Translations under genes and position numbers: made by a program | The notes under the pieces: generated by a model | Told to the model about the DNA's origin: nothing | The model's database searches: none | The model's input: the letters and a program-made list of their open reading frames with translations, nothing else | Part shown: one piece after another, positions 1 through 60,578 of the stretch | How positions within the stretch are numbered: the first letter of the stretch is position 1 | Layout: each line of letters starts with the position of its first letter | Assembly: GCF_023806485.1 (NCBI RefSeq) | Contig: NZ_JAMSLR010000015.1 | Span: 1-60,578, forward strand | DNA length: 60,578 nucleotides | Source of the DNA: Thermalbibacter longus | GTDB taxonomy: Bacteria; Chloroflexota; Chloroflexia; Thermomicrobiales; Thermomicrobiaceae | Direction: 5' to 3'

Positions 1-835
1 ACAGTACCTATGAGGGCTTGAAACGTAGAGTCTCTCGATCCAGCGCCAGGGGCGAGGGTCGGTTTCGACAGTACCTATGAGGGCTTGAAACAGTGGTGAG
101 GAAAGGATCGACCGTGGCGCGCTACGCGGTTTCGACAGTACCTATGAGGGCTTGAAACGGTGGTGAGGAAAGGATCGACCGTGGCGCGCTACGCGGTTTC
201 GACCGTACCTATGAGGGCTTGAAACTCTGGGCGGCTCGTTCTCATGGCTCTGGATCGGGACGCGTTTCGACAGTACCTATGAGGGCTTGAAACGGTGGTG
301 AGGAAAGGATCGACCGTGGCGCGCTACGCGGTTTCGACAGTACCTATGAGGGCTTGAAACTAGATATGCGCGTCACCGTCACCGTCACCAGCACCAGCGC
401 CAGTTTCGACAGTACCTATGAGGGCTTGAAACTATATATGCGCGTCACCGTCACCGTCACCAGCACCAGCGCCAGTTTCGACAGTACCTATGAGGGCTTG
501 AAACAACTCCCGACACGTCTACAACCTCCGCATAAGCTCGCGGTTTCGACAGTACCTATGAGGGCTTGAAACCAGTAACGAATTCCGCCGTCGTCAGCGT
601 TGGTATCCGTTTCGACAGTACCTATGAGGGCTTGAAACCGCTCATGACGCTTGCGCTGGTCTTCATCGTAGAGAGTTTCGACAGTACCTATGAGGGCTTG
701 AAACTCGATAACGAGCACGAACAACGCAAAGCAAAGCTTGCGTTTCGACAGTACCTATGAGGGCTTGAAACCTATCTGGGCCAGCTCAGCCTCGGTGAGA
801 GTCCGGTTTCGACAGTACCTATGAGGGCTTGCAAC
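1..835 (+). CRISPR. CRISPR array, leader-distal end (13 repeats, 12 spacers)
   Basis: A 30-base repeat begins GTTTCGACAG, has TACCTATGAG in the middle and ends GGCTTGAAAC. Repeats start at 62, 129, 196, 264, 331, 403, 475, 543, 609, 675, 742 and 806, plus a partial copy at 1-24. Spacers are 34-42 bases. The TTGAAAC end resembles the 5' handle of type I-B/III repeats, so transcription is probably left to right. The last repeat (806-835) carries a substitution (TTGCAAC), which marks the trailer end, so the leader and any cas genes lie left of the window. The repeat at 196 also has one substitution (GACCGT). Spacers 159-195 and 294-330 are identical and 92-128 differs from them by one base. Spacers 361-402 and 433-474 also differ by one base. 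Confidence 0.98.
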
Positions 836-1203
836 GTCATAGAGGGACTGAGCTCCTAGGAGTTGACCGCGGCGTAGTGCGCTTGCGACCGTGTGTCTCA
901 GAGCGCGCAGTGCCCTCTCGCCGCCGGTCTGCCGGCTGCCCGATCGCTCCGGCCAGCGGCTGTGCCTCTCCGGCCGTGCGCGGGCGCGCTTCGAGTTCGG
1001 AGTCCCTCTCGCACTCTCCTCATGTCCACGCGGTTCCAGCGAACGGCGCAAAAGGCGGGAACCACAGGCTTCCCGCCGGGCCTGTAGCATGGATGCTAGC
1101 GACCCCTGCCTGAGTCCGGCCCCTGACCGTACCCGCGCCGTGGGGCGCGACTCCCGGAGTCTCGATCCTCCCCAGGAGGAATGAATGCCAGAAAGGAGTC
1201 CTC
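836..1203. other. Intergenic, CRISPR trailer side
   Basis: No convincing gene is seen between the degenerate last repeat and the next coding region. Open frames here are short, arginine-rich and lack family resemblance. Two purine-rich Shine-Dalgarno-like stretches (CAGGAGGAATG near 1173 and AAAGGAG near 1192) precede the gene at 1204. The second is the better spaced for its ATG. Confidence 0.5.
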
Positions 1204-1566
1204 ATGCAGCTCGTCAACCTCACCCCGTATCGCGTCGTCCTGGCAGCCGAGGGCGGCGAGGTCACGCTCGAGGCGGCGGCAGTCCCGGCCCGCTCTCGCT
1301 TGGTCGTCGAAGCAGGCGAGGACGTCACGCTGGACGGCGTCACGCTCAAGACGATCACGTTCCGCCAGCGGGTCGACGGCCTGCCCGACCACCAGCCGGG
1401 CCTCGCCTACCTCGTGCTCTCCGGCGTGGCCTTCGCCGCCCAGGCAGCGGGCCGCGCCGTCGATGACCTGTTCCTCTTGGGCCCCGGCCCCCAGCGGCAG
1501 GCGACCGGCGGCACCGTCACGCTCACGACGCTGGTGCGGCTCGGCGCGCCGGAGTACCGCCGGTGA
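1204..1566 (+). CDS. Small phage-type hypothetical protein (NLTPx family)
   Basis: A 120-residue protein starting with MQLVNLTPYRVVL. Small proteins that open with a (V/I)NLTPH-like segment and end with a stretch like DGLPDxQPGxxYLV plus a DDLxxPGP-like segment are common in phages and prophages. This protein shows NLTPY (5-9), GLPDHQPGLAYLVLS (59-73) and DDLFLLGPGP (86-95) in that order. The biochemical role of the family is unknown. The start is supported by AAAGGAG seven bases upstream. No other phage genes are seen nearby, so it looks like an isolated remnant or a domesticated gene beside the CRISPR array. Family assignment is from pattern memory. Confidence 0.7.
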   Translation: MQLVNLTPYRVVLAAEGGEVTLEAAAVPARSRLVVEAGEDVTLDGVTLKTITFRQRVDGLPDHQPGLAYLVLSGVAFAAQAAGRAVDDLFLLGPGPQRQATGGTVTLTTLVRLGAPEYRR

Positions 1567-1867
1567 GCGTGGCGGTCGACCCCGCGCCGCGGTTCACCCC
1601 CAGCGCCTGGTCGCGCCAGCACCGGCGAGCGGCTGAACCGTGCCAGCGGACTTTTAATCCGCGGGCTGTGAGCGCCTCGGCATCGGCGGTGGCGCCTCGA
1701 GGCGAGGGTACGCTCCGCTGGTCACCGATGCCAGCGGTTTCTCCCTATTCCCGTGACCGCGCCCTCCCCGCCGAGCGCGTTGGCGCCTGTCGTGTCCAGC
1801 CATACACTTATCGCTATGGCTTCGGCCGCGGGGGCGCGGAAGCCTGGCACGATGGGATGGTCTGCGA
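1567..1867. other. Intergenic with inverted repeats
   Basis: No gene is supported. Visible structures are a 12-base perfect palindrome CGCCTCGAGGCG (1693-1704) and a 7-bp inverted repeat AGCCATA/TATGGCT (1798-1804 and 1815-1821) that could form a hairpin about 45 bases before the glycosidase start. An anticodon-arm-like hairpin at 1646-1662 lacks the other arms of a tRNA. Confidence 0.4.
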
Positions 1868-4105
1868 ATGGGGCTCGTCCGCGAAGCCCGGATCCTCAAG
1901 CACGGCGAACTGTTCGTCGTCAGCGACGAACGCGGCGACCTGCGCCGGCAACTGCCCGGCGCCGGCGTCTACTACCGCGATACCCGCTACCTTAGCGAGT
2001 ACTGGCTCCTCTTGAACGGCGAGGAGCCGGAGCTCTTCGACTCCTCGGCCGAGCGCATCGCGAGCGGTATCTTCGAGTTCGGCAACGCCCTCTTCCGCTC
2101 CGAGGACGGCCACCACGTGCTGGCGCACACGATCAGCCTCCGGCGCTGCCGCTCCATCGACCAGTGGCTGGAAGAGGAGCTGCAGCTCCACAACTACAAC
2201 CCCTTCCCGGTCACCGTCGAGCTGGCGCTGGTGCTGGCGGCCGACTTCCTCGATGTCTTCGAAGTGCGCGGGTTCCCGCGCGAGCGCCCGCGCGGGCGCA
2301 TGCTTCTCCCCCGCCACCGCGGCCGCGAGCTGACGCTGGCCTACCGCGCGCCCGACGACCTGCTGCTCGAGACCGAGATCCGCTTCAGTCGCCCTCCGGA
2401 CGAGCTGACGATCGAGCCGGGTACCGGCGACCTGGCCGAGCTGGTCATCCCGCGCATGCTTCTCCCCGGCCAGGATCAGCTCGTGCGCGCGCGAGGCGCG
2501 GCCAGGCCACCCCGCGTGTTCGCGGTGTTCCGGCTCCGCTTGCTGGCCCAGTCGAGCGAGCACATCACCATGCGCCTCGCCCCGCGACAACTGTTCCAGC
2601 GCCGCGAGGCGGCGCGTATCCCCGATGTCTCCATCATCGGCGAGGCCCCACAGGTCGAGGAGATCCAGTTCGCTCGCGTCCGCACCGACCATGAGGTGCT
2701 GAACCTCGTCCTCGATCGCAGCCTGCGCGACCTGCAGGCGCTGCTGACGCCGTTCCCCGGCGGGCGGCTGATCGCTGCCGGGATCCCCTGGTTCGTGGCC
2801 CCCTTCGGTCGCGACAGCCTCATTACCGCGCTGCAGATGATGATGTTCTCGCCTGAGCTGGCCCGCGATACGCTGCGCTTCCTGGCACAGTATCAGGGCA
2901 AGAAGGACGACGACTGGACGGAGGAGGAGCCCGGGAAGATCCTCCACGAGCTGCGCTTCGGCGAGATGGCCCGGCTGGGCGAGTCGCCCCACACGCCCTA
3001 CTACGGCACCGTCGACGCCACCCCGCTCTTCGTCGTCACCTTCAGCGAGCTGATGGCCTGGTTCGGCAGCCCTCACCTGTTCGAGGAGTTCCTGCCAGCG
3101 GTCGAAGCCGCCGTCGGCTGGATCGAGCGGTACGGCGACCGGGATCGCGACGGCTTCGTCGACTACGGCCAGCGCTCGCGCCGTGGTCTGGTGCACCAGA
3201 ACTGGAAGGACAGCCACAACTCGCTCCAGTTCCCTGACCAGAGCCCCATCACGGCGCCGATCGCGCCGGTGGAGGTGCAGGGCTACGTCTACCAGGCCAA
3301 GCTGGCCCTGGCCGACCTGCTGCAGCGCTACGGCGACGAGGCGCAGCGGATGCAGGCCGTGCGGCTCCGCAACGAGGCGAGGCAGCTTCAGGAGCGGTTT
3401 GAGCGCCGTTTCTGGATCGAGTCGGAAGGGTTCTACGGGCAGGCGATCGACGGCTCCGGCCGCCTGGTGCCGGCGATCAGCTCCAACCCGGGCCACTGCC
3501 TCTTCAGCGGCATCGTGCGCCCCGAGCGCGCTCCGCTGGTCGTCCGCCGGCTGCTGGCGCCCGATCTCTACTCGGGCTGGGGGATCCGGACGCTGAGCAG
3601 CGCGATGCCGCACTACAACCCGATGAGCTATCACAACGGGAGCGTCTGGCCGCACGACAACTCGCTGATCATCGCCGGGATGCGCCGCTATGGGTTCGAT
3701 CGGGAGGTCTGCCAGCTCGTCACTGACCTGCTCGGAGTGGCCGCGGCCTTCCCGTACTATCGCCTCCCGGAGCTGTTCTGTGGCTTCGGCCGGGACGAGT
3801 CGGCCTGCATGATCCCGATCTCGTACCCGGTGAGCTGCAGCCCGCAGGCCTGGGCGGCAGGGACGATGCCGTTCCTCCTCCAGGTGCTGCTGGGGCCAGA
3901 GCCGCGGGCGGCCGACCGGCGCCTGATCCTGCGGCCAGTCTTCCCGGAGTGGTTGAACGAGGTCACGATCGAGGGGCTCTCCTTCGCCGGGCGCACGCTC
4001 AGCTTGCGTGTCCGCCGGCATCAGGAACGCTACGTCCTCGACTACCAGGCTGACCCGGATATCACGGTCGCGCTGGGGAGCGCGGTGCCGGTCGGGCGCG
4101 CGTAA
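1868..4105 (+). CDS. Glycogen debranching-type glycosidase (amylo-alpha-1,6-glucosidase family)
   Basis: A 745-residue cytoplasmic protein without signal peptide. The N-terminal part (about 10-220) matches the beta-rich N-terminal domain of bacterial debranching-enzyme-like proteins (GDGEL-type opening, YYRDTRYLSEY, LFDSSAERI). The C-terminal two thirds form the (alpha/alpha)6 glycosidase region, with PWFVAPFGRDSLITAL (about 307-322), YYGTVDATPLFV (about 378), NWKDS (about 446) and GSVWPHDNSLI (about 592). Enzymes of this kind hydrolyse alpha-1,6 branch points or related alpha-glucans. Trimming of glycogen or a storage glucan is the likely role, but substrate cannot be read from sequence. The length is normal for the family. 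The ATG has only a weak GGGATGG Shine-Dalgarno. Confidence 0.9.
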   Translation: MGLVREARILKHGELFVVSDERGDLRRQLPGAGVYYRDTRYLSEYWLLLNGEEPELFDSSAERIASGIFEFGNALFRSEDGHHVLAHTISLRRCRSIDQWLEEELQLHNYNPFPVTVELALVLAADFLDVFEVRGFPRERPRGRMLLPRHRGRELTLAYRAPDDLLLETEIRFSRPPDELTIEPGTGDLAELVIPRMLLPGQDQLVRARGAARPPRVFAVFRLRLLAQSSEHITMRLAPRQLFQRREAARIPDVSIIGEAPQVEEIQFARVRTDHEVLNLVLDRSLRDLQALLTPFPGGRLIAAGIPWFVAPFGRDSLITALQMMMFSPELARDTLRFLAQYQGKKDDDWTEEEPGKILHELRFGEMARLGESPHTPYYGTVDATPLFVVTFSELMAWFGSPHLFEEFLPAVEAAVGWIERYGDRDRDGFVDYGQRSRRGLVHQNWKDSHNSLQFPDQSPITAPIAPVEVQGYVYQAKLALADLLQRYGDEAQRMQAVRLRNEARQLQERFERRFWIESEGFYGQAIDGSGRLVPAISSNPGHCLFSGIVRPERAPLVVRRLLAPDLYSGWGIRTLSSAMPHYNPMSYHNGSVWPHDNSLIIAGMRRYGFDREVCQLVTDLLGVAAAFPYYRLPELFCGFGRDESACMIPISYPVSCSPQAWAAGTMPFLLQVLLGPEPRAADRRLILRPVFPEWLNEVTIEGLSFAGRTLSLRVRRHQERYVLDYQADPDITVALGSAVPVGRA

Positions 4106-4186
4106 GCTCCGGGCCGGCTCGCGTGTCGCCTGGGGCAGTGCGGCTACCCGCCTCGCGACGTCTCCAGCGGTGCACGGAGGGAGCAG

Positions 4187-4813
4187 ATGGGATCGGTCGA
4201 CACGCGGTGGCGGTGGGTCGTCTTCGTTCGCTCGGTGCTCTCGACGGTCGACAACCCCGGTGGGCCGCTCTTCCGCGCGCTCGGCAGAGAGCTGGTGCGC
4301 CGCGGGCAAGAGGCGCTGTTCCTCGAGGAGCGCGCCAACCCGTCGGTGCAGGCGCTCCTCCGGCAGCGGGGAGCGGCCGGCATGGCGGAACTGCGCGAGG
4401 GCTGGCCCGAGCTGGCCTACCAGACCTACGAGCGACGCTTCGGCGCCGACCTGGTCGAGTGGCTCGGCCGCACGCTCGCGACCGCTGACGTGGCGCTGGT
4501 CGAACTCGGCGTCGACCCGGCGCTCGCCCACTGGGTCGGCGAGCTGACGCGGCCCTACCTCCGCACCTATCTCCTCGACCTCATGCCCGACTCGCCGTCG
4601 CTCGCGGGCCTGCGCGGGCAGATCGATGCCTCGCGCTACTCGGGCGTCATCTGCTCGGCTGCCGTCGCGGCAGGCTACGAGGAGCGCCTGCCTGCCTCGC
4701 AGCTCGTCGTGGCCCCGATCGACCCAGCCGCGGAGCCTGCGGAGCATGGAGCAGCCGGGTTAGCCGACCTGCTGCTGGAGCTGCTCCGGGCGGCGCCACC
4801 GGCCGTCCCCTAG
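4187..4813 (+). CDS. Conserved hypothetical, possibly glycosyltransferase-like
   Basis: A 208-residue soluble protein with a strong GGAGGGAG Shine-Dalgarno before the ATG. The opening (WVVFVRSVLSTVDNPGGPLFRALGRELVRRG) has the beta strand, loop and helix of a GT-B Rossmann N-terminal domain, followed by ALFLEERANP. CgeB-like glycosyltransferases begin similarly, but only an N-terminal half would be present, so the assignment is weak. It lies 81 bases after the glycosidase in the same direction, which could link it to carbohydrate metabolism. Confidence 0.6.
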   Translation: MGSVDTRWRWVVFVRSVLSTVDNPGGPLFRALGRELVRRGQEALFLEERANPSVQALLRQRGAAGMAELREGWPELAYQTYERRFGADLVEWLGRTLATADVALVELGVDPALAHWVGELTRPYLRTYLLDLMPDSPSLAGLRGQIDASRYSGVICSAAVAAGYEERLPASQLVVAPIDPAAEPAEHGAAGLADLLLELLRAAPPAVP

Positions 4814-4865
4814 CTCGCCCTCGACAGGGGTGCGGGAATGCCTAGCCGGGAAGAGCGGTTTCTCT

Positions 4866-5132
4866 CTATGAGAGGAGGGAGGGAGTGCGGACACGTGCCG
4901 GAGTGGGCGGGTCACCGCCGAGCGCGACGCCGCACGCCTGCACTTCCTGGCTGCGGCGGACGAGGAGCGTGAATTCCTCCTCGGTCAGCGTGAAGGCGCG
5001 CCGGCAGTCCGGGCAGGTCACGACGAAGACGCAGTCGTTGCGCGTCTCGCACCACTCGGTGACGTCGCCGTACAATCCCTTCCCGCAGAGGTGTGCGAGT
5101 ACCTGCTCGACGACGCGAGATGCCTCGTCCAT
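4866..5132 (-). CDS. Small cysteine-containing hypothetical protein
   Basis: An 88-residue protein starting MDEASRVVEQ. A CPDC pair (40-43) followed by FTLTEEEF suggests a small metal-binding or zinc-ribbon-like fold. Further cysteines occur at 16, 28, 34 and 67. The start is fixed by AGGAGG seven bases upstream, and a promoter with a perfect TTGACA box lies 40-70 bases upstream (separate entry). It is divergent from cofD. I do not recognise the family; function unknown. Confidence 0.7.
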   Translation of the reverse strand: MDEASRVVEQVLAHLCGKGLYGDVTEWCETRNDCVFVVTCPDCRRAFTLTEEEFTLLVRRSQEVQACGVALGGDPPTPARVRTPSLLS

Positions 5133-5171
5133 CGGTGCCTCCTCTGCTGGCAGCTCTGCTGGTGATGGTCT

Positions 5172-5200
5172 ATTCTCGCCAGCTTGGCGTGATTTGTCAA
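5172..5200 (-). promoter_or_regulatory. Sigma-70-type promoter for the small gene at 4866-5132
   Basis: On the minus strand TTGACA (5200-5195) is separated by exactly 17 bases from GAGAAT (5177-5172), which matches TATAAT at four of six positions. Transcription would begin about 35-40 bases before the ATG at 5132. Confidence 0.6.
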
Positions 5201-5231
5201 GTGCCGCGCGTATCAGGATGCGAGATAAGCG

Positions 5232-6212
5232 GTGAGCGAGACGACCACGGCCTGGCCCGAGGGGAGAGTAGTGGCGCTCGCCGGAGGGGTCGGGGGCGCG
5301 AAGCTGGCGCATGGGCTGCTGCTGGCCGGCCTGGACGACCGCCTCGACGTGGTCGTCAATACCGCCGATGACTTCCAGCTCTACGGCCTGCATATCTCCC
5401 CGGATCTGGACACGGTGATGTATACCCTGGCCGGCATCGCCAACCCGGCGACTGGCTGGGGGATCCTCGGCGATACCGCCGCGACCCTGGGCATGATCGG
5501 CCGCTATGGCCGCTCCACCTGGTTCTGGCTGGGAGACCGTGACCTCGCGACCCATATCCTGCGGACTGAGCGGCTGCGTGCCGGCACGCGGCTGACCGAG
5601 GTGACCGCGGAGCTGGCGACGGCGCTCGGTGTGACTGCCCGCATCCTGCCGATGTGCGACGAGCCGGTCGCGACGCTGGTCGAGACTCCGGCCGGCCTGC
5701 TGGAGTTCCAGGACTATTTCGTGCGACGGCGCCAGCAGGACACCGTGCTGGGGATCCGCTTCGAGGGTGTCGAGCATGCGCGCATGACCCAGGAAGTGGA
5801 GCGCGCGCTCGCCGAGGCCACGGCCATCATCCTCTGCCCGTCCAACCCGCTGGTCAGCATCGGCCCGATCCTGGCGGTGCCAGGATTCCGCGAGCGGCTT
5901 CGCGCGGCTGAGGTGCCGGTGGTGGCGGTCAGCCCGATCGTCGGCGGCCAGGCGCTCAAGGGGCCGGCCGACCGGATGCTGGCCTCGCTCGGCCACGAGG
6001 TCTCGCCGCTCGGGGTAGCCCGGCTGTACCAGGACTTTCTCGATGGTATCCTGATCGATCAACTGGACGACGAGCTGGCGCCGGCCATCGCCGAGATGGG
6101 GATCGCGGTGCAGGTCGCCGATACGGTCATGCGAACTGACGATGACCGCCGGCGGGTTGCCCGGGCGGTGCTCGACCTCGCCCGCGGGCTCGTGGAGGCG
6201 AGACGGCGGTGA
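5232..6212 (+). CDS. cofD: 2-phospho-L-lactate transferase family, coenzyme F420 biosynthesis (CofD/FbiA)
   Basis: A 326-residue protein that transfers the phospho-lactyl (or, in several bacteria, phosphoenolpyruvyl) group from a nucleoside-diphosphate-activated precursor to Fo, giving F420-0 or dehydro-F420-0. The family signature is clear: [13 protein letters not shown] (16-28), [19 protein letters not shown] (43-61), a LGDRDLATH segment, and [13 protein letters not shown] near 200. The GTG start at 5232 puts the glycine-rich loop at the expected distance from the N terminus. Its stop overlaps the next gene's GTG by four bases, so the cofD-cofC pair is translationally coupled. Confidence 0.95.
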
Positions 6213-6865
6213 CGGCGCTGGCGGTCGTGCCGGTTCAGATGCTGGCACGGGCCAAGAGCCGGCTGGCGCAGCAGCTCGGCCCGGAGGCCCGCGAGGAGCT
6301 GATGGGCTGGCTGGTCGAGCGCCTGCTCCGCGAGTTGCAGGCGTCCCGCCGTGTCGGGCAGGTGCTCGTGGTGACGCCTGACCCGGCGGTGCTCGCCCTC
6401 GCCGAGGCGGCCGGCGCGGCCGGCCTGCTCCAGCCGGGTACCGGGCTGAACGCAGCCGTCGAGCTCGGCCAGCGCTTCGCGGTCGCTGGGGGTTGGGCAC
6501 GCGTGGTGACGGTGCTCGCCGATCTGCCGCTGCTGGTGGCCGGCCATGTCGACCGGATGCTGGCGCTCGGGCGCGAGGGCAGCGTGGTGATCGCGCCGGA
6601 TCGGCATGGGCTGGGGACGAACCTGCTCGCGCTCTGGCCGCCGGACGCGATCGTGCCGGCGTTCGGCCGGGCCAGCCGGGAGCAGCATCGCCGGGCCGCG
6701 TGGGAGATGGGCCTGAGCGTGCTGGAGTTCTGGTCGGCCGGCACTGCTGTCGACCTGGACACGCCGGAGGATCTCGACGAGCTCGTCGAGCGCTGGGGTT
6801 GGAGACCGGATCGGTGGCTTACCGGGAAGGGGGTGACTGGATGGCGGAGCGGAACAGCCGGGTGA
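6209..6865 (+). CDS. cofC: Phospholactate/PEP guanylyltransferase (CofC/FbiD)
   Basis: A 218-residue nucleotidyltransferase that activates 2-phospholactate, or phosphoenolpyruvate in actinobacterial-type pathways, with GTP for CofD. Visible family features are PVQMLARAKSRLA (7-19), VVTPDPAVLALA, PGTGLNAAV, a VLADLPLL motif near 105-112, and DRHGLGTNLLALWP, followed by the VDLDTPEDLDEL tail shared with MobA-like cofactor nucleotidyltransferases. The GTG start overlaps the cofD stop. The 3' end overlaps the downstream permease start by 25 bases. Which phosphoacid it uses cannot be read from sequence. Confidence 0.94.
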   Translation: MTALAVVPVQMLARAKSRLAQQLGPEAREELMGWLVERLLRELQASRRVGQVLVVTPDPAVLALAEAAGAAGLLQPGTGLNAAVELGQRFAVAGGWARVVTVLADLPLLVAGHVDRMLALGREGSVVIAPDRHGLGTNLLALWPPDAIVPAFGRASREQHRRAAWEMGLSVLEFWSAGTAVDLDTPEDLDELVERWGWRPDRWLTGKGVTGWRSGTAG

Positions 6866-7791
6866 CGAGCTGGGGCGTGCTGGTGGTGGCGCTCGGCGCC
6901 TCGCTGTGGGCGGTCGATGCGCCGATCCGCAAGCCGCTGACCGACGTGCTGCCGGCGACGTCGATCGTGTTCGCTGAGCATCTGTTCCTGGCGCTCTATT
7001 CGCTTCCGATGGTTATCGCCGCGCGGCGCGTCTTCTCTCAGCTCCGGCTGAGCGGCTGGCTGGCGCTCCTCGCGATCGCCTGGGGAGGCTCCGGGCTGGC
7101 GACGGTGCTCTTCACCCAGGCGTTCAAGGTAGGCAACCCGACGACGGCGATCTTGCTGCAGAAGCTCCAGCCGATGATCGCGGTGCTGCTCGCCGCGCTG
7201 ATCCTCAAGGAGCGGCTGCCGCGACTCTACTGGCCCTGCTTCGCGGTGGCCCTGGTGGGAGCGTATCTGGTGTCATTCGGGCGCCAGGCGCTCGAGCCGT
7301 TCTGGCGGCTGCCGCAAGACCGAGTGCTCACCGCCGTGCTGGCGGTGAGCGCGGCGGCCCTCTGGGGCGGATCGACGGTGTTCGGCCGCTACCTGCTGCA
7401 CGGGATCAGCTTCCCGACGCTGGCCGCCGCGCGCTTCCTCTTCGCGCTGCCGTTCCTGGCCGCGCTGGCAGCCGTTCAGGGCGTGTTCACGACGACCTTC
7501 GAGGTGGGGCTGGCCCAGGAGCCTGTGCGGCTGTTCATCTTGGCGCTCGTCCCCGGCCTGCTCGCCATGCTCATCTACTATCTGGGGCTGAGCCGGACGC
7601 GGGCCTCGTACGCCACGCTAGCCGAGCTCAGTTATCCGGCCGCGGCCGTCATCGTGAACTGGTTCGCCTTGGATGCCCGCGTGGATGCGGTACAGGTGCT
7701 GGGTTTCGTGCTGCTCTGGTCAGCCATCACCGCGCTGACCTGGATCCCGTCGCCGCGACCGGCCGCTGAGGCGCAGCCGGTCACCACGTGA
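6841..7791 (+). CDS. EamA/DMT-superfamily permease
   Basis: A 316-residue integral membrane protein with about ten hydrophobic segments in two EamA repeats, the usual drug/metabolite transporter size. The first repeat begins WGVLVVALGASLWAVDAPIRK and contains ILLQKLQPMIAVLLAALILKERL. The second holds ALWGGSTVFGRYLL and SYATLAELSYPAAAVIVNW. The ATG at 6841 lies inside the end of cofC and its stop lies 10 bases before the reductase start, so it is embedded in the F420 operon. Substrate is unknown; a role in moving a flavin, lactate or amino-acid compound is only context inference. Confidence 0.92.
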   Translation: MAERNSRVTSWGVLVVALGASLWAVDAPIRKPLTDVLPATSIVFAEHLFLALYSLPMVIAARRVFSQLRLSGWLALLAIAWGGSGLATVLFTQAFKVGNPTTAILLQKLQPMIAVLLAALILKERLPRLYWPCFAVALVGAYLVSFGRQALEPFWRLPQDRVLTAVLAVSAAALWGGSTVFGRYLLHGISFPTLAAARFLFALPFLAALAAVQGVFTTTFEVGLAQEPVRLFILALVPGLLAMLIYYLGLSRTRASYATLAELSYPAAAVIVNWFALDARVDAVQVLGFVLLWSAITALTWIPSPRPAAEAQPVTT

Positions 7792-7801
7792 GGGTGAAGG
7801 T

Positions 7802-8449
7802 GTGGAGGATCGCCGGGCCACGCTGGCCCTGCCAGGCGAGCGCAAGCTCGACCTGCCGGAACTGATCCGCGGCCGGCGCTCGGTCCGACGGATGCGCCCC
7901 GATCCGGTTCCCCCGGAGGCGATCGAGGCGGTCATCGAGGCGGCAGCCTGGGCGCCCTCGCCGCACGGGGCGCAGCCCTGGCGCTTCGTCGTCCTGACGA
8001 ACCCGGAGCGCAAGCGCGCGCTGGCTGACGCGATGGCGGACACCTGGGAGCGCCAGCTCGCGCTGGACGGTCAGGACTCCGAGACGATCGCCAAGCGGCT
8101 GGCCGGCTCCCGGCGGCGACTGCTCGAGGCCCCGGCGCTGATCCTGATCTGCCTCTACCTGGTCGATCTCGATCGTTACCCGGATCCCGAGCGCCAGGCT
8201 GCCGAGACGACGATGGCGATCCAGAGCCTGGGCGCGGCCGCGCAGAACCTGCTGCTGATGGCCTACCGGTTGGGCCTGGATACCGGCTGGATGTGCGCGC
8301 CGCTCTTCTGCCCGGAGGTGGTGCGGGACACGCTCGGGTTGCCTACCGACCTAATCCCGCACGCGCTGATCACCTTAGGCTACGCCGCGGCCGATCCGAA
8401 CCGGCGATCGCGTCGCCCGCTCAGCGAGCTGATCGCGCGCTGGGAGTGA
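7802..8449 (+). CDS. Stand-alone FbiB C-terminal-type nitroreductase, putative dehydro-F420-0 reductase
   Basis: A 215-residue FMN-dependent nitroreductase-fold protein. RRSVRRMRPDPVP (about 25-37), AAWAPSPHGAQPWRFVVL, AIQSLGAAAQNLLLMAYRLGLDTGWM and the C-terminal HALITLGYA block match the C-terminal domain of actinobacterial FbiB, which reduces dehydro-F420-0 made by the PEP route. In FbiB this domain is fused to the gamma-glutamyl ligase; here the ligase half (CofE) is absent and not seen elsewhere in the window. Position directly after cofD-cofC supports the F420 role. The GTG start is favoured by length. A generic nitroreductase remains possible. Confidence 0.85.
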   Translation: MEDRRATLALPGERKLDLPELIRGRRSVRRMRPDPVPPEAIEAVIEAAAWAPSPHGAQPWRFVVLTNPERKRALADAMADTWERQLALDGQDSETIAKRLAGSRRRLLEAPALILICLYLVDLDRYPDPERQAAETTMAIQSLGAAAQNLLLMAYRLGLDTGWMCAPLFCPEVVRDTLGLPTDLIPHALITLGYAAADPNRRSRRPLSELIARWE

Positions 8450-8552
8450 GCCGAAGCGACGCGCGCTCGTCACCCGCGTGGCGGAGGGGTGAAGCATCCG
8501 GGCTCGGGCAGAAGCACGGGTGAGCGCTGGCCAACGGGAGGCTGTTCGCGAG

Positions 8553-9449
8553 ATGGTCGCCCGGCTCCTGGTAGGCGCGCTGCTGGTTCGTCCCGCACTG
8601 CTCGCCTTCGCCGCGATTCTCCTCGCGCTCGCGGCGTGCAGCCCCGTGCCCACCACCCCAGCGGCGGCACCGCGTGCCTCAGCCGGAACCGCGGCGGCCG
8701 GGACACCTCCGCCGGTCGGCCGGGCGGTGGCTCCGGCGCCCTCGCCGGTCACCTCTGGAGGCGACGCCCCTTCTCCAGGAACGAGCGCGCTCCCACCCGG
8801 CGTCGCCGGAGAGTCCGCGACGGTCGTCGAGGTGATCGACGGCGACACCGTCACCGTGCAGGTCGACGGCCGGCGCGCCGTCGTGCGGCTGATCGGGGTC
8901 GATGCTCCGGAGTCGAGTGGCCCCTATACCACGCCGGAGTGCTACGCCGCCGAGGCGACGGCCACGCTCCGGGATCTGCTGGCTCGCTCTGGCTGGCAGG
9001 TCGTGCTCGAGCGCGACCGGAGCGAGGTGGACGCGTACGACCGGCTGCTCCGCTACCTCTGGGCGCCGGTCGACGACGGCTGGGTGCTGCTGAACGAGGA
9101 GCTGGTGCGGCAGGGCGCGGCGGTCGCGCGGCGTTACCCGCCGGACGTGAAGTACGCCGAGCGACTGGAGGCGGCCCAACGGGAGGCCCAGGCTGCCGGT
9201 GCCGGGCTCTGGGGTGCCTGCCAGCAAGCCGCTCCCGCGACACCGGCCATCCCTGCGCCGGTCGCGCCGCCAGCCCCGAGCTCCGGAACCGAGCGCCAAG
9301 GGTGCGATGCCGCCTATCCCGACGTCTGCATCCCTCCCCCGCCGCCGGATCTCGACTGCTCCGACGTGCCCTACCGGCGCTTCCGCGTGCTGCCGCCCGA
9401 CCCGCACCGCTTCGACCGCGAGGGCGATGGCCTGGGCTGCGAGGGCTGA
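8553..9449 (+). CDS. Thermonuclease-family lipoprotein with C-terminal Excalibur-like domain
   Basis: A 298-residue exported protein. The N terminus is hydrophobic and ends in a lipobox LALAAC followed by a long Pro/Ala/Thr linker. The staphylococcal-nuclease fold follows: VIDGDTVTVQVDG, VVRLIGVDAPE, VDAYDRLLRYLW, ELVRQGAAVARRYPPD and AGLWGAC. The C terminus has the calcium-binding Excalibur-type ending DREGDGLGCEG. Nuclease plus Excalibur fusions are typical of surface-anchored Gram-positive-type nucleases that degrade extracellular DNA. ATG at 8553 is chosen over GTG at 8520 because GGGAGG lies upstream of it and it directly gives a signal peptide. Confidence 0.9.
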   Translation: MVARLLVGALLVRPALLAFAAILLALAACSPVPTTPAAAPRASAGTAAAGTPPPVGRAVAPAPSPVTSGGDAPSPGTSALPPGVAGESATVVEVIDGDTVTVQVDGRRAVVRLIGVDAPESSGPYTTPECYAAEATATLRDLLARSGWQVVLERDRSEVDAYDRLLRYLWAPVDDGWVLLNEELVRQGAAVARRYPPDVKYAERLEAAQREAQAAGAGLWGACQQAAPATPAIPAPVAPPAPSSGTERQGCDAAYPDVCIPPPPPDLDCSDVPYRRFRVLPPDPHRFDREGDGLGCEG

Positions 9450-9524
9450 GAGCCGGGGCTTGCTCTCCCTTCAGGCATCGGCAAGGATAGAGGCGTTGGA
9501 CTGTCTTCCCGCGCGAGGAAGGCG

Positions 9525-10445
9525 ATGGAGCGCAGCGCGTTCGAGCTCGAGCCGGTTCCGCCCTTCCGGCTCGATCTGACAGCCTGGATCCTGCGCCGCC
9601 GGCCGGACAACGTCGTCGATCGCTGGGACAGCCAGGTCTACCGGCGCGTGCTGGCGCTCGACGACGTGCCAGTCGAGGTGGCCGCCTGTCAAATCGGGCC
9701 GCCAGAGACGCCCAGGCTGGCGGTGGAGCTTGCGGCCGAGCGCTTGCCTCCACGGGCCGAGGAGCGCGCCGGCGAGCTGCTCTCACGGATGCTGGGCCTC
9801 CAGGTCGACCTCGAGGGCTTCTACCGGCTCGCCGCCGGAGACCCGCGGCTCGGCCCGCTGGTCGAGCGCTTCCGCGGCGCGAAGCCGACCCGGCACCCGG
9901 CGGTCTTCGAGGCGCTGGTGAACGCGATCGCGTGCCAGCAGGTCACCCTGACGCTCGGTATCCAGATCCTGAACCGGCTAGCGCTCGCGTTCGGCCCCCG
10001 ATGCGATGGCGGGGACGGCTCGTACCCGGCCTTCCCACGCCCGGCTGACCTGGCCGGGTTGGAGCCGGCGGCGCTGCGAGCCCTGGGCTTCAGCCGGCAG
10101 AAGGCCGAGGCGATCCTCTCGCTGGCCGAGCGGGTGGTGGCTGGAGACCTGTGCCTGGACGAGTTGGAGCAGTTGGGAGATGTGGCGGCCGGGGAGCGCC
10201 TGCGCGCACTACGGGGCGTGGGCCGCTGGACAGCCGAGTACGTGCTGCTGCGAGGCCTGGGGCGCCTGCACGTGTTTCCCGGCGACGACGTGGGTGGCCA
10301 GCGCAACCTGCGGCGGTGGCTCGGCCTGGACGGGCCGCTGAGCTACGACCGGGTGCGCGCTCTCTTGGAACCCTGGCAAGCCTACGGCGGCCTGCTCTAC
10401 TACCACCTGCTGCTGCAGCGGCTCGAGGAGCGGGGCGTGCGGTGA
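9525..10445 (+). CDS. alkA: DNA-3-methyladenine glycosylase II-like (AlkA family)
   Basis: A 306-residue base-excision-repair enzyme. The N-terminal AlkA-type domain is followed by the helix-hairpin-helix GPD fold: FEALVNAIACQQVTL (about 128-142), RALGFSRQKAEAI, LRALRGVGRWTAEYVLLRGL (227-246) and HVFPGDDVGGQRNL (249-262), where Asp255 is the likely catalytic aspartate. It would release alkylated purines from DNA in the cytoplasm. A strong AGGAAGG precedes the ATG. Its stop overlaps the GTG of the DUF488 gene by four bases, indicating co-expression. Confidence 0.92.
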   Translation: MERSAFELEPVPPFRLDLTAWILRRRPDNVVDRWDSQVYRRVLALDDVPVEVAACQIGPPETPRLAVELAAERLPPRAEERAGELLSRMLGLQVDLEGFYRLAAGDPRLGPLVERFRGAKPTRHPAVFEALVNAIACQQVTLTLGIQILNRLALAFGPRCDGGDGSYPAFPRPADLAGLEPAALRALGFSRQKAEAILSLAERVVAGDLCLDELEQLGDVAAGERLRALRGVGRWTAEYVLLRGLGRLHVFPGDDVGGQRNLRRWLGLDGPLSYDRVRALLEPWQAYGGLLYYHLLLQRLEERGVR

Positions 10446-10990
10446 CCGGCCCGAAGAGTTCTCCTAAGGAAGGTCTCGTCGTCCTCACCGTCGGCCACTC
10501 GACGCGCCCGCTGGAGGAGTTCATCGGACTCCTCCAGGCGCACGGGGTGACGCTCCTCGCCGATGTGCGGACAGTGCCGCGCTCGCGCCGCAACCCGCAG
10601 TTCAACCGCGAGACCTTGCCCGGGTCGCTGGCCGCGGCCGGGATCGGATACCGGCACGTGCCCGGCCTGGGCGGGCTCCGCCGGCCGCGCCCGGATTCGC
10701 GGAATCTGGCCTGGGAGAACGAGGGCTTCCGCGGCTTCGCCGACTACATGGGCACGCCAGAGTTCGAGGCGGCGCTCGACGAGCTGCTGGAGCTGGCCAG
10801 CCGCGAGCGGGTGGCGATCATGTGCGCCGAGTCGGTGCCCTGGCGCTGCCACCGCTCGCTCATCGCCGACGCGCTGGTAGCGCGGGGAGTGGCCGTCGAG
10901 CACATCCTCGGCCCGGCCCGCCGCCAGCCGCACACGCTGACCCGCTTCGCCCGCGTCGAGGGCGGTCGGGTCAGCTATCCGGCTACTTGA
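10442..10990 (+). CDS. DUF488 family protein
   Basis: A 182-residue soluble protein with all DUF488 hallmarks: LTVGHSTRPLEEFIGLLQ, LLADVRTVPRSRRNPQFN, YRHVPGLGGLR, and the metal/anion-site-like MCAESVPWRCHRSLIADAL segment with conserved cysteines and histidine. The function of the family is not established. The GTG start overlaps the AlkA stop. Linkage of DUF488 to DNA alkylation repair genes suggests, but does not prove, a stress or nucleic-acid role. Confidence 0.9.
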   Translation: MTGPKSSPKEGLVVLTVGHSTRPLEEFIGLLQAHGVTLLADVRTVPRSRRNPQFNRETLPGSLAAAGIGYRHVPGLGGLRRPRPDSRNLAWENEGFRGFADYMGTPEFEAALDELLELASRERVAIMCAESVPWRCHRSLIADALVARGVAVEHILGPARRQPHTLTRFARVEGGRVSYPAT

Positions 10991-11015
10991 CGCGCAGCTC
11001 GCTGGTCGCTGCGGC

Positions 11016-11771
11016 TCAGCCGCGGCTCAGCGTCCGCTCGGCGATCGACACCACGTCGGGGTACGGGTTGTAGCCGAGCGAGGCGCCCTCGTAGCGGTAG
11101 AGCAAGTCGCCCCGGCGCACGAGCAGGACGGCGACGATGAAGGTCGTGCCGTCGCTCTCCGCGGTGCCCTGGAGCGCCACGGTCTCGTCGCCCAGCGGTT
11201 GGGTGCTGACCTCGGTCAGGTTCCACCCCTGGCGCGACCTCGTCGTTTCGAGCTGGAAGCGCAGCGCCTCGCTGGTCGATTCGGGAGACCCGTAACGGCT
11301 TACCTGGGCGCGGAAGATGATCATCCGCTGCATCGCGTCGTTGACGCCCGGCGAGGGGATGGAGAACTCTCGGTAGGCGGAGCCGGCGAAGCCCCACTGC
11401 TGGAGCCGGTCGAGGTGCGCGTCGGGGTCAGGGTAGTTGGCCGCGATCTCCGGGGCGGTGACATCCGGATCCTCGTAGTCGAGCGCGAACCCGGACGGGA
11501 GGTCGGCCAGTCCGGGCAGGCGGTCGAGCAGGCTGGCCGGTGGGGCGGCGGTGGCGCCAGGGGTGCCGGGGATCTCCGCAGGGGTGGGCGTGGGGAGCGG
11601 CGGGGGAGCGACTGCGGGAGCGCTGGCCGGCCGGGCGGCGGTGGCGGTGGCCTGGACGGCTGCGACCGCGGTGAGCTCAGCGCTGCGGGTGGCGGTCGCG
11701 GCGGGGTTGGCTGGCTGCCTGGCCTGGCAGGCGGCCAGCAGGATCGCGCTGAGCAGGAGCAGCAGGCGCAT
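11016..11771 (-). CDS. Secreted lipoprotein of unknown function
   Basis: A 251-residue protein with signal sequence MRLLLLLSAILLAAC (lipobox LLAAC, Cys15), then an Ala/Pro/Thr-rich linker to about residue 75 and a globular domain starting near LLDRLPGLADLPSGFALDYEDPD. The domain alternates short strands and helices and ends RYEGASLGYNPYPDVVSIAERTLSRG. GGAAGGGCG precedes the ATG. It is convergent with the DUF488 gene. I do not recognise the family. Confidence 0.8.
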   Translation of the reverse strand: MRLLLLLSAILLAACQARQPANPAATATRSAELTAVAAVQATATAARPASAPAVAPPPLPTPTPAEIPGTPGATAAPPASLLDRLPGLADLPSGFALDYEDPDVTAPEIAANYPDPDAHLDRLQQWGFAGSAYREFSIPSPGVNDAMQRMIIFRAQVSRYGSPESTSEALRFQLETTRSRQGWNLTEVSTQPLGDETVALQGTAESDGTTFIVAVLLVRRGDLLYRYEGASLGYNPYPDVVSIAERTLSRG

Positions 11772-12316
11772 CGTCGCCCTTCCGTGCTCGGGGTACCGCT
11801 ACACCGGAGGCCATCTTACCCTGCAGTGCGCCGGCCCGCACCCGAGCCGCGGCGATCGCTCACCCTCGCCGGGCTACTGGGCCGCGGTTGTACAGCCGGC
11901 GCCGCGGGTTATTGGGGACGCAGAAGGACGGAGATAGCACCCCACCCACGAGGGCAGCGGGCGACGACAGGTGGCTCTCCAACGCATGGCGGGGGTGGGT
12001 TCAGCACCTGATCCTATCGTGCTGTAGGGGTGACCGGTCAGTCGCCCCTACCGTGTATGTAGCCAACCTTCGGCAATAGGGAGATCGCTAGCTGAGGGAT
12101 ACCGCTCAGCCCCTGCCGTAGGCGTGCCGGCAGCAAGCCGCACTTCCGTCACCGCTGGGGGGGGGGTGGCTCTCCACTCACTTGGAAGGTTGGGCAGGAC
12201 ATCGGCGCTGACAGGCTCGTCGCCGTCGGCCACCGGACGCCGAGGGCATCGCCGATCCCCTCCTCCGCCATACGAGGCCCGGGGTTCTCCTGCTAAAGTC
12301 TTATGCCAACCTGAGG
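11772..12316. other. Long intergenic region without gene
   Basis: No coding region is supported on either strand; open frames are low-complexity and lack start signals. The region contains a GTAGGGG palindrome (12024-12051), a run of ten G residues (12157-12166) and two copies of GTGGCTCTCCA (one near 11971, one near 12167). These features suggest decayed mobile or repetitive DNA. Confidence 0.5.
12024..12051. repeat. GTAGGGG-type palindromic repeat element
   Basis: GTAGGGGTGAC (12024-12034) is complementary, with one G-T wobble, to GTCGCCCCTAC (12041-12051), leaving a 6-base loop. Short palindromes of this GTAGGGGCGAC type occur as dispersed repeats in several bacterial genomes. It may also act as a transcription barrier; no T-run follows. 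Confidence 0.6.
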
Positions 12317-12817
12317 CTACCTCTCGGACAGCACCTCTTCCGCCAGTGCCCGCGCGACGGCATGGTGTTCGCGCCAGGCATGCCAGACCTGCTCGGCCCA
12401 CTGCCGCACCAAGCGGATGTGCTCCTCCGGGGATGCAGCCAGCGCCACATCGTAGGTCGTCAGCCACTCGCGTTCGCGGGGCGGTTCCAGGTGTGGCCAG
12501 GCGCCACGAGCGGCCAGCCGCTGCATCGCCGGACGGATTCGTTCCGGCGGCAGACCCCGCTCGAGCGCCAGGTACAGCCCCACCAGGTGGATACACACCG
12601 ACTTGTCGGGGTGAGGGCCACCGGCGTGCTGGACGGCGTACGTATCCACCGTGAGCTGGTGTACCCGCCTGAGGATGGCCGGGTTCTCGAACTCGCGTGC
12701 TTCGATCTCTCCGAAGAGCGACCAGCACTCCGGCGACGCGTTGAAGTAGTGGTCATACGACCGATCGCTTCGCGGCATCTCCAGCCCGCAGCCCGGGCAA
12801 ACACGCGTCTCGACCAT
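12317..12817 (-). CDS. DUF5946 family protein
   Basis: A 166-residue protein. The N-terminal CPGCGLEMP zinc-knuckle-like pair (residues 7-10) is followed by YDHYFNASPECWSLFGEIEAREFENP and HQLTVDTYAVQHAGGPHPDKSVCIHLVGLYLALE, the diagnostic blocks of DUF5946. Function is unknown. The internal ATG at 12817 is chosen because AAGGAGCG lies directly upstream and the CPGC motif then falls at the N terminus. Confidence 0.85.
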   Translation of the reverse strand: MVETRVCPGCGLEMPRSDRSYDHYFNASPECWSLFGEIEAREFENPAILRRVHQLTVDTYAVQHAGGPHPDKSVCIHLVGLYLALERGLPPERIRPAMQRLAARGAWPHLEPPREREWLTTYDVALAASPEEHIRLVRQWAEQVWHAWREHHAVARALAEEVLSER

Positions 12818-12929
12818 CAGCTCGCTCCTTGACAGGAAACGTGCGACCGGGCTGGGCACTCGCCAGGCTGTGATCCCGTCCCGCGTCCCCGGCCATGCCC
12901 ACTCGCCCTGGACTCTCGTGCTTCGGGGC

Positions 12930-13346
12930 TCAGGCACGCTTCGAGCGGAACGCCTTGAGCACCTTCACCTCGCCGGCCTGGCCTGCTACCAACCTTCGGT
13001 AGTCGCCGGACTCCACCGGGCACAGCGCGACTCGGCCCTCGTCGTCGAAGAGCAATCCCCAGCCGTACTGCTTCGCTAACGGAGAGGAACGCAGGCAAGC
13101 TTGTGGGCGGGAGAAGAACTCCTCGTGGAGCCGGGCGATCTCCTGCTCGGGTACGTCCTCGAGCCCCTGCCGGGCGAGCCAAGTGGCGAAGAGCACGTCC
13201 TCCTGCGTGTACCGGTAGGGATGGGCCGCGAGCAGCTCGTACTGGATCCTCGCCACCGTCTTCCTCTCGCCGCGGTCGGGTGGTACCACGCTGTGAGATA
13301 CCGGACAGTCGTCCGCGACGGCGATCAGGGTGCGGTAGTAGTTCAT
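12930..13346 (-). CDS. DUF6157 family protein
   Basis: A 138-residue protein beginning MNYYRTLIAVADDCPVSHSV, followed by KTVARIQYELLAAHPYRYTQEDVLFATWL and ending near DYRRLVAGQAGEVKVLKAFRSKRA. This order of blocks is characteristic of DUF6157. Function is unknown. An AAAGGAGCT Shine-Dalgarno precedes the ATG. Same orientation as its neighbours, separated by about 110 bases from the DUF5946 gene. Confidence 0.87.
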   Translation of the reverse strand: MNYYRTLIAVADDCPVSHSVVPPDRGERKTVARIQYELLAAHPYRYTQEDVLFATWLARQGLEDVPEQEIARLHEEFFSRPQACLRSSPLAKQYGWGLLFDDEGRVALCPVESGDYRRLVAGQAGEVKVLKAFRSKRA

Positions 13347-13417
13347 TGGATACGACAGCTCCTTTCGGTGAGGCGCTCTTCCACCCCTGATCCTCAGCGC
13401 CGGCGCACCCGGGGGCA

Positions 13418-13966
13418 CTAGTTCGGCTTCATCGCCAGGGCATGGATTTTCGCCAGCGTAGCCCAGTTGCGGGTCGTCACCGCGTCGCCGAGCGTCCGGT
13501 TCACAGCCTCCATGACGCGGCTGGCCATGACGCCCTCCGGGCACCAGAGGTAGGCGACGCGCCTGCCGAGAGCCAGCGCTTCTGGTGCCCACTCCCGCTC
13601 TGCCAGCGGCTCCAGCCGGGCGCGGTCCGCCGGGTCTGCGAGGACGGCCACGAGCAACCGCGATGGGTCGTCGGCGATGCCGGTGAGCGGGTTGTCGCGA
13701 ATGATCTCGTCCAGCTCCGTCGACGTGAGGGCGAGCACCCGTGCCGGAACGCCGAGCTGTGTCTCCAGCGCATGCTCGATGCGAGCAGCGGCCTCGCGGG
13801 GCGACACGGTGGGCGCGGTGAAGACCACATTGCCGCTGTTCAGCACCGTCTGCACGCCACTGTAGCCGAGCCCCTCCACGAGCGCGCGTAGCTCGCTCAT
13901 CGCGACCCGCTTGGCCCGGCCCACGTTGATGCCGCGGATCAACGCGACCCCGCGATCATCGCTCAT
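13418..13966 (-). CDS. DUF1697 family protein
   Basis: A 182-residue protein with the DUF1697 pattern: ALIRGINVGRAKRVAMSELRALVEGLGYSGVQTVLNSGNVVF near the N terminus, the helix REAAARIEHALETQLG, and VMEAVNRTLGDAVTTRNWATLAKI near the end. The role is unknown. ATG at 13966 is chosen over the one at 13993 because GGAGG lies nine bases upstream. The start lies about 20 bases after the acetyltransferase stop, suggesting one transcript. Confidence 0.9.
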   Translation of the reverse strand: MSDDRGVALIRGINVGRAKRVAMSELRALVEGLGYSGVQTVLNSGNVVFTAPTVSPREAAARIEHALETQLGVPARVLALTSTELDEIIRDNPLTGIADDPSRLLVAVLADPADRARLEPLAEREWAPEALALGRRVAYLWCPEGVMASRVMEAVNRTLGDAVTTRNWATLAKIHALAMKPN

Positions 13967-13986
13967 TTGGCTATCCTCCGCCGCGA

Positions 13987-14508
13987 TCAACACCCTACCT
14001 GGGCAAACTCGCGTGGGTATCGTACCAGCCCCTCGACCTCGCGCAGGATGCCCGTTTGCAGCTCCAGTGCCATGAAGGCGTCACCTGCCCCGTATTCATT
14101 GCCCAGCCGGTAGGTGCTCGCCGGCACGAATCCGAACCGCCGGTAATACCGCGGGTCGCCGAGCAGCACGACGAAGCCGTAGCCGCTCGCCCGGCAGGCT
14201 TCCAGCCCCTCGCGGACCAGCCGGGAGCCGGTGCCTTTCCGCTGGTGCGCGGGTAGCACCCCGATCGGCCCGAGCGCGAGTCCCTGGATCCGCTCAGCGG
14301 GTGTGGGATGAATCGTGACGGGCGAGAATGCCAAGTGGCCCACGACCAGCCCCTCGTGGATCGCGACGAGCGAGAAGGTCATCCTGCCGGCCCGGCGGAG
14401 CAACTCCACCAGATACGCCTCGTTGGGGCTCGGGTAGAACGCCTCCAGGTGTACGGTTCGGATCGCAGCGCGCTCCACCGGTCGCTCAGCGCGGATCTCG
14501 ACTGTCAC
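13987..14508 (-). CDS. GNAT-family N-acetyltransferase (YhbS-like)
   Basis: A 173-residue protein. IRAERPVERAAIRTVHLEAF opens the GNAT fold. LGPIGVLPAHQRKGTGSRLVREGLEAC carries the acetyl-CoA pyrophosphate loop (Q/RxxGxG/A type, here QRKGTG), and VVLLGDPRYYRRFGFVPAS is the C-terminal beta4-alpha4 element typical of YhbS-like proteins. It would acetylate a small amine or protein; substrate unknown. GTG start with GGGAGG upstream. Confidence 0.9.
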   Translation of the reverse strand: MTVEIRAERPVERAAIRTVHLEAFYPSPNEAYLVELLRRAGRMTFSLVAIHEGLVVGHLAFSPVTIHPTPAERIQGLALGPIGVLPAHQRKGTGSRLVREGLEACRASGYGFVVLLGDPRYYRRFGFVPASTYRLGNEYGAGDAFMALELQTGILREVEGLVRYPREFAQVGC

Positions 14509-14578
14509 TGTCGACCTCCCGGCGGCGGCAGATCCTAATCAGATTTCTTAGGAACGCCGGCTGGCGAGCACGAGGGCG

Positions 14579-15052
14579 TCATCTGCCCTGCTCCGGCGGA
14601 GGGGTGCCTGGCGACATCTGCGCGTTGCCCTCGCTCAGGTTCTCCACGATCCGCCGGAGGACTCGTACGGCTGTGAGGTAGTCGGACTCGCTCACACCCT
14701 GGACGGCCCGCCAGCGGATCTGGTGCTGGGTCGCGAGTGCCTCCGCATGGACCTGGCGGCCACGATCGGTGAGCCGGTAAGCGGCCGTGCCTCGCTCGCT
14801 TTCGATAAGTTCTCGCCCAGCCAGGTGGGAGATCTGCTCCGCGAGCGACTCGGCGCTGGCGAAGGGACGCAACAGCTCGGCGAGCTGCTCGTGCGTCGTC
14901 GTGCCGGCCTCGTGCAGCGCATTGACGATCTGCCAGCCGGTACGCGAGAGCCCGTTGGCTGCCTGCGCCTGATCGATCCGGGCGGTAAGGGCCTCATCGG
15001 CTTGCTCGATCCGGGAGCCGATCGGGAGCTGCGGTTGCTGTCGCTCGGACAT
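14579..15052 (-). CDS. MarR-like winged-helix transcription regulator
   Basis: A 157-residue protein with a central winged helix: LSRTGWQIVNALHEAGTTTHEQLAELL, the recognition region SAESLAEQISHLAGRELIESE, and the wing GTAAYRLTDRGRQVHAEAL. N- and C-terminal helices fit MarR dimerisation. It may control the downstream acetyltransferase and DUF genes on the same strand or the divergent ThDP enzyme. ATG at 15052 has GAGAGGAA upstream. A TATACT -10-like box (15132-15127) lies upstream, but without a good -35. Confidence 0.82.
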   Translation of the reverse strand: MSERQQPQLPIGSRIEQADEALTARIDQAQAANGLSRTGWQIVNALHEAGTTTHEQLAELLRPFASAESLAEQISHLAGRELIESERGTAAYRLTDRGRQVHAEALATQHQIRWRAVQGVSESDYLTAVRVLRRIVENLSEGNAQMSPGTPPPEQGR

Positions 15053-15313
15053 GACGCGTCGATTCCTCTCGTTGGGTCGTGGCGTGGGAGATGACTTCAT
15101 TCAGGCGCGGCCACTGATAGGGCTTGAGTATAGCAAGGGGAAGGTTCGATCTCGCGTGTCGTCCGCCGCCTTGTCGTGTCCTGCGTCAGGTGCTGAACGC
15201 TTTTCGAGCCTCGCGAGCATTCCCGGGGAGCAGCGCGGTCGATTGACCAGGGAGCGGGCCGGGCCTACACTGGCGACGACGCGGATCAGGCTACAGGGCT
15301 ATCGGGGAAGGCG

Positions 15314-17083
15314 ATGAGCGGGCAGCGCGCAGAGATCTCCTCTGGAGAGCGAACCGTCACGTGGATCCAGGCAGCCGAGACGGCCGAGGCGTACGTGGAG
15401 GCTTTGATTGCTCAGCAGGTATCCTGCCTCTTCCTGAATCCCGGCACCGACACCTTCCCGATTCAGGAAGCAGTGGCCAAGCGCCAGGCTCTCGGGCGGC
15501 CGGTGCCGAAGGTCGTGCTCTGCCCCTTCGAGATCACTGCCCTGGCCGGCGCGCACGGCTACTACGCGGCGACCGGCCGCCCACAGGCGGTGCTGGTGCA
15601 CGTCGACGTCGGGACGCAGAACCTCGGCTCCATGTTGCACAACGCGCAGCGCGGCCGCGCGGCGGTCGTCATCTCGGCCGGCCGGGCACCCTATACCATC
15701 GACCGCGAGGTGCGCGGCGCTCGCGACTCGTACATCCACTGGCTGCAGGAGCAGATGGATCAGCACGGGATCGTGCGCAACTACACCAAGTGGGACTACG
15801 AGCTGAGGCGCCCGGATCAGGTCGGCGAGGTTATCGTCCGGGCGTTCCAGATCGCGGCCAGTGATCCGCCTGGCCCGGTCTACCTGACGCTGCCGCGCGA
15901 GGTGCTGATGGCTTCTCCCGGTGACGTGCGGATCTATCGCCCGGAACGCTTTCCCCCGGCCCGGATCGGTGCCGGTGATCCTGAGGCGCTACACGAGGTG
16001 GCGCGGCTGCTGGTGCAGGCCGAGCGACCAGTGGTACTGACTGGGAGCAGCGGTCGCACCCGAGGAGGCTTCGAGGGGTTGCTGCGCCTCGCCGAGCTGC
16101 TCGCTCTGCCGGTGGCTGAGTGGCGCGACCGCGTGAATTTCCCGGCCGATCACCCGCTGTATCAGGGGTATGCCGCTGATGCGCTGCTCCGCTCGGCCGA
16201 CGTCGTCCTCATCCTGGATCACGATGTTCCCTATATCCCCACCCGAACCAGCGTTGCGCCCGAGGCGACCGTCGTCCAGGTCGACCTCGACCCGGTCAAG
16301 GAGCGGGTACCGCTCTGGACGTTCCCGGTGGATCTACCCGTTCGGGCCGACACCGCGCGGGCACTCGACGTGATCGCGGGCTACGCTGGCGAGCTGCTCA
16401 CCGACGCCGACCGGCGGCGGGTCGAGAGCCGGCGAGTCGAATTGGCGACCAGCTATGCCCGGCTGCGCGACGAGTGGAACCGCTCGGCGCTGGAGCAGGC
16501 GAGCGCCCGGCCGATCGCGCCAGAGTGGCTCGGCTACTGCCTGGAGCAGCTTCGTCGCAAGGCTCCCGAGCTGATCTTCGTTGTAGAGGCGGTCACGAAC
16601 GGGGCGACGATCGCGCGTCAGGTTCAAGTGGCTGAGTTCGGCACCTGGTTCCAAAGCGGCGGCTCGGGACTCGGCTGGGGCATCGGGGCGGCGGTTGGCA
16701 TTAAGCTGGCCCACCCAGATCGCCCAGTCGCGGCCGTGGTGGGCGACGGGTCGTTCCTCTTCGGCGCCCCGGTGGCCACGCTGTGGACTGCGCTGACGAG
16801 CGGGGCGCCGGTGCTCGTCGTGATCTGCAACAATGCCTGCTACAACGCGACGAAGCAGCCATTGATCGCCGCCTATCCCGAGGGATACTCCGTGCGGCTG
16901 GACCGCTATGTGGGGATCGACCTCGAGCCGGCCCCGCGCTACGACATCCTGGCAGCGTCGGTCGGGGCATACGGTGAGCGGGTCGAAGATCCGGCCGAGA
17001 TCCTGCCGGCACTGGAGCGCGGGCTCGCACGCGTGCGGGATGGACAGTCAGCCGTGCTCGACGTGATCCTGGCGCATCCGTAA
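15314..17083 (+). CDS. Thiamine-diphosphate-dependent enzyme, acetolactate synthase-like
   Basis: A 589-residue protein with the three-domain acetohydroxyacid-synthase/benzoylformate-decarboxylase architecture. The N-terminal pyrimidine-binding domain carries the catalytic glutamate (CPFEITALAGAHGYYAATG, Glu73). A central domain follows (PVVLTGSSGRTRGGFEGLLRLAE). The C-terminal domain has the ThDP motif GDG (477-479) with NN at 506-507. No regulatory subunit gene is adjacent and the active-site surroundings differ from housekeeping IlvB, so this is probably a decarboxylase or carboligase of unknown substrate. GGGAAGG precedes the ATG. Confidence 0.88.
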   Translation: MSGQRAEISSGERTVTWIQAAETAEAYVEALIAQQVSCLFLNPGTDTFPIQEAVAKRQALGRPVPKVVLCPFEITALAGAHGYYAATGRPQAVLVHVDVGTQNLGSMLHNAQRGRAAVVISAGRAPYTIDREVRGARDSYIHWLQEQMDQHGIVRNYTKWDYELRRPDQVGEVIVRAFQIAASDPPGPVYLTLPREVLMASPGDVRIYRPERFPPARIGAGDPEALHEVARLLVQAERPVVLTGSSGRTRGGFEGLLRLAELLALPVAEWRDRVNFPADHPLYQGYAADALLRSADVVLILDHDVPYIPTRTSVAPEATVVQVDLDPVKERVPLWTFPVDLPVRADTARALDVIAGYAGELLTDADRRRVESRRVELATSYARLRDEWNRSALEQASARPIAPEWLGYCLEQLRRKAPELIFVVEAVTNGATIARQVQVAEFGTWFQSGGSGLGWGIGAAVGIKLAHPDRPVAAVVGDGSFLFGAPVATLWTALTSGAPVLVVICNNACYNATKQPLIAAYPEGYSVRLDRYVGIDLEPAPRYDILAASVGAYGERVEDPAEILPALERGLARVRDGQSAVLDVILAHP

Positions 17084-17126
17084 ACAGAACGCGCGCGATG
17101 CTATCCGCTGCCAACCGCCGCGGTCT

Positions 17127-17405
17127 CTAGTGAGCGAGCTGGTACGGCCCGTCCACGAACTCGAGCACCAGGATGAAGCGCCGCTCATCGGGCCCCGATC
17201 CTTCCCAGTAGTACGGGTCATCCGGTGAGCAGCGCCAGGAGATCTTGCTAGCGATGCTGGTGCCGAGGACGTCCTCCGCGAGGAACCGGAGGGCTCCATC
17301 GCGCGAGGTGAAGACGCCGATAACTGAACACCGATCGATCCGTGGCCACTCCTGCGTGAGTACCCAGACGGCCGTGCCTGCCGGCGCGTAGTGCGATCGA
17401 TCCAT
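17127..17405 (-). CDS. Small hypothetical protein downstream of the selenoprotein
   Basis: A 92-residue protein (MDRSHYAPAG..., ending VDGPYQLAH) rich in aromatic residues, with WVLTQEW, VIGVFTSRDGALRFL and DERRFILVLEF blocks. CGGGGAGA precedes the ATG. The start lies 14 bases after the read-through stop of the selenoprotein gene, so both are probably co-transcribed. No family recognised. Confidence 0.65.
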   Translation of the reverse strand: MDRSHYAPAGTAVWVLTQEWPRIDRCSVIGVFTSRDGALRFLAEDVLGTSIASKISWRCSPDDPYYWEGSGPDERRFILVLEFVDGPYQLAH

Positions 17406-17419
17406 TCATCTCCCCGCTG

Positions 17420-18928
17420 TTACGACTTGATCGGACCCAACTGGTCCGCGGTCGGCTCTGCTCAGCAGAACCACGATTCGGTGAGGCGTGGCGGTGGAGG
17501 GCGATGCCCACGCCGCGGTGGTTCTGCTGGTATTGCGACTCCCGCAGCCTCGCAGGCGAGCGCCCGCACGGCCGCGAAGGTCGTGTGGCTGCTCCAGCCC
17601 TCACGCGTTGCCTGCTCCACCAGCGTTGCCACCTGTTGCTGCAGGCGATCGACTCGCGGGTCAGGGTGCGTCCAGGTGTAGGTGAAGCTGGCCTCGTCGA
17701 GCGGGCCGATCCACTCGGCGGCGTCCGGCCGGTCGAGCAGCGCCGAACCCGGCGGCACCAGCAGCCGGATCGAGAAGTGTACCGGATCCACATGCTCGAT
17801 CAACCCCTGCTCCTCGATGAAGTCGAGCAGTTCCAGATAGTCCTCGAGCGTGGTCCAGGGGGTAAAGGGAAGCAGAGAGGGGCGCATGGCGATGCCAGCC
17901 TCGTCCAGCACGCGCAGCGCCTCGACGATATCGGCCTTGCGGTGACCCTTGTCGATCTTCTCCAGCACCAGGTCGCTGACCGATTCGACGGCCGAGACGA
18001 CGAAGACGCATCCCAGCCGCCGGAATTCGGGGAAGAGCTCGCGGTGACGCAGGATATGCTCGATCCGGGTCGTGAAGTCGAAGGTGACCTCCGGGAACTC
18101 CTCGTGCAGCGCCTGGCAGATGCGCAGGCTATGCGTGGGACCGTTGAGGAAGTCCGGATCGCCGAAGGTGATGTGGCGCGCTCCCTGGCGTACCTGCCGG
18201 CGGATATCGGCCAGCACCACCTGGCGAGGGATGGCGAAAAAGCGGCCCCGATACAGCGGGACGATCGGGCAGTGCAGGCAGGTATGGTGGCAGCCGCGGG
18301 TTGTCTCGGTATAGCCAGCCGGTACGATACGGCCGTCCATGACCAGGTGGGCGTAGTGGCGCGGCGGCGGCAGATCGGAGCGGTCAGGCTCCGGGAAGTC
18401 GATCCGGGCCAGTGATGGGCCTGCCCGGTGGACACGATCGCTGACGCCGGGGACTGGGCCTGGATCGCCGCGCTCGAGCGCCTGGATCAGGGCCAGTAGC
18501 GGAGCCTCGTACTCGCCGCCGATGACGAAGTCGGCCCACTCGCGCAGCAGGTACTCGGCGTTCAGCCAGGCGTAGAGGCCGTAGAAGCAGAGCAGCGCGT
18601 CCGGGTTCCGGCGCCTAACGCGCGCGGCCAGCTCGACACCGAGCCGGAGCGCGGTGTGCATCGGCACCGAGATGGCGACCAGCCGCGCGGCGGCGATGGC
18701 CGCGTCGTCCGGTGGGGCCACCGCCGCGTCGACGGCGACAGGCCGGTAGCCGGCGCGACGCAGGTAGGCCAGTGGGAAAGCCAGGTTGAGCGGCTGGTGG
18801 CCCAGTTCGTAGCAGGAGAGCAGCAGGATCGCTCCCGGCTCCTTGAGATCCAGCGGAGCTGGCCGAGGTGTCACCCTCGGCAGGCTCTGGCTCTCCGCAT
18901 AGGTGATTGCCGCCGGCAGCGAGGCCAT
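17420..18928 (-). CDS. B12-binding radical SAM selenoprotein with CUAEP tail (TGA read as selenocysteine)
   Basis: A 502-residue protein if TGA at 17464-17462 is decoded as Sec489; a conventional call would stop there at 488 residues. An N-terminal cobalamin-binding-like Rossmann domain (about 30-160; LLLSCYELGHQPLNLAFPLAYLRRAG) precedes the radical SAM core with RGCHHTCLHC, a CxxxCxxC cluster motif at Cys213, Cys217 and Cys220, then FGDPDFLNGP and TTRIEHIL. The C terminus reads RLTESWFC-Sec-AEP followed by ten residues to a TAA stop at 17422-17420. The Cys-Sec-Ala-Glu-Pro tail is the signature of the CUAEP/CCAEP-tail radical SAM (seleno)protein family as I recall it. Its reaction is unknown. 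ATG at 18928 has GGGAG upstream; the upstream extension would overlap the preceding gene. Confidence 0.9.
17423..17461 (-). promoter_or_regulatory. Putative bacterial SECIS element after the Sec UGA
   Basis: Thirteen bases after the UGA a perfect 6-bp stem CGGACC (17448-17443) / GGTCCG (17437-17432) closes a 5-base loop AGTTG with G as its second base. A lower stem CGAC (17454-17451) / GTCG (17426-17423) can extend it across an internal loop. The loop starts 19 bases after the UGA, inside the 16-37 base window usually quoted for bacterial SECIS elements, with the expected G among the first two loop bases. Confidence 0.75.
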
Positions 18929-18998
18929 GCGCGCTCCCAGAGAACAACCGCTCCCAGTCTCCAAGGGTAGCAGCCGGCTGGGACCAGGTACAGCCCGC

Positions 18999-20786
18999 TC
19001 AGACTGGGATGCCGGGGCTGAATTCTTCTTCGGTGATGGCCGCGTCGCCTCCGGAGTATCCGGCCGCGGCACCATCGGCCCGCCAGCAGGCACCCCCGCG
19101 GAGTAGCCCGGTCTCGGGATCGATGAGGATGCCGTTCATCCCGCCGGCTACCTTCGGCACGACCTGCACGGTATGCCCGCGGCGCTCCAGGTCGGCCATC
19201 AGCTCCGGCAGGCGGTCGTACCCGCGCTCCAGCTCCAAAACCGGCCCGCGGTCGAAGAGCCTGGGTGCCTCCATAGCCTCCTGCACGCTCATGCCGAAGT
19301 CGATGACGTTCAGGATCGCTTGCAGGACCGAGCCGAAGATGCGCACCCCGCCAGGAGTGCCGATCGCCAGCAGTGGTTTCCCATCCTTGAGGACGATGGT
19401 GGGCGACATCGAGGAGAGGATGCGCTTGCCGGGAGCGATCGAGTTGGTGCGGCCCGGCGTCGGATCCATCAGCTTCATGCAGTTGTTGAGGAGCATCCCG
19501 GTGCCTGGCACTGTCACCTTCGACCCGAAGGCGCCGTTCAGAGTCTGGGTAGCCGAGACCATGTTCCCTTCGGCGTCCACGGCGCAGCAGTGGGTCGTGC
19601 AGGTGCCCTCACCGTCCGGCGCGATCCCAGCCGCGTACTGCTGCGCTCGCCCCATGTCGATCTGCGCTCGTCGCTCGGCAGCGTAGTCTTTGGAGGTGAG
19701 CCACTCCACCGGCACCTGCACCCGTTCAGGGTCGGCGAGGTAGCGGGCGCGATCGGCAAAGGCGATCTTCATGGTCTCGGCGATCAGATGCACGGTATCA
19801 GGTGTGCCGAAGCCCAGCGTGGGCAGGTCGAACCCTTCCAGGATGTTGAGCATCTGGACGATGTGGACGCCGCCGGAAGAGGCCGGCCCCATCGAGACGA
19901 TCTCATAGCCACGGTACGTGCCGCGCACCGGCTCTCGCTCGTAGACGCGGTAGCGAGCCAGGTCGTCGAGCGTGATCAGCCCGCCGTTGGCTGCCATGTC
20001 GCGCGCGACGACCTGGCCGAGCTGACCTCCGTACAGGTGCCCAGCGCCCTCGGTGCCGACCCGCTCGAGGGTAGCCGCGTACTCGACGCGGCGGAGGACG
20101 GAGCCAGCGGCAGCCGGTCTGCCTCCTGGGAGGAAGATCTCGGCTGAGGCGGGGAAGCGACTCAGCGCGGCCTCGCACAGGCGGATGAAGCCGTGCAGTT
20201 AGGGGCTGACCCAGAAGCCCTGGCGCGCGTAGCGCACCGCCGGCTCCACCACGACGGCGAGTGGGAGACGGCCATAGCGCTCGAGCGCCGTCGTCCAGCC
20301 CAGCAGGCTGCCCGGCGTGGCCACTGCCAGGTACCCGGTGTCGTTCAGGCCGCCCTCGACCTCGTTGTCCAGCGAGCCAGGGATCGGCACGTACATGTCC
20401 TCGCGCGCCGCCAGCGGAACGACGGCATAGTCGTCGATCGTGGTCAGCGTGCCGTCGGCGAGCCGGATGGTGAGGAAGCCGGCCCCGAAGATCGAGACCA
20501 TCATCGGCTCGACGACCGAGAGCGCGAACAGCGTCGCCACCGCCGCGTCGATCGCGTTGCCGCCCCGTATCAGCATCTCGACGCCGGCCAGCGATGCCAG
20601 GGGATGGTTGGAGGTCACCATCCCCAGCGAGGCGACCGCCTCGCGCTTGAGGGTCGGCCTGCCGGTGCCGAAGCCCACTCCCATGATGCCTGATCGCCTC
20701 CCTCCCTCGACCCGAAGCTGCGCCAGCGCACGATACCGCGCCTTCTGGGCGAGAGCAAGATCGCGCAGTGCCTCGGGACGAGTCAT
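18999..20786 (-). pseudogene. Gamma-glutamyltransferase family gene interrupted by one in-frame TAA
   Basis: Read in one frame, 18999-20786 encodes a full-length (about 595-residue) gamma-glutamyltransferase-like protein, interrupted only by TAA at 20201-20199 (codon 196). Upstream part: GMVTSNHPLASLAGVEMLIRGGNAIDAAVA and VVEPMMVSIFGAGF. Downstream part: FLPGGRPAAAGSVLRRVEYAATLERVGTEGAGHLYGGQ, then the autoprocessing and catalytic region TCTTHCCAVDAEGN (nucleophile Thr near codon 397), SATQTLNGAFGSKVTVPGTG and NNCMKLMDP. There is no frameshift. Stop before the catalytic subunit means no active enzyme unless the stop is suppressed or is an assembly error. TAA excludes selenocysteine. Confidence 0.85.
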
Positions 20787-21063
20787 TCGCCGGGACTGGC
20801 CGGGACTGCCGAGCGAGCGCTGATCTGCTCGAGGGGATCGCGTTTGGTAGAGCCGCAGCGATCGCGACGCTGCTGGCCCCGTTCGGCCCTCCCTGGCCCT
20901 GCTCCAGGGCCCTTCCCGCCGAAAACTGCTCCATCCAGTCGCCTGTATCGTTCAGTCCTCATCACAGACCGGTCTTCCGGGCGTGCCATGAGATCGCCTG
21001 GTAGCCGCGGTGGTACGATGGCAGCAGTCGTGGGCAGGTGCATGCGCAAGATGGAGATCGCTG

Positions 21064-22284
21064 ATGGGTGAGGCGACGCGGACTAGGCCATCGAGGCGGG
21101 CACGGGAACTGCCGCCCTCGCCGATCCGAGCGCTCGCGCCGCTCGCCGAGGCGGCGAAGCAGCGAGGCGTGCGCGTGCTTCATCTCAACATCGGCCAGCC
21201 AGACTTGCCGCCACCGCCGTGCGTGCTGGAAGCGCTGGCGGAGGCTCGCCGGCTGCCGCTGGTGTACGCGCCGGCCCGTGGGCTGCCGGAGACCGTCGAC
21301 GCGTGGTGTGCGTACTACCGCCGGCAGGGGATCGAGATCGAGCCGGCGGAAGTGCTGGTCACCTCCGGCGCCAGCGAGGCGCTCTGGCTGGCGCTGCTGG
21401 CGACGACCGACCCCGGCGACGAGGTGCTGGTGCCCGAGCCGTTCTACGCGCCCTACCAGGGGCTACTCGCGGCGGCGGGCCTGCGCCTGGTTCCTGTTCC
21501 GCCCGGCCCGAGCCTCGGGCCGCCCGATCCGGTCGAGCTGAGGGCGAGGGTCACTCCTCGTACCCGGGCTATCCTGCTCTGCAGCCCGGCGAACCCGTCC
21601 GGTGCCGTCTGGGATCGGGCGGCGTTGGCGGCGGCCGGCGAGCTGGCCCGCCAGGCTGGTCTCTATCTCCTCTCCGACGAGACCTACCGGGAGATCGTGT
21701 TCGATGGGCCGCGGGCGACCAGCGTGCTCGAGCTGCCGGGCCTCGAAGAGCACGCCCTGGTGATCGACAGCTTGTCGAAGCGGTTCAACGTCTGCGGTCT
21801 CCGTATCGGTGCCTTGGCGACCCGCAACCGCGCGGTGATGGCAGCGGCGCTGGAGCTGGCCGAGCTTCGGCTGGCGCTGCCGGTCATCGACCAGCTTGCA
21901 GTCACCGGAGCATTGGCTGCCCCGCGCCCCTACGTGGATCAGGTCGTAGCGGCCTACCGTGCCAGGCGCGACGCTGTGCTGGCGGCGCTCGCGGCCGTTC
22001 CGGGGGTCGAGGCCCACCGGCCCGGTGGGGCGTTCTACATCGTGGCACGGCTACCGGTGGACGACGCTGAGCGCTTCGCCGCCTGGCTCCTGGCTGAGTT
22101 CGAGCACCGGGGCGAGACCGTGATGGTCACGCCGATGCGCAGCTTCTACGCCACGCCGGGCGCTGGTCGCGACGAAGTGCGCCTGGCCCTGGTACACGCA
22201 CCGGAGACCCTGGCCCGGGCGGTCGAGATCCTGGCCGCCGGCCTGGCGGCCTACCCCGGGCGCAACAGCCGAACTCATAGCTGA
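21064..22284 (+). CDS. PLP-dependent aminotransferase, class I/II
   Basis: A 406-residue fold-type I aminotransferase. LHLNIGQPDLPPPP opens the family pattern. LVTSGASEALWLALLATTDPGDEVLVPEPFYAPYQG, CSPANPSGAVW, LLSDETYREIVF and SLSKRFNVCGLRIG follow. Lys239 in SLSK is the Schiff-base lysine. A C-terminal RLALVHAPETL block supplies the carboxylate-binding arginine. Similarity is to aspartate/aromatic aminotransferases; substrate not determinable. ATG at 21064 has GGAG upstream and puts the fold at normal length. Confidence 0.92.
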   Translation: MGEATRTRPSRRARELPPSPIRALAPLAEAAKQRGVRVLHLNIGQPDLPPPPCVLEALAEARRLPLVYAPARGLPETVDAWCAYYRRQGIEIEPAEVLVTSGASEALWLALLATTDPGDEVLVPEPFYAPYQGLLAAAGLRLVPVPPGPSLGPPDPVELRARVTPRTRAILLCSPANPSGAVWDRAALAAAGELARQAGLYLLSDETYREIVFDGPRATSVLELPGLEEHALVIDSLSKRFNVCGLRIGALATRNRAVMAAALELAELRLALPVIDQLAVTGALAAPRPYVDQVVAAYRARRDAVLAALAAVPGVEAHRPGGAFYIVARLPVDDAERFAAWLLAEFEHRGETVMVTPMRSFYATPGAGRDEVRLALVHAPETLARAVEILAAGLAAYPGRNSRTHS

Positions 22285-22522
22285 AGGCTATCTCACACCG
22301 TCCGAGAAGGTGGGCTAGATCCTTGTATGGGACTTACGGAACATGATTGATATGCTTCACGTGATCACTCAGGGCGGGTAGCAGGACGAGAAACTAGTTC
22401 GCAGAAATTCTCGTCAAGCCTATCGACCGCCTGCGATGAGCATCAGCATATAATATGTTGCTCGTTAGGCGCGCTCGCATCGCACGCTTGTATGCTGGTG
22501 ATGCAAACTCCAGGACGCAGCC

Positions 22523-23242
22523 ATGGCCGAAACCATCAACATCTATTGCGACGAGAGTTGTCACCTGGAACACGATAGGCAGCCCATCATGGTTCTCGGA
22601 GCGGTGTGGTGCCCGTTGGACAGGACACGCGAGATCGCGCAGCGAATTCGTGAAATCAAGATGCGGCACGGCCTGCCAGCGCATTTCGAGATCAAATGGG
22701 GCAAGGTTTCTCCAGCTCTGAAGCACTTCTACCTCGATGTCCTGGACTATTTCTTTGACGATGACGATCTCCACTTTCGAGCTCTCGTGGCAATGGACAA
22801 GGCTATTCTGCGGCACGATGAGTTTAAGCAAGATCATGATACTTGGTACTATAAGATGTATTTCGATATGCTGAAAGTCCTCTTCGACCCTTCGTTTCGT
22901 TATCGCATCTATCTGGATTACAAGGATACACACGGAAATAAAAAAATAAGGAGACTCCATGATGTTTTATGCAATAATATGTATGACTTTCGGCGTGAAA
23001 TTATCGAGCGCGTCCAGGCAGTCCGGTCGCATGAAGTTGAACAAGTGCAATTGGCTGATCTGCTGACCGGGATCGTGAGCTACGCAAATCGGAAGCTGAC
23101 CAGCAGTTCTGCAAAGATCACCTTGGTTGAGCGGATGCGGGAGCGATCTGGATATAGCCTAACACGCTCTACACTTCTGGCTGAGAAGAAGGTAAATGTA
23201 TTTTGTTGGACGCCGAGGGCGAGCCGTGGTTTCGGAGAATGA
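22523..23242 (+). CDS. DUF3800 family protein
   Basis: A 239-residue protein with the DUF3800 opening INIYCDESCHLEH (Asp10, Glu11), GAVWCPLDRTREIAQRIREIKMRHGLPAHFEIKWGKVS, and the closing VEQVQLADLLTGIVSYANR motif. The acidic residues fit a proposed RNase H-like nuclease fold. DUF3800 genes are frequent in mobile elements and defence islands. Base composition is visibly AT-richer than surrounding genes (AAA, AAT and TAT codons are common), indicating transfer. A TATAAT box lies at 22449-22454. The gene overlaps the next one by 47 bases. Confidence 0.9.
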   Translation: MAETINIYCDESCHLEHDRQPIMVLGAVWCPLDRTREIAQRIREIKMRHGLPAHFEIKWGKVSPALKHFYLDVLDYFFDDDDLHFRALVAMDKAILRHDEFKQDHDTWYYKMYFDMLKVLFDPSFRYRIYLDYKDTHGNKKIRRLHDVLCNNMYDFRREIIERVQAVRSHEVEQVQLADLLTGIVSYANRKLTSSSAKITLVERMRERSGYSLTRSTLLAEKKVNVFCWTPRASRGFGE

Positions 23243-23765
23243 TACCAGCTGGCTTCCTCCGTTAGTTCGTCTTGAGGATTTTGGGGGTAATTGGGAACGG
23301 TACGTTTCAAAGGTCTATGCTTACTTCTACGAGGACTTCGTCCGTTCACGGCCAACGTTCTTGGGTACTCCATGTCGAATCGATTCAAGACGGGAGAAAG
23401 ACGGGAGAGAGTCGACCTTCTGGCATCTCATATCTGAGGGAAGTATCGAACCGGAGCGAAGACCCGATCTGCGGCGTTGTGAGCGTATTCGCTGGATACG
23501 CCCCATGATCGAGGCAGCGTCGTGTAATCGTGTAAAGTGGTGGAAAAATGACCGAAAAGGCCAGAAACGAATTGTCATAGCTATCGAAGATTTCAGTTAC
23601 GTGGTTGTTCTTGCCGAGCGCAGAAGCTACGTCTTGCTGTGGACTGCTTACTGTGTGGAGCACCTGCGTCGACGCCAGCAGCTTGAGAAGGAATACGAGA
23701 CTTGGAAAACAACAGGCGCCGCCTCGACAGACGACGCCGATGCTCCTTCCACACATGGTGGATGA
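23196..23765 (+). CDS. Hypothetical partner of the DUF3800 protein
   Basis: A 189-residue protein, or 179 residues if GTG at 23226 is used. AAGAAGG before the ATG at 23196 supports the longer form. Blocks include LVRLEDFGGNWERYVSKVYAYFYEDFV, FWHLISEGS, DLRRCERIRWIRPMIE, VIAIEDFSYVVVLAERRSYVLLWTAY and a charged C-terminal helix RRRQQLEKEYETW. The pattern of His, Arg, Ser/Thr and aromatic residues followed by a strand-rich VVVL...LLWTAY end resembles compact BECR/RelE-like ribonucleases, but this is only a resemblance. The overlapping arrangement with DUF3800 in an AT-rich insertion suggests a two-gene cassette. Confidence 0.72.
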   Translation: MYFVGRRGRAVVSENDTSWLPPLVRLEDFGGNWERYVSKVYAYFYEDFVRSRPTFLGTPCRIDSRREKDGRESTFWHLISEGSIEPERRPDLRRCERIRWIRPMIEAASCNRVKWWKNDRKGQKRIVIAIEDFSYVVVLAERRSYVLLWTAYCVEHLRRRQQLEKEYETWKTTGAASTDDADAPSTHGG

Positions 23766-24111
23766 GCTACTACCATTATCGGCCAAGTAGTGAAACTCGT
23801 CAATAGGAAATCATATTAGGTAGATGCTGTCTACTAGAGTGGGGATGTGCGCCGAGATTCGTTCCCCAGCTCGACCTCTAGGTCGCTCGCCTGTCAGCCG
23901 ATCTCTGAGGCCCGATCTGTGACTGCATGACGCTCAAGTACCGTGCCTAACACAACCTTGCGGCTTGCAACCGCTATGTCGGCTCATGAGGCGCTCAGCG
24001 AGACCAGCCTCGCTTGCATTGCGACGTTTCGGGAAGGTTGGACAGAATTGCCCAGTGTGAACAACCCCGGTCGGAAGCAATCCAAGCGTTCAATGTGGTA
24101 TCCCGCCGCCG
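23766..24111. other. Intergenic end of the AT-richer insertion
   Basis: No gene is supported. Base composition shifts back toward high GC after about 23870, which may mark the right edge of the inserted cassette. No obvious direct repeat or integrase site is visible at the edges. Confidence 0.4.
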
Positions 24112-25284
24112 CTACCGCCGCCGATCGCGGCGGGTTGGCTGCTGGCGAGGCTGGCGGAACATATCGAGCAAGAGCAGGCCCTCGATCTCGTAGAACTCGT
24201 ACATCCGCAGCATCTGCTGCAGTTCCGGGTCGGCGTGACGGTACAGCCCTTCCATCAACCCCTGCGCGACTACCGGCTCGAACATCTTCGAAAACTTGTT
24301 GTTCTGGATCGCGATGAACAGCTTGTAGAGGTCGATCAGCTCGGTGGCCGAGAGGCGCGTGTCGCGGTCCGTCTTGATGATCCGGCCGGAGGCCATGCGC
24401 ACCTTGAGCCCGTGCTGCTGGGCGAAGCGATTCAACTGGTGCTCGAACTCAAGCGCGATGCGCGCGTAGTCGAACAAGATCAGCTTCAGGTAGATCGACT
24501 CGACCGCGAGCGTAAACAGCTCGATGATCTTCTCGCGGTTCGGCGGCACCGCCTCGACGTAGCCGGCACGGGCGAGATGGTAGAGCGCGCGGGCTGCCTG
24601 GAACTGGGTGATGCCTGCCTCGAGGGCGATCGCCGCGACGTCGCGATGCCCGTCGACCAGCCGGAAAACCGGCTGGAGCTCCTCGGGCACCGGCTCGACC
24701 GGCATCGGAGTTCGCTTTCGGAAGATCACATACACTGAGGGTACCACCGGGCTGATCTCGATCCACTCGTCGACCCGGCGGGTGCCCTCGATGATCAACT
24801 GCATGCTGTCGATGCTGACCGGCACGCCACCTTCGTAGACACCGTGACCAGCCTTGAAGGTGAAGCGGCAGTTCCGCCAGAGGAAGAGGGTGTAGATCGA
24901 GATCTCCAGGAGCTGTTCCTGGCAGGCCTGCAAGTCGGCATCGGTGATGGTGCGGGTGATCTTGAGGTGGCGGATGATCGCGTCCTCGGTGCGGATTCCT
25001 CTCCGCCGGAGCTCTTCCAAGTGCGAGAGCTCGACCTTGCCGGTGCGGATCAGCAGGTCTGGGATGCTCGGCAGGCGAGACCCCGCCGCGACATACGTGA
25101 TGGCGCCCTGCTCGAACGTAATCGTCCGCGTGTTCCACCCCTGGATCAGGGTGAGCGTGCCTGTCTTCCGGAGGAAACTCAGCATCTGGAGAAGGTCGGA
25201 GAGCGTGAACGCGCCCAACCGGCCCTGGAGGTCATAGTCCTCCACGCCGGTCGCGAGCCGCGAGGGATCGAACCGATCGGTCAT
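24112..25284 (-). CDS. DUF4388 (PATAN-type) domain protein
   Basis: A 390-residue protein starting with a DUF4388 domain: LQGRLGAFTLSDLLQMLSFLRKTGTLTLIQ and ITYVAAGSRLPSIPDLLIRTGKV (about 19-140). A winged-helix-like middle follows (VFRLVDGHRDVAAIALEAGITQFQAARALYHLARAGYV), then a helical C-terminal region and a basic tail RRDRRR. PATAN domains occur in signalling proteins for gliding or chemotaxis-like responses. GGAGG precedes the ATG. The start overlaps the stop of the SGNH gene by four bases. Confidence 0.85.
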   Translation of the reverse strand: MTDRFDPSRLATGVEDYDLQGRLGAFTLSDLLQMLSFLRKTGTLTLIQGWNTRTITFEQGAITYVAAGSRLPSIPDLLIRTGKVELSHLEELRRRGIRTEDAIIRHLKITRTITDADLQACQEQLLEISIYTLFLWRNCRFTFKAGHGVYEGGVPVSIDSMQLIIEGTRRVDEWIEISPVVPSVYVIFRKRTPMPVEPVPEELQPVFRLVDGHRDVAAIALEAGITQFQAARALYHLARAGYVEAVPPNREKIIELFTLAVESIYLKLILFDYARIALEFEHQLNRFAQQHGLKVRMASGRIIKTDRDTRLSATELIDLYKLFIAIQNNKFSKMFEPVVAQGLMEGLYRHADPELQQMLRMYEFYEIEGLLLLDMFRQPRQQPTRRDRRR

Positions 25285-26312
25285 GGAGTGCCTCCGAACG
25301 GCGTGACTGTGATCCGTGACTCGCCGACGTGGCCAGCGAAATCCGAAGCGCGGACGGTCAGCGTCGCCTGGCCGGTCGCGCTGGCGCTATCCCAGAGGGC
25401 GATCCACACCTGCTGCTCGGGCAGGTAACGGAGCTCGATCGGCGGTCGATCGCCGGCTAGCAGCTCGACCCGCTCGACCCCGACGTTGTCTGTCGCCCGC
25501 ACCCGGACGGTGACAAAGCGGCGCGGCAACGTGCCCGCCTGCGGGCGCTCGATCTGCACGCTCGGCGCTTCGGTATCGATGGCGAGCGCCTGCCAGACTA
25601 GGCGGGCGATCTGCTCATGCCCCTCGTTGGTCGGGTGGACGTCGCCTGGATACCAGGTCCACTCCGCGATGTGGCCGCGGAAGGCTGCCTCCAGATCAAC
25701 GATCCCGGTACCGTGTTGAGAGGCCGCCTCCCGGATCACGGCGTTGAACTGGGCCACCCACCAGGCGTCGGTTCGCTCGGCGGAGGGATCTCCCTCGCTG
25801 AGGTCGTACACCGTCGTGACGACGACGGGAGTTTCCCTGCCAACGGCCTCGCGCAGGGCAGCAAGCGCGGCCGGGTAGTCCTGGCGAAAGCGATCGAGCC
25901 CGGCCTGGCGCTCCTCGGGGGGTGCGTCCGTGAGCTCGAGCAAGTCGTTGCCGCCCAGGCTGAGCATCACCGCGCGGATCTCGGCTTGCTGCGAGCGGAT
26001 GCGCGTCACCTCGTCGCGGAGGCGAGCGAGCTGGTCGCCCTGGAGGAACGACCGGGTCGTCTCGCCTGGTACGGCCAGGTCGACCAGCCGGGTCGACCGG
26101 CCCGTCGCCTGTGCGAGCAGATCGCAGACCAGCCGTGGGAAAGCCCGCTTGCGTGGCAGCGTGGTGCCGACCCCGGCGCTGATCGAGTCGCCCAGCGCCA
26201 GGCAGACCGGTTCCGGTGCGGCGCTTACCGGCCGGATGGCCACGAACGGAAGACCGGCCAGCGCGGCGAGCGCCAGTGAAGCCAGTGCAGTGGTCCAGCG
26301 ATCGCGGCTCAT
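25281..26312 (-). CDS. Secreted SGNH/GDSL hydrolase with C-terminal Ig-like domain
   Basis: A 343-residue protein with an N-terminal signal peptide ending near PVSAAP. The GDSL block LALGDSISAGVG carries the nucleophile Ser. SLGGNDLLEL supplies the Gly/Asn of block III, and PGDVHPTNEGHEQIARL the catalytic Asp/His. From about 245 an Ig-like beta domain follows (VRVRATDNVGVERVELLAGD), probably for substrate or surface binding. It would deacylate a lipid or acetylated polysaccharide outside the membrane. Four-base overlaps on both sides place it in the middle of a three-gene operon. Confidence 0.9.
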   Translation of the reverse strand: MSRDRWTTALASLALAALAGLPFVAIRPVSAAPEPVCLALGDSISAGVGTTLPRKRAFPRLVCDLLAQATGRSTRLVDLAVPGETTRSFLQGDQLARLRDEVTRIRSQQAEIRAVMLSLGGNDLLELTDAPPEERQAGLDRFRQDYPAALAALREAVGRETPVVVTTVYDLSEGDPSAERTDAWWVAQFNAVIREAASQHGTGIVDLEAAFRGHIAEWTWYPGDVHPTNEGHEQIARLVWQALAIDTEAPSVQIERPQAGTLPRRFVTVRVRATDNVGVERVELLAGDRPPIELRYLPEQQVWIALWDSASATGQATLTVRASDFAGHVGESRITVTPFGGTP

Positions 26313-27217
26313 CGGCTGGCTCCGACCGGGAGACCCAACCGGCTGAGGGAAGCGCGCAGCAGCTCGCGCGCCGGCTCGTGGGTGAGCGCCACGACCGCGT
26401 CAGCCGGGTCGAGCAGCAGGGTGTCGGACTCGAGATGTCGCTCGAAGTCAGGCTCTGGCTCGGCCGAGACGACGAGGTAGGCGACCAGCCTCTCCTGGCT
26501 GTCAACGGTGAAGCGCAGTGTCCCCGCCCAGCCGATGACCTGTGCCCTCAGCCCCATCTCCTCGCGCACTTCGCGTAGCGCGGCTCGGTATACAGGCTCG
26601 CCCGGCTCGATGTGGCCTTTGGGCAGGACGATCGTGCCGTCGGAGGCGCGGCGGAGCGCGACCTTGCCGTGACCCTCGAGGAGCACGACCGCCCCGGCCT
26701 GGGGGATAGCCGTCTCGGTGCCTCCGGCGAGCGCGGAGAGCTCGAGCTCGGCCCGGAGCTTGGCGTATGTGACTGGGATAAGCTCGGGCAAGACCATCGT
26801 GTTGGCCAGGATCGGCATGAAATTGGCGTCACCCTGCCAGCGCGGTACCACGTGAACGTGCAGATGATCGCTGATGCCTGCGCCGGCGACGGCACCCAGG
26901 TTCAGGCCGATGTTGAACCCGTCGCAGCGCAGCACACGGCGCTGGGCTTCGGTAAGCCAGGGCAGCAAGCCGAACAGTTCGGCGTTCGTGGCTGGGTCGA
27001 GCTCGCTCAGCTCGGCGGCGTGTTGGAAGGGGACGACCATGACGTGCCCGGTGTTGTAGGGGAAGAGGTTCATGATCAGATACGCCCTCTCGCCCCGGTA
27101 GAGGATCAAATGCTCGACATCGTCACCAGCGGCCGGCTTGGCGCAGAAGATGCAACCCTCGTGGCGTACATCGCCGGCCACGTAGCGCAGCCGCCAGGGA
27201 GTCCAGAGTCGCTCCAT
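26309..27217 (-). CDS. HIT-Nudix fusion protein
   Basis: A 302-residue two-domain hydrolase. The N-terminal HIT domain (1-about 165) starts MERLWTPWRLRYV, has CIFC (22-25) and the histidine triad HLHVHVVPRW (His118, His120, His122), as in Ap4A phosphorylase/hydrolase-like enzymes. The C-terminal Nudix domain (about 170-300) has a full Nudix box, GHIEPGEPVY...REVREEMGL (201-223). Both domains act on nucleoside polyphosphates, so the fusion may clear dinucleoside polyphosphates or oxidised nucleotides. The start is ambiguous (27217, 27241); 27217 matches the family N terminus. First gene of the HIT-Nudix/SGNH/DUF4388 operon. Confidence 0.9.
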   Translation of the reverse strand: MERLWTPWRLRYVAGDVRHEGCIFCAKPAAGDDVEHLILYRGERAYLIMNLFPYNTGHVMVVPFQHAAELSELDPATNAELFGLLPWLTEAQRRVLRCDGFNIGLNLGAVAGAGISDHLHVHVVPRWQGDANFMPILANTMVLPELIPVTYAKLRAELELSALAGGTETAIPQAGAVVLLEGHGKVALRRASDGTIVLPKGHIEPGEPVYRAALREVREEMGLRAQVIGWAGTLRFTVDSQERLVAYLVVSAEPEPDFERHLESDTLLLDPADAVVALTHEPARELLRASLSRLGLPVGASR

Positions 27218-27619
27218 CGTCGTGCCCGCGAATCCGCTCATACCCCACGAGACATTCAGTACAGATCGTAACACAGACGTCTCTCTCCTCAGCCCAAAAG
27301 GTCTGCCGGCTGGATGGAGATCATGGCTAGGTATTTCGGGCTAGTACGAGTGTAGCTCCTCTGCCTGGCCAGCTTCCAGGAACACAGCCCTCGTCCCATC
27401 CTGTCCCATGTATCCGACCGGCAGCGTGCGAGATCGGAGGAGTCCTGACAACTGCCCGCACGCCCCCGCGCTTCCAGCCCTCACTGGCACCCCGCGTACG
27501 ATCGCAGTAAAATGAGCTATCGCCTGCGGGTGGGTTGACTCCGTTACTCTCGCTGTACCATACTACGCCGGCAGGCGTTGCCTCGAGGGAACGTCATTAT
27601 CGAGGAGATAGACACTCGC
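27218..27619. other. Divergent intergenic region
   Basis: It separates the minus-strand HIT-Nudix operon from the plus-strand sugar transferase. Apart from the promoter at 27535-27564 and the Shine-Dalgarno GAGGAGAT near 27601, nothing is recognised. Confidence 0.5.
27535..27564 (+). promoter_or_regulatory. Candidate promoter of the polyprenyl sugar transferase gene
   Basis: TTGACT (27535-27540) is separated by 18 bases from CATACT (27559-27564), which matches TATAAT at four of six positions, about 55 bases before the chosen ATG at 27620. Confidence 0.4.
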
Positions 27620-29149
27620 ATGGCAGCGCTGAGGCAAGCGGGAGAGGGAAGGGATCCGGCGAGCGGGATAAACGGGTTATTTGTGCCGCCTGTGCCGCGT
27701 CGCCGGCGCTCGAAGGTTTCCCCCCGGATACCGAGCGTCGTCCAAATGGTGATCGACGCGGGGCTTGTCCTCGCTGCGTTCTGGCTGGCGCACACGCTGC
27801 GCTATCAAGCTGAGCTCGGCGGTGATGTGCCAGCGGCCTTCGTGCAGCCGTTCGGCGCCTTCGCCGACAAGGCCGCGCTCCTCGTCCTGGTATCCCTGGG
27901 TATCTTCGCCGTGCGCGGGCTCTACCGGCTGCCGCGCTGGACCAGCCTCGTGGACGAGAGCTCGATCATCGCCAGCGGCGCCACGACCGCGATGGCGATC
28001 GTCATTCTGTACAGTTTCCTGCTCCGCTTCTCACCGTCTCGCTTGATCTTCATCTATGCCTGGATCCTGATGATCGCGCTCTTGATCGGCGAGCGGCTGC
28101 TGGGGCGCTGGGTGAAGGCCCAGCTCTGGGCACGCGGCATCGGGGTCGACCGGGTGCTGGTTGTCGGGGCCGGACCGGCTGGCCAGCGGATCATGCAGTA
28201 TCTCTACAACCACCCGCGCCTGGGCTATCGCGTGATCGGGTTCGCCGACGTGCAGGCTCCTGCCGAGGAGCTGGCCCTGGCGACCGAGCGGCGCGTCGTT
28301 CACCCGCCCTACCTCGGCGATCTCAGCGAGGTGACCGAGATCGTGCGTTCGTCCCAGGTCGACGAGGTAATCGTCGCGTTGCCACCTGCCCATCATGACC
28401 AGATCCTGGAGATCGTCGAGCAGTGCCGCGAACTCGACGTTGCTTTCTCGCTGGTGCCCGATCTCTTCGAGCTGGCGCTCGACCGGGTTCAGATCAGCGA
28501 GGTGGCCGGGTTACCGCTGATCGGGATCAAGGAAGGCCAGATCCAGGGCTGGAACTATGGGATCAAGCGAGCGATGGACATCGCTATCGCGCTGACTGTG
28601 CTGGTCCTGGCCGCGCCGGTGATGGCCCTGATCGCGCTGGCGATCAAGCTCGACTCGCCCGGCCCGATCCTCTTCCGGCAGGTGCGCGTGGGCAAAGGCG
28701 GGCGCCATTTCATCCTGTACAAGTTCCGCTCGATGGTCGACGGAGCGGAGCAGCAGCAGCCAGTGCTCCAGGAGGTCTACGGGCGCAGTGCGCTCCTCTT
28801 CAAGCTGCGCGACGACCCTCGAGTGACACGGGTAGGCCGGTTCCTGCGCCGGACGAGCCTGGACGAGTTGCCCCAGTTCTTCAACGTGCTCAAAGGTGAG
28901 ATGAGCGTGGTCGGCCCGCGCCCGCCGGTCCCGGCCGAGGTAGCCGAGTACCAGGACTGGCACTTGCAGCGTTTGATGGTAACTCCGGGCTTGACTGGAC
29001 TCTGGCAGGTGAACGGGCGCAGTGACCTGAGCTTCGACGAGATGGTCCGGCTCGATCTCTACTACGCGGAGCACTGGTCGCCCTGGCTGGATATCAAGCT
29101 GATGCTCCGTACCGTGCCAGTTGTCCTCACTGGTCGTGGGGCCTATTGA
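27620..29149 (+). CDS. Polyprenyl glycosylphosphotransferase (undecaprenyl-phosphate sugar-1-P transferase)
   Basis: A 509-residue membrane enzyme that starts exopolysaccharide or glycan repeat units by moving a hexose-1-phosphate to undecaprenyl phosphate. The N-terminal half has four hydrophobic segments ([31 protein letters not shown] and two more) and a Rossmann-like region ([13 protein letters not shown]). The C-terminal sugar-transferase domain begins at a further membrane segment ([20 protein letters not shown]) and has [24 protein letters not shown] and [24 protein letters not shown] at 27620 is preferred over an upstream TTG because GAGGAGAT precedes it. Confidence 0.93.
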
Positions 29150-29294
29150 ACCAGCCTTCGATCTCGCATCGCTTCACACCGCGCGGCGCCTTCGCTCCCA
29201 GCAAGCGGCACGTTTACCGCGCCGGGTCGAGCGGTGCCTTCGCTACCAGGCGAGCTAGCGCCGAGGCATGGCCCGGCATGTGACGGCCAAACCC

Positions 29295-29954
29295 CTACGC
29301 TGGCTCCGACGGCGGCGCGAGCTGCTCGGTCGTCGCCCGCGAGGCCGCCTGCTTCTTGCGCTGGTAGTGCCGGCGAGCCTTCATCCGGTTCCCGCAGCTC
29401 CGCATGTCGCACCAGCGCCGGCTGCGATTGCGGCTGCGATCGATGAACAGCCAGCCGCAGGGCGGGTTGGCGCATGCTCGAACCCGATCCAGCTCGCCCG
29501 AGACCAGGAGTTCGGCTGCCGCTCGCGCGATCGGCCAGAGGAGGCAGTCAAGCATCTCGCCCCAATCGGCCCAGCCCCAGGTGAATAGCTCACCCACTCT
29601 GGCGATCCGCAGGTGATGCGCTGCCTCTCCGAGCGCGGCGTTCAGCAGATCCAGGTCAGCGGTATCGGGCGGTCGCCGGTGGGCTATAGCGGCGAAGATG
29701 CGATAGATCGACTCGCGCAGCTCGATGGCCCGGGCCAGCGCAGCCCGCGCGGCCGCTGGGTCTCGCTGCGCTGACTCGTGTAGCAGCGCCGCGCTGGTGG
29801 CGTCGAGCAGGCCGATGCGCTCTCCCCAATCGAGAAGTGCCTCGTAGCTGGTGAGGGTCTCGACGGGCTGCGCGCTGGCGTGCCAGTCGGCGGTATTAGC
29901 GAAGGCGAGTGCGAGGTTCCCGCTATCTGGTGGATGCACGTCTACGACGTACAC
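29295..29954 (-). CDS. CGNR zinc-finger (ABATE-type) transcription regulator
   Basis: A 219-residue protein. The N-terminal ABATE-like domain has ALAFANTADWHAS and SYEALLDWGERIGLLD. The C-terminal CGNR zinc finger reads CANPPCGWLF, then DRSRNRSRRWCDMRSCGNRMKARRHYQRKK, with four cysteines and the CGNR signature. Such proteins are thought to regulate transcription in response to small molecules. The start is a GTG without clear Shine-Dalgarno, so the N terminus is uncertain by a few residues. Confidence 0.9.
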   Translation of the reverse strand: MYVVDVHPPDSGNLALAFANTADWHASAQPVETLTSYEALLDWGERIGLLDATSAALLHESAQRDPAAARAALARAIELRESIYRIFAAIAHRRPPDTADLDLLNAALGEAAHHLRIARVGELFTWGWADWGEMLDCLLWPIARAAAELLVSGELDRVRACANPPCGWLFIDRSRNRSRRWCDMRSCGNRMKARRHYQRKKQAASRATTEQLAPPSEPA

Positions 29955-30213
29955 GAGGCCAGCTTGTCCCTTCCGAGTCGCACCGGCTGACGACGTTCGA
30001 GAGCCGTACCGGCAAGTAATTCACAGACACGATGCCCTAACCGGCCGAAATCGTATCGGAGGTTACACAATCTGTCAAGCCGGGATGAGGCTGAAGGGGC
30101 GATCACACCCTGTGCCTCTCGCCTTCTCTGGCCCGCCTTTATACCCGACTCCCGGACGCTTCAGAGTACAGGCGATACTGCCACCATATCCCGGTGGTGT
30201 TCCGAGCCAGGCG

Positions 30214-32832
30214 TCAGTCCACAGGCGTCGTGCCCTGGTCCAGCACTGCGCCGCTCTCGCTCACGAAGGACCACTCGTAGCGGTCAGGGAAGAGGCGGAG
30301 GACCAGAACTCCGAAGCTGGTCTCGTTCAGGTACTCGTCGCACGGCTCTTTGCTCTTGTTCGCATCGGTGTCCTGCAGGTTCTTCCCGCCATTGCCGACT
30401 ACGAAGTGGCGGATGCCGCCTGCCGAGCAGACCGAGCTGGCCGTCTGCGGCGCGAATCGCTGGTAGTTGTGGTCGTGGCCCGAGAGCGTCAGCTCCACGC
30501 CGTAGCGTTCGAACAGCTTGTACAGATCACCGAGCTCGCCCTTGCAGCAGTTGTGGTACTTGCCGGTCGACCAGTACGGGTGGTGCATGTAGACCAGGAA
30601 GTGCTTTCCGGCGTTAGCCTCGAATACGCTGGCGACGAACTGGTATTGCGGGGAACCGGCCCGGCAGCCTCCGACTTCATCACAGTTCGAGTTGACAGCG
30701 ATCGCGACCCAGTGCTCGTCTAGCGCCCAGGCGTAGTACCCCTTGCAGTCCTTGCGGCAGCCCGGCTCCAATGGCGTGGCGCGGTCTCCGAAGTAGGCGA
30801 AGTACCCTGCCGCGCCACCGGTGCGGTACTCGTGGTTGCCGACCGCCGGATAGGTACGGTCGAGCAGGCGGCCCCAGGTGGGGTCGTAGCTCGCCCGGTA
30901 CTCCTGGAGTGCCCCGTCCTCGTACTGCGTGTCGCCGAGAACGAGCACGTAGTCCGGGCTCTGCGCCAGCGCGACGTCCGAGGTGTACTTGTGGCGGCAG
31001 GCGGAGTCCGTCCCCGCGTTGTCGTTCCAGCTATCCGACTGCGGGTCGCAGGCGATATCCCCAGCCGCCACGATAACGACGGGGTCTCCGCTAGACGGCG
31101 GCGGAGCGGGCTCGGGCATCGTCACCGTTGCTGAGGCGCTCGGCTCGGAGAGGTTACCGGCAGCGTCGCGCGCTCGGACCTCATAGGTATAGGTGGTGCC
31201 CTGAGAGACCGACGTGTCGCTGTGGCTGGTCACGTCACCCAGGCTCGCCAGCAGCGCGCCGTCGCGGTACAGATCGTAGCCGGCGATCGGGCTGCTATCG
31301 GTCGCCGCCGTCCAGGTGAGATCGATCTGCCCTGGGCCTGCCACCACCGCGCTCAAGTCGGCCGGCGGGCTGGGCGGCGTGCGGTCCACGATCCAGGCGT
31401 GAGCGGCGGGTGTGGGGTCGGCGTTGCCGTCGGCGTCGAGCGCGCGGACTTCGAAGCTGTGCTCGCCCTCCGCGAGGCCGGTATAGGTTTGGCCACTGGA
31501 GCAGGGCGAGTAGGCGCCGCCATCCAGGCGACATTGGAACGAGCTGTCCTGCTCGGTTGCGTGGAAACTGAAGCTGGCTTCCTGGCTATCGGTGAACGCC
31601 GGCGGCCCGCTGTCGATCACGGTGTCGGGCGGCGATGTAGCGACCGGGAGGGTGACCGTGACCGGGGTGCTCGCGCTGGAGAGGTTGCCGGCCAGGTCCC
31701 AGGCGAGCACGCTGTAGGAGTAGGTCGATCCACCGGTCACTGTGGTGTCGGAATACGCGGTCTGATCGCCGACGGTGGCGAGCAGCTCGTCGTCACGGTA
31801 GATCTGGTAGCCGGCTATCCCGTGGTCGTCGCTCGAGGCTGACCAACTCAGGTCGACCTGGGTGGGGCCGGCGGCGCTTGCGGTCAGGCCGGTGGGCACG
31901 CTCGGTGGCGATGTGTCGACCGTCCAGGTGAAGGACGCGGGAGTGGGGTCGACGTTTCCGGTCGCGTCGGTCGCCTGTACCTCGAAAGTATGGTCACCGG
32001 CGCTCAGGCCGGTGTATTCGACCGGGCTGGTGCAGGGGCTCGCTGCGCCTCCGTCGAGGCGGCAGTGGAAGCTGCTCCCCTCTTCGGTTGCATGGAAGGC
32101 GAAGCTCGCGCTCGTGCTCGAGCTCAGTGCGTGAGGGCCGCTGTCGATGAGCGTGTCCGGTGGCTCGGAGTCCTCTACCGGTGGGGTCGTGGGCTCTTCC
32201 GACTCTGCAAGGACCACCACGAGTTCCGGGGCGTGCTGTCCTTCGCGCGAAGAGACATCGAGACCGTCGTCGGAGTTCGGGATCAGGGCGATCGTGTAGG
32301 TCCCATCGCTCGTTACTAGCGCGGTGACATCGAACTCCGCCCAGGTGCCCGCTTTCAGGGTGCAGTGGTCGTGCAGCGGGCTTCCCTTGATTGCTGGCCG
32401 GTTGCTCCAGGTGAGCGTCTCCTCGTCCCAATCGTTGCTCGCGGCGTAGGCGATCGGCCCGTTGGCGGTGCTATCGGTGACGTAGACGCGCAGCGTCGCC
32501 CGCTGGACTGGCCCCTGGATGCCGGTCACGGTGAAGCGGAGGTAAGTCTCCCGGCGAGGTGAGCCATCGATGAGCAGCTCTGCCTCAGCCCCGAAGCTGG
32601 TGTCCGGAGACCGCTCCTCGACGTAGGTGTCCGCGTCAGGACTGAACCGCATCTCCTGTGGCCCACCGGTCGCTGGCCAGGCCAGCAGTAGCCAGATGGC
32701 GCCAGCGACTGCCGCCAGCAACAGCACCTCGCGAAAGCGGCGAGCCTGCTGGAGGCCGCTGCGGAGCAGCCGGCCAGCAGGCAGCATGCTGATGCTCGAC
32801 CAGTGTTCTCGTTGCTCATGCTTGGAATCCAT
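30214..32832 (-). CDS. Large exported metallophosphoesterase with DNRLRE, Ig-like and Fn3 domains
   Basis: An 872-residue protein. A membrane-spanning signal anchor (about 36-52) is followed by a DNRLRE/CBM96-type domain (DADTYVEERSPDTSFGAEAELLIDG; about 62-210). Two alternating pairs come next: an Ig-like module (PPDTLIDSGP and PPDTVIDSGP, each with FxCRLDGGAxSPC) and an Fn3 module (PPSVPTGLTAS and PPSPPADLSAV). The C-terminal calcineurin-like phosphoesterase (about 580-870) has GDIACDP, LGDTQYEDG, GNHEYRTGG, HHPYWSTG and LSGHDHNYQRF metal ligands. It resembles secreted purple-acid-type phosphatases. GGGAGGG precedes the ATG. Confidence 0.9.
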   Translation of the reverse strand: MDSKHEQREHWSSISMLPAGRLLRSGLQQARRFREVLLLAAVAGAIWLLLAWPATGGPQEMRFSPDADTYVEERSPDTSFGAEAELLIDGSPRRETYLRFTVTGIQGPVQRATLRVYVTDSTANGPIAYAASNDWDEETLTWSNRPAIKGSPLHDHCTLKAGTWAEFDVTALVTSDGTYTIALIPNSDDGLDVSSREGQHAPELVVVLAESEEPTTPPVEDSEPPDTLIDSGPHALSSSTSASFAFHATEEGSSFHCRLDGGAASPCTSPVEYTGLSAGDHTFEVQATDATGNVDPTPASFTWTVDTSPPSVPTGLTASAAGPTQVDLSWSASSDDHGIAGYQIYRDDELLATVGDQTAYSDTTVTGGSTYSYSVLAWDLAGNLSSASTPVTVTLPVATSPPDTVIDSGPPAFTDSQEASFSFHATEQDSSFQCRLDGGAYSPCSSGQTYTGLAEGEHSFEVRALDADGNADPTPAAHAWIVDRTPPSPPADLSAVVAGPGQIDLTWTAATDSSPIAGYDLYRDGALLASLGDVTSHSDTSVSQGTTYTYEVRARDAAGNLSEPSASATVTMPEPAPPPSSGDPVVIVAAGDIACDPQSDSWNDNAGTDSACRHKYTSDVALAQSPDYVLVLGDTQYEDGALQEYRASYDPTWGRLLDRTYPAVGNHEYRTGGAAGYFAYFGDRATPLEPGCRKDCKGYYAWALDEHWVAIAVNSNCDEVGGCRAGSPQYQFVASVFEANAGKHFLVYMHHPYWSTGKYHNCCKGELGDLYKLFERYGVELTLSGHDHNYQRFAPQTASSVCSAGGIRHFVVGNGGKNLQDTDANKSKEPCDEYLNETSFGVLVLRLFPDRYEWSFVSESGAVLDQGTTPVD

Positions 32833-33637
32833 TGAAGCCCTCCCATCCCCAGTCCGATGCGGTACTTCGGTCGGGCACTAGCCTCGGCTCGCCATGCTGG
32901 CTTGACCATCTCCAGCCGGTTGCAGGTGGCGAGCTCAGGGCTGGAGCGACCCGGGCGGAGCTGCGCAGACTCAACCCGGCGCGAGGGGGCGGCACGGCGC
33001 TGCGCGGTAAGCGGGCACCGGTGATGCCCGGGGAGATCCAGGTGACTGGGCCGGACATCCATCGGCGGCACGGACGGGCATGGTCAGGAGAAGAGTGGAA
33101 CGCCGCCCGCGCAATCGCCTTCGTTCAGCCGCGTTCAGAGCGATCCGAAACGTATGAAGACTCTAGCGAGCGCTGCTCGGCATCGCCAGCTCTGGTAGTG
33201 ACCAATCGGTGGCCGGGTGCTGGCCACTGTATAGCCATTTGTTGTTCACGGCGGTCGAGCGGGCAGGTGGGCACTAGCGGCCGGTGTCGGATAGAGATGG
33301 CCGGCAGGCGACGTGCCCGGAGCGGCGAGGAGGCATCGGATCACCGCGATACTGCATTGGCTCTCCTCAACGAGACGCTCGGCACCCACTAGCAGGAGTG
33401 GGCGGTGCCCCGCCCTGCGTAGTTCGAGATCCCAACGAGTGTAGCCGCCGAACTGCGTGAGGCGCTGGCGACTTCGGCTTCGTGGTGGCTGCCTCCTGGG
33501 CCGAGGATTGCCCGCAGCTCCGGATCCCGATTCGAGACCTGTCACCTTGTCTCCCTCGTGACCACCTGAGGGAGGCACGGTAGACTACGGCCGTGGCCGT
33601 GAGGGCGTCCGGCCGCGCGTGCAGGGAGGAGTGTGCG
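32833..33637. other. 805-base divergent intergenic region
   Basis: Lies between divergent genes. Frames on both strands have no family pattern and no start signals. No RNA gene, repeat or strong promoter was recognised. It could hold regulatory sites for the two flanking genes. Confidence 0.4.
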
Positions 33638-35071
33638 ATGTCCACCGGAAGCTGGGCGGTGCCGGTCAGCGGGCCGGCCGCAGCCATGCGCTACCGCCAG
33701 TACAGCTACTGGCTCGAGACCTGCGACGACGACCTTACCCCTCGCCCGCCGCTCGACGGCTCGATCGATGTCGATATCGCCATCCTCGGCGCCGGCTACA
33801 CTGGCCTCTGGACGGCCTACTACCTGCTCAAGCGAGACCCCTCGCTGCGGGTCGCCATCCTCGAGCGCGAGGTCGCCGGCTTCGGCGCCTCCGGCCGCAA
33901 CGGTGGCTGGGTCACTCCCGGCTTCCCGCTCTCGCTCGGCCTGCTGGCCAGGCGCTATGGCGCCGACGCCGCGCGGGCCATCGCTCTCGCCATGTTCGAG
34001 ACGGTCGACGAGGTGGGGCGGGTGCTGGCTGCCGAGGGGATCGACGCGCACTTTCACAAGGGCGGTGCGCTCAGGATCGCCCGTGGCCGGCACCAGCTCC
34101 CGGCGATCGAGGAGTCGTGGCGCACCTATGAGCGCCTGGGTCTGACCGAGTGGTACGAGCGGCTCGGCCCGGATGAGCTGGCGCAGCGCATCCGCGTCAC
34201 CAGGGCTGAAGGCGCGATCTTCGTCAAGCAGTGCGCTGTCGTCCACCCGGGAAGACTGGTGCGCGGGCTGGCCCGGGCGGTCGAGCGGCTGGGCGCGACC
34301 ATCTACGAGCAGACACCGGTGGTCGACTTCGTGACTGGCCAGGCCCCCCGCTTCGTCACCCCGCGTGGCGACGTGCGGGCCAGGGTGCTGGTGCTGGCTG
34401 GCGAGGCGTATCTCTCGCAGTTGCCCCGGCTGCGGCGCGCGCTGATCCCGGTCTACTCGCTGATCGTCCTCACCGAACCGGTGCCGGCCGAGGTCTGGGA
34501 GGAGATCGGCTGGCGAAATCGGGAATGCGTGGCCTCCAACCGCTACACGGTCGACTACCTCTCCCAGACGGCTGATGGCCGTATCCTGTTCGGTGGGCGT
34601 GGTGCCCCCTACCACTTCGGCTCGCGCATCGACGACGCCTACGATCGCCACGGGCCGACGCACGAGATGCTCCGCCAAATGTGCTACGACTGGTTCCCGA
34701 TCCTGCGCCTCAAGGGAGTCGGCTTTACCCACGCCTGGGGTGGCCCGCTGGGCATGCCGCGCGACTGGATGCCCACCATGCGCTACGACCCCGGCCAGGG
34801 GCTGGCGATGGCCTGCGGCTACACTGGTCAGGGCGTGGCCACGGCCAACCTCTCGGGTCGCGTGCTGGCCGATTTGATCACCGGGCACGAGTCGGAGCTG
34901 ACCCGGCTGCCGATGACGAGCCACCGGATCCGCCCCTGGGAGCCAGAGCCGCTCCGCTGGCTGGGCGTGCGCTTCGTCCAGCGCGGCTTCATGCGCATCG
35001 ACGACGAGGCCGAGCGCACCGGCCGGCCCCCGAGCGGCAAGAGCCTGGTCGAGCGCCTGGGCGAGCACTAA
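33638..35071 (+). CDS. FAD-dependent oxidoreductase (DAO family)
   Basis: A 477-residue flavoprotein. The dinucleotide-binding loop is VDIAILGAGYTGLWTAYYLLK with the acidic end LEREVAGFGASGRNGGW typical of PuuB/OrdL-like amine or amino-acid oxidases. Later blocks include VHPGRLVRGLARAVERLGATIYEQTPV, an ILFGGRG segment and the FAD-contacting GLAMACGYTGQGVATANLSGRVLADLI. It likely oxidises a secondary amine or amino acid; substrate unknown. ATG at 33638 has GGGAGGAG upstream, which outweighs the upstream GTG. Confidence 0.92.
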   Translation: MSTGSWAVPVSGPAAAMRYRQYSYWLETCDDDLTPRPPLDGSIDVDIAILGAGYTGLWTAYYLLKRDPSLRVAILEREVAGFGASGRNGGWVTPGFPLSLGLLARRYGADAARAIALAMFETVDEVGRVLAAEGIDAHFHKGGALRIARGRHQLPAIEESWRTYERLGLTEWYERLGPDELAQRIRVTRAEGAIFVKQCAVVHPGRLVRGLARAVERLGATIYEQTPVVDFVTGQAPRFVTPRGDVRARVLVLAGEAYLSQLPRLRRALIPVYSLIVLTEPVPAEVWEEIGWRNRECVASNRYTVDYLSQTADGRILFGGRGAPYHFGSRIDDAYDRHGPTHEMLRQMCYDWFPILRLKGVGFTHAWGGPLGMPRDWMPTMRYDPGQGLAMACGYTGQGVATANLSGRVLADLITGHESELTRLPMTSHRIRPWEPEPLRWLGVRFVQRGFMRIDDEAERTGRPPSGKSLVERLGEH

Positions 35072-35347
35072 GGCCGGAGCTGAGCTCGCGTGACGCCGCC
35101 CTCGGGCGGGCCGCTGGAAGCGTGGCCGAGGCGGCCGACCAGCGGCCCCGGGCCACGTCCCGAGGGCCGGCAGAGATCAGACACCAGGCCCGTTCCTAGC
35201 GCAGGCTCCCCTCTTGACCACAAGTGGGCTTGATGACACGGGCACGGCTGGGAAGCCGGCGAGGCCGCGCTCGCGCGAGGGTGCGTCGCGCGGGGCGGCA
35301 TGCTAGCATGGCTGGGCGGAGTAGCGGCGGTGAGGTAGGAGGGAACC

Positions 35348-36400
35348 ATGGAGCTCGATCTCGATCTGCTCAAGCGGCTGTGCGAGACGCCAGGCATCCC
35401 CGGGCGCGAGGAGCGCGTGGCGGCAGTCGCCCGCGAGGCACTGAAACCGGTCGCTGAGGACGTCCAGGTCGATGCGCTGGGGAACGTGATCGCGCGCAAG
35501 GCGGGTCGCGGGGGGCCGTGCGTGATGCTGGCCGCTCACCTCGATGAGATCGGCTTCATGGTGCGCTACATCGACGAGCAGGGCTTCCTTCGTCTCCAAC
35601 CGGTCGGCGGCTTCGATGCCCGAGTGCTGCCAGCCCAGCGCGTGCGCGTCTGGACTCGCGACGGTGAGGGATTGATCGGCGCGCTCCAGTTGGCCACCAA
35701 GCCGATCCACCTGCTCCAGCCCAACGAGCAGAAGCCCCCTCGGATCGAGGAGTTTTATGTCGACCTCGGCCTGCCCTCCAGTGAGGTGCGGGCCCGCGTG
35801 GAGATCGGCGATATGGTGACGCTCGACCGGCCGCTGGAGGTGACCGGCCCACGGGTGCTCAGCAAGGCGCTGGACGATCGGGTCGGCGTCTTCGTGATGA
35901 TCGAAGCGCTGCGCGCGCTCGGCGCGCACGAGGCAGACGTGGTGGCCGTCGCGACGACCCAGGAGGAGGTGGGGCTTCGCGGCGCCCAGACCTCGGCATT
36001 CGGGGTGGAGCCCGACATCGGGATCGCGCTCGACATCACGATCGCCGGCGATGTGCCGGGGATCGACGCGCACGAGCAGGTGACGAAGCTCGGCGGAGGG
36101 GTCGCCATCAAGGTGTTCGACACCTCGCATATCCCCAACTACCGGCTGGTGCGGCACCTGCGGGAGGTAGCCGAGCAACACGGGATCCCCTACCAGCTCG
36201 AGGTGTTGCCGCGCGGGGGTACCGATGCCGGAGCCATCCAGCGCGCGCGGGCCGGCGTGCCGGCAGTCACGGTCTCGATCCCGACGCGCCATGTGCACAC
36301 GGTGAATGAGATGGCTGACCTGGCCGATATCGAAGCTGCCGTGCAGTTGATTGCCCGCTATCTGGAAGTGGCGCATACTGGAGACTACCGGCCGCGATAG
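35348..36400 (+). CDS. M42-family metallopeptidase (glutamyl aminopeptidase/FrvX-like)
   Basis: A 350-residue di-metal aminopeptidase. Ligands of the M42 site are visible: His64 (AAHLDEIGFM), Asp177 (SKALDDRVG), Glu206/Glu207 (ATTQEEVGLRGA), Asp229 (GIALDITIAGD) and His317 (TRHVHTVNE). These enzymes form large tetrahedral assemblies that trim peptides in the cytoplasm; some act as endoglucanase-like or deblocking enzymes. GGTAGGAGGG precedes the ATG. Confidence 0.94.
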   Translation: MELDLDLLKRLCETPGIPGREERVAAVAREALKPVAEDVQVDALGNVIARKAGRGGPCVMLAAHLDEIGFMVRYIDEQGFLRLQPVGGFDARVLPAQRVRVWTRDGEGLIGALQLATKPIHLLQPNEQKPPRIEEFYVDLGLPSSEVRARVEIGDMVTLDRPLEVTGPRVLSKALDDRVGVFVMIEALRALGAHEADVVAVATTQEEVGLRGAQTSAFGVEPDIGIALDITIAGDVPGIDAHEQVTKLGGGVAIKVFDTSHIPNYRLVRHLREVAEQHGIPYQLEVLPRGGTDAGAIQRARAGVPAVTVSIPTRHVHTVNEMADLADIEAAVQLIARYLEVAHTGDYRPR

Positions 36401-36459
36401 CTGAATAGCCAGGAAGAGGGGCTCTCGATGCGGCCGGTGAAGGGACGGTTGGGCGCGCT

Positions 36460-38220
36460 GTGGCCGAGACATCGAGCCCACGAAGGCGCGGTCCCGGAGT
36501 ACTCCGGGTGGGAGGCCTGGTAGCTCTTCTCTGCTGTGGGCTGCTGGCCAGCCTCGCCCCGGTCGCGGCCGACGGCGACGCCGGCTGGCGCTTCGTCGAC
36601 GTGGCGATGGAGCCGATCAGCCCCCAGGCCGGTGATCTCCTGACGCTCGCTTTTACCGTGCTGGACGAAGCCGGTCAGCCACTGCCCGAGCTGGCGGTAA
36701 CGGCTGCGCTGCGTGCCCCGATCACCGGATACAACCAGCCGCCACCGCCGCCGGCCGCTACGGTCCGCGGCCAGGGCGGCGAGCAGCCTGGCCGATACGA
36801 GGTCCGGGTGCCGCTCAACACTGCCGGGCGCTGGTGGGTAGAAGTGGAGCTGAATGCAGCCGACGGCCGGCACGATCGCTTGAGCCGCTTCATCGAGGTG
36901 GAGCCGCGCTTCCGTATCCCGGAAACCGGTAGCCAAGACCTGGTCTTCTTCCGGGGTGAGCGCTGGAAGACCTACTATCGGGTCGATCCCGCGACCGGCC
37001 AGGTGGCGCTCCTGGGCGGTGACGAGGTGCTACGCGCCGGCCAGCGTTGGCTCGTCACCGAGCGCCGGCTTAGCCCGGTAGATCGGGTAAGCCAGGCGTA
37101 CGGCGGGCGCTGGAATCTCTCGCTGGTCGTTACTGATGGGCAAACCGGCGAGCCCGCGGGCGAGGTGCAGCTCGGCGAGGTGCGAGCCGCGGTACAGGAC
37201 GGAAGCAGCAGCTCGCCAGCGCTGGTGAGCGCGGTGGCCGCTGACCCGAGCGGGGCACGCCTCTATGCCTACTGGGCGTGGAAGCTCGGCCAGGGTTGGA
37301 ATGCCCAGCTTGCCGCGATGGATCCAGAGGGCGCCACCGTCGTCGCGACGCGCATCATGCCGGGCGCGCTGCTCGGCGACCGCGTGGTGCCGCAGCTCGC
37401 CGTCTCCGGCGATGGCGAACACCTGGTGCTCGCCGAGCAGGTCGTTCGGGTGGAGCCTGAGTCGGGATTCCGGCTCACGGTGCTGAGAACGTCAGACCTC
37501 GAGGTGGAGGCGAGTCACCGCTCGCCCGGCGAGGCTACAACGCCCTGGGCCGGCTGCCCCATTACCTACCCGGGGATGAGCGGGCTAGCCACCGGGCCGG
37601 AGCTCCGCTGGTACGCGCTCTGTACTGGGGGAGCATCAGGGCCGGTCTTGCTCATCTGGGACCCAGTGGCGGGGCAGGTAACGCAGCAGATCGACCTATC
37701 AGAGCTGAACACCGCGAGCCCAGCACTAGCGATCGCCGGGCAGACGCTCTATGCCGTTGCATCCTGGGCGCCGGAGGCCATCGCTGTCGACCTGGTCACC
37801 GGTGAGGTGCGGCGCGCTCAGTTGACGACCGCTGGCGAGCCTCCGCTCTCGCCCATCGAGCGGATCATCCGCTGGCTCGTCGGCGCAGTGATATCCGATG
37901 CCCGTGCTGCGGGACAACCTTCGCGCTGGGTGGTGGCCGACACGCAAGGACAGCGGCTGTACGTCGTCGCGCCGGTCGGGGGCGCGACTGGCTTCGGCGA
38001 TGGCATCTGGGTGCTCGACGCCGGTACGCTCGCGGTCGTGGACCGCTGGCTCGTGGGCCATCCGATCATTGCCGTCACCGTGACGGATGCAGGCACAGTG
38101 GTCGCGATCGAGCGCACCGAGGGGGCGGGTGACCGGGCCTTGATCCTCGGCCCCGCGGGCGAGATCGAGATGGGCATAGCGTTGCCAGGGCCGATCAGCG
38201 ATACAGTCGTGAGCGGGTGA
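36460..38220 (+). CDS. Secreted protein with FixH/CopC-like N-terminal and propeller-like region
   Basis: A 586-residue exported protein with signal peptide (VGGLVALLCCGLLASLAPVAADG, split here by the cleavage region). About 40-150 is an Ig/FixH-like domain (PQAGDLLTLAFTVLDEAGQPLP, NTAGRWWVEVEL). From about 190 to the end, repeated short strands such as LYAYWAWKLGQGWNAQLAAMDPEG and IWVLDAGTLAVVDRW suggest a beta-propeller like those reporting on membrane or surface processes. The GTG start lacks a clear Shine-Dalgarno. No enzymatic residues recognised; function unknown. Confidence 0.8.
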   Translation: MAETSSPRRRGPGVLRVGGLVALLCCGLLASLAPVAADGDAGWRFVDVAMEPISPQAGDLLTLAFTVLDEAGQPLPELAVTAALRAPITGYNQPPPPPAATVRGQGGEQPGRYEVRVPLNTAGRWWVEVELNAADGRHDRLSRFIEVEPRFRIPETGSQDLVFFRGERWKTYYRVDPATGQVALLGGDEVLRAGQRWLVTERRLSPVDRVSQAYGGRWNLSLVVTDGQTGEPAGEVQLGEVRAAVQDGSSSSPALVSAVAADPSGARLYAYWAWKLGQGWNAQLAAMDPEGATVVATRIMPGALLGDRVVPQLAVSGDGEHLVLAEQVVRVEPESGFRLTVLRTSDLEVEASHRSPGEATTPWAGCPITYPGMSGLATGPELRWYALCTGGASGPVLLIWDPVAGQVTQQIDLSELNTASPALAIAGQTLYAVASWAPEAIAVDLVTGEVRRAQLTTAGEPPLSPIERIIRWLVGAVISDARAAGQPSRWVVADTQGQRLYVVAPVGGATGFGDGIWVLDAGTLAVVDRWLVGHPIIAVTVTDAGTVVAIERTEGAGDRALILGPAGEIEMGIALPGPISDTVVSG

Positions 38221-38246
38221 GTTCGAAGCGCGAGACAGGAGGGGTG

Positions 38247-39200
38247 ATGGCTATCGCGGCGGAGATGACCAAGACCGAGCGGGTGATGGCGGCAGTCCAC
38301 GGCGAGGAGGTCGATCGGGTTCCGGTGTGCTTCTGGCACCACTTCCGTCCCGCCGGCTCCGGCCGTCGCCTGGCGGAGGCGACGCTCGACTTCTTCGTGA
38401 ATACGTTCGATCTCGACATCATCAAGATCATGCCTGATATCCCCTATCCTTTTCCACGGCGGGCAATCTCCCGGCCCGAGGACTGGCTGTTGATCGAGCC
38501 GATCGCCCGAGAGCGCTCCCGTTTTTTCCGTGAGCGTGCCGCAGCTATCCGGCTCCTGCGCGACGCCGTCGGCTTCGATGTCCCGATTATCATGACCGTC
38601 TTCAGCCCGCTGGCCGAAGCGATGCACTTTGCGGCCTCCCCTGAGCTGGTCCTGGAGCATGCCGAGCGCCATCCGGGACTGGTCCACGAGGCGCTGGCGA
38701 CCATCGCCGAGAACCTGCGCGAGCACATCCGGGACTGCATCGAGCAGGGCGCGGACGGTGTCTTCTTCGCGCTCCAGGGCTGCACGCGGGCCATGATGCC
38801 CGCCGAACGCTATCGTGAACTCGGCCGGCCCTATGACCTGCTGGCGCTGCAGGGAGCGGTGGACGGCTGGCTCAACGTGCTGCACGTGCACGGCGAGCGG
38901 GATCTGCTCTTCGATGAGGTGCTCGACTACCCGGTCACGGTCCTGAGCTGGAGCGACCGGTTGGCAGGCCCTAGCCTGGCGGAGGCGCGCCAGAAGACGG
39001 ACAAGTGCCTGATGGGCGGCTGGCACGAGTTCGGCGCGCTCTCGCGCGGGCCGGTCGAGGAGATCCGGGAAGAAGCCGAGGATGCGGTGCGCCAGACCGG
39101 CGGGCGCAAGTTGATTCTGGCGAATGGCTGCTCGGTGCCCGACGAGACCGACGAGCGCTGGCTGCACGCGGCCCGCCAGATCGCTGAAGAGCTCCGCTAG
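38247..39200 (+). CDS. Uroporphyrinogen decarboxylase (URO-D) family protein
   Basis: A 317-residue TIM-barrel protein. MTKTERVMAAVHGEEVDRVPVCFWHHF is the URO-D family opening. LDIIKIMPDIPYPF, MTVFSPLAEAMHFA, DGVFFALQGCTRAMMP and VLSWSDRLAGPSLAEAR follow, ending with ILANGCSVPDETDERWLHAARQ. It is not a canonical HemE, whose substrate-binding RQAGRY motif is missing, so it could be a corrinoid methyltransferase-like or ether-cleaving relative. ATG at 38247 is chosen because AGGAGGGG is upstream; a GTG at 38217 overlapping the previous stop is an alternative. Confidence 0.88.
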   Translation: MAIAAEMTKTERVMAAVHGEEVDRVPVCFWHHFRPAGSGRRLAEATLDFFVNTFDLDIIKIMPDIPYPFPRRAISRPEDWLLIEPIARERSRFFRERAAAIRLLRDAVGFDVPIIMTVFSPLAEAMHFAASPELVLEHAERHPGLVHEALATIAENLREHIRDCIEQGADGVFFALQGCTRAMMPAERYRELGRPYDLLALQGAVDGWLNVLHVHGERDLLFDEVLDYPVTVLSWSDRLAGPSLAEARQKTDKCLMGGWHEFGALSRGPVEEIREEAEDAVRQTGGRKLILANGCSVPDETDERWLHAARQIAEELR

Positions 39201-39293
39201 GCTCCGGCCCGCCACACCACCCGCGAGGTGCCGTCCTGGGGACATCTCCGATGTCCCAAGAACCTTGTCGACGGAGCGGGCAGTCGCCCGATC

Positions 39294-40505
39294 TTATTGA
39301 ACGGCCAGGGTGTGGTCGCGGACCGGGGTGCCGTTCAGGACGACGATGGCGCGGTAGGTGACGGCGCCCTCGTCCGGCTGTGCCGGGATCTCGTAAGGCA
39401 GGCTGACCCAGTTGTAGCTCAGCCGCAAGCCGGTGACCGGGAAGCGAGCGATCTCGACGTCGTTCCTCACCCAGACGATCTCGATCAGGTCGCTGGGGGC
39501 GAGATCGCGGACCAGAACGGCGACATAGACCGTAGCTGGGGCCTCGATCTGGGTGAGCGGCGCCCCAGCCGGCGCCTGGCTCGCCGGGTCGATGGCCGCG
39601 GCGACGGTGAGGCCCTCGACCGAGGCCTGGCTGGCGGAAGGAGGCGGCCCCTGGATCAGGAACTGCCCCGAGGCGGTCACCTGGCCGTCGATCAAGACCT
39701 CGACCCGGTAGGAGCCGGACGGCAACGGCTGATCGGAGCGCAGCGTGAAGGTGCGCATCGCCGGCGTCAGTAGCTCATCAGGCGGGATCTCGGCGAGGAT
39801 GCCGTCGTTGTAGTACCAGCGGCTGACCAGGTCTTCGGACGTCGCCGGTGGGTCGGTGAGCACAGCAACGACCTGCGTCGTGTCAGGGGAGAAGAGCGTG
39901 CGTGGCTCGACGGCCTCGCCATCAGCCGGCAACGCGCCGACGAAGGCGAGCTGCGCGCGCTCTGCTGCGGCTGGCGTCCCGTTGGCGCTGCCACTGACGT
40001 GGAACACCAGCGAGTCGAGCATCTGGCCATCCAGGAACAGCCGAACGACGTATTCGCCGCCTGGCAGGTGGCTCGCGGGGCGGAGAGGAAACGCCAACCA
40101 GCGCGGCTCGCGCACCGGCTCGGTGAGCACCCGGTCACTCCGTGAGAGCTCGGCTTCATTGTGGAGCCAGACGGCCGTCAGCGTTGCTCCAGCAGGCATC
40201 TCGGCGACCTCGATGACCAGGTAGATGACCTCAGCGTCACCGGGAACGCTCGTCAGCTCCTCGGCTGGCGCCTCACCGTCGCCGATGGCCGTGGTGAGAA
40301 TCAAGCGGCCGATGCGCGGGTGGAACGCCGCGACCGGCGTCGGCCGAGGTTGCGTTTCTGGCTGCGCGAGGAAGCCGGCTCGGGCTTCGGGAGTAGCTTG
40401 TGGAGTTGCTGGGCTGACTTCGCAGGCAATCAGCGCCAGGCTGAGGGCGATGAGAGCACCGATCGAGCGGCCGAGCGCGGCGAGTCGCATCAGCTCGTTC
40501 CCCAT
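39294..40505 (-). CDS. Secreted lipoprotein with repeated beta domains
   Basis: A 403-residue lipoprotein: signal sequence ending ALSLALIAC (lipobox), Pro/Thr linker, then three similar beta-sandwich modules of about 105-120 residues with the repeating pattern LTAVWLHNEAE..., LVSRWYYNDG... and IEIVWVRNDVE..., each followed by an RxxxFxL and a GGEYVVRLFLDG-like strand. The repetition suggests a surface or periplasmic binding protein. GGAGG upstream of the ATG at 40505 supports that start; an ATG at 40490 overlapping the recombinase stop is the alternative. Confidence 0.82.
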   Translation of the reverse strand: MGNELMRLAALGRSIGALIALSLALIACEVSPATPQATPEARAGFLAQPETQPRPTPVAAFHPRIGRLILTTAIGDGEAPAEELTSVPGDAEVIYLVIEVAEMPAGATLTAVWLHNEAELSRSDRVLTEPVREPRWLAFPLRPASHLPGGEYVVRLFLDGQMLDSLVFHVSGSANGTPAAAERAQLAFVGALPADGEAVEPRTLFSPDTTQVVAVLTDPPATSEDLVSRWYYNDGILAEIPPDELLTPAMRTFTLRSDQPLPSGSYRVEVLIDGQVTASGQFLIQGPPPSASQASVEGLTVAAAIDPASQAPAGAPLTQIEAPATVYVAVLVRDLAPSDLIEIVWVRNDVEIARFPVTGLRLSYNWVSLPYEIPAQPDEGAVTYRAIVVLNGTPVRDHTLAVQ

Positions 40506-41503
40506 CCGGGAGGCCTCCGGTAGCGGCCGAATGCCTCCTGGTACTCCTCGGCCACCTCGAGCGCGGTCTTATGGACGTAGATGCGCGTGGTCGCCGGCGA
40601 GGCGTGCCCGAGGATCGTCTGCACAGTCGACTCGCGAACGCGTCGGCGTACCAGTTCGGTGGCCAGGCCGTGGCGGAAGGAATGCGGCGTAATCTGCCGC
40701 TCGACCCCGGCGGCCTGGGCAAGCTGGCCGATGAGGTGCTCAACAGTCCGCGGGCTGATCGGGCGGCCGGGAGAGCCCGGTTTGTCGCGCCCGCTGAACG
40801 CTGCGAGCGAATCAGTGCCACGCCCGGCATCGCCGCGTGCCGTCCAGTACGCAACCAGCGCCTCAGCGGTCTCGGCGTCGAAGTGAACGGTGCGGCTCTT
40901 CCCTCCTTTGGCGCGATAGATGTGGGCCGTACCGCTTGCGAGGTCGATATCGCGCCGGCGCAGCGCGCAGAGCTCGGAGACCCGTACCCCTGTTCGGTAG
41001 AGGAACAGCACGAGTGCTCGCAGCTTGAGCCGGCGGAGGTCGCGCGAAGGATTGCCCTCGCGCGGCAGCCGCCGCACGTACTCGACGATGCGGTCGAGGT
41101 CGGCAGTCGAGACATCAGGGGGAGGCGGGGTAAAACGCGGCATCACGGCAGAGATCCGGGCACGCAGCTTCTCGGTCGAGAGCGCGGGGTGCACGTCGAA
41201 GGAGACGAGGTAGCTGTAGAACTTGCGCACGGCAGCCAGCTTCGTCTGAGCGGTGCGCATCTGAGAGACCTCCTCGGGGGAGCGGACATCGGCCGGCATC
41301 CGGGTAGTGGCGAAGCCGGCCGCATGGTCCTCCGTCAGCACGGTTACCGGTGCGCATGCTGGGTCGAGCTGGCAGTGCTCGCGAAGGTAAACCAGGAACT
41401 CCTGGATAGCGATTCGATACGTCTTTTTGCTCCGTGGCGACAAGCGCAGATCCTCGAAGAAGTCCTCAACGGCTGCCTGGATGGTCACCGGCTGGTCGGC
41501 CAT
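40490..41503 (-). CDS. Tyrosine recombinase (XerC/XerD-like integrase)
   Basis: A 337-residue recombinase. The N-terminal SAM-like core-binding domain (about 8-115) includes LSPRSKKTYRIAIQEFLVYL. The catalytic domain has the full set Arg174 (YRTGVRVSEL), Lys202 (KGGKSRTVHF), His274 and Arg277 (HSFRHGLAT), His300 (LGHASPATTRIY) and the nucleophile Tyr309. It probably catalyses strand exchange between short inverted-repeat sites. Whether it is a XerC/D paralogue or an integrase remnant is unclear, since no other mobile-element gene is nearby. ATG at 41503 has GGAGG. Two palindromes lie upstream. Its stop overlaps the lipoprotein 5' end. Confidence 0.94.
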   Translation of the reverse strand: MADQPVTIQAAVEDFFEDLRLSPRSKKTYRIAIQEFLVYLREHCQLDPACAPVTVLTEDHAAGFATTRMPADVRSPEEVSQMRTAQTKLAAVRKFYSYLVSFDVHPALSTEKLRARISAVMPRFTPPPPDVSTADLDRIVEYVRRLPREGNPSRDLRRLKLRALVLFLYRTGVRVSELCALRRRDIDLASGTAHIYRAKGGKSRTVHFDAETAEALVAYWTARGDAGRGTDSLAAFSGRDKPGSPGRPISPRTVEHLIGQLAQAAGVERQITPHSFRHGLATELVRRRVRESTVQTILGHASPATTRIYVHKTALEVAEEYQEAFGRYRRPPGWGTS

Positions 41504-41526
41504 GGGTACCTCCGTTGCGGATATCG

Positions 41527-41561
41527 GCAAACGTTTGCGCTGCGAGTAGTGTACGTACACT
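41527..41561. promoter_or_regulatory. Twin palindromic operators upstream of the recombinase gene
   Basis: Perfect palindromes GCAAACGTTTGC (41527-41538) and AGTGTACGTACACT (41548-41561) lie 24-58 bases before the recombinase ATG. Their centres are 22 bases apart, about two helical turns, so two dimeric regulators could bind the same face. The first matches the core of the PurR/LacI-family operator consensus. Confidence 0.6.
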
Positions 41562-42042
41562 CACGCTGTCCCGCAACGCGACGTTCGCGATCCGATTACG
41601 GAGTGTCCCAGGCAGCACGGTGCTCCTCATCTCCGCTAGGCGCATAGTAGATCATTGTGGACGAGCGAACAACTGGTTTCGCGCGAACAGGTGGCAGACC
41701 GTTACAGCGCCCTCCGGGGCACCGGCTGAGGATGGCCAGCCGCGCGCAGGCGGGTGACCTCGACGTCGAGCCAGAGGTGCAGGCGTGTCGGGATAGCCAG
41801 CCGCGCGGGACGGTGAGATGCTGGCGGACTGCCTGGCTGGCGATCGGTGTCGGCGCTTCTCTCGTGCTTTGCCGCGTCCCCGCGCCGCGCTTGCCGCCTG
41901 GACAGCCTGCGCCTCCTCGTGTAAGACTTCGTCGAGCCGGGGGACAGCACCTGCCTCGCGATGTCGCCGATACCTCCCTGGCAGGAGCCGCTGGCGAGCC
42001 GACTACGCCGCGGCGACCGACGAGACGAGGAGTCACTCAGGG
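41562..42042. other. Intergenic between recombinase and PAP2 gene
   Basis: No gene is supported; an upstream extension of the PAP2 gene frame has arginine/serine-rich low-complexity composition and no family pattern. A GAGGAG stretch near 42027 and CAGGG next to the start are the only translation-like signals. Confidence 0.4.
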
Positions 42043-42825
42043 ATGAATCCAGAGCGCGTTGCGGTGCAGGCCCAGGCTGTGACGGGTAGCCGGCTTCGGG
42101 CCGCGCCCTTCGAGTTCGGGCTCATGGCGAGCCTGTTCGTGCTCTACTACATTACCCGAGGGATCGCTGCCGGGCGCGCCTACGATGCATTCGCCAACGC
42201 GTTCGAGGTCATGCACCTCGAACAGAAGCTCGGTCTGTTCCGCGAACTCTGGGTCCAGAGCTGGGTACTGGCGGCACCGGCGCTGGTACGCTTCCTCAAC
42301 TTCGTCTACGCCTATACCCACCTGACGTGCGTGATCCTGTTCGGCACCTGGGTGTTCTTGCGGCATTACCACTATTATCGTGAGGTTCGAGCGATCTTCC
42401 TGGCGATGCTGGGCGTGGGGTTGCTCAGCTACACGCTCTTTCCGCTCGCACCCCCGCGGTTCTTCAGTTGGCGCGGCTTCGTCGATACGCTGGCGCTCTA
42501 CCACGGCGTGAACTACGATCACCCGGGGATCGCGACGCTCTACAACCCCTTCGCCGCGATGCCGAGCCTGCACGCGGCGTTCGCGCTGTTCAGCGGCATC
42601 GGTGTAATCTGGATCGGCCGGCGCTGGTTCCACTGGATCCTCGGGGTCACGCATCCGACCCTGATGGCGCTGGCAGTCGTGGGTACCGGCAACCATTACG
42701 TGCTCGACGTGATCGCTGGGTTCGGGCTGGCCGCCGCATGCTGGATCGTAGTGCCGCGACTGCTCCGGCGACGGCAAGAGCCGGCTCTCGATGTGAGCCC
42801 GATGATACCGGCATCACGCTGGTAG
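42043..42825 (+). CDS. PAP2-superfamily membrane protein
   Basis: A 260-residue integral membrane protein with about six hydrophobic segments. The phosphatase signature is split as NPFAAMPSLHAAFALFSGI (the PSLHxxF motif) and GTGNHYVLDVIAGF (the GNHxxxD motif). The overall arrangement, with APPRFF in a loop, resembles inositol-phosphorylceramide-synthase/AUR1-like and lipid phosphate phosphatase families. It would handle a lipid phosphate at the membrane. The ATG at 42043 puts the first membrane segment at residue 25. Confidence 0.9.
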   Translation: MNPERVAVQAQAVTGSRLRAAPFEFGLMASLFVLYYITRGIAAGRAYDAFANAFEVMHLEQKLGLFRELWVQSWVLAAPALVRFLNFVYAYTHLTCVILFGTWVFLRHYHYYREVRAIFLAMLGVGLLSYTLFPLAPPRFFSWRGFVDTLALYHGVNYDHPGIATLYNPFAAMPSLHAAFALFSGIGVIWIGRRWFHWILGVTHPTLMALAVVGTGNHYVLDVIAGFGLAAACWIVVPRLLRRRQEPALDVSPMIPASRW

Positions 42826-43149
42826 CGCCGGAAGCACCGGCTGGACAGTGGCTCGCTCGAACGCCGGGTGAGCGGCACTCCCCTTCCCCGCGATTGCAGA
42901 TTTCGCGCGCGATCGGCGCTCTCGCTGGGAACGCTGGTGCCCCGCCTGCTTCCCGCGCTCGGCCGCCACTGGCCCAGCAGAGGGACGCACGGCACGACGG
43001 GACGGGAGGAACAAGCCGGTTTCTCCCAGCGTACAATGCTCGTTGACGTGCATTGGCCAAAGATGTTACTTATGTCGTGAAGGAAATCAGCACCCTGCTC
43101 GAACGAGCGCTGAGAGATGCACCGGGTACGAGCCGAGAGGAGCGCTGAC
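42826..43149. other. Intergenic before the nicotinamidase gene
   Basis: No gene. TTGACG at 43043-43048 could be a -35 box, but the best -10 candidates (TTACTT at 17 bases) match poorly. Nothing else recognised. Confidence 0.35.
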
Positions 43150-43779
43150 ATGGCCGAACGACGAGCTGCACTGCTGGTTGTCGATGTGCAGAACGACTTC
43201 GTGCCAGGCGGTGCGCTGCCGGTGCCGGAGGGAGACCGGGTAGTGCCGGTGCTCAACGAGTACATCCGGCGCTTTCGCGAGGCCGGCCTCCCGGTTTACT
43301 TCTCTCGCGATTGGCATCCTGAGCGGACTCGACATTTCAAGGAATTCGGCGGTGCCTGGCCGCCGCACTGCGTCCAGGGGACGCCCGGGGCAGAGTTCCA
43401 TCCCGAGCTCGAGGTACCAACCGATGCGGTGGTCATCACCAAGGGCGCGGATCCCGAGGAGGACGCCTACTCCGCCTTCCAGGGGCGCACGCCGGAGGGC
43501 GAGAGCTTCGCCGAGCGGCTTCGCCGTGACGGGGTGACTGACCTGTATGTCGGAGGTCTCGCCACCGACTATTGCGTCCGGGCGAGCGCGCTCGACGCCC
43601 TTGCGGCGGGGCTGAAGGTGACTGTCCTGGTGGACGCGGTGCGTGGTGTGGATGTCCAGCCTGGTGACTCTGAACGCGCGCTCGCCGAGCTGCGAGACCG
43701 TGGCGCCGAGACCGCGACTCTGGAGACACTCCAGCTCGGGGAGCCCACTTCGCCGCCAGCTCCCCGCCCGGGAAGCTGA
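43150..43779 (+). CDS. pncA: Nicotinamidase
   Basis: A 209-residue isochorismatase-fold amidase. The catalytic triad is Asp12 (VVDVQNDF), Lys98 (VITKGAD) and Cys142 (ATDYCVRAS). Metal ligands are Asp54, His56 and His62 (RDWHPERTRHF). It converts nicotinamide to nicotinate for the NAD salvage pathway. The metal site with HFKEFGGAWPPHCVQGTPGAEFHP is diagnostic of PncA over other cysteine hydrolases. ATG at 43150 has GAGAGGAG upstream, chosen over an upstream ATG at 43117. Confidence 0.95.
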   Translation: MAERRAALLVVDVQNDFVPGGALPVPEGDRVVPVLNEYIRRFREAGLPVYFSRDWHPERTRHFKEFGGAWPPHCVQGTPGAEFHPELEVPTDAVVITKGADPEEDAYSAFQGRTPEGESFAERLRRDGVTDLYVGGLATDYCVRASALDALAAGLKVTVLVDAVRGVDVQPGDSERALAELRDRGAETATLETLQLGEPTSPPAPRPGS

Positions 43780-43819
43780 CCACGCCGCAGAAGACGAGGG
43801 CGCTCCGCGCGGTGACAGC

Positions 43820-44248
43820 CTAGGGTTCGGGGATGAGTACCGAAGGGCCGCGTGACTCACCTGAGACGGCACGTTCCCGGCGGGCAGTACAGGCGACTCG
43901 GAGGCTAACGCTGATCGCCGCCAGGTCGGCAGTGCGGGGCAGGGAACCGACTGGCCAGTGGCTCGCCGGGGGCATGCGCAGCCGGGCAGTGCCGCCGGAC
44001 GTGATGCAGAACACCAATGGGCGAACCTGGCTCGTCGTGAAGATGGCATCAATCAGTTCGAAGCCGTCGCAGTCCGGCAACAGCGGGTTGAGGAAGACGG
44101 CATCGGGTTGCCACTGCTCGATCCAGTCCCGCGCTTCACCACCCCGCGTGAGGACCTGCACCTGGGCCCAGGTCGTCAGGTGTTGAGAGAGTTCCTGTGT
44201 GAACTCCTCCTCATCATCGACGATGAGGATCCGCACCCGATCCGTCAC
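43820..44248 (-). CDS. Degenerate response-regulator receiver protein
   Basis: A 142-residue single-domain receiver-like protein. The acidic pocket is present (LIVDDEEEF, Asp11, Asp12), but the phosphoacceptor position is Asn54 (VFLNPLLPDCDGFEL), and the switch Thr/Lys region is poorly conserved (VFCITSGGTARLRMP). After about 95 the sequence becomes Ala/Arg-rich and does not fit a receiver, so the C-terminal third may be divergent or truncated. Phosphorylation by the normal mechanism is unlikely; it may act as a constitutive or ligand-bound scaffold. GTG start with AGGAG, and a TATACT box (44276-44271) upstream. Confidence 0.82.
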   Translation of the reverse strand: MTDRVRILIVDDEEEFTQELSQHLTTWAQVQVLTRGGEARDWIEQWQPDAVFLNPLLPDCDGFELIDAIFTTSQVRPLVFCITSGGTARLRMPPASHWPVGSLPRTADLAAISVSLRVACTARRERAVSGESRGPSVLIPEP

Positions 44249-44454
44249 TGGCTCGAACTCCTAAGTGTTCAGTATAGCGCTGACCCTACCACCTCACCGC
44301 AGACGCTGTCAAGGATCGGCCATGGCCCCGGCCATGACCAGGGAAATGTCTCCTATCTTCTCAGGGACGATTGGGTGAGAGCGCCGCGGGATGCCGGCAT
44401 GTCCAGGTAGCTGATACTCATGCCCAGTGCTGGTACTCAACGGTACTGCCACGC

Positions 44455-44661
44455 TCAGGCAGCGATCTCGTAGCCAGCCTCCTCGATGCCAGCGCGGATC
44501 TGCTCGTCGCTCACCGACTCCTCAGCCGCCACTGTCACGAGCTTGCTGTCGAGGTCGACGTGCACCGACCGCACCCCTGGAATCTTCTGGAGCTCGCTGG
44601 TAATGGCTCGGATGCAGTGCTGGCAACTCACGTCGGGCACGCGATAGACGCGCTGAACCAC
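44455..44661 (-). CDS. copZ: Heavy-metal-associated domain protein, CopZ-like copper chaperone
   Basis: A 68-residue HMA-fold protein. The metal motif is VSCQHC (Cys13, Cys16), with IRAITSELQKIPGVRSVHVDLDSKLVTV and EAGYEIAA completing the ferredoxin-like fold. It likely delivers Cu(I) to an exporter such as CopA, which is not in the window. GTG start with GAGGAGG upstream; the longer upstream frame overlaps the divergent region and lacks a Shine-Dalgarno. A CsoR-like operator lies just upstream. Confidence 0.88.
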   Translation of the reverse strand: MVQRVYRVPDVSCQHCIRAITSELQKIPGVRSVHVDLDSKLVTVAAEESVSDEQIRAGIEEAGYEIAA

Positions 44662-44695
44662 AGACCACCTCCTCGGTCCTTCGCACTGCCCCACC

Positions 44696-44728
44696 GATAC
44701 CCGGTGGGGGTATCGTGCAGCTAGTATA
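44696..44728 (-). promoter_or_regulatory. Promoter with CsoR-type copper operator
   Basis: GATACCCGGTGGGGGTATC (44696-44714) is a 7-bp inverted repeat (GATACCC/GGGTATC) with a 5-base spacer, as in CsoR operators. On the minus strand TATACT (44728-44723) lies just upstream of it and can serve as a -10 box, so the operator would cover the transcription start of the CopZ-like gene. The -35 is weak. Confidence 0.6.
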
Positions 44729-44881
44729 GCAGATGCTCGCCGCGCCAGCGAGGCCGGTATGAAAAGCTCCACCTGGGTGGACGGCGTCCGTGCTCGGCAG
44801 CTTCCCGCCTGCCGACATGCTATCCTCAGGCGTGCCCGCGGAGGGCGGGACAGGCGGGAGGGGCCAGGCCGCGTGGTCCAG

Positions 44882-46006
44882 ATGCTCAGTGCACGCTATG
44901 TCATCGCCAACCGGATTCCGCTGGCAGCGATCGATCTCACCTTCCGCGTCGCTAGCGCCGCAGTGCTCTCGCGAGCCGGGCGCTACCGTTTCGTGGTCGG
45001 CGGCATTACCCCGCGGCAGCTTGCAGCAACCCTCGCTCGCATCCGCACTATCCGATCCTGGCCGGTCGCCTGGGTGCGGACGGCACGCTCGTACCTGAAT
45101 CAGGCGCGCACTGGCCGACGCTCGGGCGATCTGGCGATCGCGGCCGAGCAGCAACGCTCGGCCGCGTTGTGCTACCACTTCGCGCACATCTTCGAGCTCG
45201 AGAACCTGGAGCGTCGACGCCGGCTCTACCGCCGTGCGGCCAGGCTATTCCGCGACGTGGCGCCGCACCTCGCTCCGCCCGCCTTCCCCGTCGAGGTCGA
45301 CTGGCGCGGGACACCGCTGCCCGGCTACTTGCGCCTGCCAGAGTCGTCCTCTCGTCCGGCCCCGCTAGTCGTCCTCCTCAACGGATCGAGCACTGTCAAA
45401 GAAGAGACGATCGGCTGGGCGACACCCTTCCTGGAGCGAGGCCTCGCCGTCCTGGCGCTCGACACGCCGGGCAGCGGCGAGGCGTGGGATCTAGCGCTGG
45501 CGGCACCCGGGCAGGAGGACATCGCTGAGGCGATTATCGACTTTACGTCGCGTGTGCCCGAGCTCGATTCGCGGAAAGTGTCGCTTCTCGGCGTAAGCCT
45601 GCGTGGCGCGATGGCGGTGCAGCTCGCCACTCACCTCCCGGAGCTGCCAGCGGTCGTGGCGGTGACGCCGCCGTATGATCCCGCTCCGTATCTCCCTTAC
45701 TTGCATCCCGTCGTCCAGCAAGACGTGGCGTGGGCGATCGGAGTGGCGCCGGCAGACCTCCCGAATCTAGTCTCGCACATCACCCTGGTCGAGGCTGTGC
45801 GCGCGCTCCGCGTCCCTCTCATGGTCGTCGGGGCGGGCGCCGATCTCGTCGTCCCCCCCGCAGAGGCACTCCGGCTCTATCGCGCGGCTGCCTCCCCGAA
45901 GTACCTCCTCTTCCTCGACGATGCCAATCATGTCGCGTTCACGCACCTCGAGCAGTGGACCGCAGCCGCGGCGGACTGGCTGGCGGCGACACTATCCGAA
46001 GCGTAG
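44882..46006 (+). CDS. Alpha/beta-hydrolase
   Basis: A 374-residue protein with an N-terminal helical region (to about 150) and an alpha/beta-hydrolase domain. PLVVLLNGSSTVKEETIGWATPFLERGLAVLALDTPGSGEA covers the oxyanion and lid region. VSLLGVSLRGAMAVQLATHLPEL holds the nucleophile (GxSxxG: GVSLRG). LMVVGAGADLVVPPAEA supplies the acid and FLDDANHVAF the His. The arrangement resembles FrsA/DUF1100-like carboxylesterases. The ATG at 44882 is one option; a GTG at 44873 after GGGAGGGG is another. Confidence 0.85.
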   Translation: MLSARYVIANRIPLAAIDLTFRVASAAVLSRAGRYRFVVGGITPRQLAATLARIRTIRSWPVAWVRTARSYLNQARTGRRSGDLAIAAEQQRSAALCYHFAHIFELENLERRRRLYRRAARLFRDVAPHLAPPAFPVEVDWRGTPLPGYLRLPESSSRPAPLVVLLNGSSTVKEETIGWATPFLERGLAVLALDTPGSGEAWDLALAAPGQEDIAEAIIDFTSRVPELDSRKVSLLGVSLRGAMAVQLATHLPELPAVVAVTPPYDPAPYLPYLHPVVQQDVAWAIGVAPADLPNLVSHITLVEAVRALRVPLMVVGAGADLVVPPAEALRLYRAAASPKYLLFLDDANHVAFTHLEQWTAAAADWLAATLSEA

Positions 46007-46231
46007 CGAATCGCTGCCGCCAGCAACTGATCTCCGCGGCAGCCCAGGACTATCCGCAGGAGCGAATTATGTAGATCTCAAGCGGACTGTTAGAGCCACC
46101 TGGCGTGAGGTCGCCTCGCCGAGATGTCCCTATCAGGGCCGGTGTCGCCCCGCTGTACTGGCAACTCTGTTGCTGCGCGAGAGACGCCAGGTGCGCCCGT
46201 CCCCGGCTCTCCCGCATACAGGCCGCTGAGT

Positions 46232-48130
46232 TCAACCGGGAAATTGACCGTTCTCCCCTGCTGGCCCCTCGGAGCCATCGGGACCGGTAATTGACTCTTC
46301 CGGCTGGGGCGTGGTCTCCGGCGAAGCCACGCGACTCAGTACCGCCTCCTGCGCCTGTCGGACCTCCAGCGACTCGACCGGCTCTGGCAGCGGTGGGGGG
46401 ATCACCAGCTCGAACTGCCGCAGTATCTCACGAATCTGCTGCTCGTTGAGCTCGTCGCGCGCGAGCAGCTCTTCGGCGAGGGCGATGAGCGCCTCTCGGT
46501 TGGCTTCCAGCAGGCGCTTCACGTTCTCGAACTGATGCGCCAGGATACGCTCGACGCGCTGCTTGCGGAACAGGTCGGGCACCATCTGATTGTAGGGCAG
46601 GGCGGAGTAGAGGCTGCCGTCCATGCCCCACATCGAGACTGCCAGGTTGGCGAGGTGCGTCGCCTGGGCGAGGTCGTTGGTCACGCCAGACATCTGGATC
46701 CCGAGGAAGAGCTCCTCGGCGGCACGCGATGCGAGTGCCACCTGGATATCCGTCATGATCTCGTCGCGTGTCTTGGTGAAACGCTCTTCGGTCGGCTTGG
46801 TGGCCGAGAAGCCGAGCGCCTCGCCATGGCGGATGATCGAAACTTTGACCACCCGGTTCTTGGGCTGCAGCATGAATTGCGCCAGCGCGTGCCCGGCCTC
46901 GTGGTAGGCGATCCGCCGCCGCTCCTCGTAACTCATCGACTTGATCGGCTGGCGCAGCCCCAGCTCGTGCATCTCGCGGGCCGCGGTGAAGTCCTCGTAG
47001 GTGATGTAGTTGCGGCCGGCGAAGTGCGCGTGGATGACGGCCTCGTTGATGACATAACGAATAGCAGCGGGTGTATAGCCGATCGTATCGTATACCATGT
47101 CGTCGACCGGTATGTTCGGGTCATGCTTGACCTTATTGAGGTAGTACTCGATGATCTCGCGCCGGCCCTCGGCGCTGGGCGCGTCGACGACGATCTTGCG
47201 GTCGAAGCGACCGGGGCGGAGCAGGGCGGGGTCGAGCGCATCGGGCATGTTGGTCGCGGCGATGGTGAGTACTGGTGGCAGCTCCACCCGGCGGCGGCGA
47301 AGTCCGAGCAGGCGGAGCAACCGGCCGATCAGGGTCAGCTCCTGGGGCGGTGGATCGAGCTGCAGGAGCAGCTCGTTGAGCATCGCGTTGCCACCGAAGC
47401 CGAAGAGTGGACCGAGGAAGCCTTGCCCAGCGTAGCGGCCACCGCGGGCCTGAGCGATCGCGTCGATCTCATCGATGAAGAGGATGCACGCACCGTACTT
47501 GCGGGCTAGCTTCCGCGCCTTGCGATACAGCATCATGATCCGCAAGTTGCTGACGCCGAAGAACATGTTCTGGAACGACGGCGCGCTGGCGTAGCCGAAC
47601 GGCACGTTCGCCTCGGTGCTGATGCACTGGGCCAGGTAGGACTTGCCGGTTCCGGGCGGGCCGACCAGCAGCAAGCCGCGGATGGCTTCGCCTCCCATCT
47701 CCTTGAACTCCTTCACGCCGCGGAGGAGCGTGACGACGCGCCGGGCAGATTCGAGCACTTCGGGATTGCCCTTGTAGTCGGCGAAGCCGACCCCGGTTTC
47801 ACCTGGCTTGATCCAGTAGGTTCGTCCGCGGCCGAGGAACCAGAAAATCGCGCCGAACTGGATGATGACGAAGACGATGGCGAAGGCAATCTGCAACAGA
47901 GCGAAGCCGACCATGAGGGCTACCGGACCCCAGGTGCCCCGCGACGGCCAGAGCCAGAGGAAGAAGCCGGTCACTAGGAGCACGATCAAGATCAGGCCGC
48001 GCAGGTGGAAGCGGAAGAGGTCGATGATGCCCTGGATGAACTCGTCGATCTGCGCTTCGAGATCGTCGCGGTAGCGGGGACGCGGTTGCCCGCTGAGCGT
48101 GGTGGGAGCCGGTTCGATCTTCTGCGCCAT
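46232..48130 (-). CDS. FtsH-like membrane AAA+ metalloprotease paralogue
   Basis: A 632-residue protein with two close membrane segments (about 44-62 and 68-98) but no large FtsH periplasmic domain. The AAA module shows Walker A GPPGTGKS (157-164), a pore-loop-like MFFG (189-192), Walker B LFIDEID (217-223) and the second region of homology TNMPDALDPALLRPGRFDR (293-311). The protease domain has HEAGH (410-414) and the third zinc ligand Asp486 (TNDLAQAT). About 60 residues are inserted between Walker B and the second region of homology. It would extract and degrade membrane proteins. Its start follows the partner gene by 12 bases. Confidence 0.9.
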   Translation of the reverse strand: MAQKIEPAPTTLSGQPRPRYRDDLEAQIDEFIQGIIDLFRFHLRGLILIVLLVTGFFLWLWPSRGTWGPVALMVGFALLQIAFAIVFVIIQFGAIFWFLGRGRTYWIKPGETGVGFADYKGNPEVLESARRVVTLLRGVKEFKEMGGEAIRGLLLVGPPGTGKSYLAQCISTEANVPFGYASAPSFQNMFFGVSNLRIMMLYRKARKLARKYGACILFIDEIDAIAQARGGRYAGQGFLGPLFGFGGNAMLNELLLQLDPPPQELTLIGRLLRLLGLRRRRVELPPVLTIAATNMPDALDPALLRPGRFDRKIVVDAPSAEGRREIIEYYLNKVKHDPNIPVDDMVYDTIGYTPAAIRYVINEAVIHAHFAGRNYITYEDFTAAREMHELGLRQPIKSMSYEERRRIAYHEAGHALAQFMLQPKNRVVKVSIIRHGEALGFSATKPTEERFTKTRDEIMTDIQVALASRAAEELFLGIQMSGVTNDLAQATHLANLAVSMWGMDGSLYSALPYNQMVPDLFRKQRVERILAHQFENVKRLLEANREALIALAEELLARDELNEQQIREILRQFELVIPPPLPEPVESLEVRQAQEAVLSRVASPETTPQPEESITGPDGSEGPAGENGQFPG

Positions 48131-48142
48131 GGGTCACCGTCC

Positions 48143-48784
48143 TCACTGCTGAAGCTGCGGAGTGTCGACCTGGATCACTTTGCCTTGCTCGTCGACGGTG
48201 AAGACCTGGTATACCTGCGCGGACTGGCCAGCATCGTTCCGCACCTCAGTGACATAAAAGTAGTAGCTGATCCCGTTCTCGAGGTGATATCCGCCGATAT
48301 ACTGGCTCTCTCCATAGCGCAGGCCGCTCTCACGCATGCGCTCGATCGCTCGCTTGAACGTAGAGAGGGAGCTGCCCTCGGCCAGGTGGGCGGCCTTGGT
48401 CTCCTCGCTGAACGCCTCCCACATTGCCTCGGCGTCGAAGGCGCGCTGTCCTTCGAGGTATTGCTGGACACTCTCGGGCGGCTGGATCAGCGGCGCGGCC
48501 TGGATGGCCGGTGGAGGAGCAGTGCTGGGTGGCGGGGCGAAGTACGCCTGCGCTTGCTGGTAGCCGAGATACGCGCCGATGGCCAAAAGGAGCGTCAGCG
48601 CCGGATGCCGCCAGGCAAGGCGGAGAACCGAGAAGATGATCCAGAGGAGCTTGCGAAAGAGAAAGCGCAGTACTCCGCCGACGCGCCTGCCGACGACATC
48701 GGCCACCCGCACCCCCTGTCGAAGCGGAGCTGGCAAGGCGGTAGCGAGACTCACCGAGTGCGGACCGTCGCCAGATGCAGCCAT
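48143..48784 (-). CDS. Small membrane-anchored partner of the FtsH-like protein
   Basis: A 213-residue protein with one N-terminal membrane segment (about 48-70, LLWIIFSVLRLAWRHPALTLLLAIGAYLGY), a Pro/Ala linker and a C-terminal domain (about 100-213) that starts PESVQQYLEGQRAFDAEAMWEAFSEE and ends VYQVFTVDEQGKVIQV, similar in outline to NTF2-like/DUF4878 domains. It is transcribed immediately before the FtsH-like gene (12-base gap), suggesting an adaptor or complex partner. ATG at 48784 with GTGAGGG upstream. A TACAAT -10-like box lies at 48890-48885. Confidence 0.78.
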   Translation of the reverse strand: MAASGDGPHSVSLATALPAPLRQGVRVADVVGRRVGGVLRFLFRKLLWIIFSVLRLAWRHPALTLLLAIGAYLGYQQAQAYFAPPPSTAPPPAIQAAPLIQPPESVQQYLEGQRAFDAEAMWEAFSEETKAAHLAEGSSLSTFKRAIERMRESGLRYGESQYIGGYHLENGISYYFYVTEVRNDAGQSAQVYQVFTVDEQGKVIQVDTPQLQQ

Positions 48785-49169
48785 AATAGCCCTCACATTG
48801 GCTGTACCGATCCCTGGCGCGTGTGAGTGGTAGCGCCACCGCAAGGCCACCCAGGCGTCGTGGGAAGCATCTCACGGTTTCCTAATTGTAGCACCTGACT
48901 ACGTCGCGAAATACAAGCGCGTCGCTCCACGCCTCATAAAGGCACGCCACAGCGACGGCCGGCAGCGCTGGTACCACGGTGCCTGTGGCTGGCACCTAGG
49001 GTGGCCGGGCTCCACCCGGGTGGACCTGCTGGGCTCGTTTGACGCTGGCCCAGGCGAACGCATGCGGAGAAGCCGCTCTAGTCCGATCCGCAGCGCAACC
49101 CAATCGCCTGTGCTAGGCTACGGCCTGGTGTGACCGGCGGGAGCGATCTGGTGGGAGGAGCGTTACACC
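48785..49169. other. Divergent intergenic region
   Basis: Contains the putative TACAAT (48890-48885, minus) promoter of the FtsH-like operon and GGGAGGAG (near 49153) before the CoA-transferase gene. A GGTACCAC segment near 48970 superficially resembles a T-box but lacks the rest of the structure. No gene seen. Confidence 0.4.
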
Positions 49170-50360
49170 ATGCCTGGCCCCCTCGAAGGTATTCGGGTGC
49201 TCGATCTGTCGCGCGTGCTGGCAGGCCCCTTCTGCACCATGATCCTCGGCGATCTCGGGGCCGATGTCATCAAGGTGGAGCAGCCAGGCAGCGGGGACGA
49301 CACGCGCCAGTGGGGCCCTCCTTGGGCCGGTGGCGAGAGTGCCTACTACCTCTGCGTCAACCGCAACAAGCGCAGTATCACGCTCAACCTGAAGCACGAG
49401 CGCGGGCGCGAGATCCTGGTCGAGCTCGCCCGGGACAGCGACGTCGTCGTCGAGAACTTTCGGGTCGGCATGCTCGACCGGATGGGCATCGGTTACCAGG
49501 CCCTCGCGGCGCGGTACCCGCGACTCATCTGGTGCTCGATCACCGGCTACGGCCTCGATGGCCCCTATGCCGAGCGGGCCGGCTACGACTTCGTCGCCCA
49601 GGGGGAGGGTGGACTGATGAGCATCACCGGCGAGCCCGACGGGGAGCCGATGAAAGTCGGCGTCGCTATCGTCGACCTCTTCACTGGGCTGTACGCTGCC
49701 AGTGCCATCCTCGCCGCCCTCCACGCGCGGTCCCAGACCGGCCGAGGCCAGCTCATCGACGTCGCCCTCCTCCCGAGCACCGTCGCTATGCTGGCCAACG
49801 TCGGCAGCAACTACCTCGTCTCGGGGCAGATCCCGAAGCGCTACGGCAATGCCCATCCCAACATCGTCCCGTACCAGACATTCCGCGCGCGCGACCGCTG
49901 GATGACAGTAGCGGTCGGCAACGACCGCCAGTTCCGCCAGCTCTGCCGTATTCTCGGCATGGAGGAGCTGGCCGACGATCCTCGCTTCGCCACCAATCCC
50001 CAGCGGGTCGCCCACCGCGACGAGCTCATCCCGTTGCTCCAAGCCGTCTTCGAAACGCGCGACGCCGACGACTGGCTCGCCGCGATGACCGAGGCCGGCA
50101 TCCCTTGCGGCCCGATCAATACGCTCGACCGCGTCTTCAGCCACCCGCAGATCCTCCACCGGGGTATGGTGATAGAAGTTCCGCACCCGACAGCGGGCTC
50201 GGTCCGGCTTGCCGGCCCTCCCTTCGTCCTCTCCGAGACGCCGGCCGGGGTACGGAGCCACCCGCCGCTGCTGGGCGAGCACACTGAGGAAATTCTCCGG
50301 GAGCGGCTTGGCTTGTCGACCACAGAGATCGCGCGGCTGCGCGAGGAGGGGGTCGTCTGA
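49170..50360 (+). CDS. Class III CoA-transferase (CaiB/BaiF family)
   Basis: A 396-residue protein. LEGIRVLDLSRVLAGPFCTMILGDLGADVIKVE is the family opening. RNKRSITLNLKHERGREI, DVVVENFRVGMLDRMGIGY, WCSITGYGLDGPYAERAGYDFVAQGEGGLMSITGE and GRGQLIDVALL, with the catalytic Asp in the IDVALL segment, follow. It moves CoA between a donor acyl-CoA and a carboxylic acid; formyl-CoA, carnitine or aromatic substrates are all possible. GGGAGGAG precedes the ATG. Confidence 0.94.
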   Translation: MPGPLEGIRVLDLSRVLAGPFCTMILGDLGADVIKVEQPGSGDDTRQWGPPWAGGESAYYLCVNRNKRSITLNLKHERGREILVELARDSDVVVENFRVGMLDRMGIGYQALAARYPRLIWCSITGYGLDGPYAERAGYDFVAQGEGGLMSITGEPDGEPMKVGVAIVDLFTGLYAASAILAALHARSQTGRGQLIDVALLPSTVAMLANVGSNYLVSGQIPKRYGNAHPNIVPYQTFRARDRWMTVAVGNDRQFRQLCRILGMEELADDPRFATNPQRVAHRDELIPLLQAVFETRDADDWLAAMTEAGIPCGPINTLDRVFSHPQILHRGMVIEVPHPTAGSVRLAGPPFVLSETPAGVRSHPPLLGEHTEEILRERLGLSTTEIARLREEGVV

Positions 50361-50531
50361 AGCCCTGGTCAGCCTGCCAGCCTGCGCGCCCCGCCCGGCT
50401 CACGGCGATCGCTCTGGCCCCACCGGTGCCAGGCACCGGCGCCGCGACAGGTGCCACACAACGTTACGGGGAGCTCAGGATGAGGGGAGCAAGAGCGTGG
50501 GGCTGGGAAGGGCAGGGAGGGAGTCCGTAGC

Positions 50532-51329
50532 GTGTCACGGCGCTTCACGACGGAGCGGGTCTCCCCTGAGTCGGCTGCCCTGCGGGTGACATGGCTCCAG
50601 TGCCTCGCGCCTTACCGCTGGGCAGCCCGCCTCGCCGCTGGCGCGGTCGTGCTCGATATCGGCAGTGGTGACGGCTACGGTACCGCGGAGCTGGCCCGCG
50701 TCGCCCGGTGGGCCGTCGGCCTCGATGTCGACCCTGCGGTGTTGGCCCGGGCGGGTCTCCGCTACCGGCAGCCTGGACTTGGCTGGGTCGCCGGGCGAGC
50801 CGAAGCTCTCCCATTCCCCGATGCCACGTTCGATCTGGTTTGTTGTTTTCAGGTGCTGGAGCACTTGCCTGACCCCACTCGTTTCCTGAACGAAGCGAGA
50901 CGAGTGCTCGCACCTGGCGGCCGCTTGCTGCTGACGACGCCCAACCGAGCGGCAGTGGTGGCCGGACTCAACCCCCACCATGTACGCGAGTACGACGCCG
51001 ACGCCCTGCGGGCGTTGCTCGAGCCGGTCTTCCCCGAGATGCGGCTGCTGGGCGTCTTCGGCAGTGAGCGGGTTCTAGCTTACCGGGCACGCAACCGGTC
51101 AATCGTGGGGCGACTGCTCGCGCTCGACCGGCTGGGCCTGCGCGGTGTCCTACCGCGGCCGGTGGTCGAGCGGTTGCATGCCTGGGGGACACTGGCTGTG
51201 CGGGGCTGGCTGCACAGGCGTGTCCCTGAGCTAGTCGCGACGATCACGGTCGAGGATTTCCGGGTCGAAGAGGGCGACCTCGAGCAGGCGATCGACCTCG
51301 TCGCCGTGTGCCGGGTGCGGACTGAATAG
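50532..51329 (+). CDS. Class I SAM-dependent methyltransferase
   Basis: A 265-residue methyltransferase with motif I VVLDIGSGDGYGTAELAR, the acidic strand VGLDVDPAVLARA, and the post-motif block EALPFPDATFDLVCCFQVLEHLPDP, followed by VLAPGGRLLLTTPN. This is the Methyltransf_11/UbiE-like type. Substrate unknown. A strong GGGAGGGAG precedes the GTG start. It lies between two metabolic genes in the same direction. Confidence 0.92.
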   Translation: MSRRFTTERVSPESAALRVTWLQCLAPYRWAARLAAGAVVLDIGSGDGYGTAELARVARWAVGLDVDPAVLARAGLRYRQPGLGWVAGRAEALPFPDATFDLVCCFQVLEHLPDPTRFLNEARRVLAPGGRLLLTTPNRAAVVAGLNPHHVREYDADALRALLEPVFPEMRLLGVFGSERVLAYRARNRSIVGRLLALDRLGLRGVLPRPVVERLHAWGTLAVRGWLHRRVPELVATITVEDFRVEEGDLEQAIDLVAVCRVRTE

Positions 51330-51567
51330 TGTCTGCCTGCCGCGCGGGGATCAGCGCGCAACGATCGCTCGGAGATCGCCCAGGCCACGTAGGCGCGACG
51401 GTGGCTCCGCGCGGAACATGCCGCATTCGCACAAAGCCGACGGCGCGCGGCGCCTGGCACAGCCTCGGCCAGAGAAGCACAGCACGAAGCCGAGGAAGTG
51501 CATGCCGTCGTGTAAGATCCCGCTGGACGATGGGTCGCGGACGAGGCGTGGGAGGAGGCAGGGCGCC

Positions 51568-52800
51568 GTGCTCGATATCGAGCGACTGCGGGAGGAGACT
51601 CCAGGCTGTAGCGAGGTGATCCACTTCAACAACGCTGGCGCGGCGCTGATGCCCCGCCCAGTGCTCGAGGCCGTTGTCGACCACCTGGAGTTGGAGGCGC
51701 GGATCGGCGGCTACGAGGCCCACGACGCCGCGCTGGACAAAGTCGAGCACACGTACCAGGCGGTGGCTCGGCTGATCGGCGCTGAGCCGGACGAGATCGC
51801 CCTGGTCGAGAACGCGACCCGCGCCTGGGACATGGCCTTCTACTCCATCCCGTTCCAGCCAGGCGACCGCATCCTCACCTCGGTGTCCGAGTACGCCAGC
51901 AACGTGATCAGCTTCTTGCAAGTCGCGCGCAAGACCGGGGCCGTCGTCGAGGTCGTGCCCAACGACGAGCATGGCCAGCTCTCCGTCGAGGCGCTGCGCG
52001 CCATGCTCGACGAGCGGGTCAAGCTGATCGCGGTCAGCCATATCCCCACGAACGGCGGGCTTATCCAGCCGGCGGAAGAGATCGGCCGGGTGGCTCGCGA
52101 GGCGGGCGTTCTCTACCTCCTCGACGCTTGCCAGTCAGTGGGCCAGATACCGGTCGACGTGCGGGCCATCGGCTGCGACATGCTCTCGGCGACCGGCCGG
52201 AAGTACCTGCGCGGACCGCGTGGTACCGGATTTCTCTACGTCCGCCGCTCGCTGGTTCCCCAGCTCGAACCCGTGCTGCTCGACCTGCACGCGGCCACCT
52301 GGGTCGCGCCTGACCGCTACGAAGTCAGGGGCGACGCCCGGCGCTTCGAGAACTGGGAGTCGTACGTCGCCGGGCGCATCGGCCTCGGGGTCGCAGCCGA
52401 CTACGCGCTGTCGGTGGGGATCGAGGAGGGGGCGGCTCGCCTGCGCGCGCTGGCCGAGCTGCTACGCCAGCGCGTCGCCGAGCTGCCCGGAGGGCGAGTG
52501 CACGATCTGGGCAAGGAGCGCGGCGGCATCGTGACCTTCACGCTGGACGGCATCGCGCCGGAGACGATCAAGGACTACCTCGCGAGCAAGCGGATCAACG
52601 TCACGATCTCCACCGTCGCCTCCACGCGCTTCGACATGGAGGCGCGCGGGTTGGACAAGATCGTGCGGGCCTCGGTGCACTACTACAACACCGAAGAGGA
52701 GATCGACGCGTTCATCGACGCGCTCGTCGACCTCCGACGCCAGGGGCCGGAGGCCGTCCATCGCCTGATGGCCGAGCGAGCGGGCAAGCGCAAGGTCTAG
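51568..52800 (+). CDS. Class V aminotransferase / cysteine desulfurase-like
   Basis: A 410-residue PLP enzyme. HFNNAGAALMPRPVLEAV opens the class V fold. NATRAWDMAF, SEYASNVISFLQ, VSHIPTNGGLIQPAEEI, LLDACQSVGQIPVDVRAIGCD and ATGRKYLRGPRGTGFLYV follow, with the Schiff-base Lys in GRKYLRG. The start is placed at GTG 51568 because GGGAGGAGG lies nine bases upstream; the longer upstream frame is arginine-rich and unsupported. It may be a selenocysteine-lyase or isopenicillin-epimerase-type relative; substrate not readable. Confidence 0.9.
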   Translation: MLDIERLREETPGCSEVIHFNNAGAALMPRPVLEAVVDHLELEARIGGYEAHDAALDKVEHTYQAVARLIGAEPDEIALVENATRAWDMAFYSIPFQPGDRILTSVSEYASNVISFLQVARKTGAVVEVVPNDEHGQLSVEALRAMLDERVKLIAVSHIPTNGGLIQPAEEIGRVAREAGVLYLLDACQSVGQIPVDVRAIGCDMLSATGRKYLRGPRGTGFLYVRRSLVPQLEPVLLDLHAATWVAPDRYEVRGDARRFENWESYVAGRIGLGVAADYALSVGIEEGAARLRALAELLRQRVAELPGGRVHDLGKERGGIVTFTLDGIAPETIKDYLASKRINVTISTVASTRFDMEARGLDKIVRASVHYYNTEEEIDAFIDALVDLRRQGPEAVHRLMAERAGKRKV

Positions 52801-52965
52801 GAACGCTCGCGCCCTGGCACCGCGCCTCTGTACCCCGGCTCCGCTGCCGCTCGGTGGACGAGCGGGAGCCGGGCCGCTGCGCCGGCGGCAGCCCTGAAGT
52901 CGCGCGAGGCGCGCTCATGCTCCTTGTGACGATGGGGCCGATTGCCCTGCCTTCGGCGGCGGCTA

Positions 52966-54093
52966 CTACGCGGAGGCCGGGGGCGATTCCCAGTGCGCGA
53001 GCGCCTGCTCCCAGCCGGAGGCGGCACCGTCCTGGATCACCACCACAGGCTGCGTGCCGAGGAGCGCCTCGGCTTCCGCCGTCACTCGGGCGCCGGCCAC
53101 GACTGGGATGGCGAACTCGCCCGCCTGGCGGAGCAGGCCCGCCCGGCGCGCGGCACTCGCCACGTCGTTGGGATCGATCGCCGACGAGACCTCGACGACC
53201 AGCCAGACACTCCGCTGCGGCTCGTCCCTCAAGCGCCCACGCACCAGCAAATCGGCGTTGCGCAGTTCCTCGAACGCCTCCTCGCTGATGCGGTCTTCGA
53301 TCTCCTCGAGAAAGACGACTGGCGTCGCGACACGGGCCCTGCGGAGCACATGGCCCAGGATACTAGGTAGCCGGCGCTCGTAACGCAGCTCCAGCGTCCA
53401 GCCCTTCAGGTCATCGAACTCTCTCCGGAGCGTGGCGTGCGAAGCGGCCAACTGATCTACTCGCTCAGTCAAGCGGGCCAGAGCCGCAGCCATCTCGGCC
53501 TGGCGCTCAGCCATCTCCGCGAGCGCCGCCTCGACCCGATCCATCCGCGCCGAGAGCGCCGCCTGCCCCTCCTCCAGCCGTTCGACCCGCTCGGCCAGGC
53601 GGGCCAGTACGGCCTCCGTCTCCGCCTGGCGCGCGGCCAGCTCCCGCAGGGCTGCCTCGGTGCGCTCCTGGCGCTCGGCCAGGCGAGTCAGCGCAGCCTC
53701 GGTCTCGGCCTGGCGCGCGGCCAGCTCCGCGAGCGCCGCCTCGACCCGATCCATCCGCGCCGAGAGCGCCGCTTGCCCCTCCTCCAGCCGCTCGACCCGC
53801 TCGGCCAGACGGGCCAGCGCGGCCTCGGTCTCGGCCTGGCGCTCGGCGAGGCGGGACAGCGCAGCATCCGTCCGGGCCTGCGCGGCTGCCAGCTCCCGCA
53901 AGGCCGCCTCGACTGCTGCCAGGCGCGCGTCGCTCTGCTCGACCGCGCGCGTGAGCCGGTCGAGGCGCTCCGGCATGGTCAGCAGCTCCTCGCTCAGCAC
54001 CAGCCGGCGCAGCTCGGCCCGCCACTCCGGGTGTTCCTCGAGAAGCTTGATCAGATCGCGAAAGTTCTCGACTGTGAACGACACTCCTGCCAC
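52966..54093 (-). CDS. Coiled-coil protein with C-terminal PD-(D/E)XK nuclease-like domain
   Basis: A 375-residue protein. Residues about 40-230 form a long coiled coil of Ala/Glu/Arg/Leu heptads, containing a perfect-register 70-residue duplication (91-125 repeats at 161-195). The C-terminal part (about 235-375) reads LELRYERRLPSILGHVLRR, NADLLVRGRL and WLVVEVSSAIDPNDVASAARRAGLL, a DUF3782/PD-(D/E)XK-like pattern (Asp281, then Glu301 in the VEVS strand). Such proteins are common in thermophiles and of unknown function; a structural or nucleic-acid role is inferred. No Shine-Dalgarno is obvious; the ATG fits the first helix. Confidence 0.85.
   Translation of the reverse strand: MAGVSFTVENFRDLIKLLEEHPEWRAELRRLVLSEELLTMPERLDRLTRAVEQSDARLAAVEAALRELAAAQARTDAALSRLAERQAETEAALARLAERVERLEEGQAALSARMDRVEAALAELAARQAETEAALTRLAERQERTEAALRELAARQAETEAVLARLAERVERLEEGQAALSARMDRVEAALAEMAERQAEMAAALARLTERVDQLAASHATLRREFDDLKGWTLELRYERRLPSILGHVLRRARVATPVVFLEEIEDRISEEAFEELRNADLLVRGRLRDEPQRSVWLVVEVSSAIDPNDVASAARRAGLLRQAGEFAIPVVAGARVTAEAEALLGTQPVVVIQDGAASGWEQALAHWESPPASA
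53509..53838. repeat. 210-base tandem duplication inside the coiled-coil gene
   Basis: About 120 bases at 53719-53838 recur at 53509-53628 with few substitutions, offset exactly 210 bases (70 codons, ten heptads). The duplicated part encodes LARLAERVERLEEGQAALSA and following residues. The register keeps the heptad phase, so the coil is simply longer. Confidence 0.8.
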
Positions 54094-54276
54094 TCCTGCC
54101 CCATACGGACCATTATACCAGCACTTGCCCGTCTCCGCGCGGTTTTCACCCCCGCAGCCGCTCCGTGCGAGAGCGGAGATCGCAGTAGCCGCTCGCGCCC
54201 CCTTTAGCCGCCGGCGCGATCCGCCGAGATAGTCTCATGGGGGAGTGGCTGGAGCACCGGCGAAGGGACATCTTCT

Positions 54277-56118
54277 GTGCCTGAAGAGCTACTGCGCGCC
54301 GTCGGCGAGCGGGTCTTTCCCCGGCTCGGCTTCAGCCCGACCGATCTGTTGTGGCAGCGGCTCGCTCGTGTCGTCCAGAACCAGGCACGCCAGGCCGGCT
54401 TCGACGCTCCCGAGGCATACCTGCGCTATCTGCTCCGGGCGGGCGAGCGCGAGCTCGACCGGCTCGCCGAGGCCCTCACCATCAACGAGACCTACTTCTT
54501 CCGCGAGCCGAAGCACTTCGATGCCCTCCGCCAGCTTCTTCCCGAGCTGGCGCGTGGCGGCGGACCGGTGCGGATCCTCTCGGCCGGCTGCGCCACTGGC
54601 GAAGAGGCCTACTCGCTCGCCATCGCCGCCCACCGCGCTCTTACCCCACTGGGTGTCGAGTTCGAAGTGCTCGGCGTGGACATCGACCGCCGGGCGCTCG
54701 AACGCGCGCGGGAGGGGCGCTACCGTCGCTGGTCGTTCCGCGAGCAGGGACTGCATCACGCGCAGGGCTACGTTCGCCAGGACGGGGACTACTGGCTCAT
54801 CCGCGCCGATATCCGACAGCGTGTCCACTTCGAGCAGATGAACCTGGTCGAGCAGGCGCCGGCCGGTCCCTTCCACATCGTCTTCTGCCGCAACACCTTG
54901 ATGTACCTCACGCCCGAGCACCGCAAGGCCGTCATCGCTCGACTGGTCAAGCTGCTGCCGCCCGGTGGGGCGCTCTTCATCGGCTCGGCCGAGACGCTGG
55001 ACGCGCCCCCGCCGGAACTCGAACGGGTCACCCTCGCCGGGGCGTACCTGTTCCGCCGGCGGGAAGCCGCCGCGCCTCCCGCCACCTCACCGGCCCACCG
55101 CCGGGGCGAGCCGCTCCGCGTCCTGCTCGTCAGCCGCTCGCCGGCCACCCGCGTCGTGCTCCGCCAGGTGCTTCAGGCCCAGACCGGCCTGGAACTGGCC
55201 GGCGAGGCGCGCTCGCCGGCCGAAGTCGCCGAGCGGCTCCGGGAGACCGGGGCCGACATCGTGCTGCTCGACGCGGTGACCGACCCGGCGCTGGCTACGG
55301 CCGGTCGGGAGACCTGGGCGCGGGCGACTCCGGCCCTCACGCTGGCCGGGCCAGCGAGCGGTTTGCTCCGGGGAACCGGCGTGCTCGTCCTGCCCGACGA
55401 CCGCGCAGAGACCCTCCGGGGGCTGGGCGAGGAGCTGGCCCGCCGGATCCGCACCGTCGCCGCGCGGGGCTCCCGGCCGGCACCGGCCGGCACCGGGCCG
55501 CTGGTATCGCTGCGCCGGCCGTCGTGGGAACGGCTGCTGCTCATCGGCTCCTCGACCGGCGGCCCGGCGGTCGTCACCGAGATCCTGCGTCGGCTCCCGA
55601 CCGGCCTGGGGCTGGCGGTGCTGATCGTGCAGCACATGCCGGCGAACTTCACGCGCAGCTTCGCCGACCGGCTCGACCGCCTCAGCGGCTATACCGTGCG
55701 CGAGGCGGCGACAGGCGATCTCCTGCAAGCGGACGCGGTCTACGTGACGCCAGGCCAGCACAACACGACGGTCGCCCACGGCGGGCGGCTGAAGGTCGAG
55801 CTGCCGGCGCCCGGGGACATCTACGTGCCGAACATCGATCGCGCCTTTCTCAGCGTGGCGCGCGCTGGGCTGGCAGATCGCGCCCTGGCGGTGGTCCTGA
55901 CCGGCATGGGCGATGACGGCGCCGAGGGGATGACCCGGCTGGCGGCGGCCGGGGCGTACACGCTGGCCCAGGATCCGCGGGAAGCCGTCGTGGCCGGGAT
56001 GATCGAGGCGGCGCTGGCGCGGGGAGCAGTTCAGAAGGTGCTGCCGGCTGACGATATCCCAAGTGAGATCGCCCGCTGGGCGGGGAGCGGCCGGCGGGCG
56101 CTCGTGGGACAGTCGTAG
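54277..56118 (+). CDS. CheR-CheB fusion chemotaxis protein (methyltransferase, degenerate receiver, methylesterase)
   Basis: A 613-residue fusion. 1-268 is CheR: LTINETYFFREPKHFDAL (67-84), the SAM site ILSAGCATGEEAYSLA (100-115), GVDIDRRAL and FHIVFCRNTLMYL. 279-390 looks like a worn receiver: the usual DD pair is Ser286-Arg287, while an Asp remains at 332. 415-605 is CheB: catalytic Ser426 (IGSSTGGPAV), His453 (QHMPANFT) and Asp547 (GMGDDGAEG). One protein would add and remove glutamyl methyl groups on chemoreceptors. CheB-CheR fusions are known, but usually in the opposite order. GTG start with AAGGGA upstream. Confidence 0.9.
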   Translation: MPEELLRAVGERVFPRLGFSPTDLLWQRLARVVQNQARQAGFDAPEAYLRYLLRAGERELDRLAEALTINETYFFREPKHFDALRQLLPELARGGGPVRILSAGCATGEEAYSLAIAAHRALTPLGVEFEVLGVDIDRRALERAREGRYRRWSFREQGLHHAQGYVRQDGDYWLIRADIRQRVHFEQMNLVEQAPAGPFHIVFCRNTLMYLTPEHRKAVIARLVKLLPPGGALFIGSAETLDAPPPELERVTLAGAYLFRRREAAAPPATSPAHRRGEPLRVLLVSRSPATRVVLRQVLQAQTGLELAGEARSPAEVAERLRETGADIVLLDAVTDPALATAGRETWARATPALTLAGPASGLLRGTGVLVLPDDRAETLRGLGEELARRIRTVAARGSRPAPAGTGPLVSLRRPSWERLLLIGSSTGGPAVVTEILRRLPTGLGLAVLIVQHMPANFTRSFADRLDRLSGYTVREAATGDLLQADAVYVTPGQHNTTVAHGGRLKVELPAPGDIYVPNIDRAFLSVARAGLADRALAVVLTGMGDDGAEGMTRLAAAGAYTLAQDPREAVVAGMIEAALARGAVQKVLPADDIPSEIARWAGSGRRALVGQS

Positions 56119-56134
56119 CGCGAGGAGACGCCAG

Positions 56135-56521
56135 GTGCTGAGAGTCCTGATTGTCGACGACTCCAAGATGATGCGGATCATGCACGCCCGCTCGCTGCGC
56201 CAGGCCGGCTACGAGGCCGAGATCCTGGAGGCCGGCTCGGGTGAAGAGGCGCTCCAGCTCTTCGAGCCAGGCACGCTCGACCTGGTGATCGTCGACTGGA
56301 ACATGCCGGGCATGGACGGGGTGGAGTTCGCCCGGGCGGCGCGGGAGCGGGAGCGGGCGTCCGGCAAGCGGCGCACTCCCTTCCTGATGATCACCAGCCA
56401 GAGCACTGACGAGCAGATGCACCGGGCCAAGGATGCCGGCGTCGATACGCTGCTCACCAAGCCGGTCACACCGGAGGCCCTGGCTGCCACGCTCGACATG
56501 CTGCTGGCGGCCCGGGCGTAG
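56135..56521 (+). CDS. cheY: CheY-like response regulator
   Basis: A 128-residue single receiver domain. The acidic pocket is Asp8-Asp9 (LIVDDSKMM), the phosphoacceptor Asp54 (VIVDWNMPGMDG), the switch Ser/Thr near 87-88 (ITSQS) and Lys109 (LLTKPVTPE). All are intact, as in chemotaxis CheY. It follows the CheR-CheB gene by 16 bases. GAGGAG precedes the GTG start. Confidence 0.92.
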   Translation: MLRVLIVDDSKMMRIMHARSLRQAGYEAEILEAGSGEEALQLFEPGTLDLVIVDWNMPGMDGVEFARAARERERASGKRRTPFLMITSQSTDEQMHRAKDAGVDTLLTKPVTPEALAATLDMLLAARA

Positions 56522-56535
56522 GCGAGGGAGGACGC

Positions 56536-57048
56536 ATGAGCCACGCGATCGTCGAGGAGCTAGTCGCCAGCGGACAGCTCTTCGATTTCGTGAGCCAGGC
56601 CGCGGTGGAGAGCATCTACCCGCTCTGCGGGGTCGAGGTGACGGTGCTCGGGCCCGGGCCGCTGCCCTGGAGCGACCCACCGGTCGGCATCGCGCTCGTC
56701 TCGCTGGCCGACACCGGCGAGAGCGGGTTCCAGGCGGTCGCCTGGGTGGGCGGCCCTTTCGAGGCGCTGGCCTCGCTGGCAGAGGCGTTGCTGGGCGAGC
56801 GCCCGGCGGAGGACGACGAGATGCTGCAAGACGCCGTGCGCGAGCTGGCCAACATCGTGGCCGGGCGGATGCAGGAGCGGCTGCAGGGTGCCGGGATGAC
56901 GCTCGGCCTGGGACTACCCGTCTACGTCGGGGGCGCGAGGAGCCTCAACGTCGGCGCGAGCCTGGTCAACGGCGTTTCGGCCCACGTGCAGCTCGGCCTG
57001 CCCGACCGGCCGGTGCTGGCCATCGGCTTCGCGGCGAAGGAGGGATGA
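56536..57048 (+). CDS. cheX: CheX/CheC-like chemotaxis phosphatase
   Basis: A 170-residue protein. The central helix DAVRELANIVAGRMQERLQG carries the ExxN catalytic motif of CheC/CheX-type CheY-P phosphatases. The protein begins ELVASGQLFDFVSQAAVESIYPLCGVEV and shows the paired strand-helix pattern of that family. It likely removes phosphate from the neighbouring CheY. GGGAGGA precedes the ATG, and its stop overlaps the next start by four bases. Confidence 0.85.
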   Translation: MSHAIVEELVASGQLFDFVSQAAVESIYPLCGVEVTVLGPGPLPWSDPPVGIALVSLADTGESGFQAVAWVGGPFEALASLAEALLGERPAEDDEMLQDAVRELANIVAGRMQERLQGAGMTLGLGLPVYVGGARSLNVGASLVNGVSAHVQLGLPDRPVLAIGFAAKEG

Positions 57049-57818
57049 CAGGTACGGCCATGACGGTCAAGACACCCGCAATCTTCCCCGAGACCGCCCC
57101 GCTCGTCCGGAACCCGAAGGCGCCGCAGCGATACCGCCCGGTGCTCTGGGAGAACCACCTGCTGCCGGTGGTGGCCGAGAACCTGGGCACCCTGCTCGGG
57201 ATCGCCATCGACTTCCTGCCCGAGTCGATCGTCGGCGCCTACTGGGAGCCGCGCGGGTTCCCGCCACGCTCGACCTGGGCGCTCGCGCGCTTCACCCTGA
57301 ACCTGGGGCCGGAGTCGACCCCGGCCTTTCTCCTGCAACCGCTGGCCGAGGCGCTCGACTGGGGGGCGATCGGGCTGCGACGCCCGCCGGCTGCGCGCCA
57401 GGTGCCGGAGGCTGGCCCGGACGGCGGTCTCGCGCTCAGCGAGGCGCAGGAGAGCGATCTCATGGCTTACCACGAGGTGTGCAACGTGGTCACCTGCGGC
57501 GTGCTGGCCCGCGCCTGGCGGGCCAAGCTGGATCGGCCGCTGTACATCCTGCTGGACGGCGTGTCAGCGGTGACGCCGCGCGACTTCCCGGCCGAGCTGG
57601 CCGCCGCGAGGCACCTGGCGCTGCAAGCGACGTTCGGCTACTCGGAGCGGCCGGTGCGGGCGGCCAAGGGCCAGCCGCCGCAGCACGAGAAGCGGGCCGT
57701 CTGGCTCATGCTGCTGCCGGAGGAGCTAGCGCTGCGCACGCTCTGGGGCGCGCCGGACGGCAAGGAGCGGGACAAGACAGCGTGGCTGGCCAGCACCGGC
57801 CTCTGGCGCTGGGCGTAA
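57045..57818 (+). CDS. Hypothetical protein of the chemotaxis cluster
   Basis: A 257-residue soluble protein. It overlaps the CheX stop by four bases, indicating coupled translation. Middle blocks include VVAENLGTLLGIAIDFLPES and DLMAYHEVCNVVTCGVLARAWRAKLDRPLYILLDGVSAVTP, which faintly recall CheC/FliN-type phosphatase or switch folds. The N-terminal Met could also be 57060. I do not recognise the family; a CheC-like adaptor is possible but unproven. Confidence 0.75.
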   Translation: MTGTAMTVKTPAIFPETAPLVRNPKAPQRYRPVLWENHLLPVVAENLGTLLGIAIDFLPESIVGAYWEPRGFPPRSTWALARFTLNLGPESTPAFLLQPLAEALDWGAIGLRRPPAARQVPEAGPDGGLALSEAQESDLMAYHEVCNVVTCGVLARAWRAKLDRPLYILLDGVSAVTPRDFPAELAAARHLALQATFGYSERPVRAAKGQPPQHEKRAVWLMLLPEELALRTLWGAPDGKERDKTAWLASTGLWRWA

Positions 57819-58125
57819 CCCTCACCCGCTAGGCGCCCTCACCCCCTTCCCCCTCTCCCGCTAGGTGGCCCTCACCCCCTACCCCCTCTCCCGCACATGC
57901 GGGAGAGGGGGTGCGACCCGGACCTGTGGCCCCTCTCCCGCAGAGCGGGAGAGGGGTGCCCGAAGGGCGGGGTGAGGGTGGGTAGGGAGAGGGGGCGTAG
58001 CCCTCACCCCCGGCTGCCTCTTCCGCTACGCGCCCTCACCCCCTACCCCCTCTCCCGCAGGGCGGGAGAGGGGTGCCCGAAGGGCGGGGTGAGGGCGGGG
58101 TGAGGGTGTGGTAGGCTGGGGGTGG
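57819..58125. repeat. CCCTCACCCC/CCCCTCTCCCGC palindromic repeat cluster
   Basis: Several copies of CCCCTCTCCCGC facing GCGGGAGAGGGG form hairpins (for example around 57888-57910, 57930-57957 and 58048-58074), with flanking CCCTCACCCCCTACC on one side and GCCCGAAGGGCGGGGTGAGGG on the other. The copies at about 57930-57980 and 58046-58096 are nearly identical. This is a GC-rich dispersed palindromic repeat family. Any ATG inside belongs to repeat-derived frames, not genes. Confidence 0.85.
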
Positions 58126-58135
58126 AGGTGGCGCG

Positions 58136-58666
58136 ATGTACTTCTGCCGCAAGCACGTGCTCATCTGCACCGCCTCGCACTGCACCCAGAAGGGCGCCCA
58201 GCAGGTCGCTGGCCGGCTCCGCATCGAGCTGAAGCGCCGCGGCCTCGACGCCGAGGTCATGGCCAACACCTGCGACTCGATCGACCTGTGCGATATCGGC
58301 CCGAACATCGTCGTCTACCCCGACGGCCTCATCTACCGCAATGTCCAGGTGAAGGACATCCCCGACATCATCGAGTCGCTGCGTGCCGGTGGCCGGCCGG
58401 TCGAGCGGCTGCTGCTGTTTGCGGAGAGCGAGGACGAGGTCCGGCGCCGGCAGCTCTTCGCCGAGGCGGCCGCCCGCGAGCCGGTGCCAGCGGACGAGTT
58501 CCTGGCGCTGGCCCGCGCGCACGGCTTCGACGAGGCCTGGTGCGCCGAGCAGGCGCGGCGCGGCTTCATCGCGCGCAAGCCGCAGGGCGAGGGGCAGGCG
58601 GTGTGGGTGACCAGCAAAGCCCGGCGCCGCTACGGCCTGCCCGGCGGCGGCGCGGAGGGGGCGTAG
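58136..58666 (+). CDS. Thioredoxin-like [2Fe-2S] ferredoxin domain protein
   Basis: A 176-residue protein. The N-terminal half is the thioredoxin-like [2Fe-2S] ferredoxin fold: HVLICTASHCTQKGAQQVAGRLR gives the first cysteine pair, and TCDSIDLCDIGPNIVVYPDGLIYRNVQVKDIPDIIESL gives the second pair plus the conserved Pro/Tyr block. The C-terminal half (about 100-176) is a charged helical extension. It probably carries electrons in a redox enzyme; partner unknown. GGAGG precedes the ATG. The gene sits between two repeat clusters. Confidence 0.92.
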   Translation: MYFCRKHVLICTASHCTQKGAQQVAGRLRIELKRRGLDAEVMANTCDSIDLCDIGPNIVVYPDGLIYRNVQVKDIPDIIESLRAGGRPVERLLLFAESEDEVRRRQLFAEAAAREPVPADEFLALARAHGFDEAWCAEQARRGFIARKPQGEGQAVWVTSKARRRYGLPGGGAEGA

Positions 58667-59035
58667 GCCGCCCTCACCCCCGGCCGCCCTCACCCGCTAG
58701 GTGGCCCTCACCCCCTACCCCCTCTCCCGTTCGACGGGAGAGGGGGCGTACGCCGCACCCCCTTCCTCCTCTCCCGCTCTGCGCCCTCACCCACTTCCCC
58801 CTCTCCCGCGTGGTGCGGGAGAGGGGACGCGGCCCCACGCGAGTGCTGGGGCTGTTGCATCGCCCGCGGGCTCCCGGCAGTCGTCGTCCGCGGCCCCACG
58901 CGCGTGCTGGGGCTGTACTGCATCGCGCGACCGGTGGCCCCTCTCCCGCTCGGCGGGAGAGGGGTGGCCGAAGGCCGGGGTGAGGGCGGCTCGGGAGAGG
59001 GGTGGCGAAGCCGGGGTGAGGGGGGAGGCCGCGCA
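58667..59035. repeat. Second GC-rich palindromic repeat cluster
   Basis: The same repeat family (CCCTCACCCC, CCCCTCTCCCG...CGGGAGAGGGG) recurs on the other side of the ferredoxin gene, with hairpins near 58720-58745, 58800-58826 and 58940-58965. In addition CGCGGCCCCACGCGAGTGCTGGGGCTG (split here) at about 58829-58856 is repeated at about 58889-58916 with small changes. Confidence 0.8.
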
Positions 59036-59337
59036 ACCACTGGCCGCCCTCGCGCGTTAGAGAGAATGGGTGCGCCGGAAGCGACCGGGCGCCGCGGCGG
59101 CTCTTGCCGAACGTTCGCAGCCTCGTGTAGACTGCCGGCAGTGCCCGGCGATCTGGCGAGCTAGGGAACTATCGGAAGGGAAAGGAGGGTAGCACATCGA
59201 GGGGGACGGATGAGACCGGCGTCACCGCCTGGTGGCGCGTTTGTTGTGCGCGGGTTCCGGGTGGCGGGCACGCTGCCCATGATCGGTGAGTCGTCAACTG
59301 GGAGACTGGCTGGCGACGAAAGGAGTGAGAGACGCGT
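59036..59337. other. Intergenic upstream of the surface protein
   Basis: No gene. TTGCCG (59104-59109) is 18 bases before TAGACT (59128-59133), a weak promoter candidate with a 10-base palindrome CGAACGTTCG (59108-59117) overlapping its -35. Shine-Dalgarno-like AAAGGAG is near 59319 but far from the ATG. Confidence 0.4.
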
Positions 59338-60578
59338 ATGACTAAGCGACTAGTACACCTGCTGGTCGCGCTGGGGCTGGTGGCCGGAGCCCTCGCGGGC
59401 GCCGTCGTCCCGGCCGGGGCGCAGCCGCCCGGGCCGGAGGTGCCGGGCAAGAACGCCATCTTTTTCCCCTACATCCCCAACGGCGTCGACATCGAAGAGG
59501 GGAACGGCCCCTGGTACGGCGTGATCGCGGTGCAGAACCTGGAAGACCGGGCCGTTGACATCGAGATCATCAGCGCAGCGGGTGACTCGATCACTACGGC
59601 CACGCTCAATCCGCACGCATCCAAGACCTTCTCGGCCGACGCGCTCGGCATCGAGGACGAGGCGGCCGGGGCGGTCTACGTGGCCGCCGAGTGCGATGAG
59701 ACCGGCACGGCCAGGATTACTCGACAAGACGCTTCCCGTGATGTTGCTCTGCTGCCGGGCTGGGACGGCAACATCGGCACCATTAAGATTACCCAGGACG
59801 GCACGACCTACGATCCCTTCGAGGACGGCCAGGGGGACTACCTGCTCGAAGTCTTCGGCGGCGACGATGGTGTTGACGTCATCTGGTTCTTCGAGGCGGG
59901 CGAAAACGAGGGCCAGGCGATTGGCGACCATCCTGCCATAGGAACGGAGTACACCATTACCTATCAGCTCCGTGACCCGATCTGCCCGCGGATCGGCGGC
60001 ATCGAGAAGCACGCCTCGGTCGACCTCAGCTCGGCTGGCCGCACCAGCAGCGACACGGTGGCGGTGACCGGCTACACGGCGCTGCCGCTCTCCGACCTGG
60101 CGCTCTCGCGCGGGCTGCCGGCGGACAGCACGCTCGACGACGTGCTGGGCGAGACCGGGCAGTGGAACTGGGCCTTCCCGATCGTCCAGACCAACAACGG
60201 CTGGAACTCGGTGATCCACGTCACCAACTTCTCCGAGGTCGACTCCTGCGGGATCACCGTGACCTTCTACCAGTCGCCCAGCGGCTCCTCCGACCCGAGC
60301 TTAGGCAGCTTCACCACGCTGCTCGATGCCGGGGAGATGGTCGACATCGATCTCCTGGCGGAGGGCTTCCCGACCGGGGTGAACGAGTGGGTGGGGCAGG
60401 CCTGGGTCTCGGCCGACTGCGCCATCGCGGCGACGGTCGACCGGCTCAAGGACGAAGAAGACATGGCGCTCACCCTGATCCCGCAGCCGCGGGTGGACAC
60501 CGGCACCTACGCCAAGTACGGGCCGCTGGTGTTCGAGAACTTCAACGGCTGGAACACCGGCATCACCATGGCCAACCT
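59338..60578 (+). CDS. Secreted surface-type protein, incomplete at the window end
   Basis: An open frame of 413 codons runs off the window, so the C terminus is unknown. A signal peptide is visible: MTKRLVHLLVALGLVAGALA, cleaved near GAQ. The mature part is made of Ig-like beta strands with repeated elements (for example GVIAVQNL, then NNGWNSVIHVTNFSEVDSCG and FNGWNTGITMAN) and acidic residues throughout. It resembles repetitive cell-surface or S-layer-like proteins. Because no stop is present, gene callers that require a stop can miss it. No catalytic motif seen. Confidence 0.85.
   Translation, partial: MTKRLVHLLVALGLVAGALAGAVVPAGAQPPGPEVPGKNAIFFPYIPNGVDIEEGNGPWYGVIAVQNLEDRAVDIEIISAAGDSITTATLNPHASKTFSADALGIEDEAAGAVYVAAECDETGTARITRQDASRDVALLPGWDGNIGTIKITQDGTTYDPFEDGQGDYLLEVFGGDDGVDVIWFFEAGENEGQAIGDHPAIGTEYTITYQLRDPICPRIGGIEKHASVDLSSAGRTSSDTVAVTGYTALPLSDLALSRGLPADSTLDDVLGETGQWNWAFPIVQTNNGWNSVIHVTNFSEVDSCGITVTFYQSPSGSSDPSLGSFTTLLDAGEMVDIDLLAEGFPTGVNEWVGQAWVSADCAIAATVDRLKDEEDMALTLIPQPRVDTGTYAKYGPLVFENFNGWNTGITMAN

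What the first reader, a model, noticed from the sequence alone, without database searches (positions are those of the whole stretch)
17420..18928. Hidden selenoprotein: radical SAM enzyme with a CUAEP tail read through TGA
Seen: the minus-strand frame runs without break to TGA at 17464-17462, and the codons next to it spell Cys-(TGA)-Ala-Glu-Pro, then ten residues to TAA at 17422. Known: CUAEP/CCAEP-tail radical SAM proteins (B12-binding, CxxxCxxC) end exactly in this motif. Inferred: selenocysteine at 489, missed by ordinary annotation, which would stop at Cys488.
Basis: partly seen in the sequence, partly recalled or inferred. Interest (0 to 1): 0.92.

Follow-up and report, generated by a model that had tools for sequence, protein, structure and literature searches.

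The report
Radical SAM selenoprotein with Cys-Sec tail

Summary
The minus-strand frame is open to TGA at 17464-17462, then reads AEPTADQLGPIKS to TAA (17422-17420). The product matches all of NCBIfam NF040546, 'CUAEP/CCAEP-tail radical SAM (seleno)protein' (777 bits, cut-off 500). In 80 relatives the codon is TGA in 62 and Cys in 18, and AEP follows in all. A hairpin after the TGA fits the bacterial SECIS model, covaries strongly in TGA members and not in Cys members. The genome has SelA, SelB, tRNA-Sec(UCA) and a Sec-containing SelD. Sec489 is near certain, short of protein data, but the kind is known: NCBI named the family, although a 2026 review of 119 prokaryotic selenoprotein families omits it and no held paper mentions the motif. 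New here is a strong link to an ATP-grasp L-amino-acid ligase: 73 of 75 Chloroflexota genomes with the enzyme carry it, 22 of 226 without do. In the window's genome the ligase lies on another contig, in the YggX/formyltransferase slot that holds this radical SAM gene in other lineages. Closest characterised relative: ArsL (arsinothricin synthesis). The substrate is unknown; an ArsL-like carbon-heteroatom bond-forming role is inferred only.

The parts
17420..18928 (-). Radical SAM selenoprotein gene of the CUAEP/CCAEP-tail family (502 residues with Sec489; start codon uncertain)
   Evidence: NF040546 777 bits over cut-off 500; Pfam Radical_SAM 51 bits; open frame with one TGA
17462..17464 (-). 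In-frame TGA read as selenocysteine 489
   Evidence: TGA in 62 and TGC/TGT in 18 of 80 relatives at this codon, AEP after it in all; Sec machinery in the genome
17432..17448 (-). SECIS-type hairpin: 6-bp stem, loop AGUUG; 19 bases between the TGA and the loop
   Evidence: MFE -10.6 kcal/mol; covariation 65 double-change cells, 0 of 500 shuffles; not conserved in Cys members; fits the bSECIS model quoted in PMC13188914
17465..17467 (-). Cys488, the partner of Sec489 in the vicinal Cys-Sec pair
   Evidence: invariant in 61 aligned proteins
17423..17461 (-). Tail after Sec: AEPTADQLGPIKS
   Evidence: A490, E491, P492 invariant, T493 and Q496 nearly so
17420..17422 (-). True stop codon TAA
18269..18292 (-). 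Radical SAM cluster motif C213-x3-C217-x2-C220
   Evidence: invariant columns C213, C217, C220; Pfam Radical_SAM residues 208-369

Best explanation
The gene encodes a radical SAM enzyme with an N-terminal cobalamin-type (Rossmann-like) domain whose C-terminal tail carries a vicinal Cys488-Sec489 pair. SelB and tRNA-Sec decode the TGA as Sec, directed by a hairpin that begins about 13 bases after it (near certain by comparison; not shown at protein level). Most likely mechanism, inferred: the tail folds back to the active site and the Cys-Sec pair holds a soft atom (arsenic, selenium or sulfur) or a substrate thiol, to which the radical SAM centre attaches a group taken from SAM, as the sister family ArsL does; the resulting amino acid is then joined to another amino acid by the ATP-grasp L-amino-acid ligase that almost always accompanies the gene. 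I give the selenoprotein reading about 0.95, the functional coupling to the ligase about 0.8, and the ArsL-like heteroatom chemistry about 0.35; the 'confidence' below is for the selenoprotein core.
For: Family match over the full length including the tail. 62 TGA / 18 Cys codons at one position, AEP after all. Hairpin: 86.2% of cells paired, 65 cells changed on both sides against 25.2 in shuffles, covariation 0.435 against 0.223, 0 of 500 shuffles as high; slid controls far lower. In Cys members 46.8% paired and no excess covariation. SelA, SelB, tRNA-Sec(UCA), SelD in the genome; SelD itself reads CAG-U-AGK, a second selenoprotein. All 32 TGA-type genomes examined by handle have tRNA-Sec (30) or SelB (the other 2); six Nitrospirota Cys-type genomes have neither above cut-off. 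At least 3 Sec/Cys changes on the tree. Ligase link: 73 of 75 against 22 of 226 Chloroflexota genomes; 44 of 50 genomes across phyla; ligase 49-81% identical across phyla and on either strand next to the gene; in the window's genome at C2:21678-22913 beside YggX and a formyltransferase. ArsL model 323 bits, next family 55. ArsL moves a 3-amino-3-carboxypropyl group to As(III) (PMC8552651). Fold: AprD4 Z 27.4, OxsB 25.9.
Against: No protein or selenium data. The hairpin of the window alone is not exceptional in its 36-base context (z -0.9); the case rests on covariation. One TGA-type genome (G267, 86% complete, 1040 contigs) shows neither tRNA-Sec nor SelB, probably incompleteness. tRNA-Sec is common in the phylum (231 of 301), so its presence alone is weak evidence. 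For the chemistry: the protein is under ArsL's cut-off (323 of 450 bits), no arsenic gene was found among the recurrent neighbours, and four Planctomycetota genomes carry the enzyme without the ligase.
Confidence: 0.95

Rival explanations
1. Same selenoprotein, but the Cys-Sec pair is a redox dyad (as in the C-terminal tails of mammalian thioredoxin reductases, from general knowledge): it reduces the substrate, a disulfide or an auxiliary centre, or protects the enzyme against oxygen, and does not bind a metalloid.
For: A vicinal Cys-Sec pair near the C terminus suits a redox role; most uncharacterised prokaryotic selenoproteins are thought to be redox-active (PMC13188914); an iron-trafficking 'oxidative damage protection' gene (YggX) and an Nfu-like scaffold recur as neighbours.
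Against: The closest characterised relative (ArsL) has a tandem-Cys tail by its model's name and a metalloid substrate. Nothing here tests the redox state.
Confidence: 0.35
2. Same selenoprotein, but Cys488/Sec489 are ligands of a second iron-sulfur cluster or of the cobalt of a cobalamin.
For: Fold matches cobalamin-class radical SAM enzymes (OxsB, TsrM, AprD4); neighbours include an Nfu-like scaffold and YggX; tandem Cys as Fe-S ligands are proposed for Dph2 (PMC11048331).
Confidence: 0.2
3. The TGA is an ordinary stop and the protein ends at Cys488; the downstream AEP is chance or a relic.
For: A naive gene caller ends there; inefficient recoding would also yield some Cys488-ended product.
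Against: 62 TGA genes keep AEP in frame, Cys homologues run through the same position, the hairpin covaries only in TGA genes, and the machinery is present.
Confidence: 0.02

Closest known systems
NCBIfam NF040546, CUAEP/CCAEP-tail radical SAM (seleno)protein
   Same: Full-length match over the curated cut-off, tail motif, Sec or Cys at the position.
   Different: Nothing in sequence; the function of the family is not described in any held paper.
ArsL (NF040542, rSAM_RCCLKC), arsinothricin biosynthesis
   Same: Next best family by far (323 bits over residues 34-440); radical SAM enzyme with a tandem-Cys tail according to the model's name.
   Different: Below ArsL's cut-off of 450; longer C-terminal stretch, CUAEP instead of RCCLKC; no arsQM neighbours seen; an ATP-grasp ligase instead.
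AprD4, OxsB, TsrM (solved cobalamin-class radical SAM enzymes)
   Same: Fold of residues about 27-470: AprD4 Z 27.4 (rmsd 3.8, 413 aligned), OxsB 25.9 (3.8, 429), TsrM 24.5 (3.4, 406).
   Different: 16-19% identity; different substrates; no Cys-Sec tail known to me.
Other radical SAM selenoproteins in the 2026 inventory (TIGR04167 GxxU; TrsS NF045646)
   Same: Radical SAM enzymes with Sec (PMC13188914).
   Different: Other families and other Sec contexts; the CUAEP family is not among the 119 listed.
L-amino-acid ligase BL00235 (PDB 3vot), relative of the partner ligase
   Same: Closest solved structure to the ATP-grasp partner by sequence (126.6 bits).
   Different: Only a homologue; the partner's substrates are unknown.

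Membership tests
NF040546 CUAEP/CCAEP-tail radical SAM (seleno)protein | Score over the curated cut-off, whole model matched | tested here: met
   777.2 bits, cut-off 500, model 1-467 of 468
NF040546 CUAEP/CCAEP-tail radical SAM (seleno)protein | C-terminal C-[CU]-A-E-P tail | tested here: met
   CUAEP at 488-492; invariant in 61 aligned proteins
NF040546 CUAEP/CCAEP-tail radical SAM (seleno)protein | Radical SAM CxxxCxxC motif | tested here: met
   C213, C217, C220 invariant
Bacterial selenoprotein | In-frame TGA aligned with Cys in homologues, conserved flanks on both sides | tested here: met
   62 TGA, 18 Cys, AEP in all
Bacterial selenoprotein | SECIS hairpin: loop 16-37 bases after the TGA, G among the first two loop bases, MFE at most -7.5 kcal/mol | tested here: met
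   19 bases, loop AGUUG, -10.6 kcal/mol; covariation
Bacterial selenoprotein | SelA, SelB, SelD and tRNA-Sec in the genome | tested here: met
Bacterial selenoprotein | Selenium present in the protein | not testable with these tools
   needs mass spectrometry or 75Se label
ArsL (arsinothricin biosynthesis) | Score over NF040542 cut-off of 450 | tested here: not met
   323.1 bits
ArsL (arsinothricin biosynthesis) | RCCLKC tail | tested here: not met
   tail is WFCUAEP
Cobalamin-dependent radical SAM enzymes | B12-binding domain that binds cobalamin | tested here: inconclusive
   Pfam B12-binding 25.6 bits, cut-off 32.1; fold resembles cobalamin-class enzymes, which does not show binding

The most novel reading that the evidence does not exclude
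The CUAEP radical SAM selenoprotein and its ATP-grasp ligase are the core of an undescribed, widespread two-step pathway: the enzyme makes an unusual amino acid by bonding carbon from SAM to a soft atom held by its Cys-Sec pair, and the ligase turns it into a dipeptide or similar small molecule, in Chloroflexota, Nitrospirota, Rokubacteria, Acidobacteriota and others.
Probability: 0.25. Interest if true: 0.82.

Novelty: new member of a known kind. Interest (0 to 1): 0.5.

Why it matters
The gene is a clean case of a selenoprotein whose tail a naive annotation cuts off. The family is named by NCBI but missing from the 2026 inventory of 119 prokaryotic selenoprotein families and from every held paper. 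The near-obligate ligase partner turns an orphan radical SAM family into one with a testable pathway, and the repeated Sec/Cys switches with hairpin decay in Cys lineages offer natural controls for what selenium buys a radical SAM enzyme.

Tried and rejected
Rfam scan and tRNA scan of the window: nothing at threshold. Papers for CUAEP, CCAEP or NF040546: none held; radical SAM with ATP-grasp and selenoprotein: none; the two Haft papers are not held. Local neighbours in the window (split gamma-glutamyltransferase, TPP enzyme, aminotransferase) were rejected as functional partners: they are shared almost only with close relatives. Several 'conserved neighbour' clusters (numbers 1, 2, 6, 7, 8, 18) are antisense or shifted frames of real genes, not genes. 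tRNA-Sec presence as a discriminating test within Chloroflexota was dropped because the background is 77%. A look for an arsenic gene among the recurrent neighbours found none, but not every neighbour was annotated. One solved-structure search was run by mistake on a meaningless 20-residue stretch.

Full report
Observation. The minus-strand frame from ATG 18928 is open to TGA 17464-17462 and continues AEPTADQLGPIKS to TAA 17422-17420. The start is uncertain: the frame is open up to GTG 19093 and many relatives align from about residue 27.

Identity. The 502-residue product scores 777 bits against NCBIfam NF040546 'CUAEP/CCAEP-tail radical SAM (seleno)protein' (cut-off 500), matched over 467 of 468 positions including the tail; the next family is ArsL (323 bits, cut-off 450), and the third only 55 bits. 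Pfam finds Radical_SAM (51 bits) and a sub-threshold B12-binding domain.

Selenocysteine, by homologues. Of 80 relatives from the bacterial genome collection, 62 have TGA and 18 have TGC or TGT at the codon; all keep AEP after it. A few loci are near-duplicates or two copies in one genome (L032/L041), and L049 has one earlier in-frame stop. In 61 aligned proteins E484, W486, F487, C488, C/U489, A490, E491 and P492 are invariant. A quick tree needs at least three Sec/Cys changes (Nitrospirota, Thermogemmatispora, a Ktedonobacteria group with Dictyobacter), which starred branches force.

Selenocysteine, by RNA. A stem of up to seven pairs with an AGUUN loop starts at the 13th base after the TGA; 19 bases separate the TGA from the loop. 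In 55 distinct TGA members 86.2% of cells pair, 6 of 7 pairs show changes on both sides, 65 cells are double changes (shuffled mean 25.2) and the covariation score is 0.435 (shuffled 0.223, 0 of 500 as high); sliding the partners drops it to 0.04-0.18. Some apparent failures (L064, L069, L082, L084) form the same stem with a 4-base loop when read by eye from the sequences. In 18 Cys members pairing is 46.8% and covariation is at shuffled level, though three Thermogemmatispora Cys genes (L036, L040, L047) still keep the five core pairs, as expected of recent loss. The hairpin fits the bSECIS model given in PMC13188914; in the window it folds at -10.6 kcal/mol, though on its own it is not exceptional in a 36-base context (z -0.9).

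Selenocysteine, by machinery. The window's genome (3.63 Mb, 99.9% complete) has SelB, tRNA-Sec with anticodon UCA, SelA and SelD, and SelD itself reads CAG-U-AGK, so it is a second selenoprotein. Of 50 relatives' genomes, 30 of 32 TGA-type and 12 of 18 Cys-type have tRNA-Sec; the two TGA-type exceptions have SelB above cut-off, and the six Cys-type exceptions, all Nitrospirota, have no SelB above cut-off. In a Chloroflexota sample tRNA-Sec is common (231 of 301), so that test is weak there; one fragmented TGA-type genome (G267) has neither marker.

Context. In the window the neighbours (gamma-glutamyltransferase, TPP enzyme, aminotransferase) are shared almost only with close relatives. Elsewhere four kinds recur: an ATP-grasp L-amino-acid ligase, a YggX-type iron trafficking protein, a formyltransferase, and an Nfu-like scaffold or a DUF169 protein (the Nfu-like assignment is by eye). 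The ligase is one group, 49-81% identical to the Nitrospira copy across phyla, on either strand next to the gene. In 301 Chloroflexota genomes the enzyme occurs in 75, the ligase in 95, both in 73 (Fisher p 3e-47, not corrected for kinship); the two exceptions are incomplete genomes (84%). Among 50 genomes from several phyla 44 have the ligase; four of the six without it are Planctomycetota. In the window's genome the ligase is at C2:21678-22913, 59% identical to the query, directly beside YggX and the formyltransferase (YggX translated): the arrangement formyltransferase-YggX-radical SAM-ligase of other lineages, with the radical SAM gene elsewhere.

The closest solved relative of the ligase is L-amino-acid ligase BL00235.

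Structure. The AlphaFold2 model is confident (pLDDT 90.9, pTM 0.90), with the tail at about 62-78. Best solved matches are AprD4, OxsB, MgmA, CysS and TsrM. A shared fold does not show function.

Mechanism. Shown by comparison: Sec at 489 in a vicinal Cys-Sec pair. Inferred: the tail reaches the active site. Of three readings (soft-atom binding as proposed from ArsL, redox dyad, cluster or cobalt ligand) the first and second are nearly equal; I lean to the first because ArsL is the only characterised close family, it too has a tandem-Cys tail by its model's name, and it makes an amino acid (PMC8552651), which would suit a downstream amino-acid ligase. This remains a hypothesis.

Novelty. NCBI has already named the family as a (seleno)protein, so the gene is a new member of a known kind. 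The 2026 inventory of 119 families (PMC13188914) omits it, and no held paper has CUAEP, CCAEP or NF040546; papers outside the held library were not searched. The covarying hairpin, its decay in Cys lineages and the ligase coupling are, as far as I could check, not described.

Noticed in passing
window 18999-20786 (-), TAA at 20201-20199: The gamma-glutamyltransferase gene upstream is split by an in-frame TAA where close relatives such as L021 have one full-length gene; a recent pseudogene or a sequencing error.
   Followed up: partly
L104 6322-8941 (window's genome, contig C2 about 20320-22940): Formyltransferase, YggX and ATP-grasp ligase sit together in the window's genome without the radical SAM gene, which lies between YggX and ligase in other lineages.
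   Followed up: yes
L090 10001-12229: In one Nitrospirae genome the radical SAM gene (Cys form) runs without a stop into a DUF169 gene, where relatives have TAG; a natural fusion or a sequence error.
   Followed up: no
L106 (window's genome, C1:375586-376518): SelD of the same genome has an in-frame TGA in the CAG-U-AGK motif, so this organism has at least two selenoproteins.
   Followed up: partly
L088, L097, L098, L100: Planctomycetota genomes carry the enzyme with DUF169 but without the ligase; a PLP-barrel decarboxylase-like gene and a formylglycine-generating-type gene (by eye) recur nearby.
   Followed up: no

Follow-up and report, generated by a model that had tools for sequence, protein, structure and literature searches.

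In the model of the bacterial SECIS (bSECIS), an apical loop of 3-9 nt tops a stem of 4-16 bp, with a G among the first two loop bases, a spacing of 16-37 nt and an energy of -7.5 kcal/mol or below (as given in the part of PMC13188914 consulted). The protein family that bears most directly on the locus described here is NF040546, the "CUAEP/CCAEP-tail radical SAM (seleno)protein", whose name implies both selenocysteine (Sec) and Cys members. Because this NCBIfam name shows that its authors regarded the family as selenoproteins, the kind of selenoprotein was already known. No mention of CUAEP was found in the literature searched, and NF040546 does not occur in a review of prokaryotic selenoproteins from 2026 (PMC13188914). 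The nearest other named family is ArsL of arsinothricin biosynthesis (NF040542), which is reported to form a C-As bond by moving the aminocarboxypropyl group from SAM onto As(III) (PMC8552651). Our protein matches it with 323.2 bits over residues 34-440 and shares its CxxxCxxC motif, but this score lies below the curated cut-off of 450, and the CUAEP tail falls outside the aligned part. Among the fold matches listed for the predicted structure, AprD4 is the closest (Z 27.5; 413 residues, 3.7 Å), and OxsB (Z 25.9), MgmA (Z 25.8) and TsrM (Z 25.1) are also listed; sequence identity to these four proteins is only 15-20%. AprD4 works without cobalamin, and we know of no Cys-Sec tail in AprD4, OxsB, MgmA or TsrM.

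The window analysed here is the whole of a 60,578-nucleotide stretch of Thermalbibacter longus (phylum Chloroflexota, hereafter the host phylum). It contains the following features.

17420..18928, minus strand: gene for a predicted radical SAM selenoprotein of the B12 type (NF040546 match, translation through TGA, Pfam Radical_SAM, AlphaFold2 model)
18269..18292, minus strand: CxxxCxxC [4Fe-4S] motif of the radical SAM domain (coordinates derived from the numbering of C187, C191 and C194, alignment A3)
17464-17462, minus strand: UGA, the putative selenocysteine codon 489 of the ATG-started frame (a TGA or Cys codon stands exactly here in 150 orthologous tails)
17420..17461, minus strand: 13-residue tail AEPTADQLGPIKS, ended by the true stop codon TAA (17422-17420) (translation; the start of the tail is common to Cys orthologues)
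17432..17448, minus strand: candidate SECIS hairpin, stem CGGACC/GGUCCG, apical loop AGUUG (covariation; held-out covariance model)
17423..17454, minus strand: lower stem of 4 bp between nt 8-11 (17454-17451) and nt 36-39 (17426-17423), formed here but non-conserved

Counted from the presumed start, the ATG at 18928, the gene comprises 502 codons followed by TAA, and the open frame extends upstream to a GTG at 19093. Codon 488, immediately before the UGA, encodes Cys, giving an adjacent Cys-Sec pair when the TGA is read as Sec; the translation then ends in RLTESWFC-Sec-AEPTADQLGPIKS. A gene caller that terminates at UGA makes the protein 14 residues too short and loses both the selenium and the tail. 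NF040546 matches over its full length (777.2 bits against a curated cut-off of 500), and the CUAEP tail that it requires is present (ESWFC-U-AEPTADQLGPIKS), with no essential difference between the family and the window's protein. Pfam Radical_SAM also exceeds its cut-off. The Pfam B12-binding domain scores 25.6 bits, below the cut-off of 32.1; the fold matches cover that region. All 26 members of alignment A3 have the CxxxCxxC motif and the CUAEP/CCAEP tail without variation, and the AlphaFold2 model made from this alignment has a mean pLDDT of 91, with the final residues below 50. Judged by these matches, the encoded protein is a member of a selenoprotein family already named by NCBI, NF040546.

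Two further genes lie close by. A 92-residue open reading frame (17127-17405, minus strand) has its ATG 14 bases past the stop codon of the selenoprotein gene; it has no Pfam or NCBIfam match, and besides the window's own copy a similar sequence was found only in L004 among 100 loci searched. At 15314-17083 (plus strand) lies a convergent gene for a thiamine-pyrophosphate enzyme (NF006203, 695.8 bits).

Numbered from the base after the UGA, CGGACC occupies nt 14-19 (17448-17443), AGTTG nt 20-24 (17442-17438) and GGTCCG nt 25-30 (17437-17432). The original prediction had described a 6-bp stem and an AGTTG loop beginning 19 nt after the UGA, with G at loop position 2, and each of these points was confirmed on the minus strand. 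Its assignment of bacterial SECIS geometry was also borne out, since a 5-nt loop, 6 bp, AG, 19 nt and -9.3 kcal/mol lie within the published bSECIS limits. Indeed, loop length, stem length, the G at position 2 followed by U and the 19-nt spacing are the same as in the bSECIS model of Zhang and Gladyshev (2005), as far as this is rendered in the consulted part of PMC13188914. Taken as strong evidence by itself, however, the geometry did not hold up: when both strands of the window are counted, 152 of its 1301 TGA trinucleotides have a hairpin within these limits, 91 of them one that is at least as stable. Similarly, the 42-nt piece does fold as described (-13.5 kcal/mol), yet equal stability was reached by 22 of 200 dinucleotide shuffles, and with a z of only -1.45 we rejected any significance from the single-sequence fold. 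The 4-bp lower stem that had also been proposed does exist in the window, but among the 67 distinct UGA tails it has all four pairs only in that of the window itself, and it was discarded as part of the conserved element. Rfam gave no match at gathering score across the window and none to E 5 at the hairpin site. Since the single sequence is no better than chance, the evidence rests on the orthologues.

These were drawn from three sources: 80 loci from one scan of genome contigs, a search of 400 genomes of the host phylum with NF040546 (matches over cut-off in 92) and 40 further stretches. Including the window there were 151 loci, of which 150 gave a tail (L076 gave none); the codon at the Sec site is TGA in 75 and TGC or TGT in 75. 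Two loci at contig edges (L135 and L147) were excluded from all hairpin counts. Because some genes occur under two ids, tails identical over 48 nt were collapsed and only distinct ones counted, reducing the UGA forms from 73 to 67 and the Cys forms from 75 to 64. One genome has two family matches of equal length and score (G182:C2:30641-32038 and G182:C35:110839-112236), possibly a duplicate or an assembly copy. The titles of two MAG contigs look wrong: the family gene of L058, titled Bifidobacterium breve, groups with IMCC26256-type Actinobacteria, and that of L064, titled Dehalococcoides mccartyi, with unnamed Chloroflexi.

The absence of a conserved stem from orthologues that carry TGA would have spoken against the original prediction. 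Instead, the stem was found at the same place, with at least five of the six pairs in 57 of the 67 UGA tails, rising to 66 of 67 when a register with a 4-nt loop was also allowed. Among the Cys tails the corresponding counts were 7/64 in the 5-nt-loop register and 9/64 in either. Of the ten UGA tails below five pairs in the main register, nine reach five with a 4-nt loop and one, L085, has only four in either; most such low-pairing tails are of the Ktedonobacteria type and need the 4-nt loop, often with an A.C mismatch, which occurs at pair 17-27 in eight UGA tails. Thus about one-sixth of the orthologues depart from the bSECIS consensus in needing a 4-nt loop or an A.C mismatch. A strict perfect-stem rule is passed by 39 of the 67 UGA tails, all at the same spacing, and by 8 of the 64 Cys tails, only one of them at the spacing of the UGA forms. 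Within the loop, nt 21 is G in all 67 distinct UGA tails and the loop starts AGUU in 55 of them.

Compensatory changes, for which the original prediction had suggested looking in related genomes, are present in the UGA forms, and covariation is absent from the Cys orthologues. By corrected mutual information, stem pairs 18-26 and 15-29 rank first and second of 990 column pairs in the UGA tails, whereas the ranks of all six stem pairs in the 64 distinct Cys tails lie between 44 and 990. On a protein tree of 135 rows made by a quick method, with double changes counted over the 69 UGA rows with a full tail, the six stem pairs need 33 double changes that keep the pair; controls in which the partner was slid by -3, -2, -1, +1, +2 or +3 nt gave 1, 2, 2, 4, 2 and 2, respectively. 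Additionally, a covariance model of 26 sequences from other families matches 17427-17452 on the minus strand with 32.8 bits (E 5e-6), the next score in the window being 13.3 bits. Alignment A2 consists of 26 hand-picked sequences from families other than the window's, all with a perfect 5-nt-loop register; its 100% pairing is by choice, because only perfect-register sequences were picked, and the unpicked set is that of the 67 UGA and 64 Cys tails.

Synonymous codon exchange separates the demands of the RNA from those of the protein. The UGA tails have a mean of 5.30 of 6 pairs against 4.04 after exchange (sd 0.10, maximum 4.30, 200 draws), and their mean energy over nt 11-33 is -9.99 kcal/mol against -5.02 (60 draws); for the Cys tails the means are 2.69 pairs observed and 2.49 after exchange (sd 0.11). 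Codon choice under the loop follows the same division: the Gln codon is CAG in 61/61 UGA but 40/58 Cys tails (p 5e-7, ignoring kinship), and the Leu codon is TTR in 31/31 UGA but 12/29 Cys tails (p 1e-7, also ignoring kinship). Together these comparisons of orthologues indicate that the hairpin is conserved and selected as RNA in the UGA forms.

Sec and Cys have replaced one another repeatedly. By parsimony the tree needs at least 14 Sec-Cys switches, or 8 when only well supported branches are counted. Four Cys genes of Thermogemmatispora (L014, L016, L019 and L095, the last assigned by its grouping on the tree) retain five or six stem pairs at the place of the SECIS, and among the Cys loci searched with the covariance model only L019 and L014 matched there. 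These hairpins are probably relic SECIS elements, as expected after recent Sec-to-Cys changes. In one genome the relationship between hairpin and reading frame differs: the tail of L108 (G340:C4:135145-136533) ends UAEPA-TAG, with the TAG five codons after the UGA, and its hairpin GGGCC[GGUCG]GGUCC starts at the last base of this TAG. Kept behind a stop codon, the hairpin would there have no protein-coding role, making it an apparently untranslated SECIS in a bacterium.

The window's genome encodes the machinery for selenocysteine. SelA scores 531 bits, SelB exceeds its cut-off, tRNA-Sec (selC) scores 75 bits with anticodon TCA, and SelD (376 bits) has an in-frame TGA of its own. The latter gene (contig C1:375586-376518; L128, L193) has its in-frame UGA in ASCAGUAGK, a second selenoprotein. 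SelA was over cut-off in 49 of 51 other UGA-form genomes, the two misses being 76% and 86% complete. In the host phylum it was likewise over cut-off in 42 of 44 genomes with the Cys form and in 58 of 80 that lack the family; at 49/51 versus 42/44, it fails to discriminate UGA from Cys forms within that phylum. Across phyla the figures are 51/53 UGA against 62/86 Cys genomes (p 2.5e-4, ignoring kinship and with six repeated Cys genomes excluded). Two partial matches (G188 and G286) were left out of the SelA counts. In a search that took 49 of the 80 scanned loci, with 27 of the 49 over the SelA cut-off, the sole UGA form outside the host phylum (L023) has SelA, and SelA was absent from all 11 Nitrospirota/Nitrospinota genomes searched, every one of which carries a Cys codon.

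We therefore propose, with a probability of about 95%, that the hairpin is a bacterial SECIS by which UGA codon 489 is read as selenocysteine in a cobalamin-type radical SAM enzyme with a Cys-Sec tail. SelB contacts the G-U in the SECIS loop. At codon 489, SelB carrying Sec-tRNA(Sec) would bind the apical loop 19 nt downstream and deliver selenocysteine, and chain termination would be avoided. The predicted product is a cobalamin-type radical SAM enzyme with the adjacent Cys-Sec pair in its C-terminal tail (CUAEP).

One competing possibility is that translation simply ends at the UGA, the hairpin having arisen by chance or marking the beginning of a terminator. The window taken by itself is compatible with this, given the 152 TGAs with such a hairpin and the 22 shuffles that fold equally well, and the small open reading frame at 17405-17127 (minus strand) does begin shortly downstream. 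However, the frame past the UGA is common to the Cys orthologues, where it encodes the CCAEP tail, and the stem covaries across the phylum, which makes termination here very improbable. A different kind of readthrough, independent of SelB, could insert Cys or Trp by a near-cognate tRNA while the hairpin merely slows the ribosome. Cys forms are indeed common, and Sec in the protein is itself deduced from the gene; but the presence of SelA in 51 of 53 UGA-form genomes, the loop G expected of a bSECIS and the exclusive use of Cys in the 11 SelA-less genomes of Nitrospirota/Nitrospinota leave this mechanism with very little probability.

It might also be argued that the stem pairs only as a consequence of the conserved protein, the motif AEPTxDQLGP happening to be self-complementary when encoded. 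In keeping with this, the loop codons of Cys forms, too, encode Q and a hydrophobic residue, and even the null of shuffled synonyms retains 4.04 of 6 pairs. The observed 5.30 is nevertheless far above that null, the Cys tails lack covariation, and the codon choice in the loop is fixed in the UGA forms only. Moreover, few Cys orthologues outside the relic clade share these codons and this pairing, and the hairpin of L108 is kept behind a stop codon. An origin of the stem in the protein sequence is thus highly unlikely, and the SECIS reading accounts for the element. It is well supported that this SECIS is genuine but ordinary in kind.

The genes that accompany the family offer a lead to its function. 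Clustering of the neighbouring genes in 20 genomes yielded an L-amino-acid ligase of the ATP-grasp type (ATP-grasp_4 plus LAL_C2), a formyltransferase-like protein and YggX, a protein of Fe(2+) trafficking; no arsenic gene was conspicuous in this set. In the flanks of the 80 scanned loci the ligase was found at 33, the formyltransferase at 19, YggX at 22 and at least one of the three at 43. In the window's near relatives (L004-L013) ligase, formyltransferase and YggX are absent from beside the gene. In the window's genome the ligase lies on a different contig, where it adjoins a formyltransferase-like gene and has metK and ahcY nearby:

C2:21699-22913 (L192:7155-8441, minus strand) and L192:5822-6763 (minus strand): ATP-grasp L-amino-acid ligase and formyltransferase-like gene of the window's genome

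The ligase was detected in 22 of 22 family genomes tested against, at E <= 1e-60, 7 of 80 host-phylum genomes without the family (1/4 and 6/76 in two genome sets), a co-occurrence with p 1e-16 when kinship is ignored.

As the likeliest pathway we infer one in which an unusual amino acid is derived from SAM and coupled to another amino acid, the Cys-Sec pair serving as a site for redox chemistry or for a soft element. The role of the Cys-Sec pair itself is a guess and much less certain: it might bind or activate a soft metal(loid), or work as a redox couple of thiol and selenol for an amino acid derived from SAM. This guess is made because the nearest named family makes arsinothricin, an arsenical amino acid, and because the genes travel with an L-amino-acid ligase. 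Tentatively, and with the odds rather against it, the CUAEP/CCAEP enzyme may be the core of an undescribed, widespread pathway shared with the formyltransferase-like protein and the ATP-grasp ligase. There a radical step resembling that of ArsL would make an unusual amino acid, perhaps on a soft element bound by the Cys-Sec pair of the tail, and the ligase would couple the product to another amino acid. The co-occurring ligase provides a testable pathway partner for the NF040546 family.

Finally, the 67 UGA and 64 Cys tails form an unusually clean data set for the evolution of bacterial SECIS elements, showing their upkeep by compensatory change, their decay after Sec-to-Cys replacement and, in one genome, their apparent survival outside the coding region.
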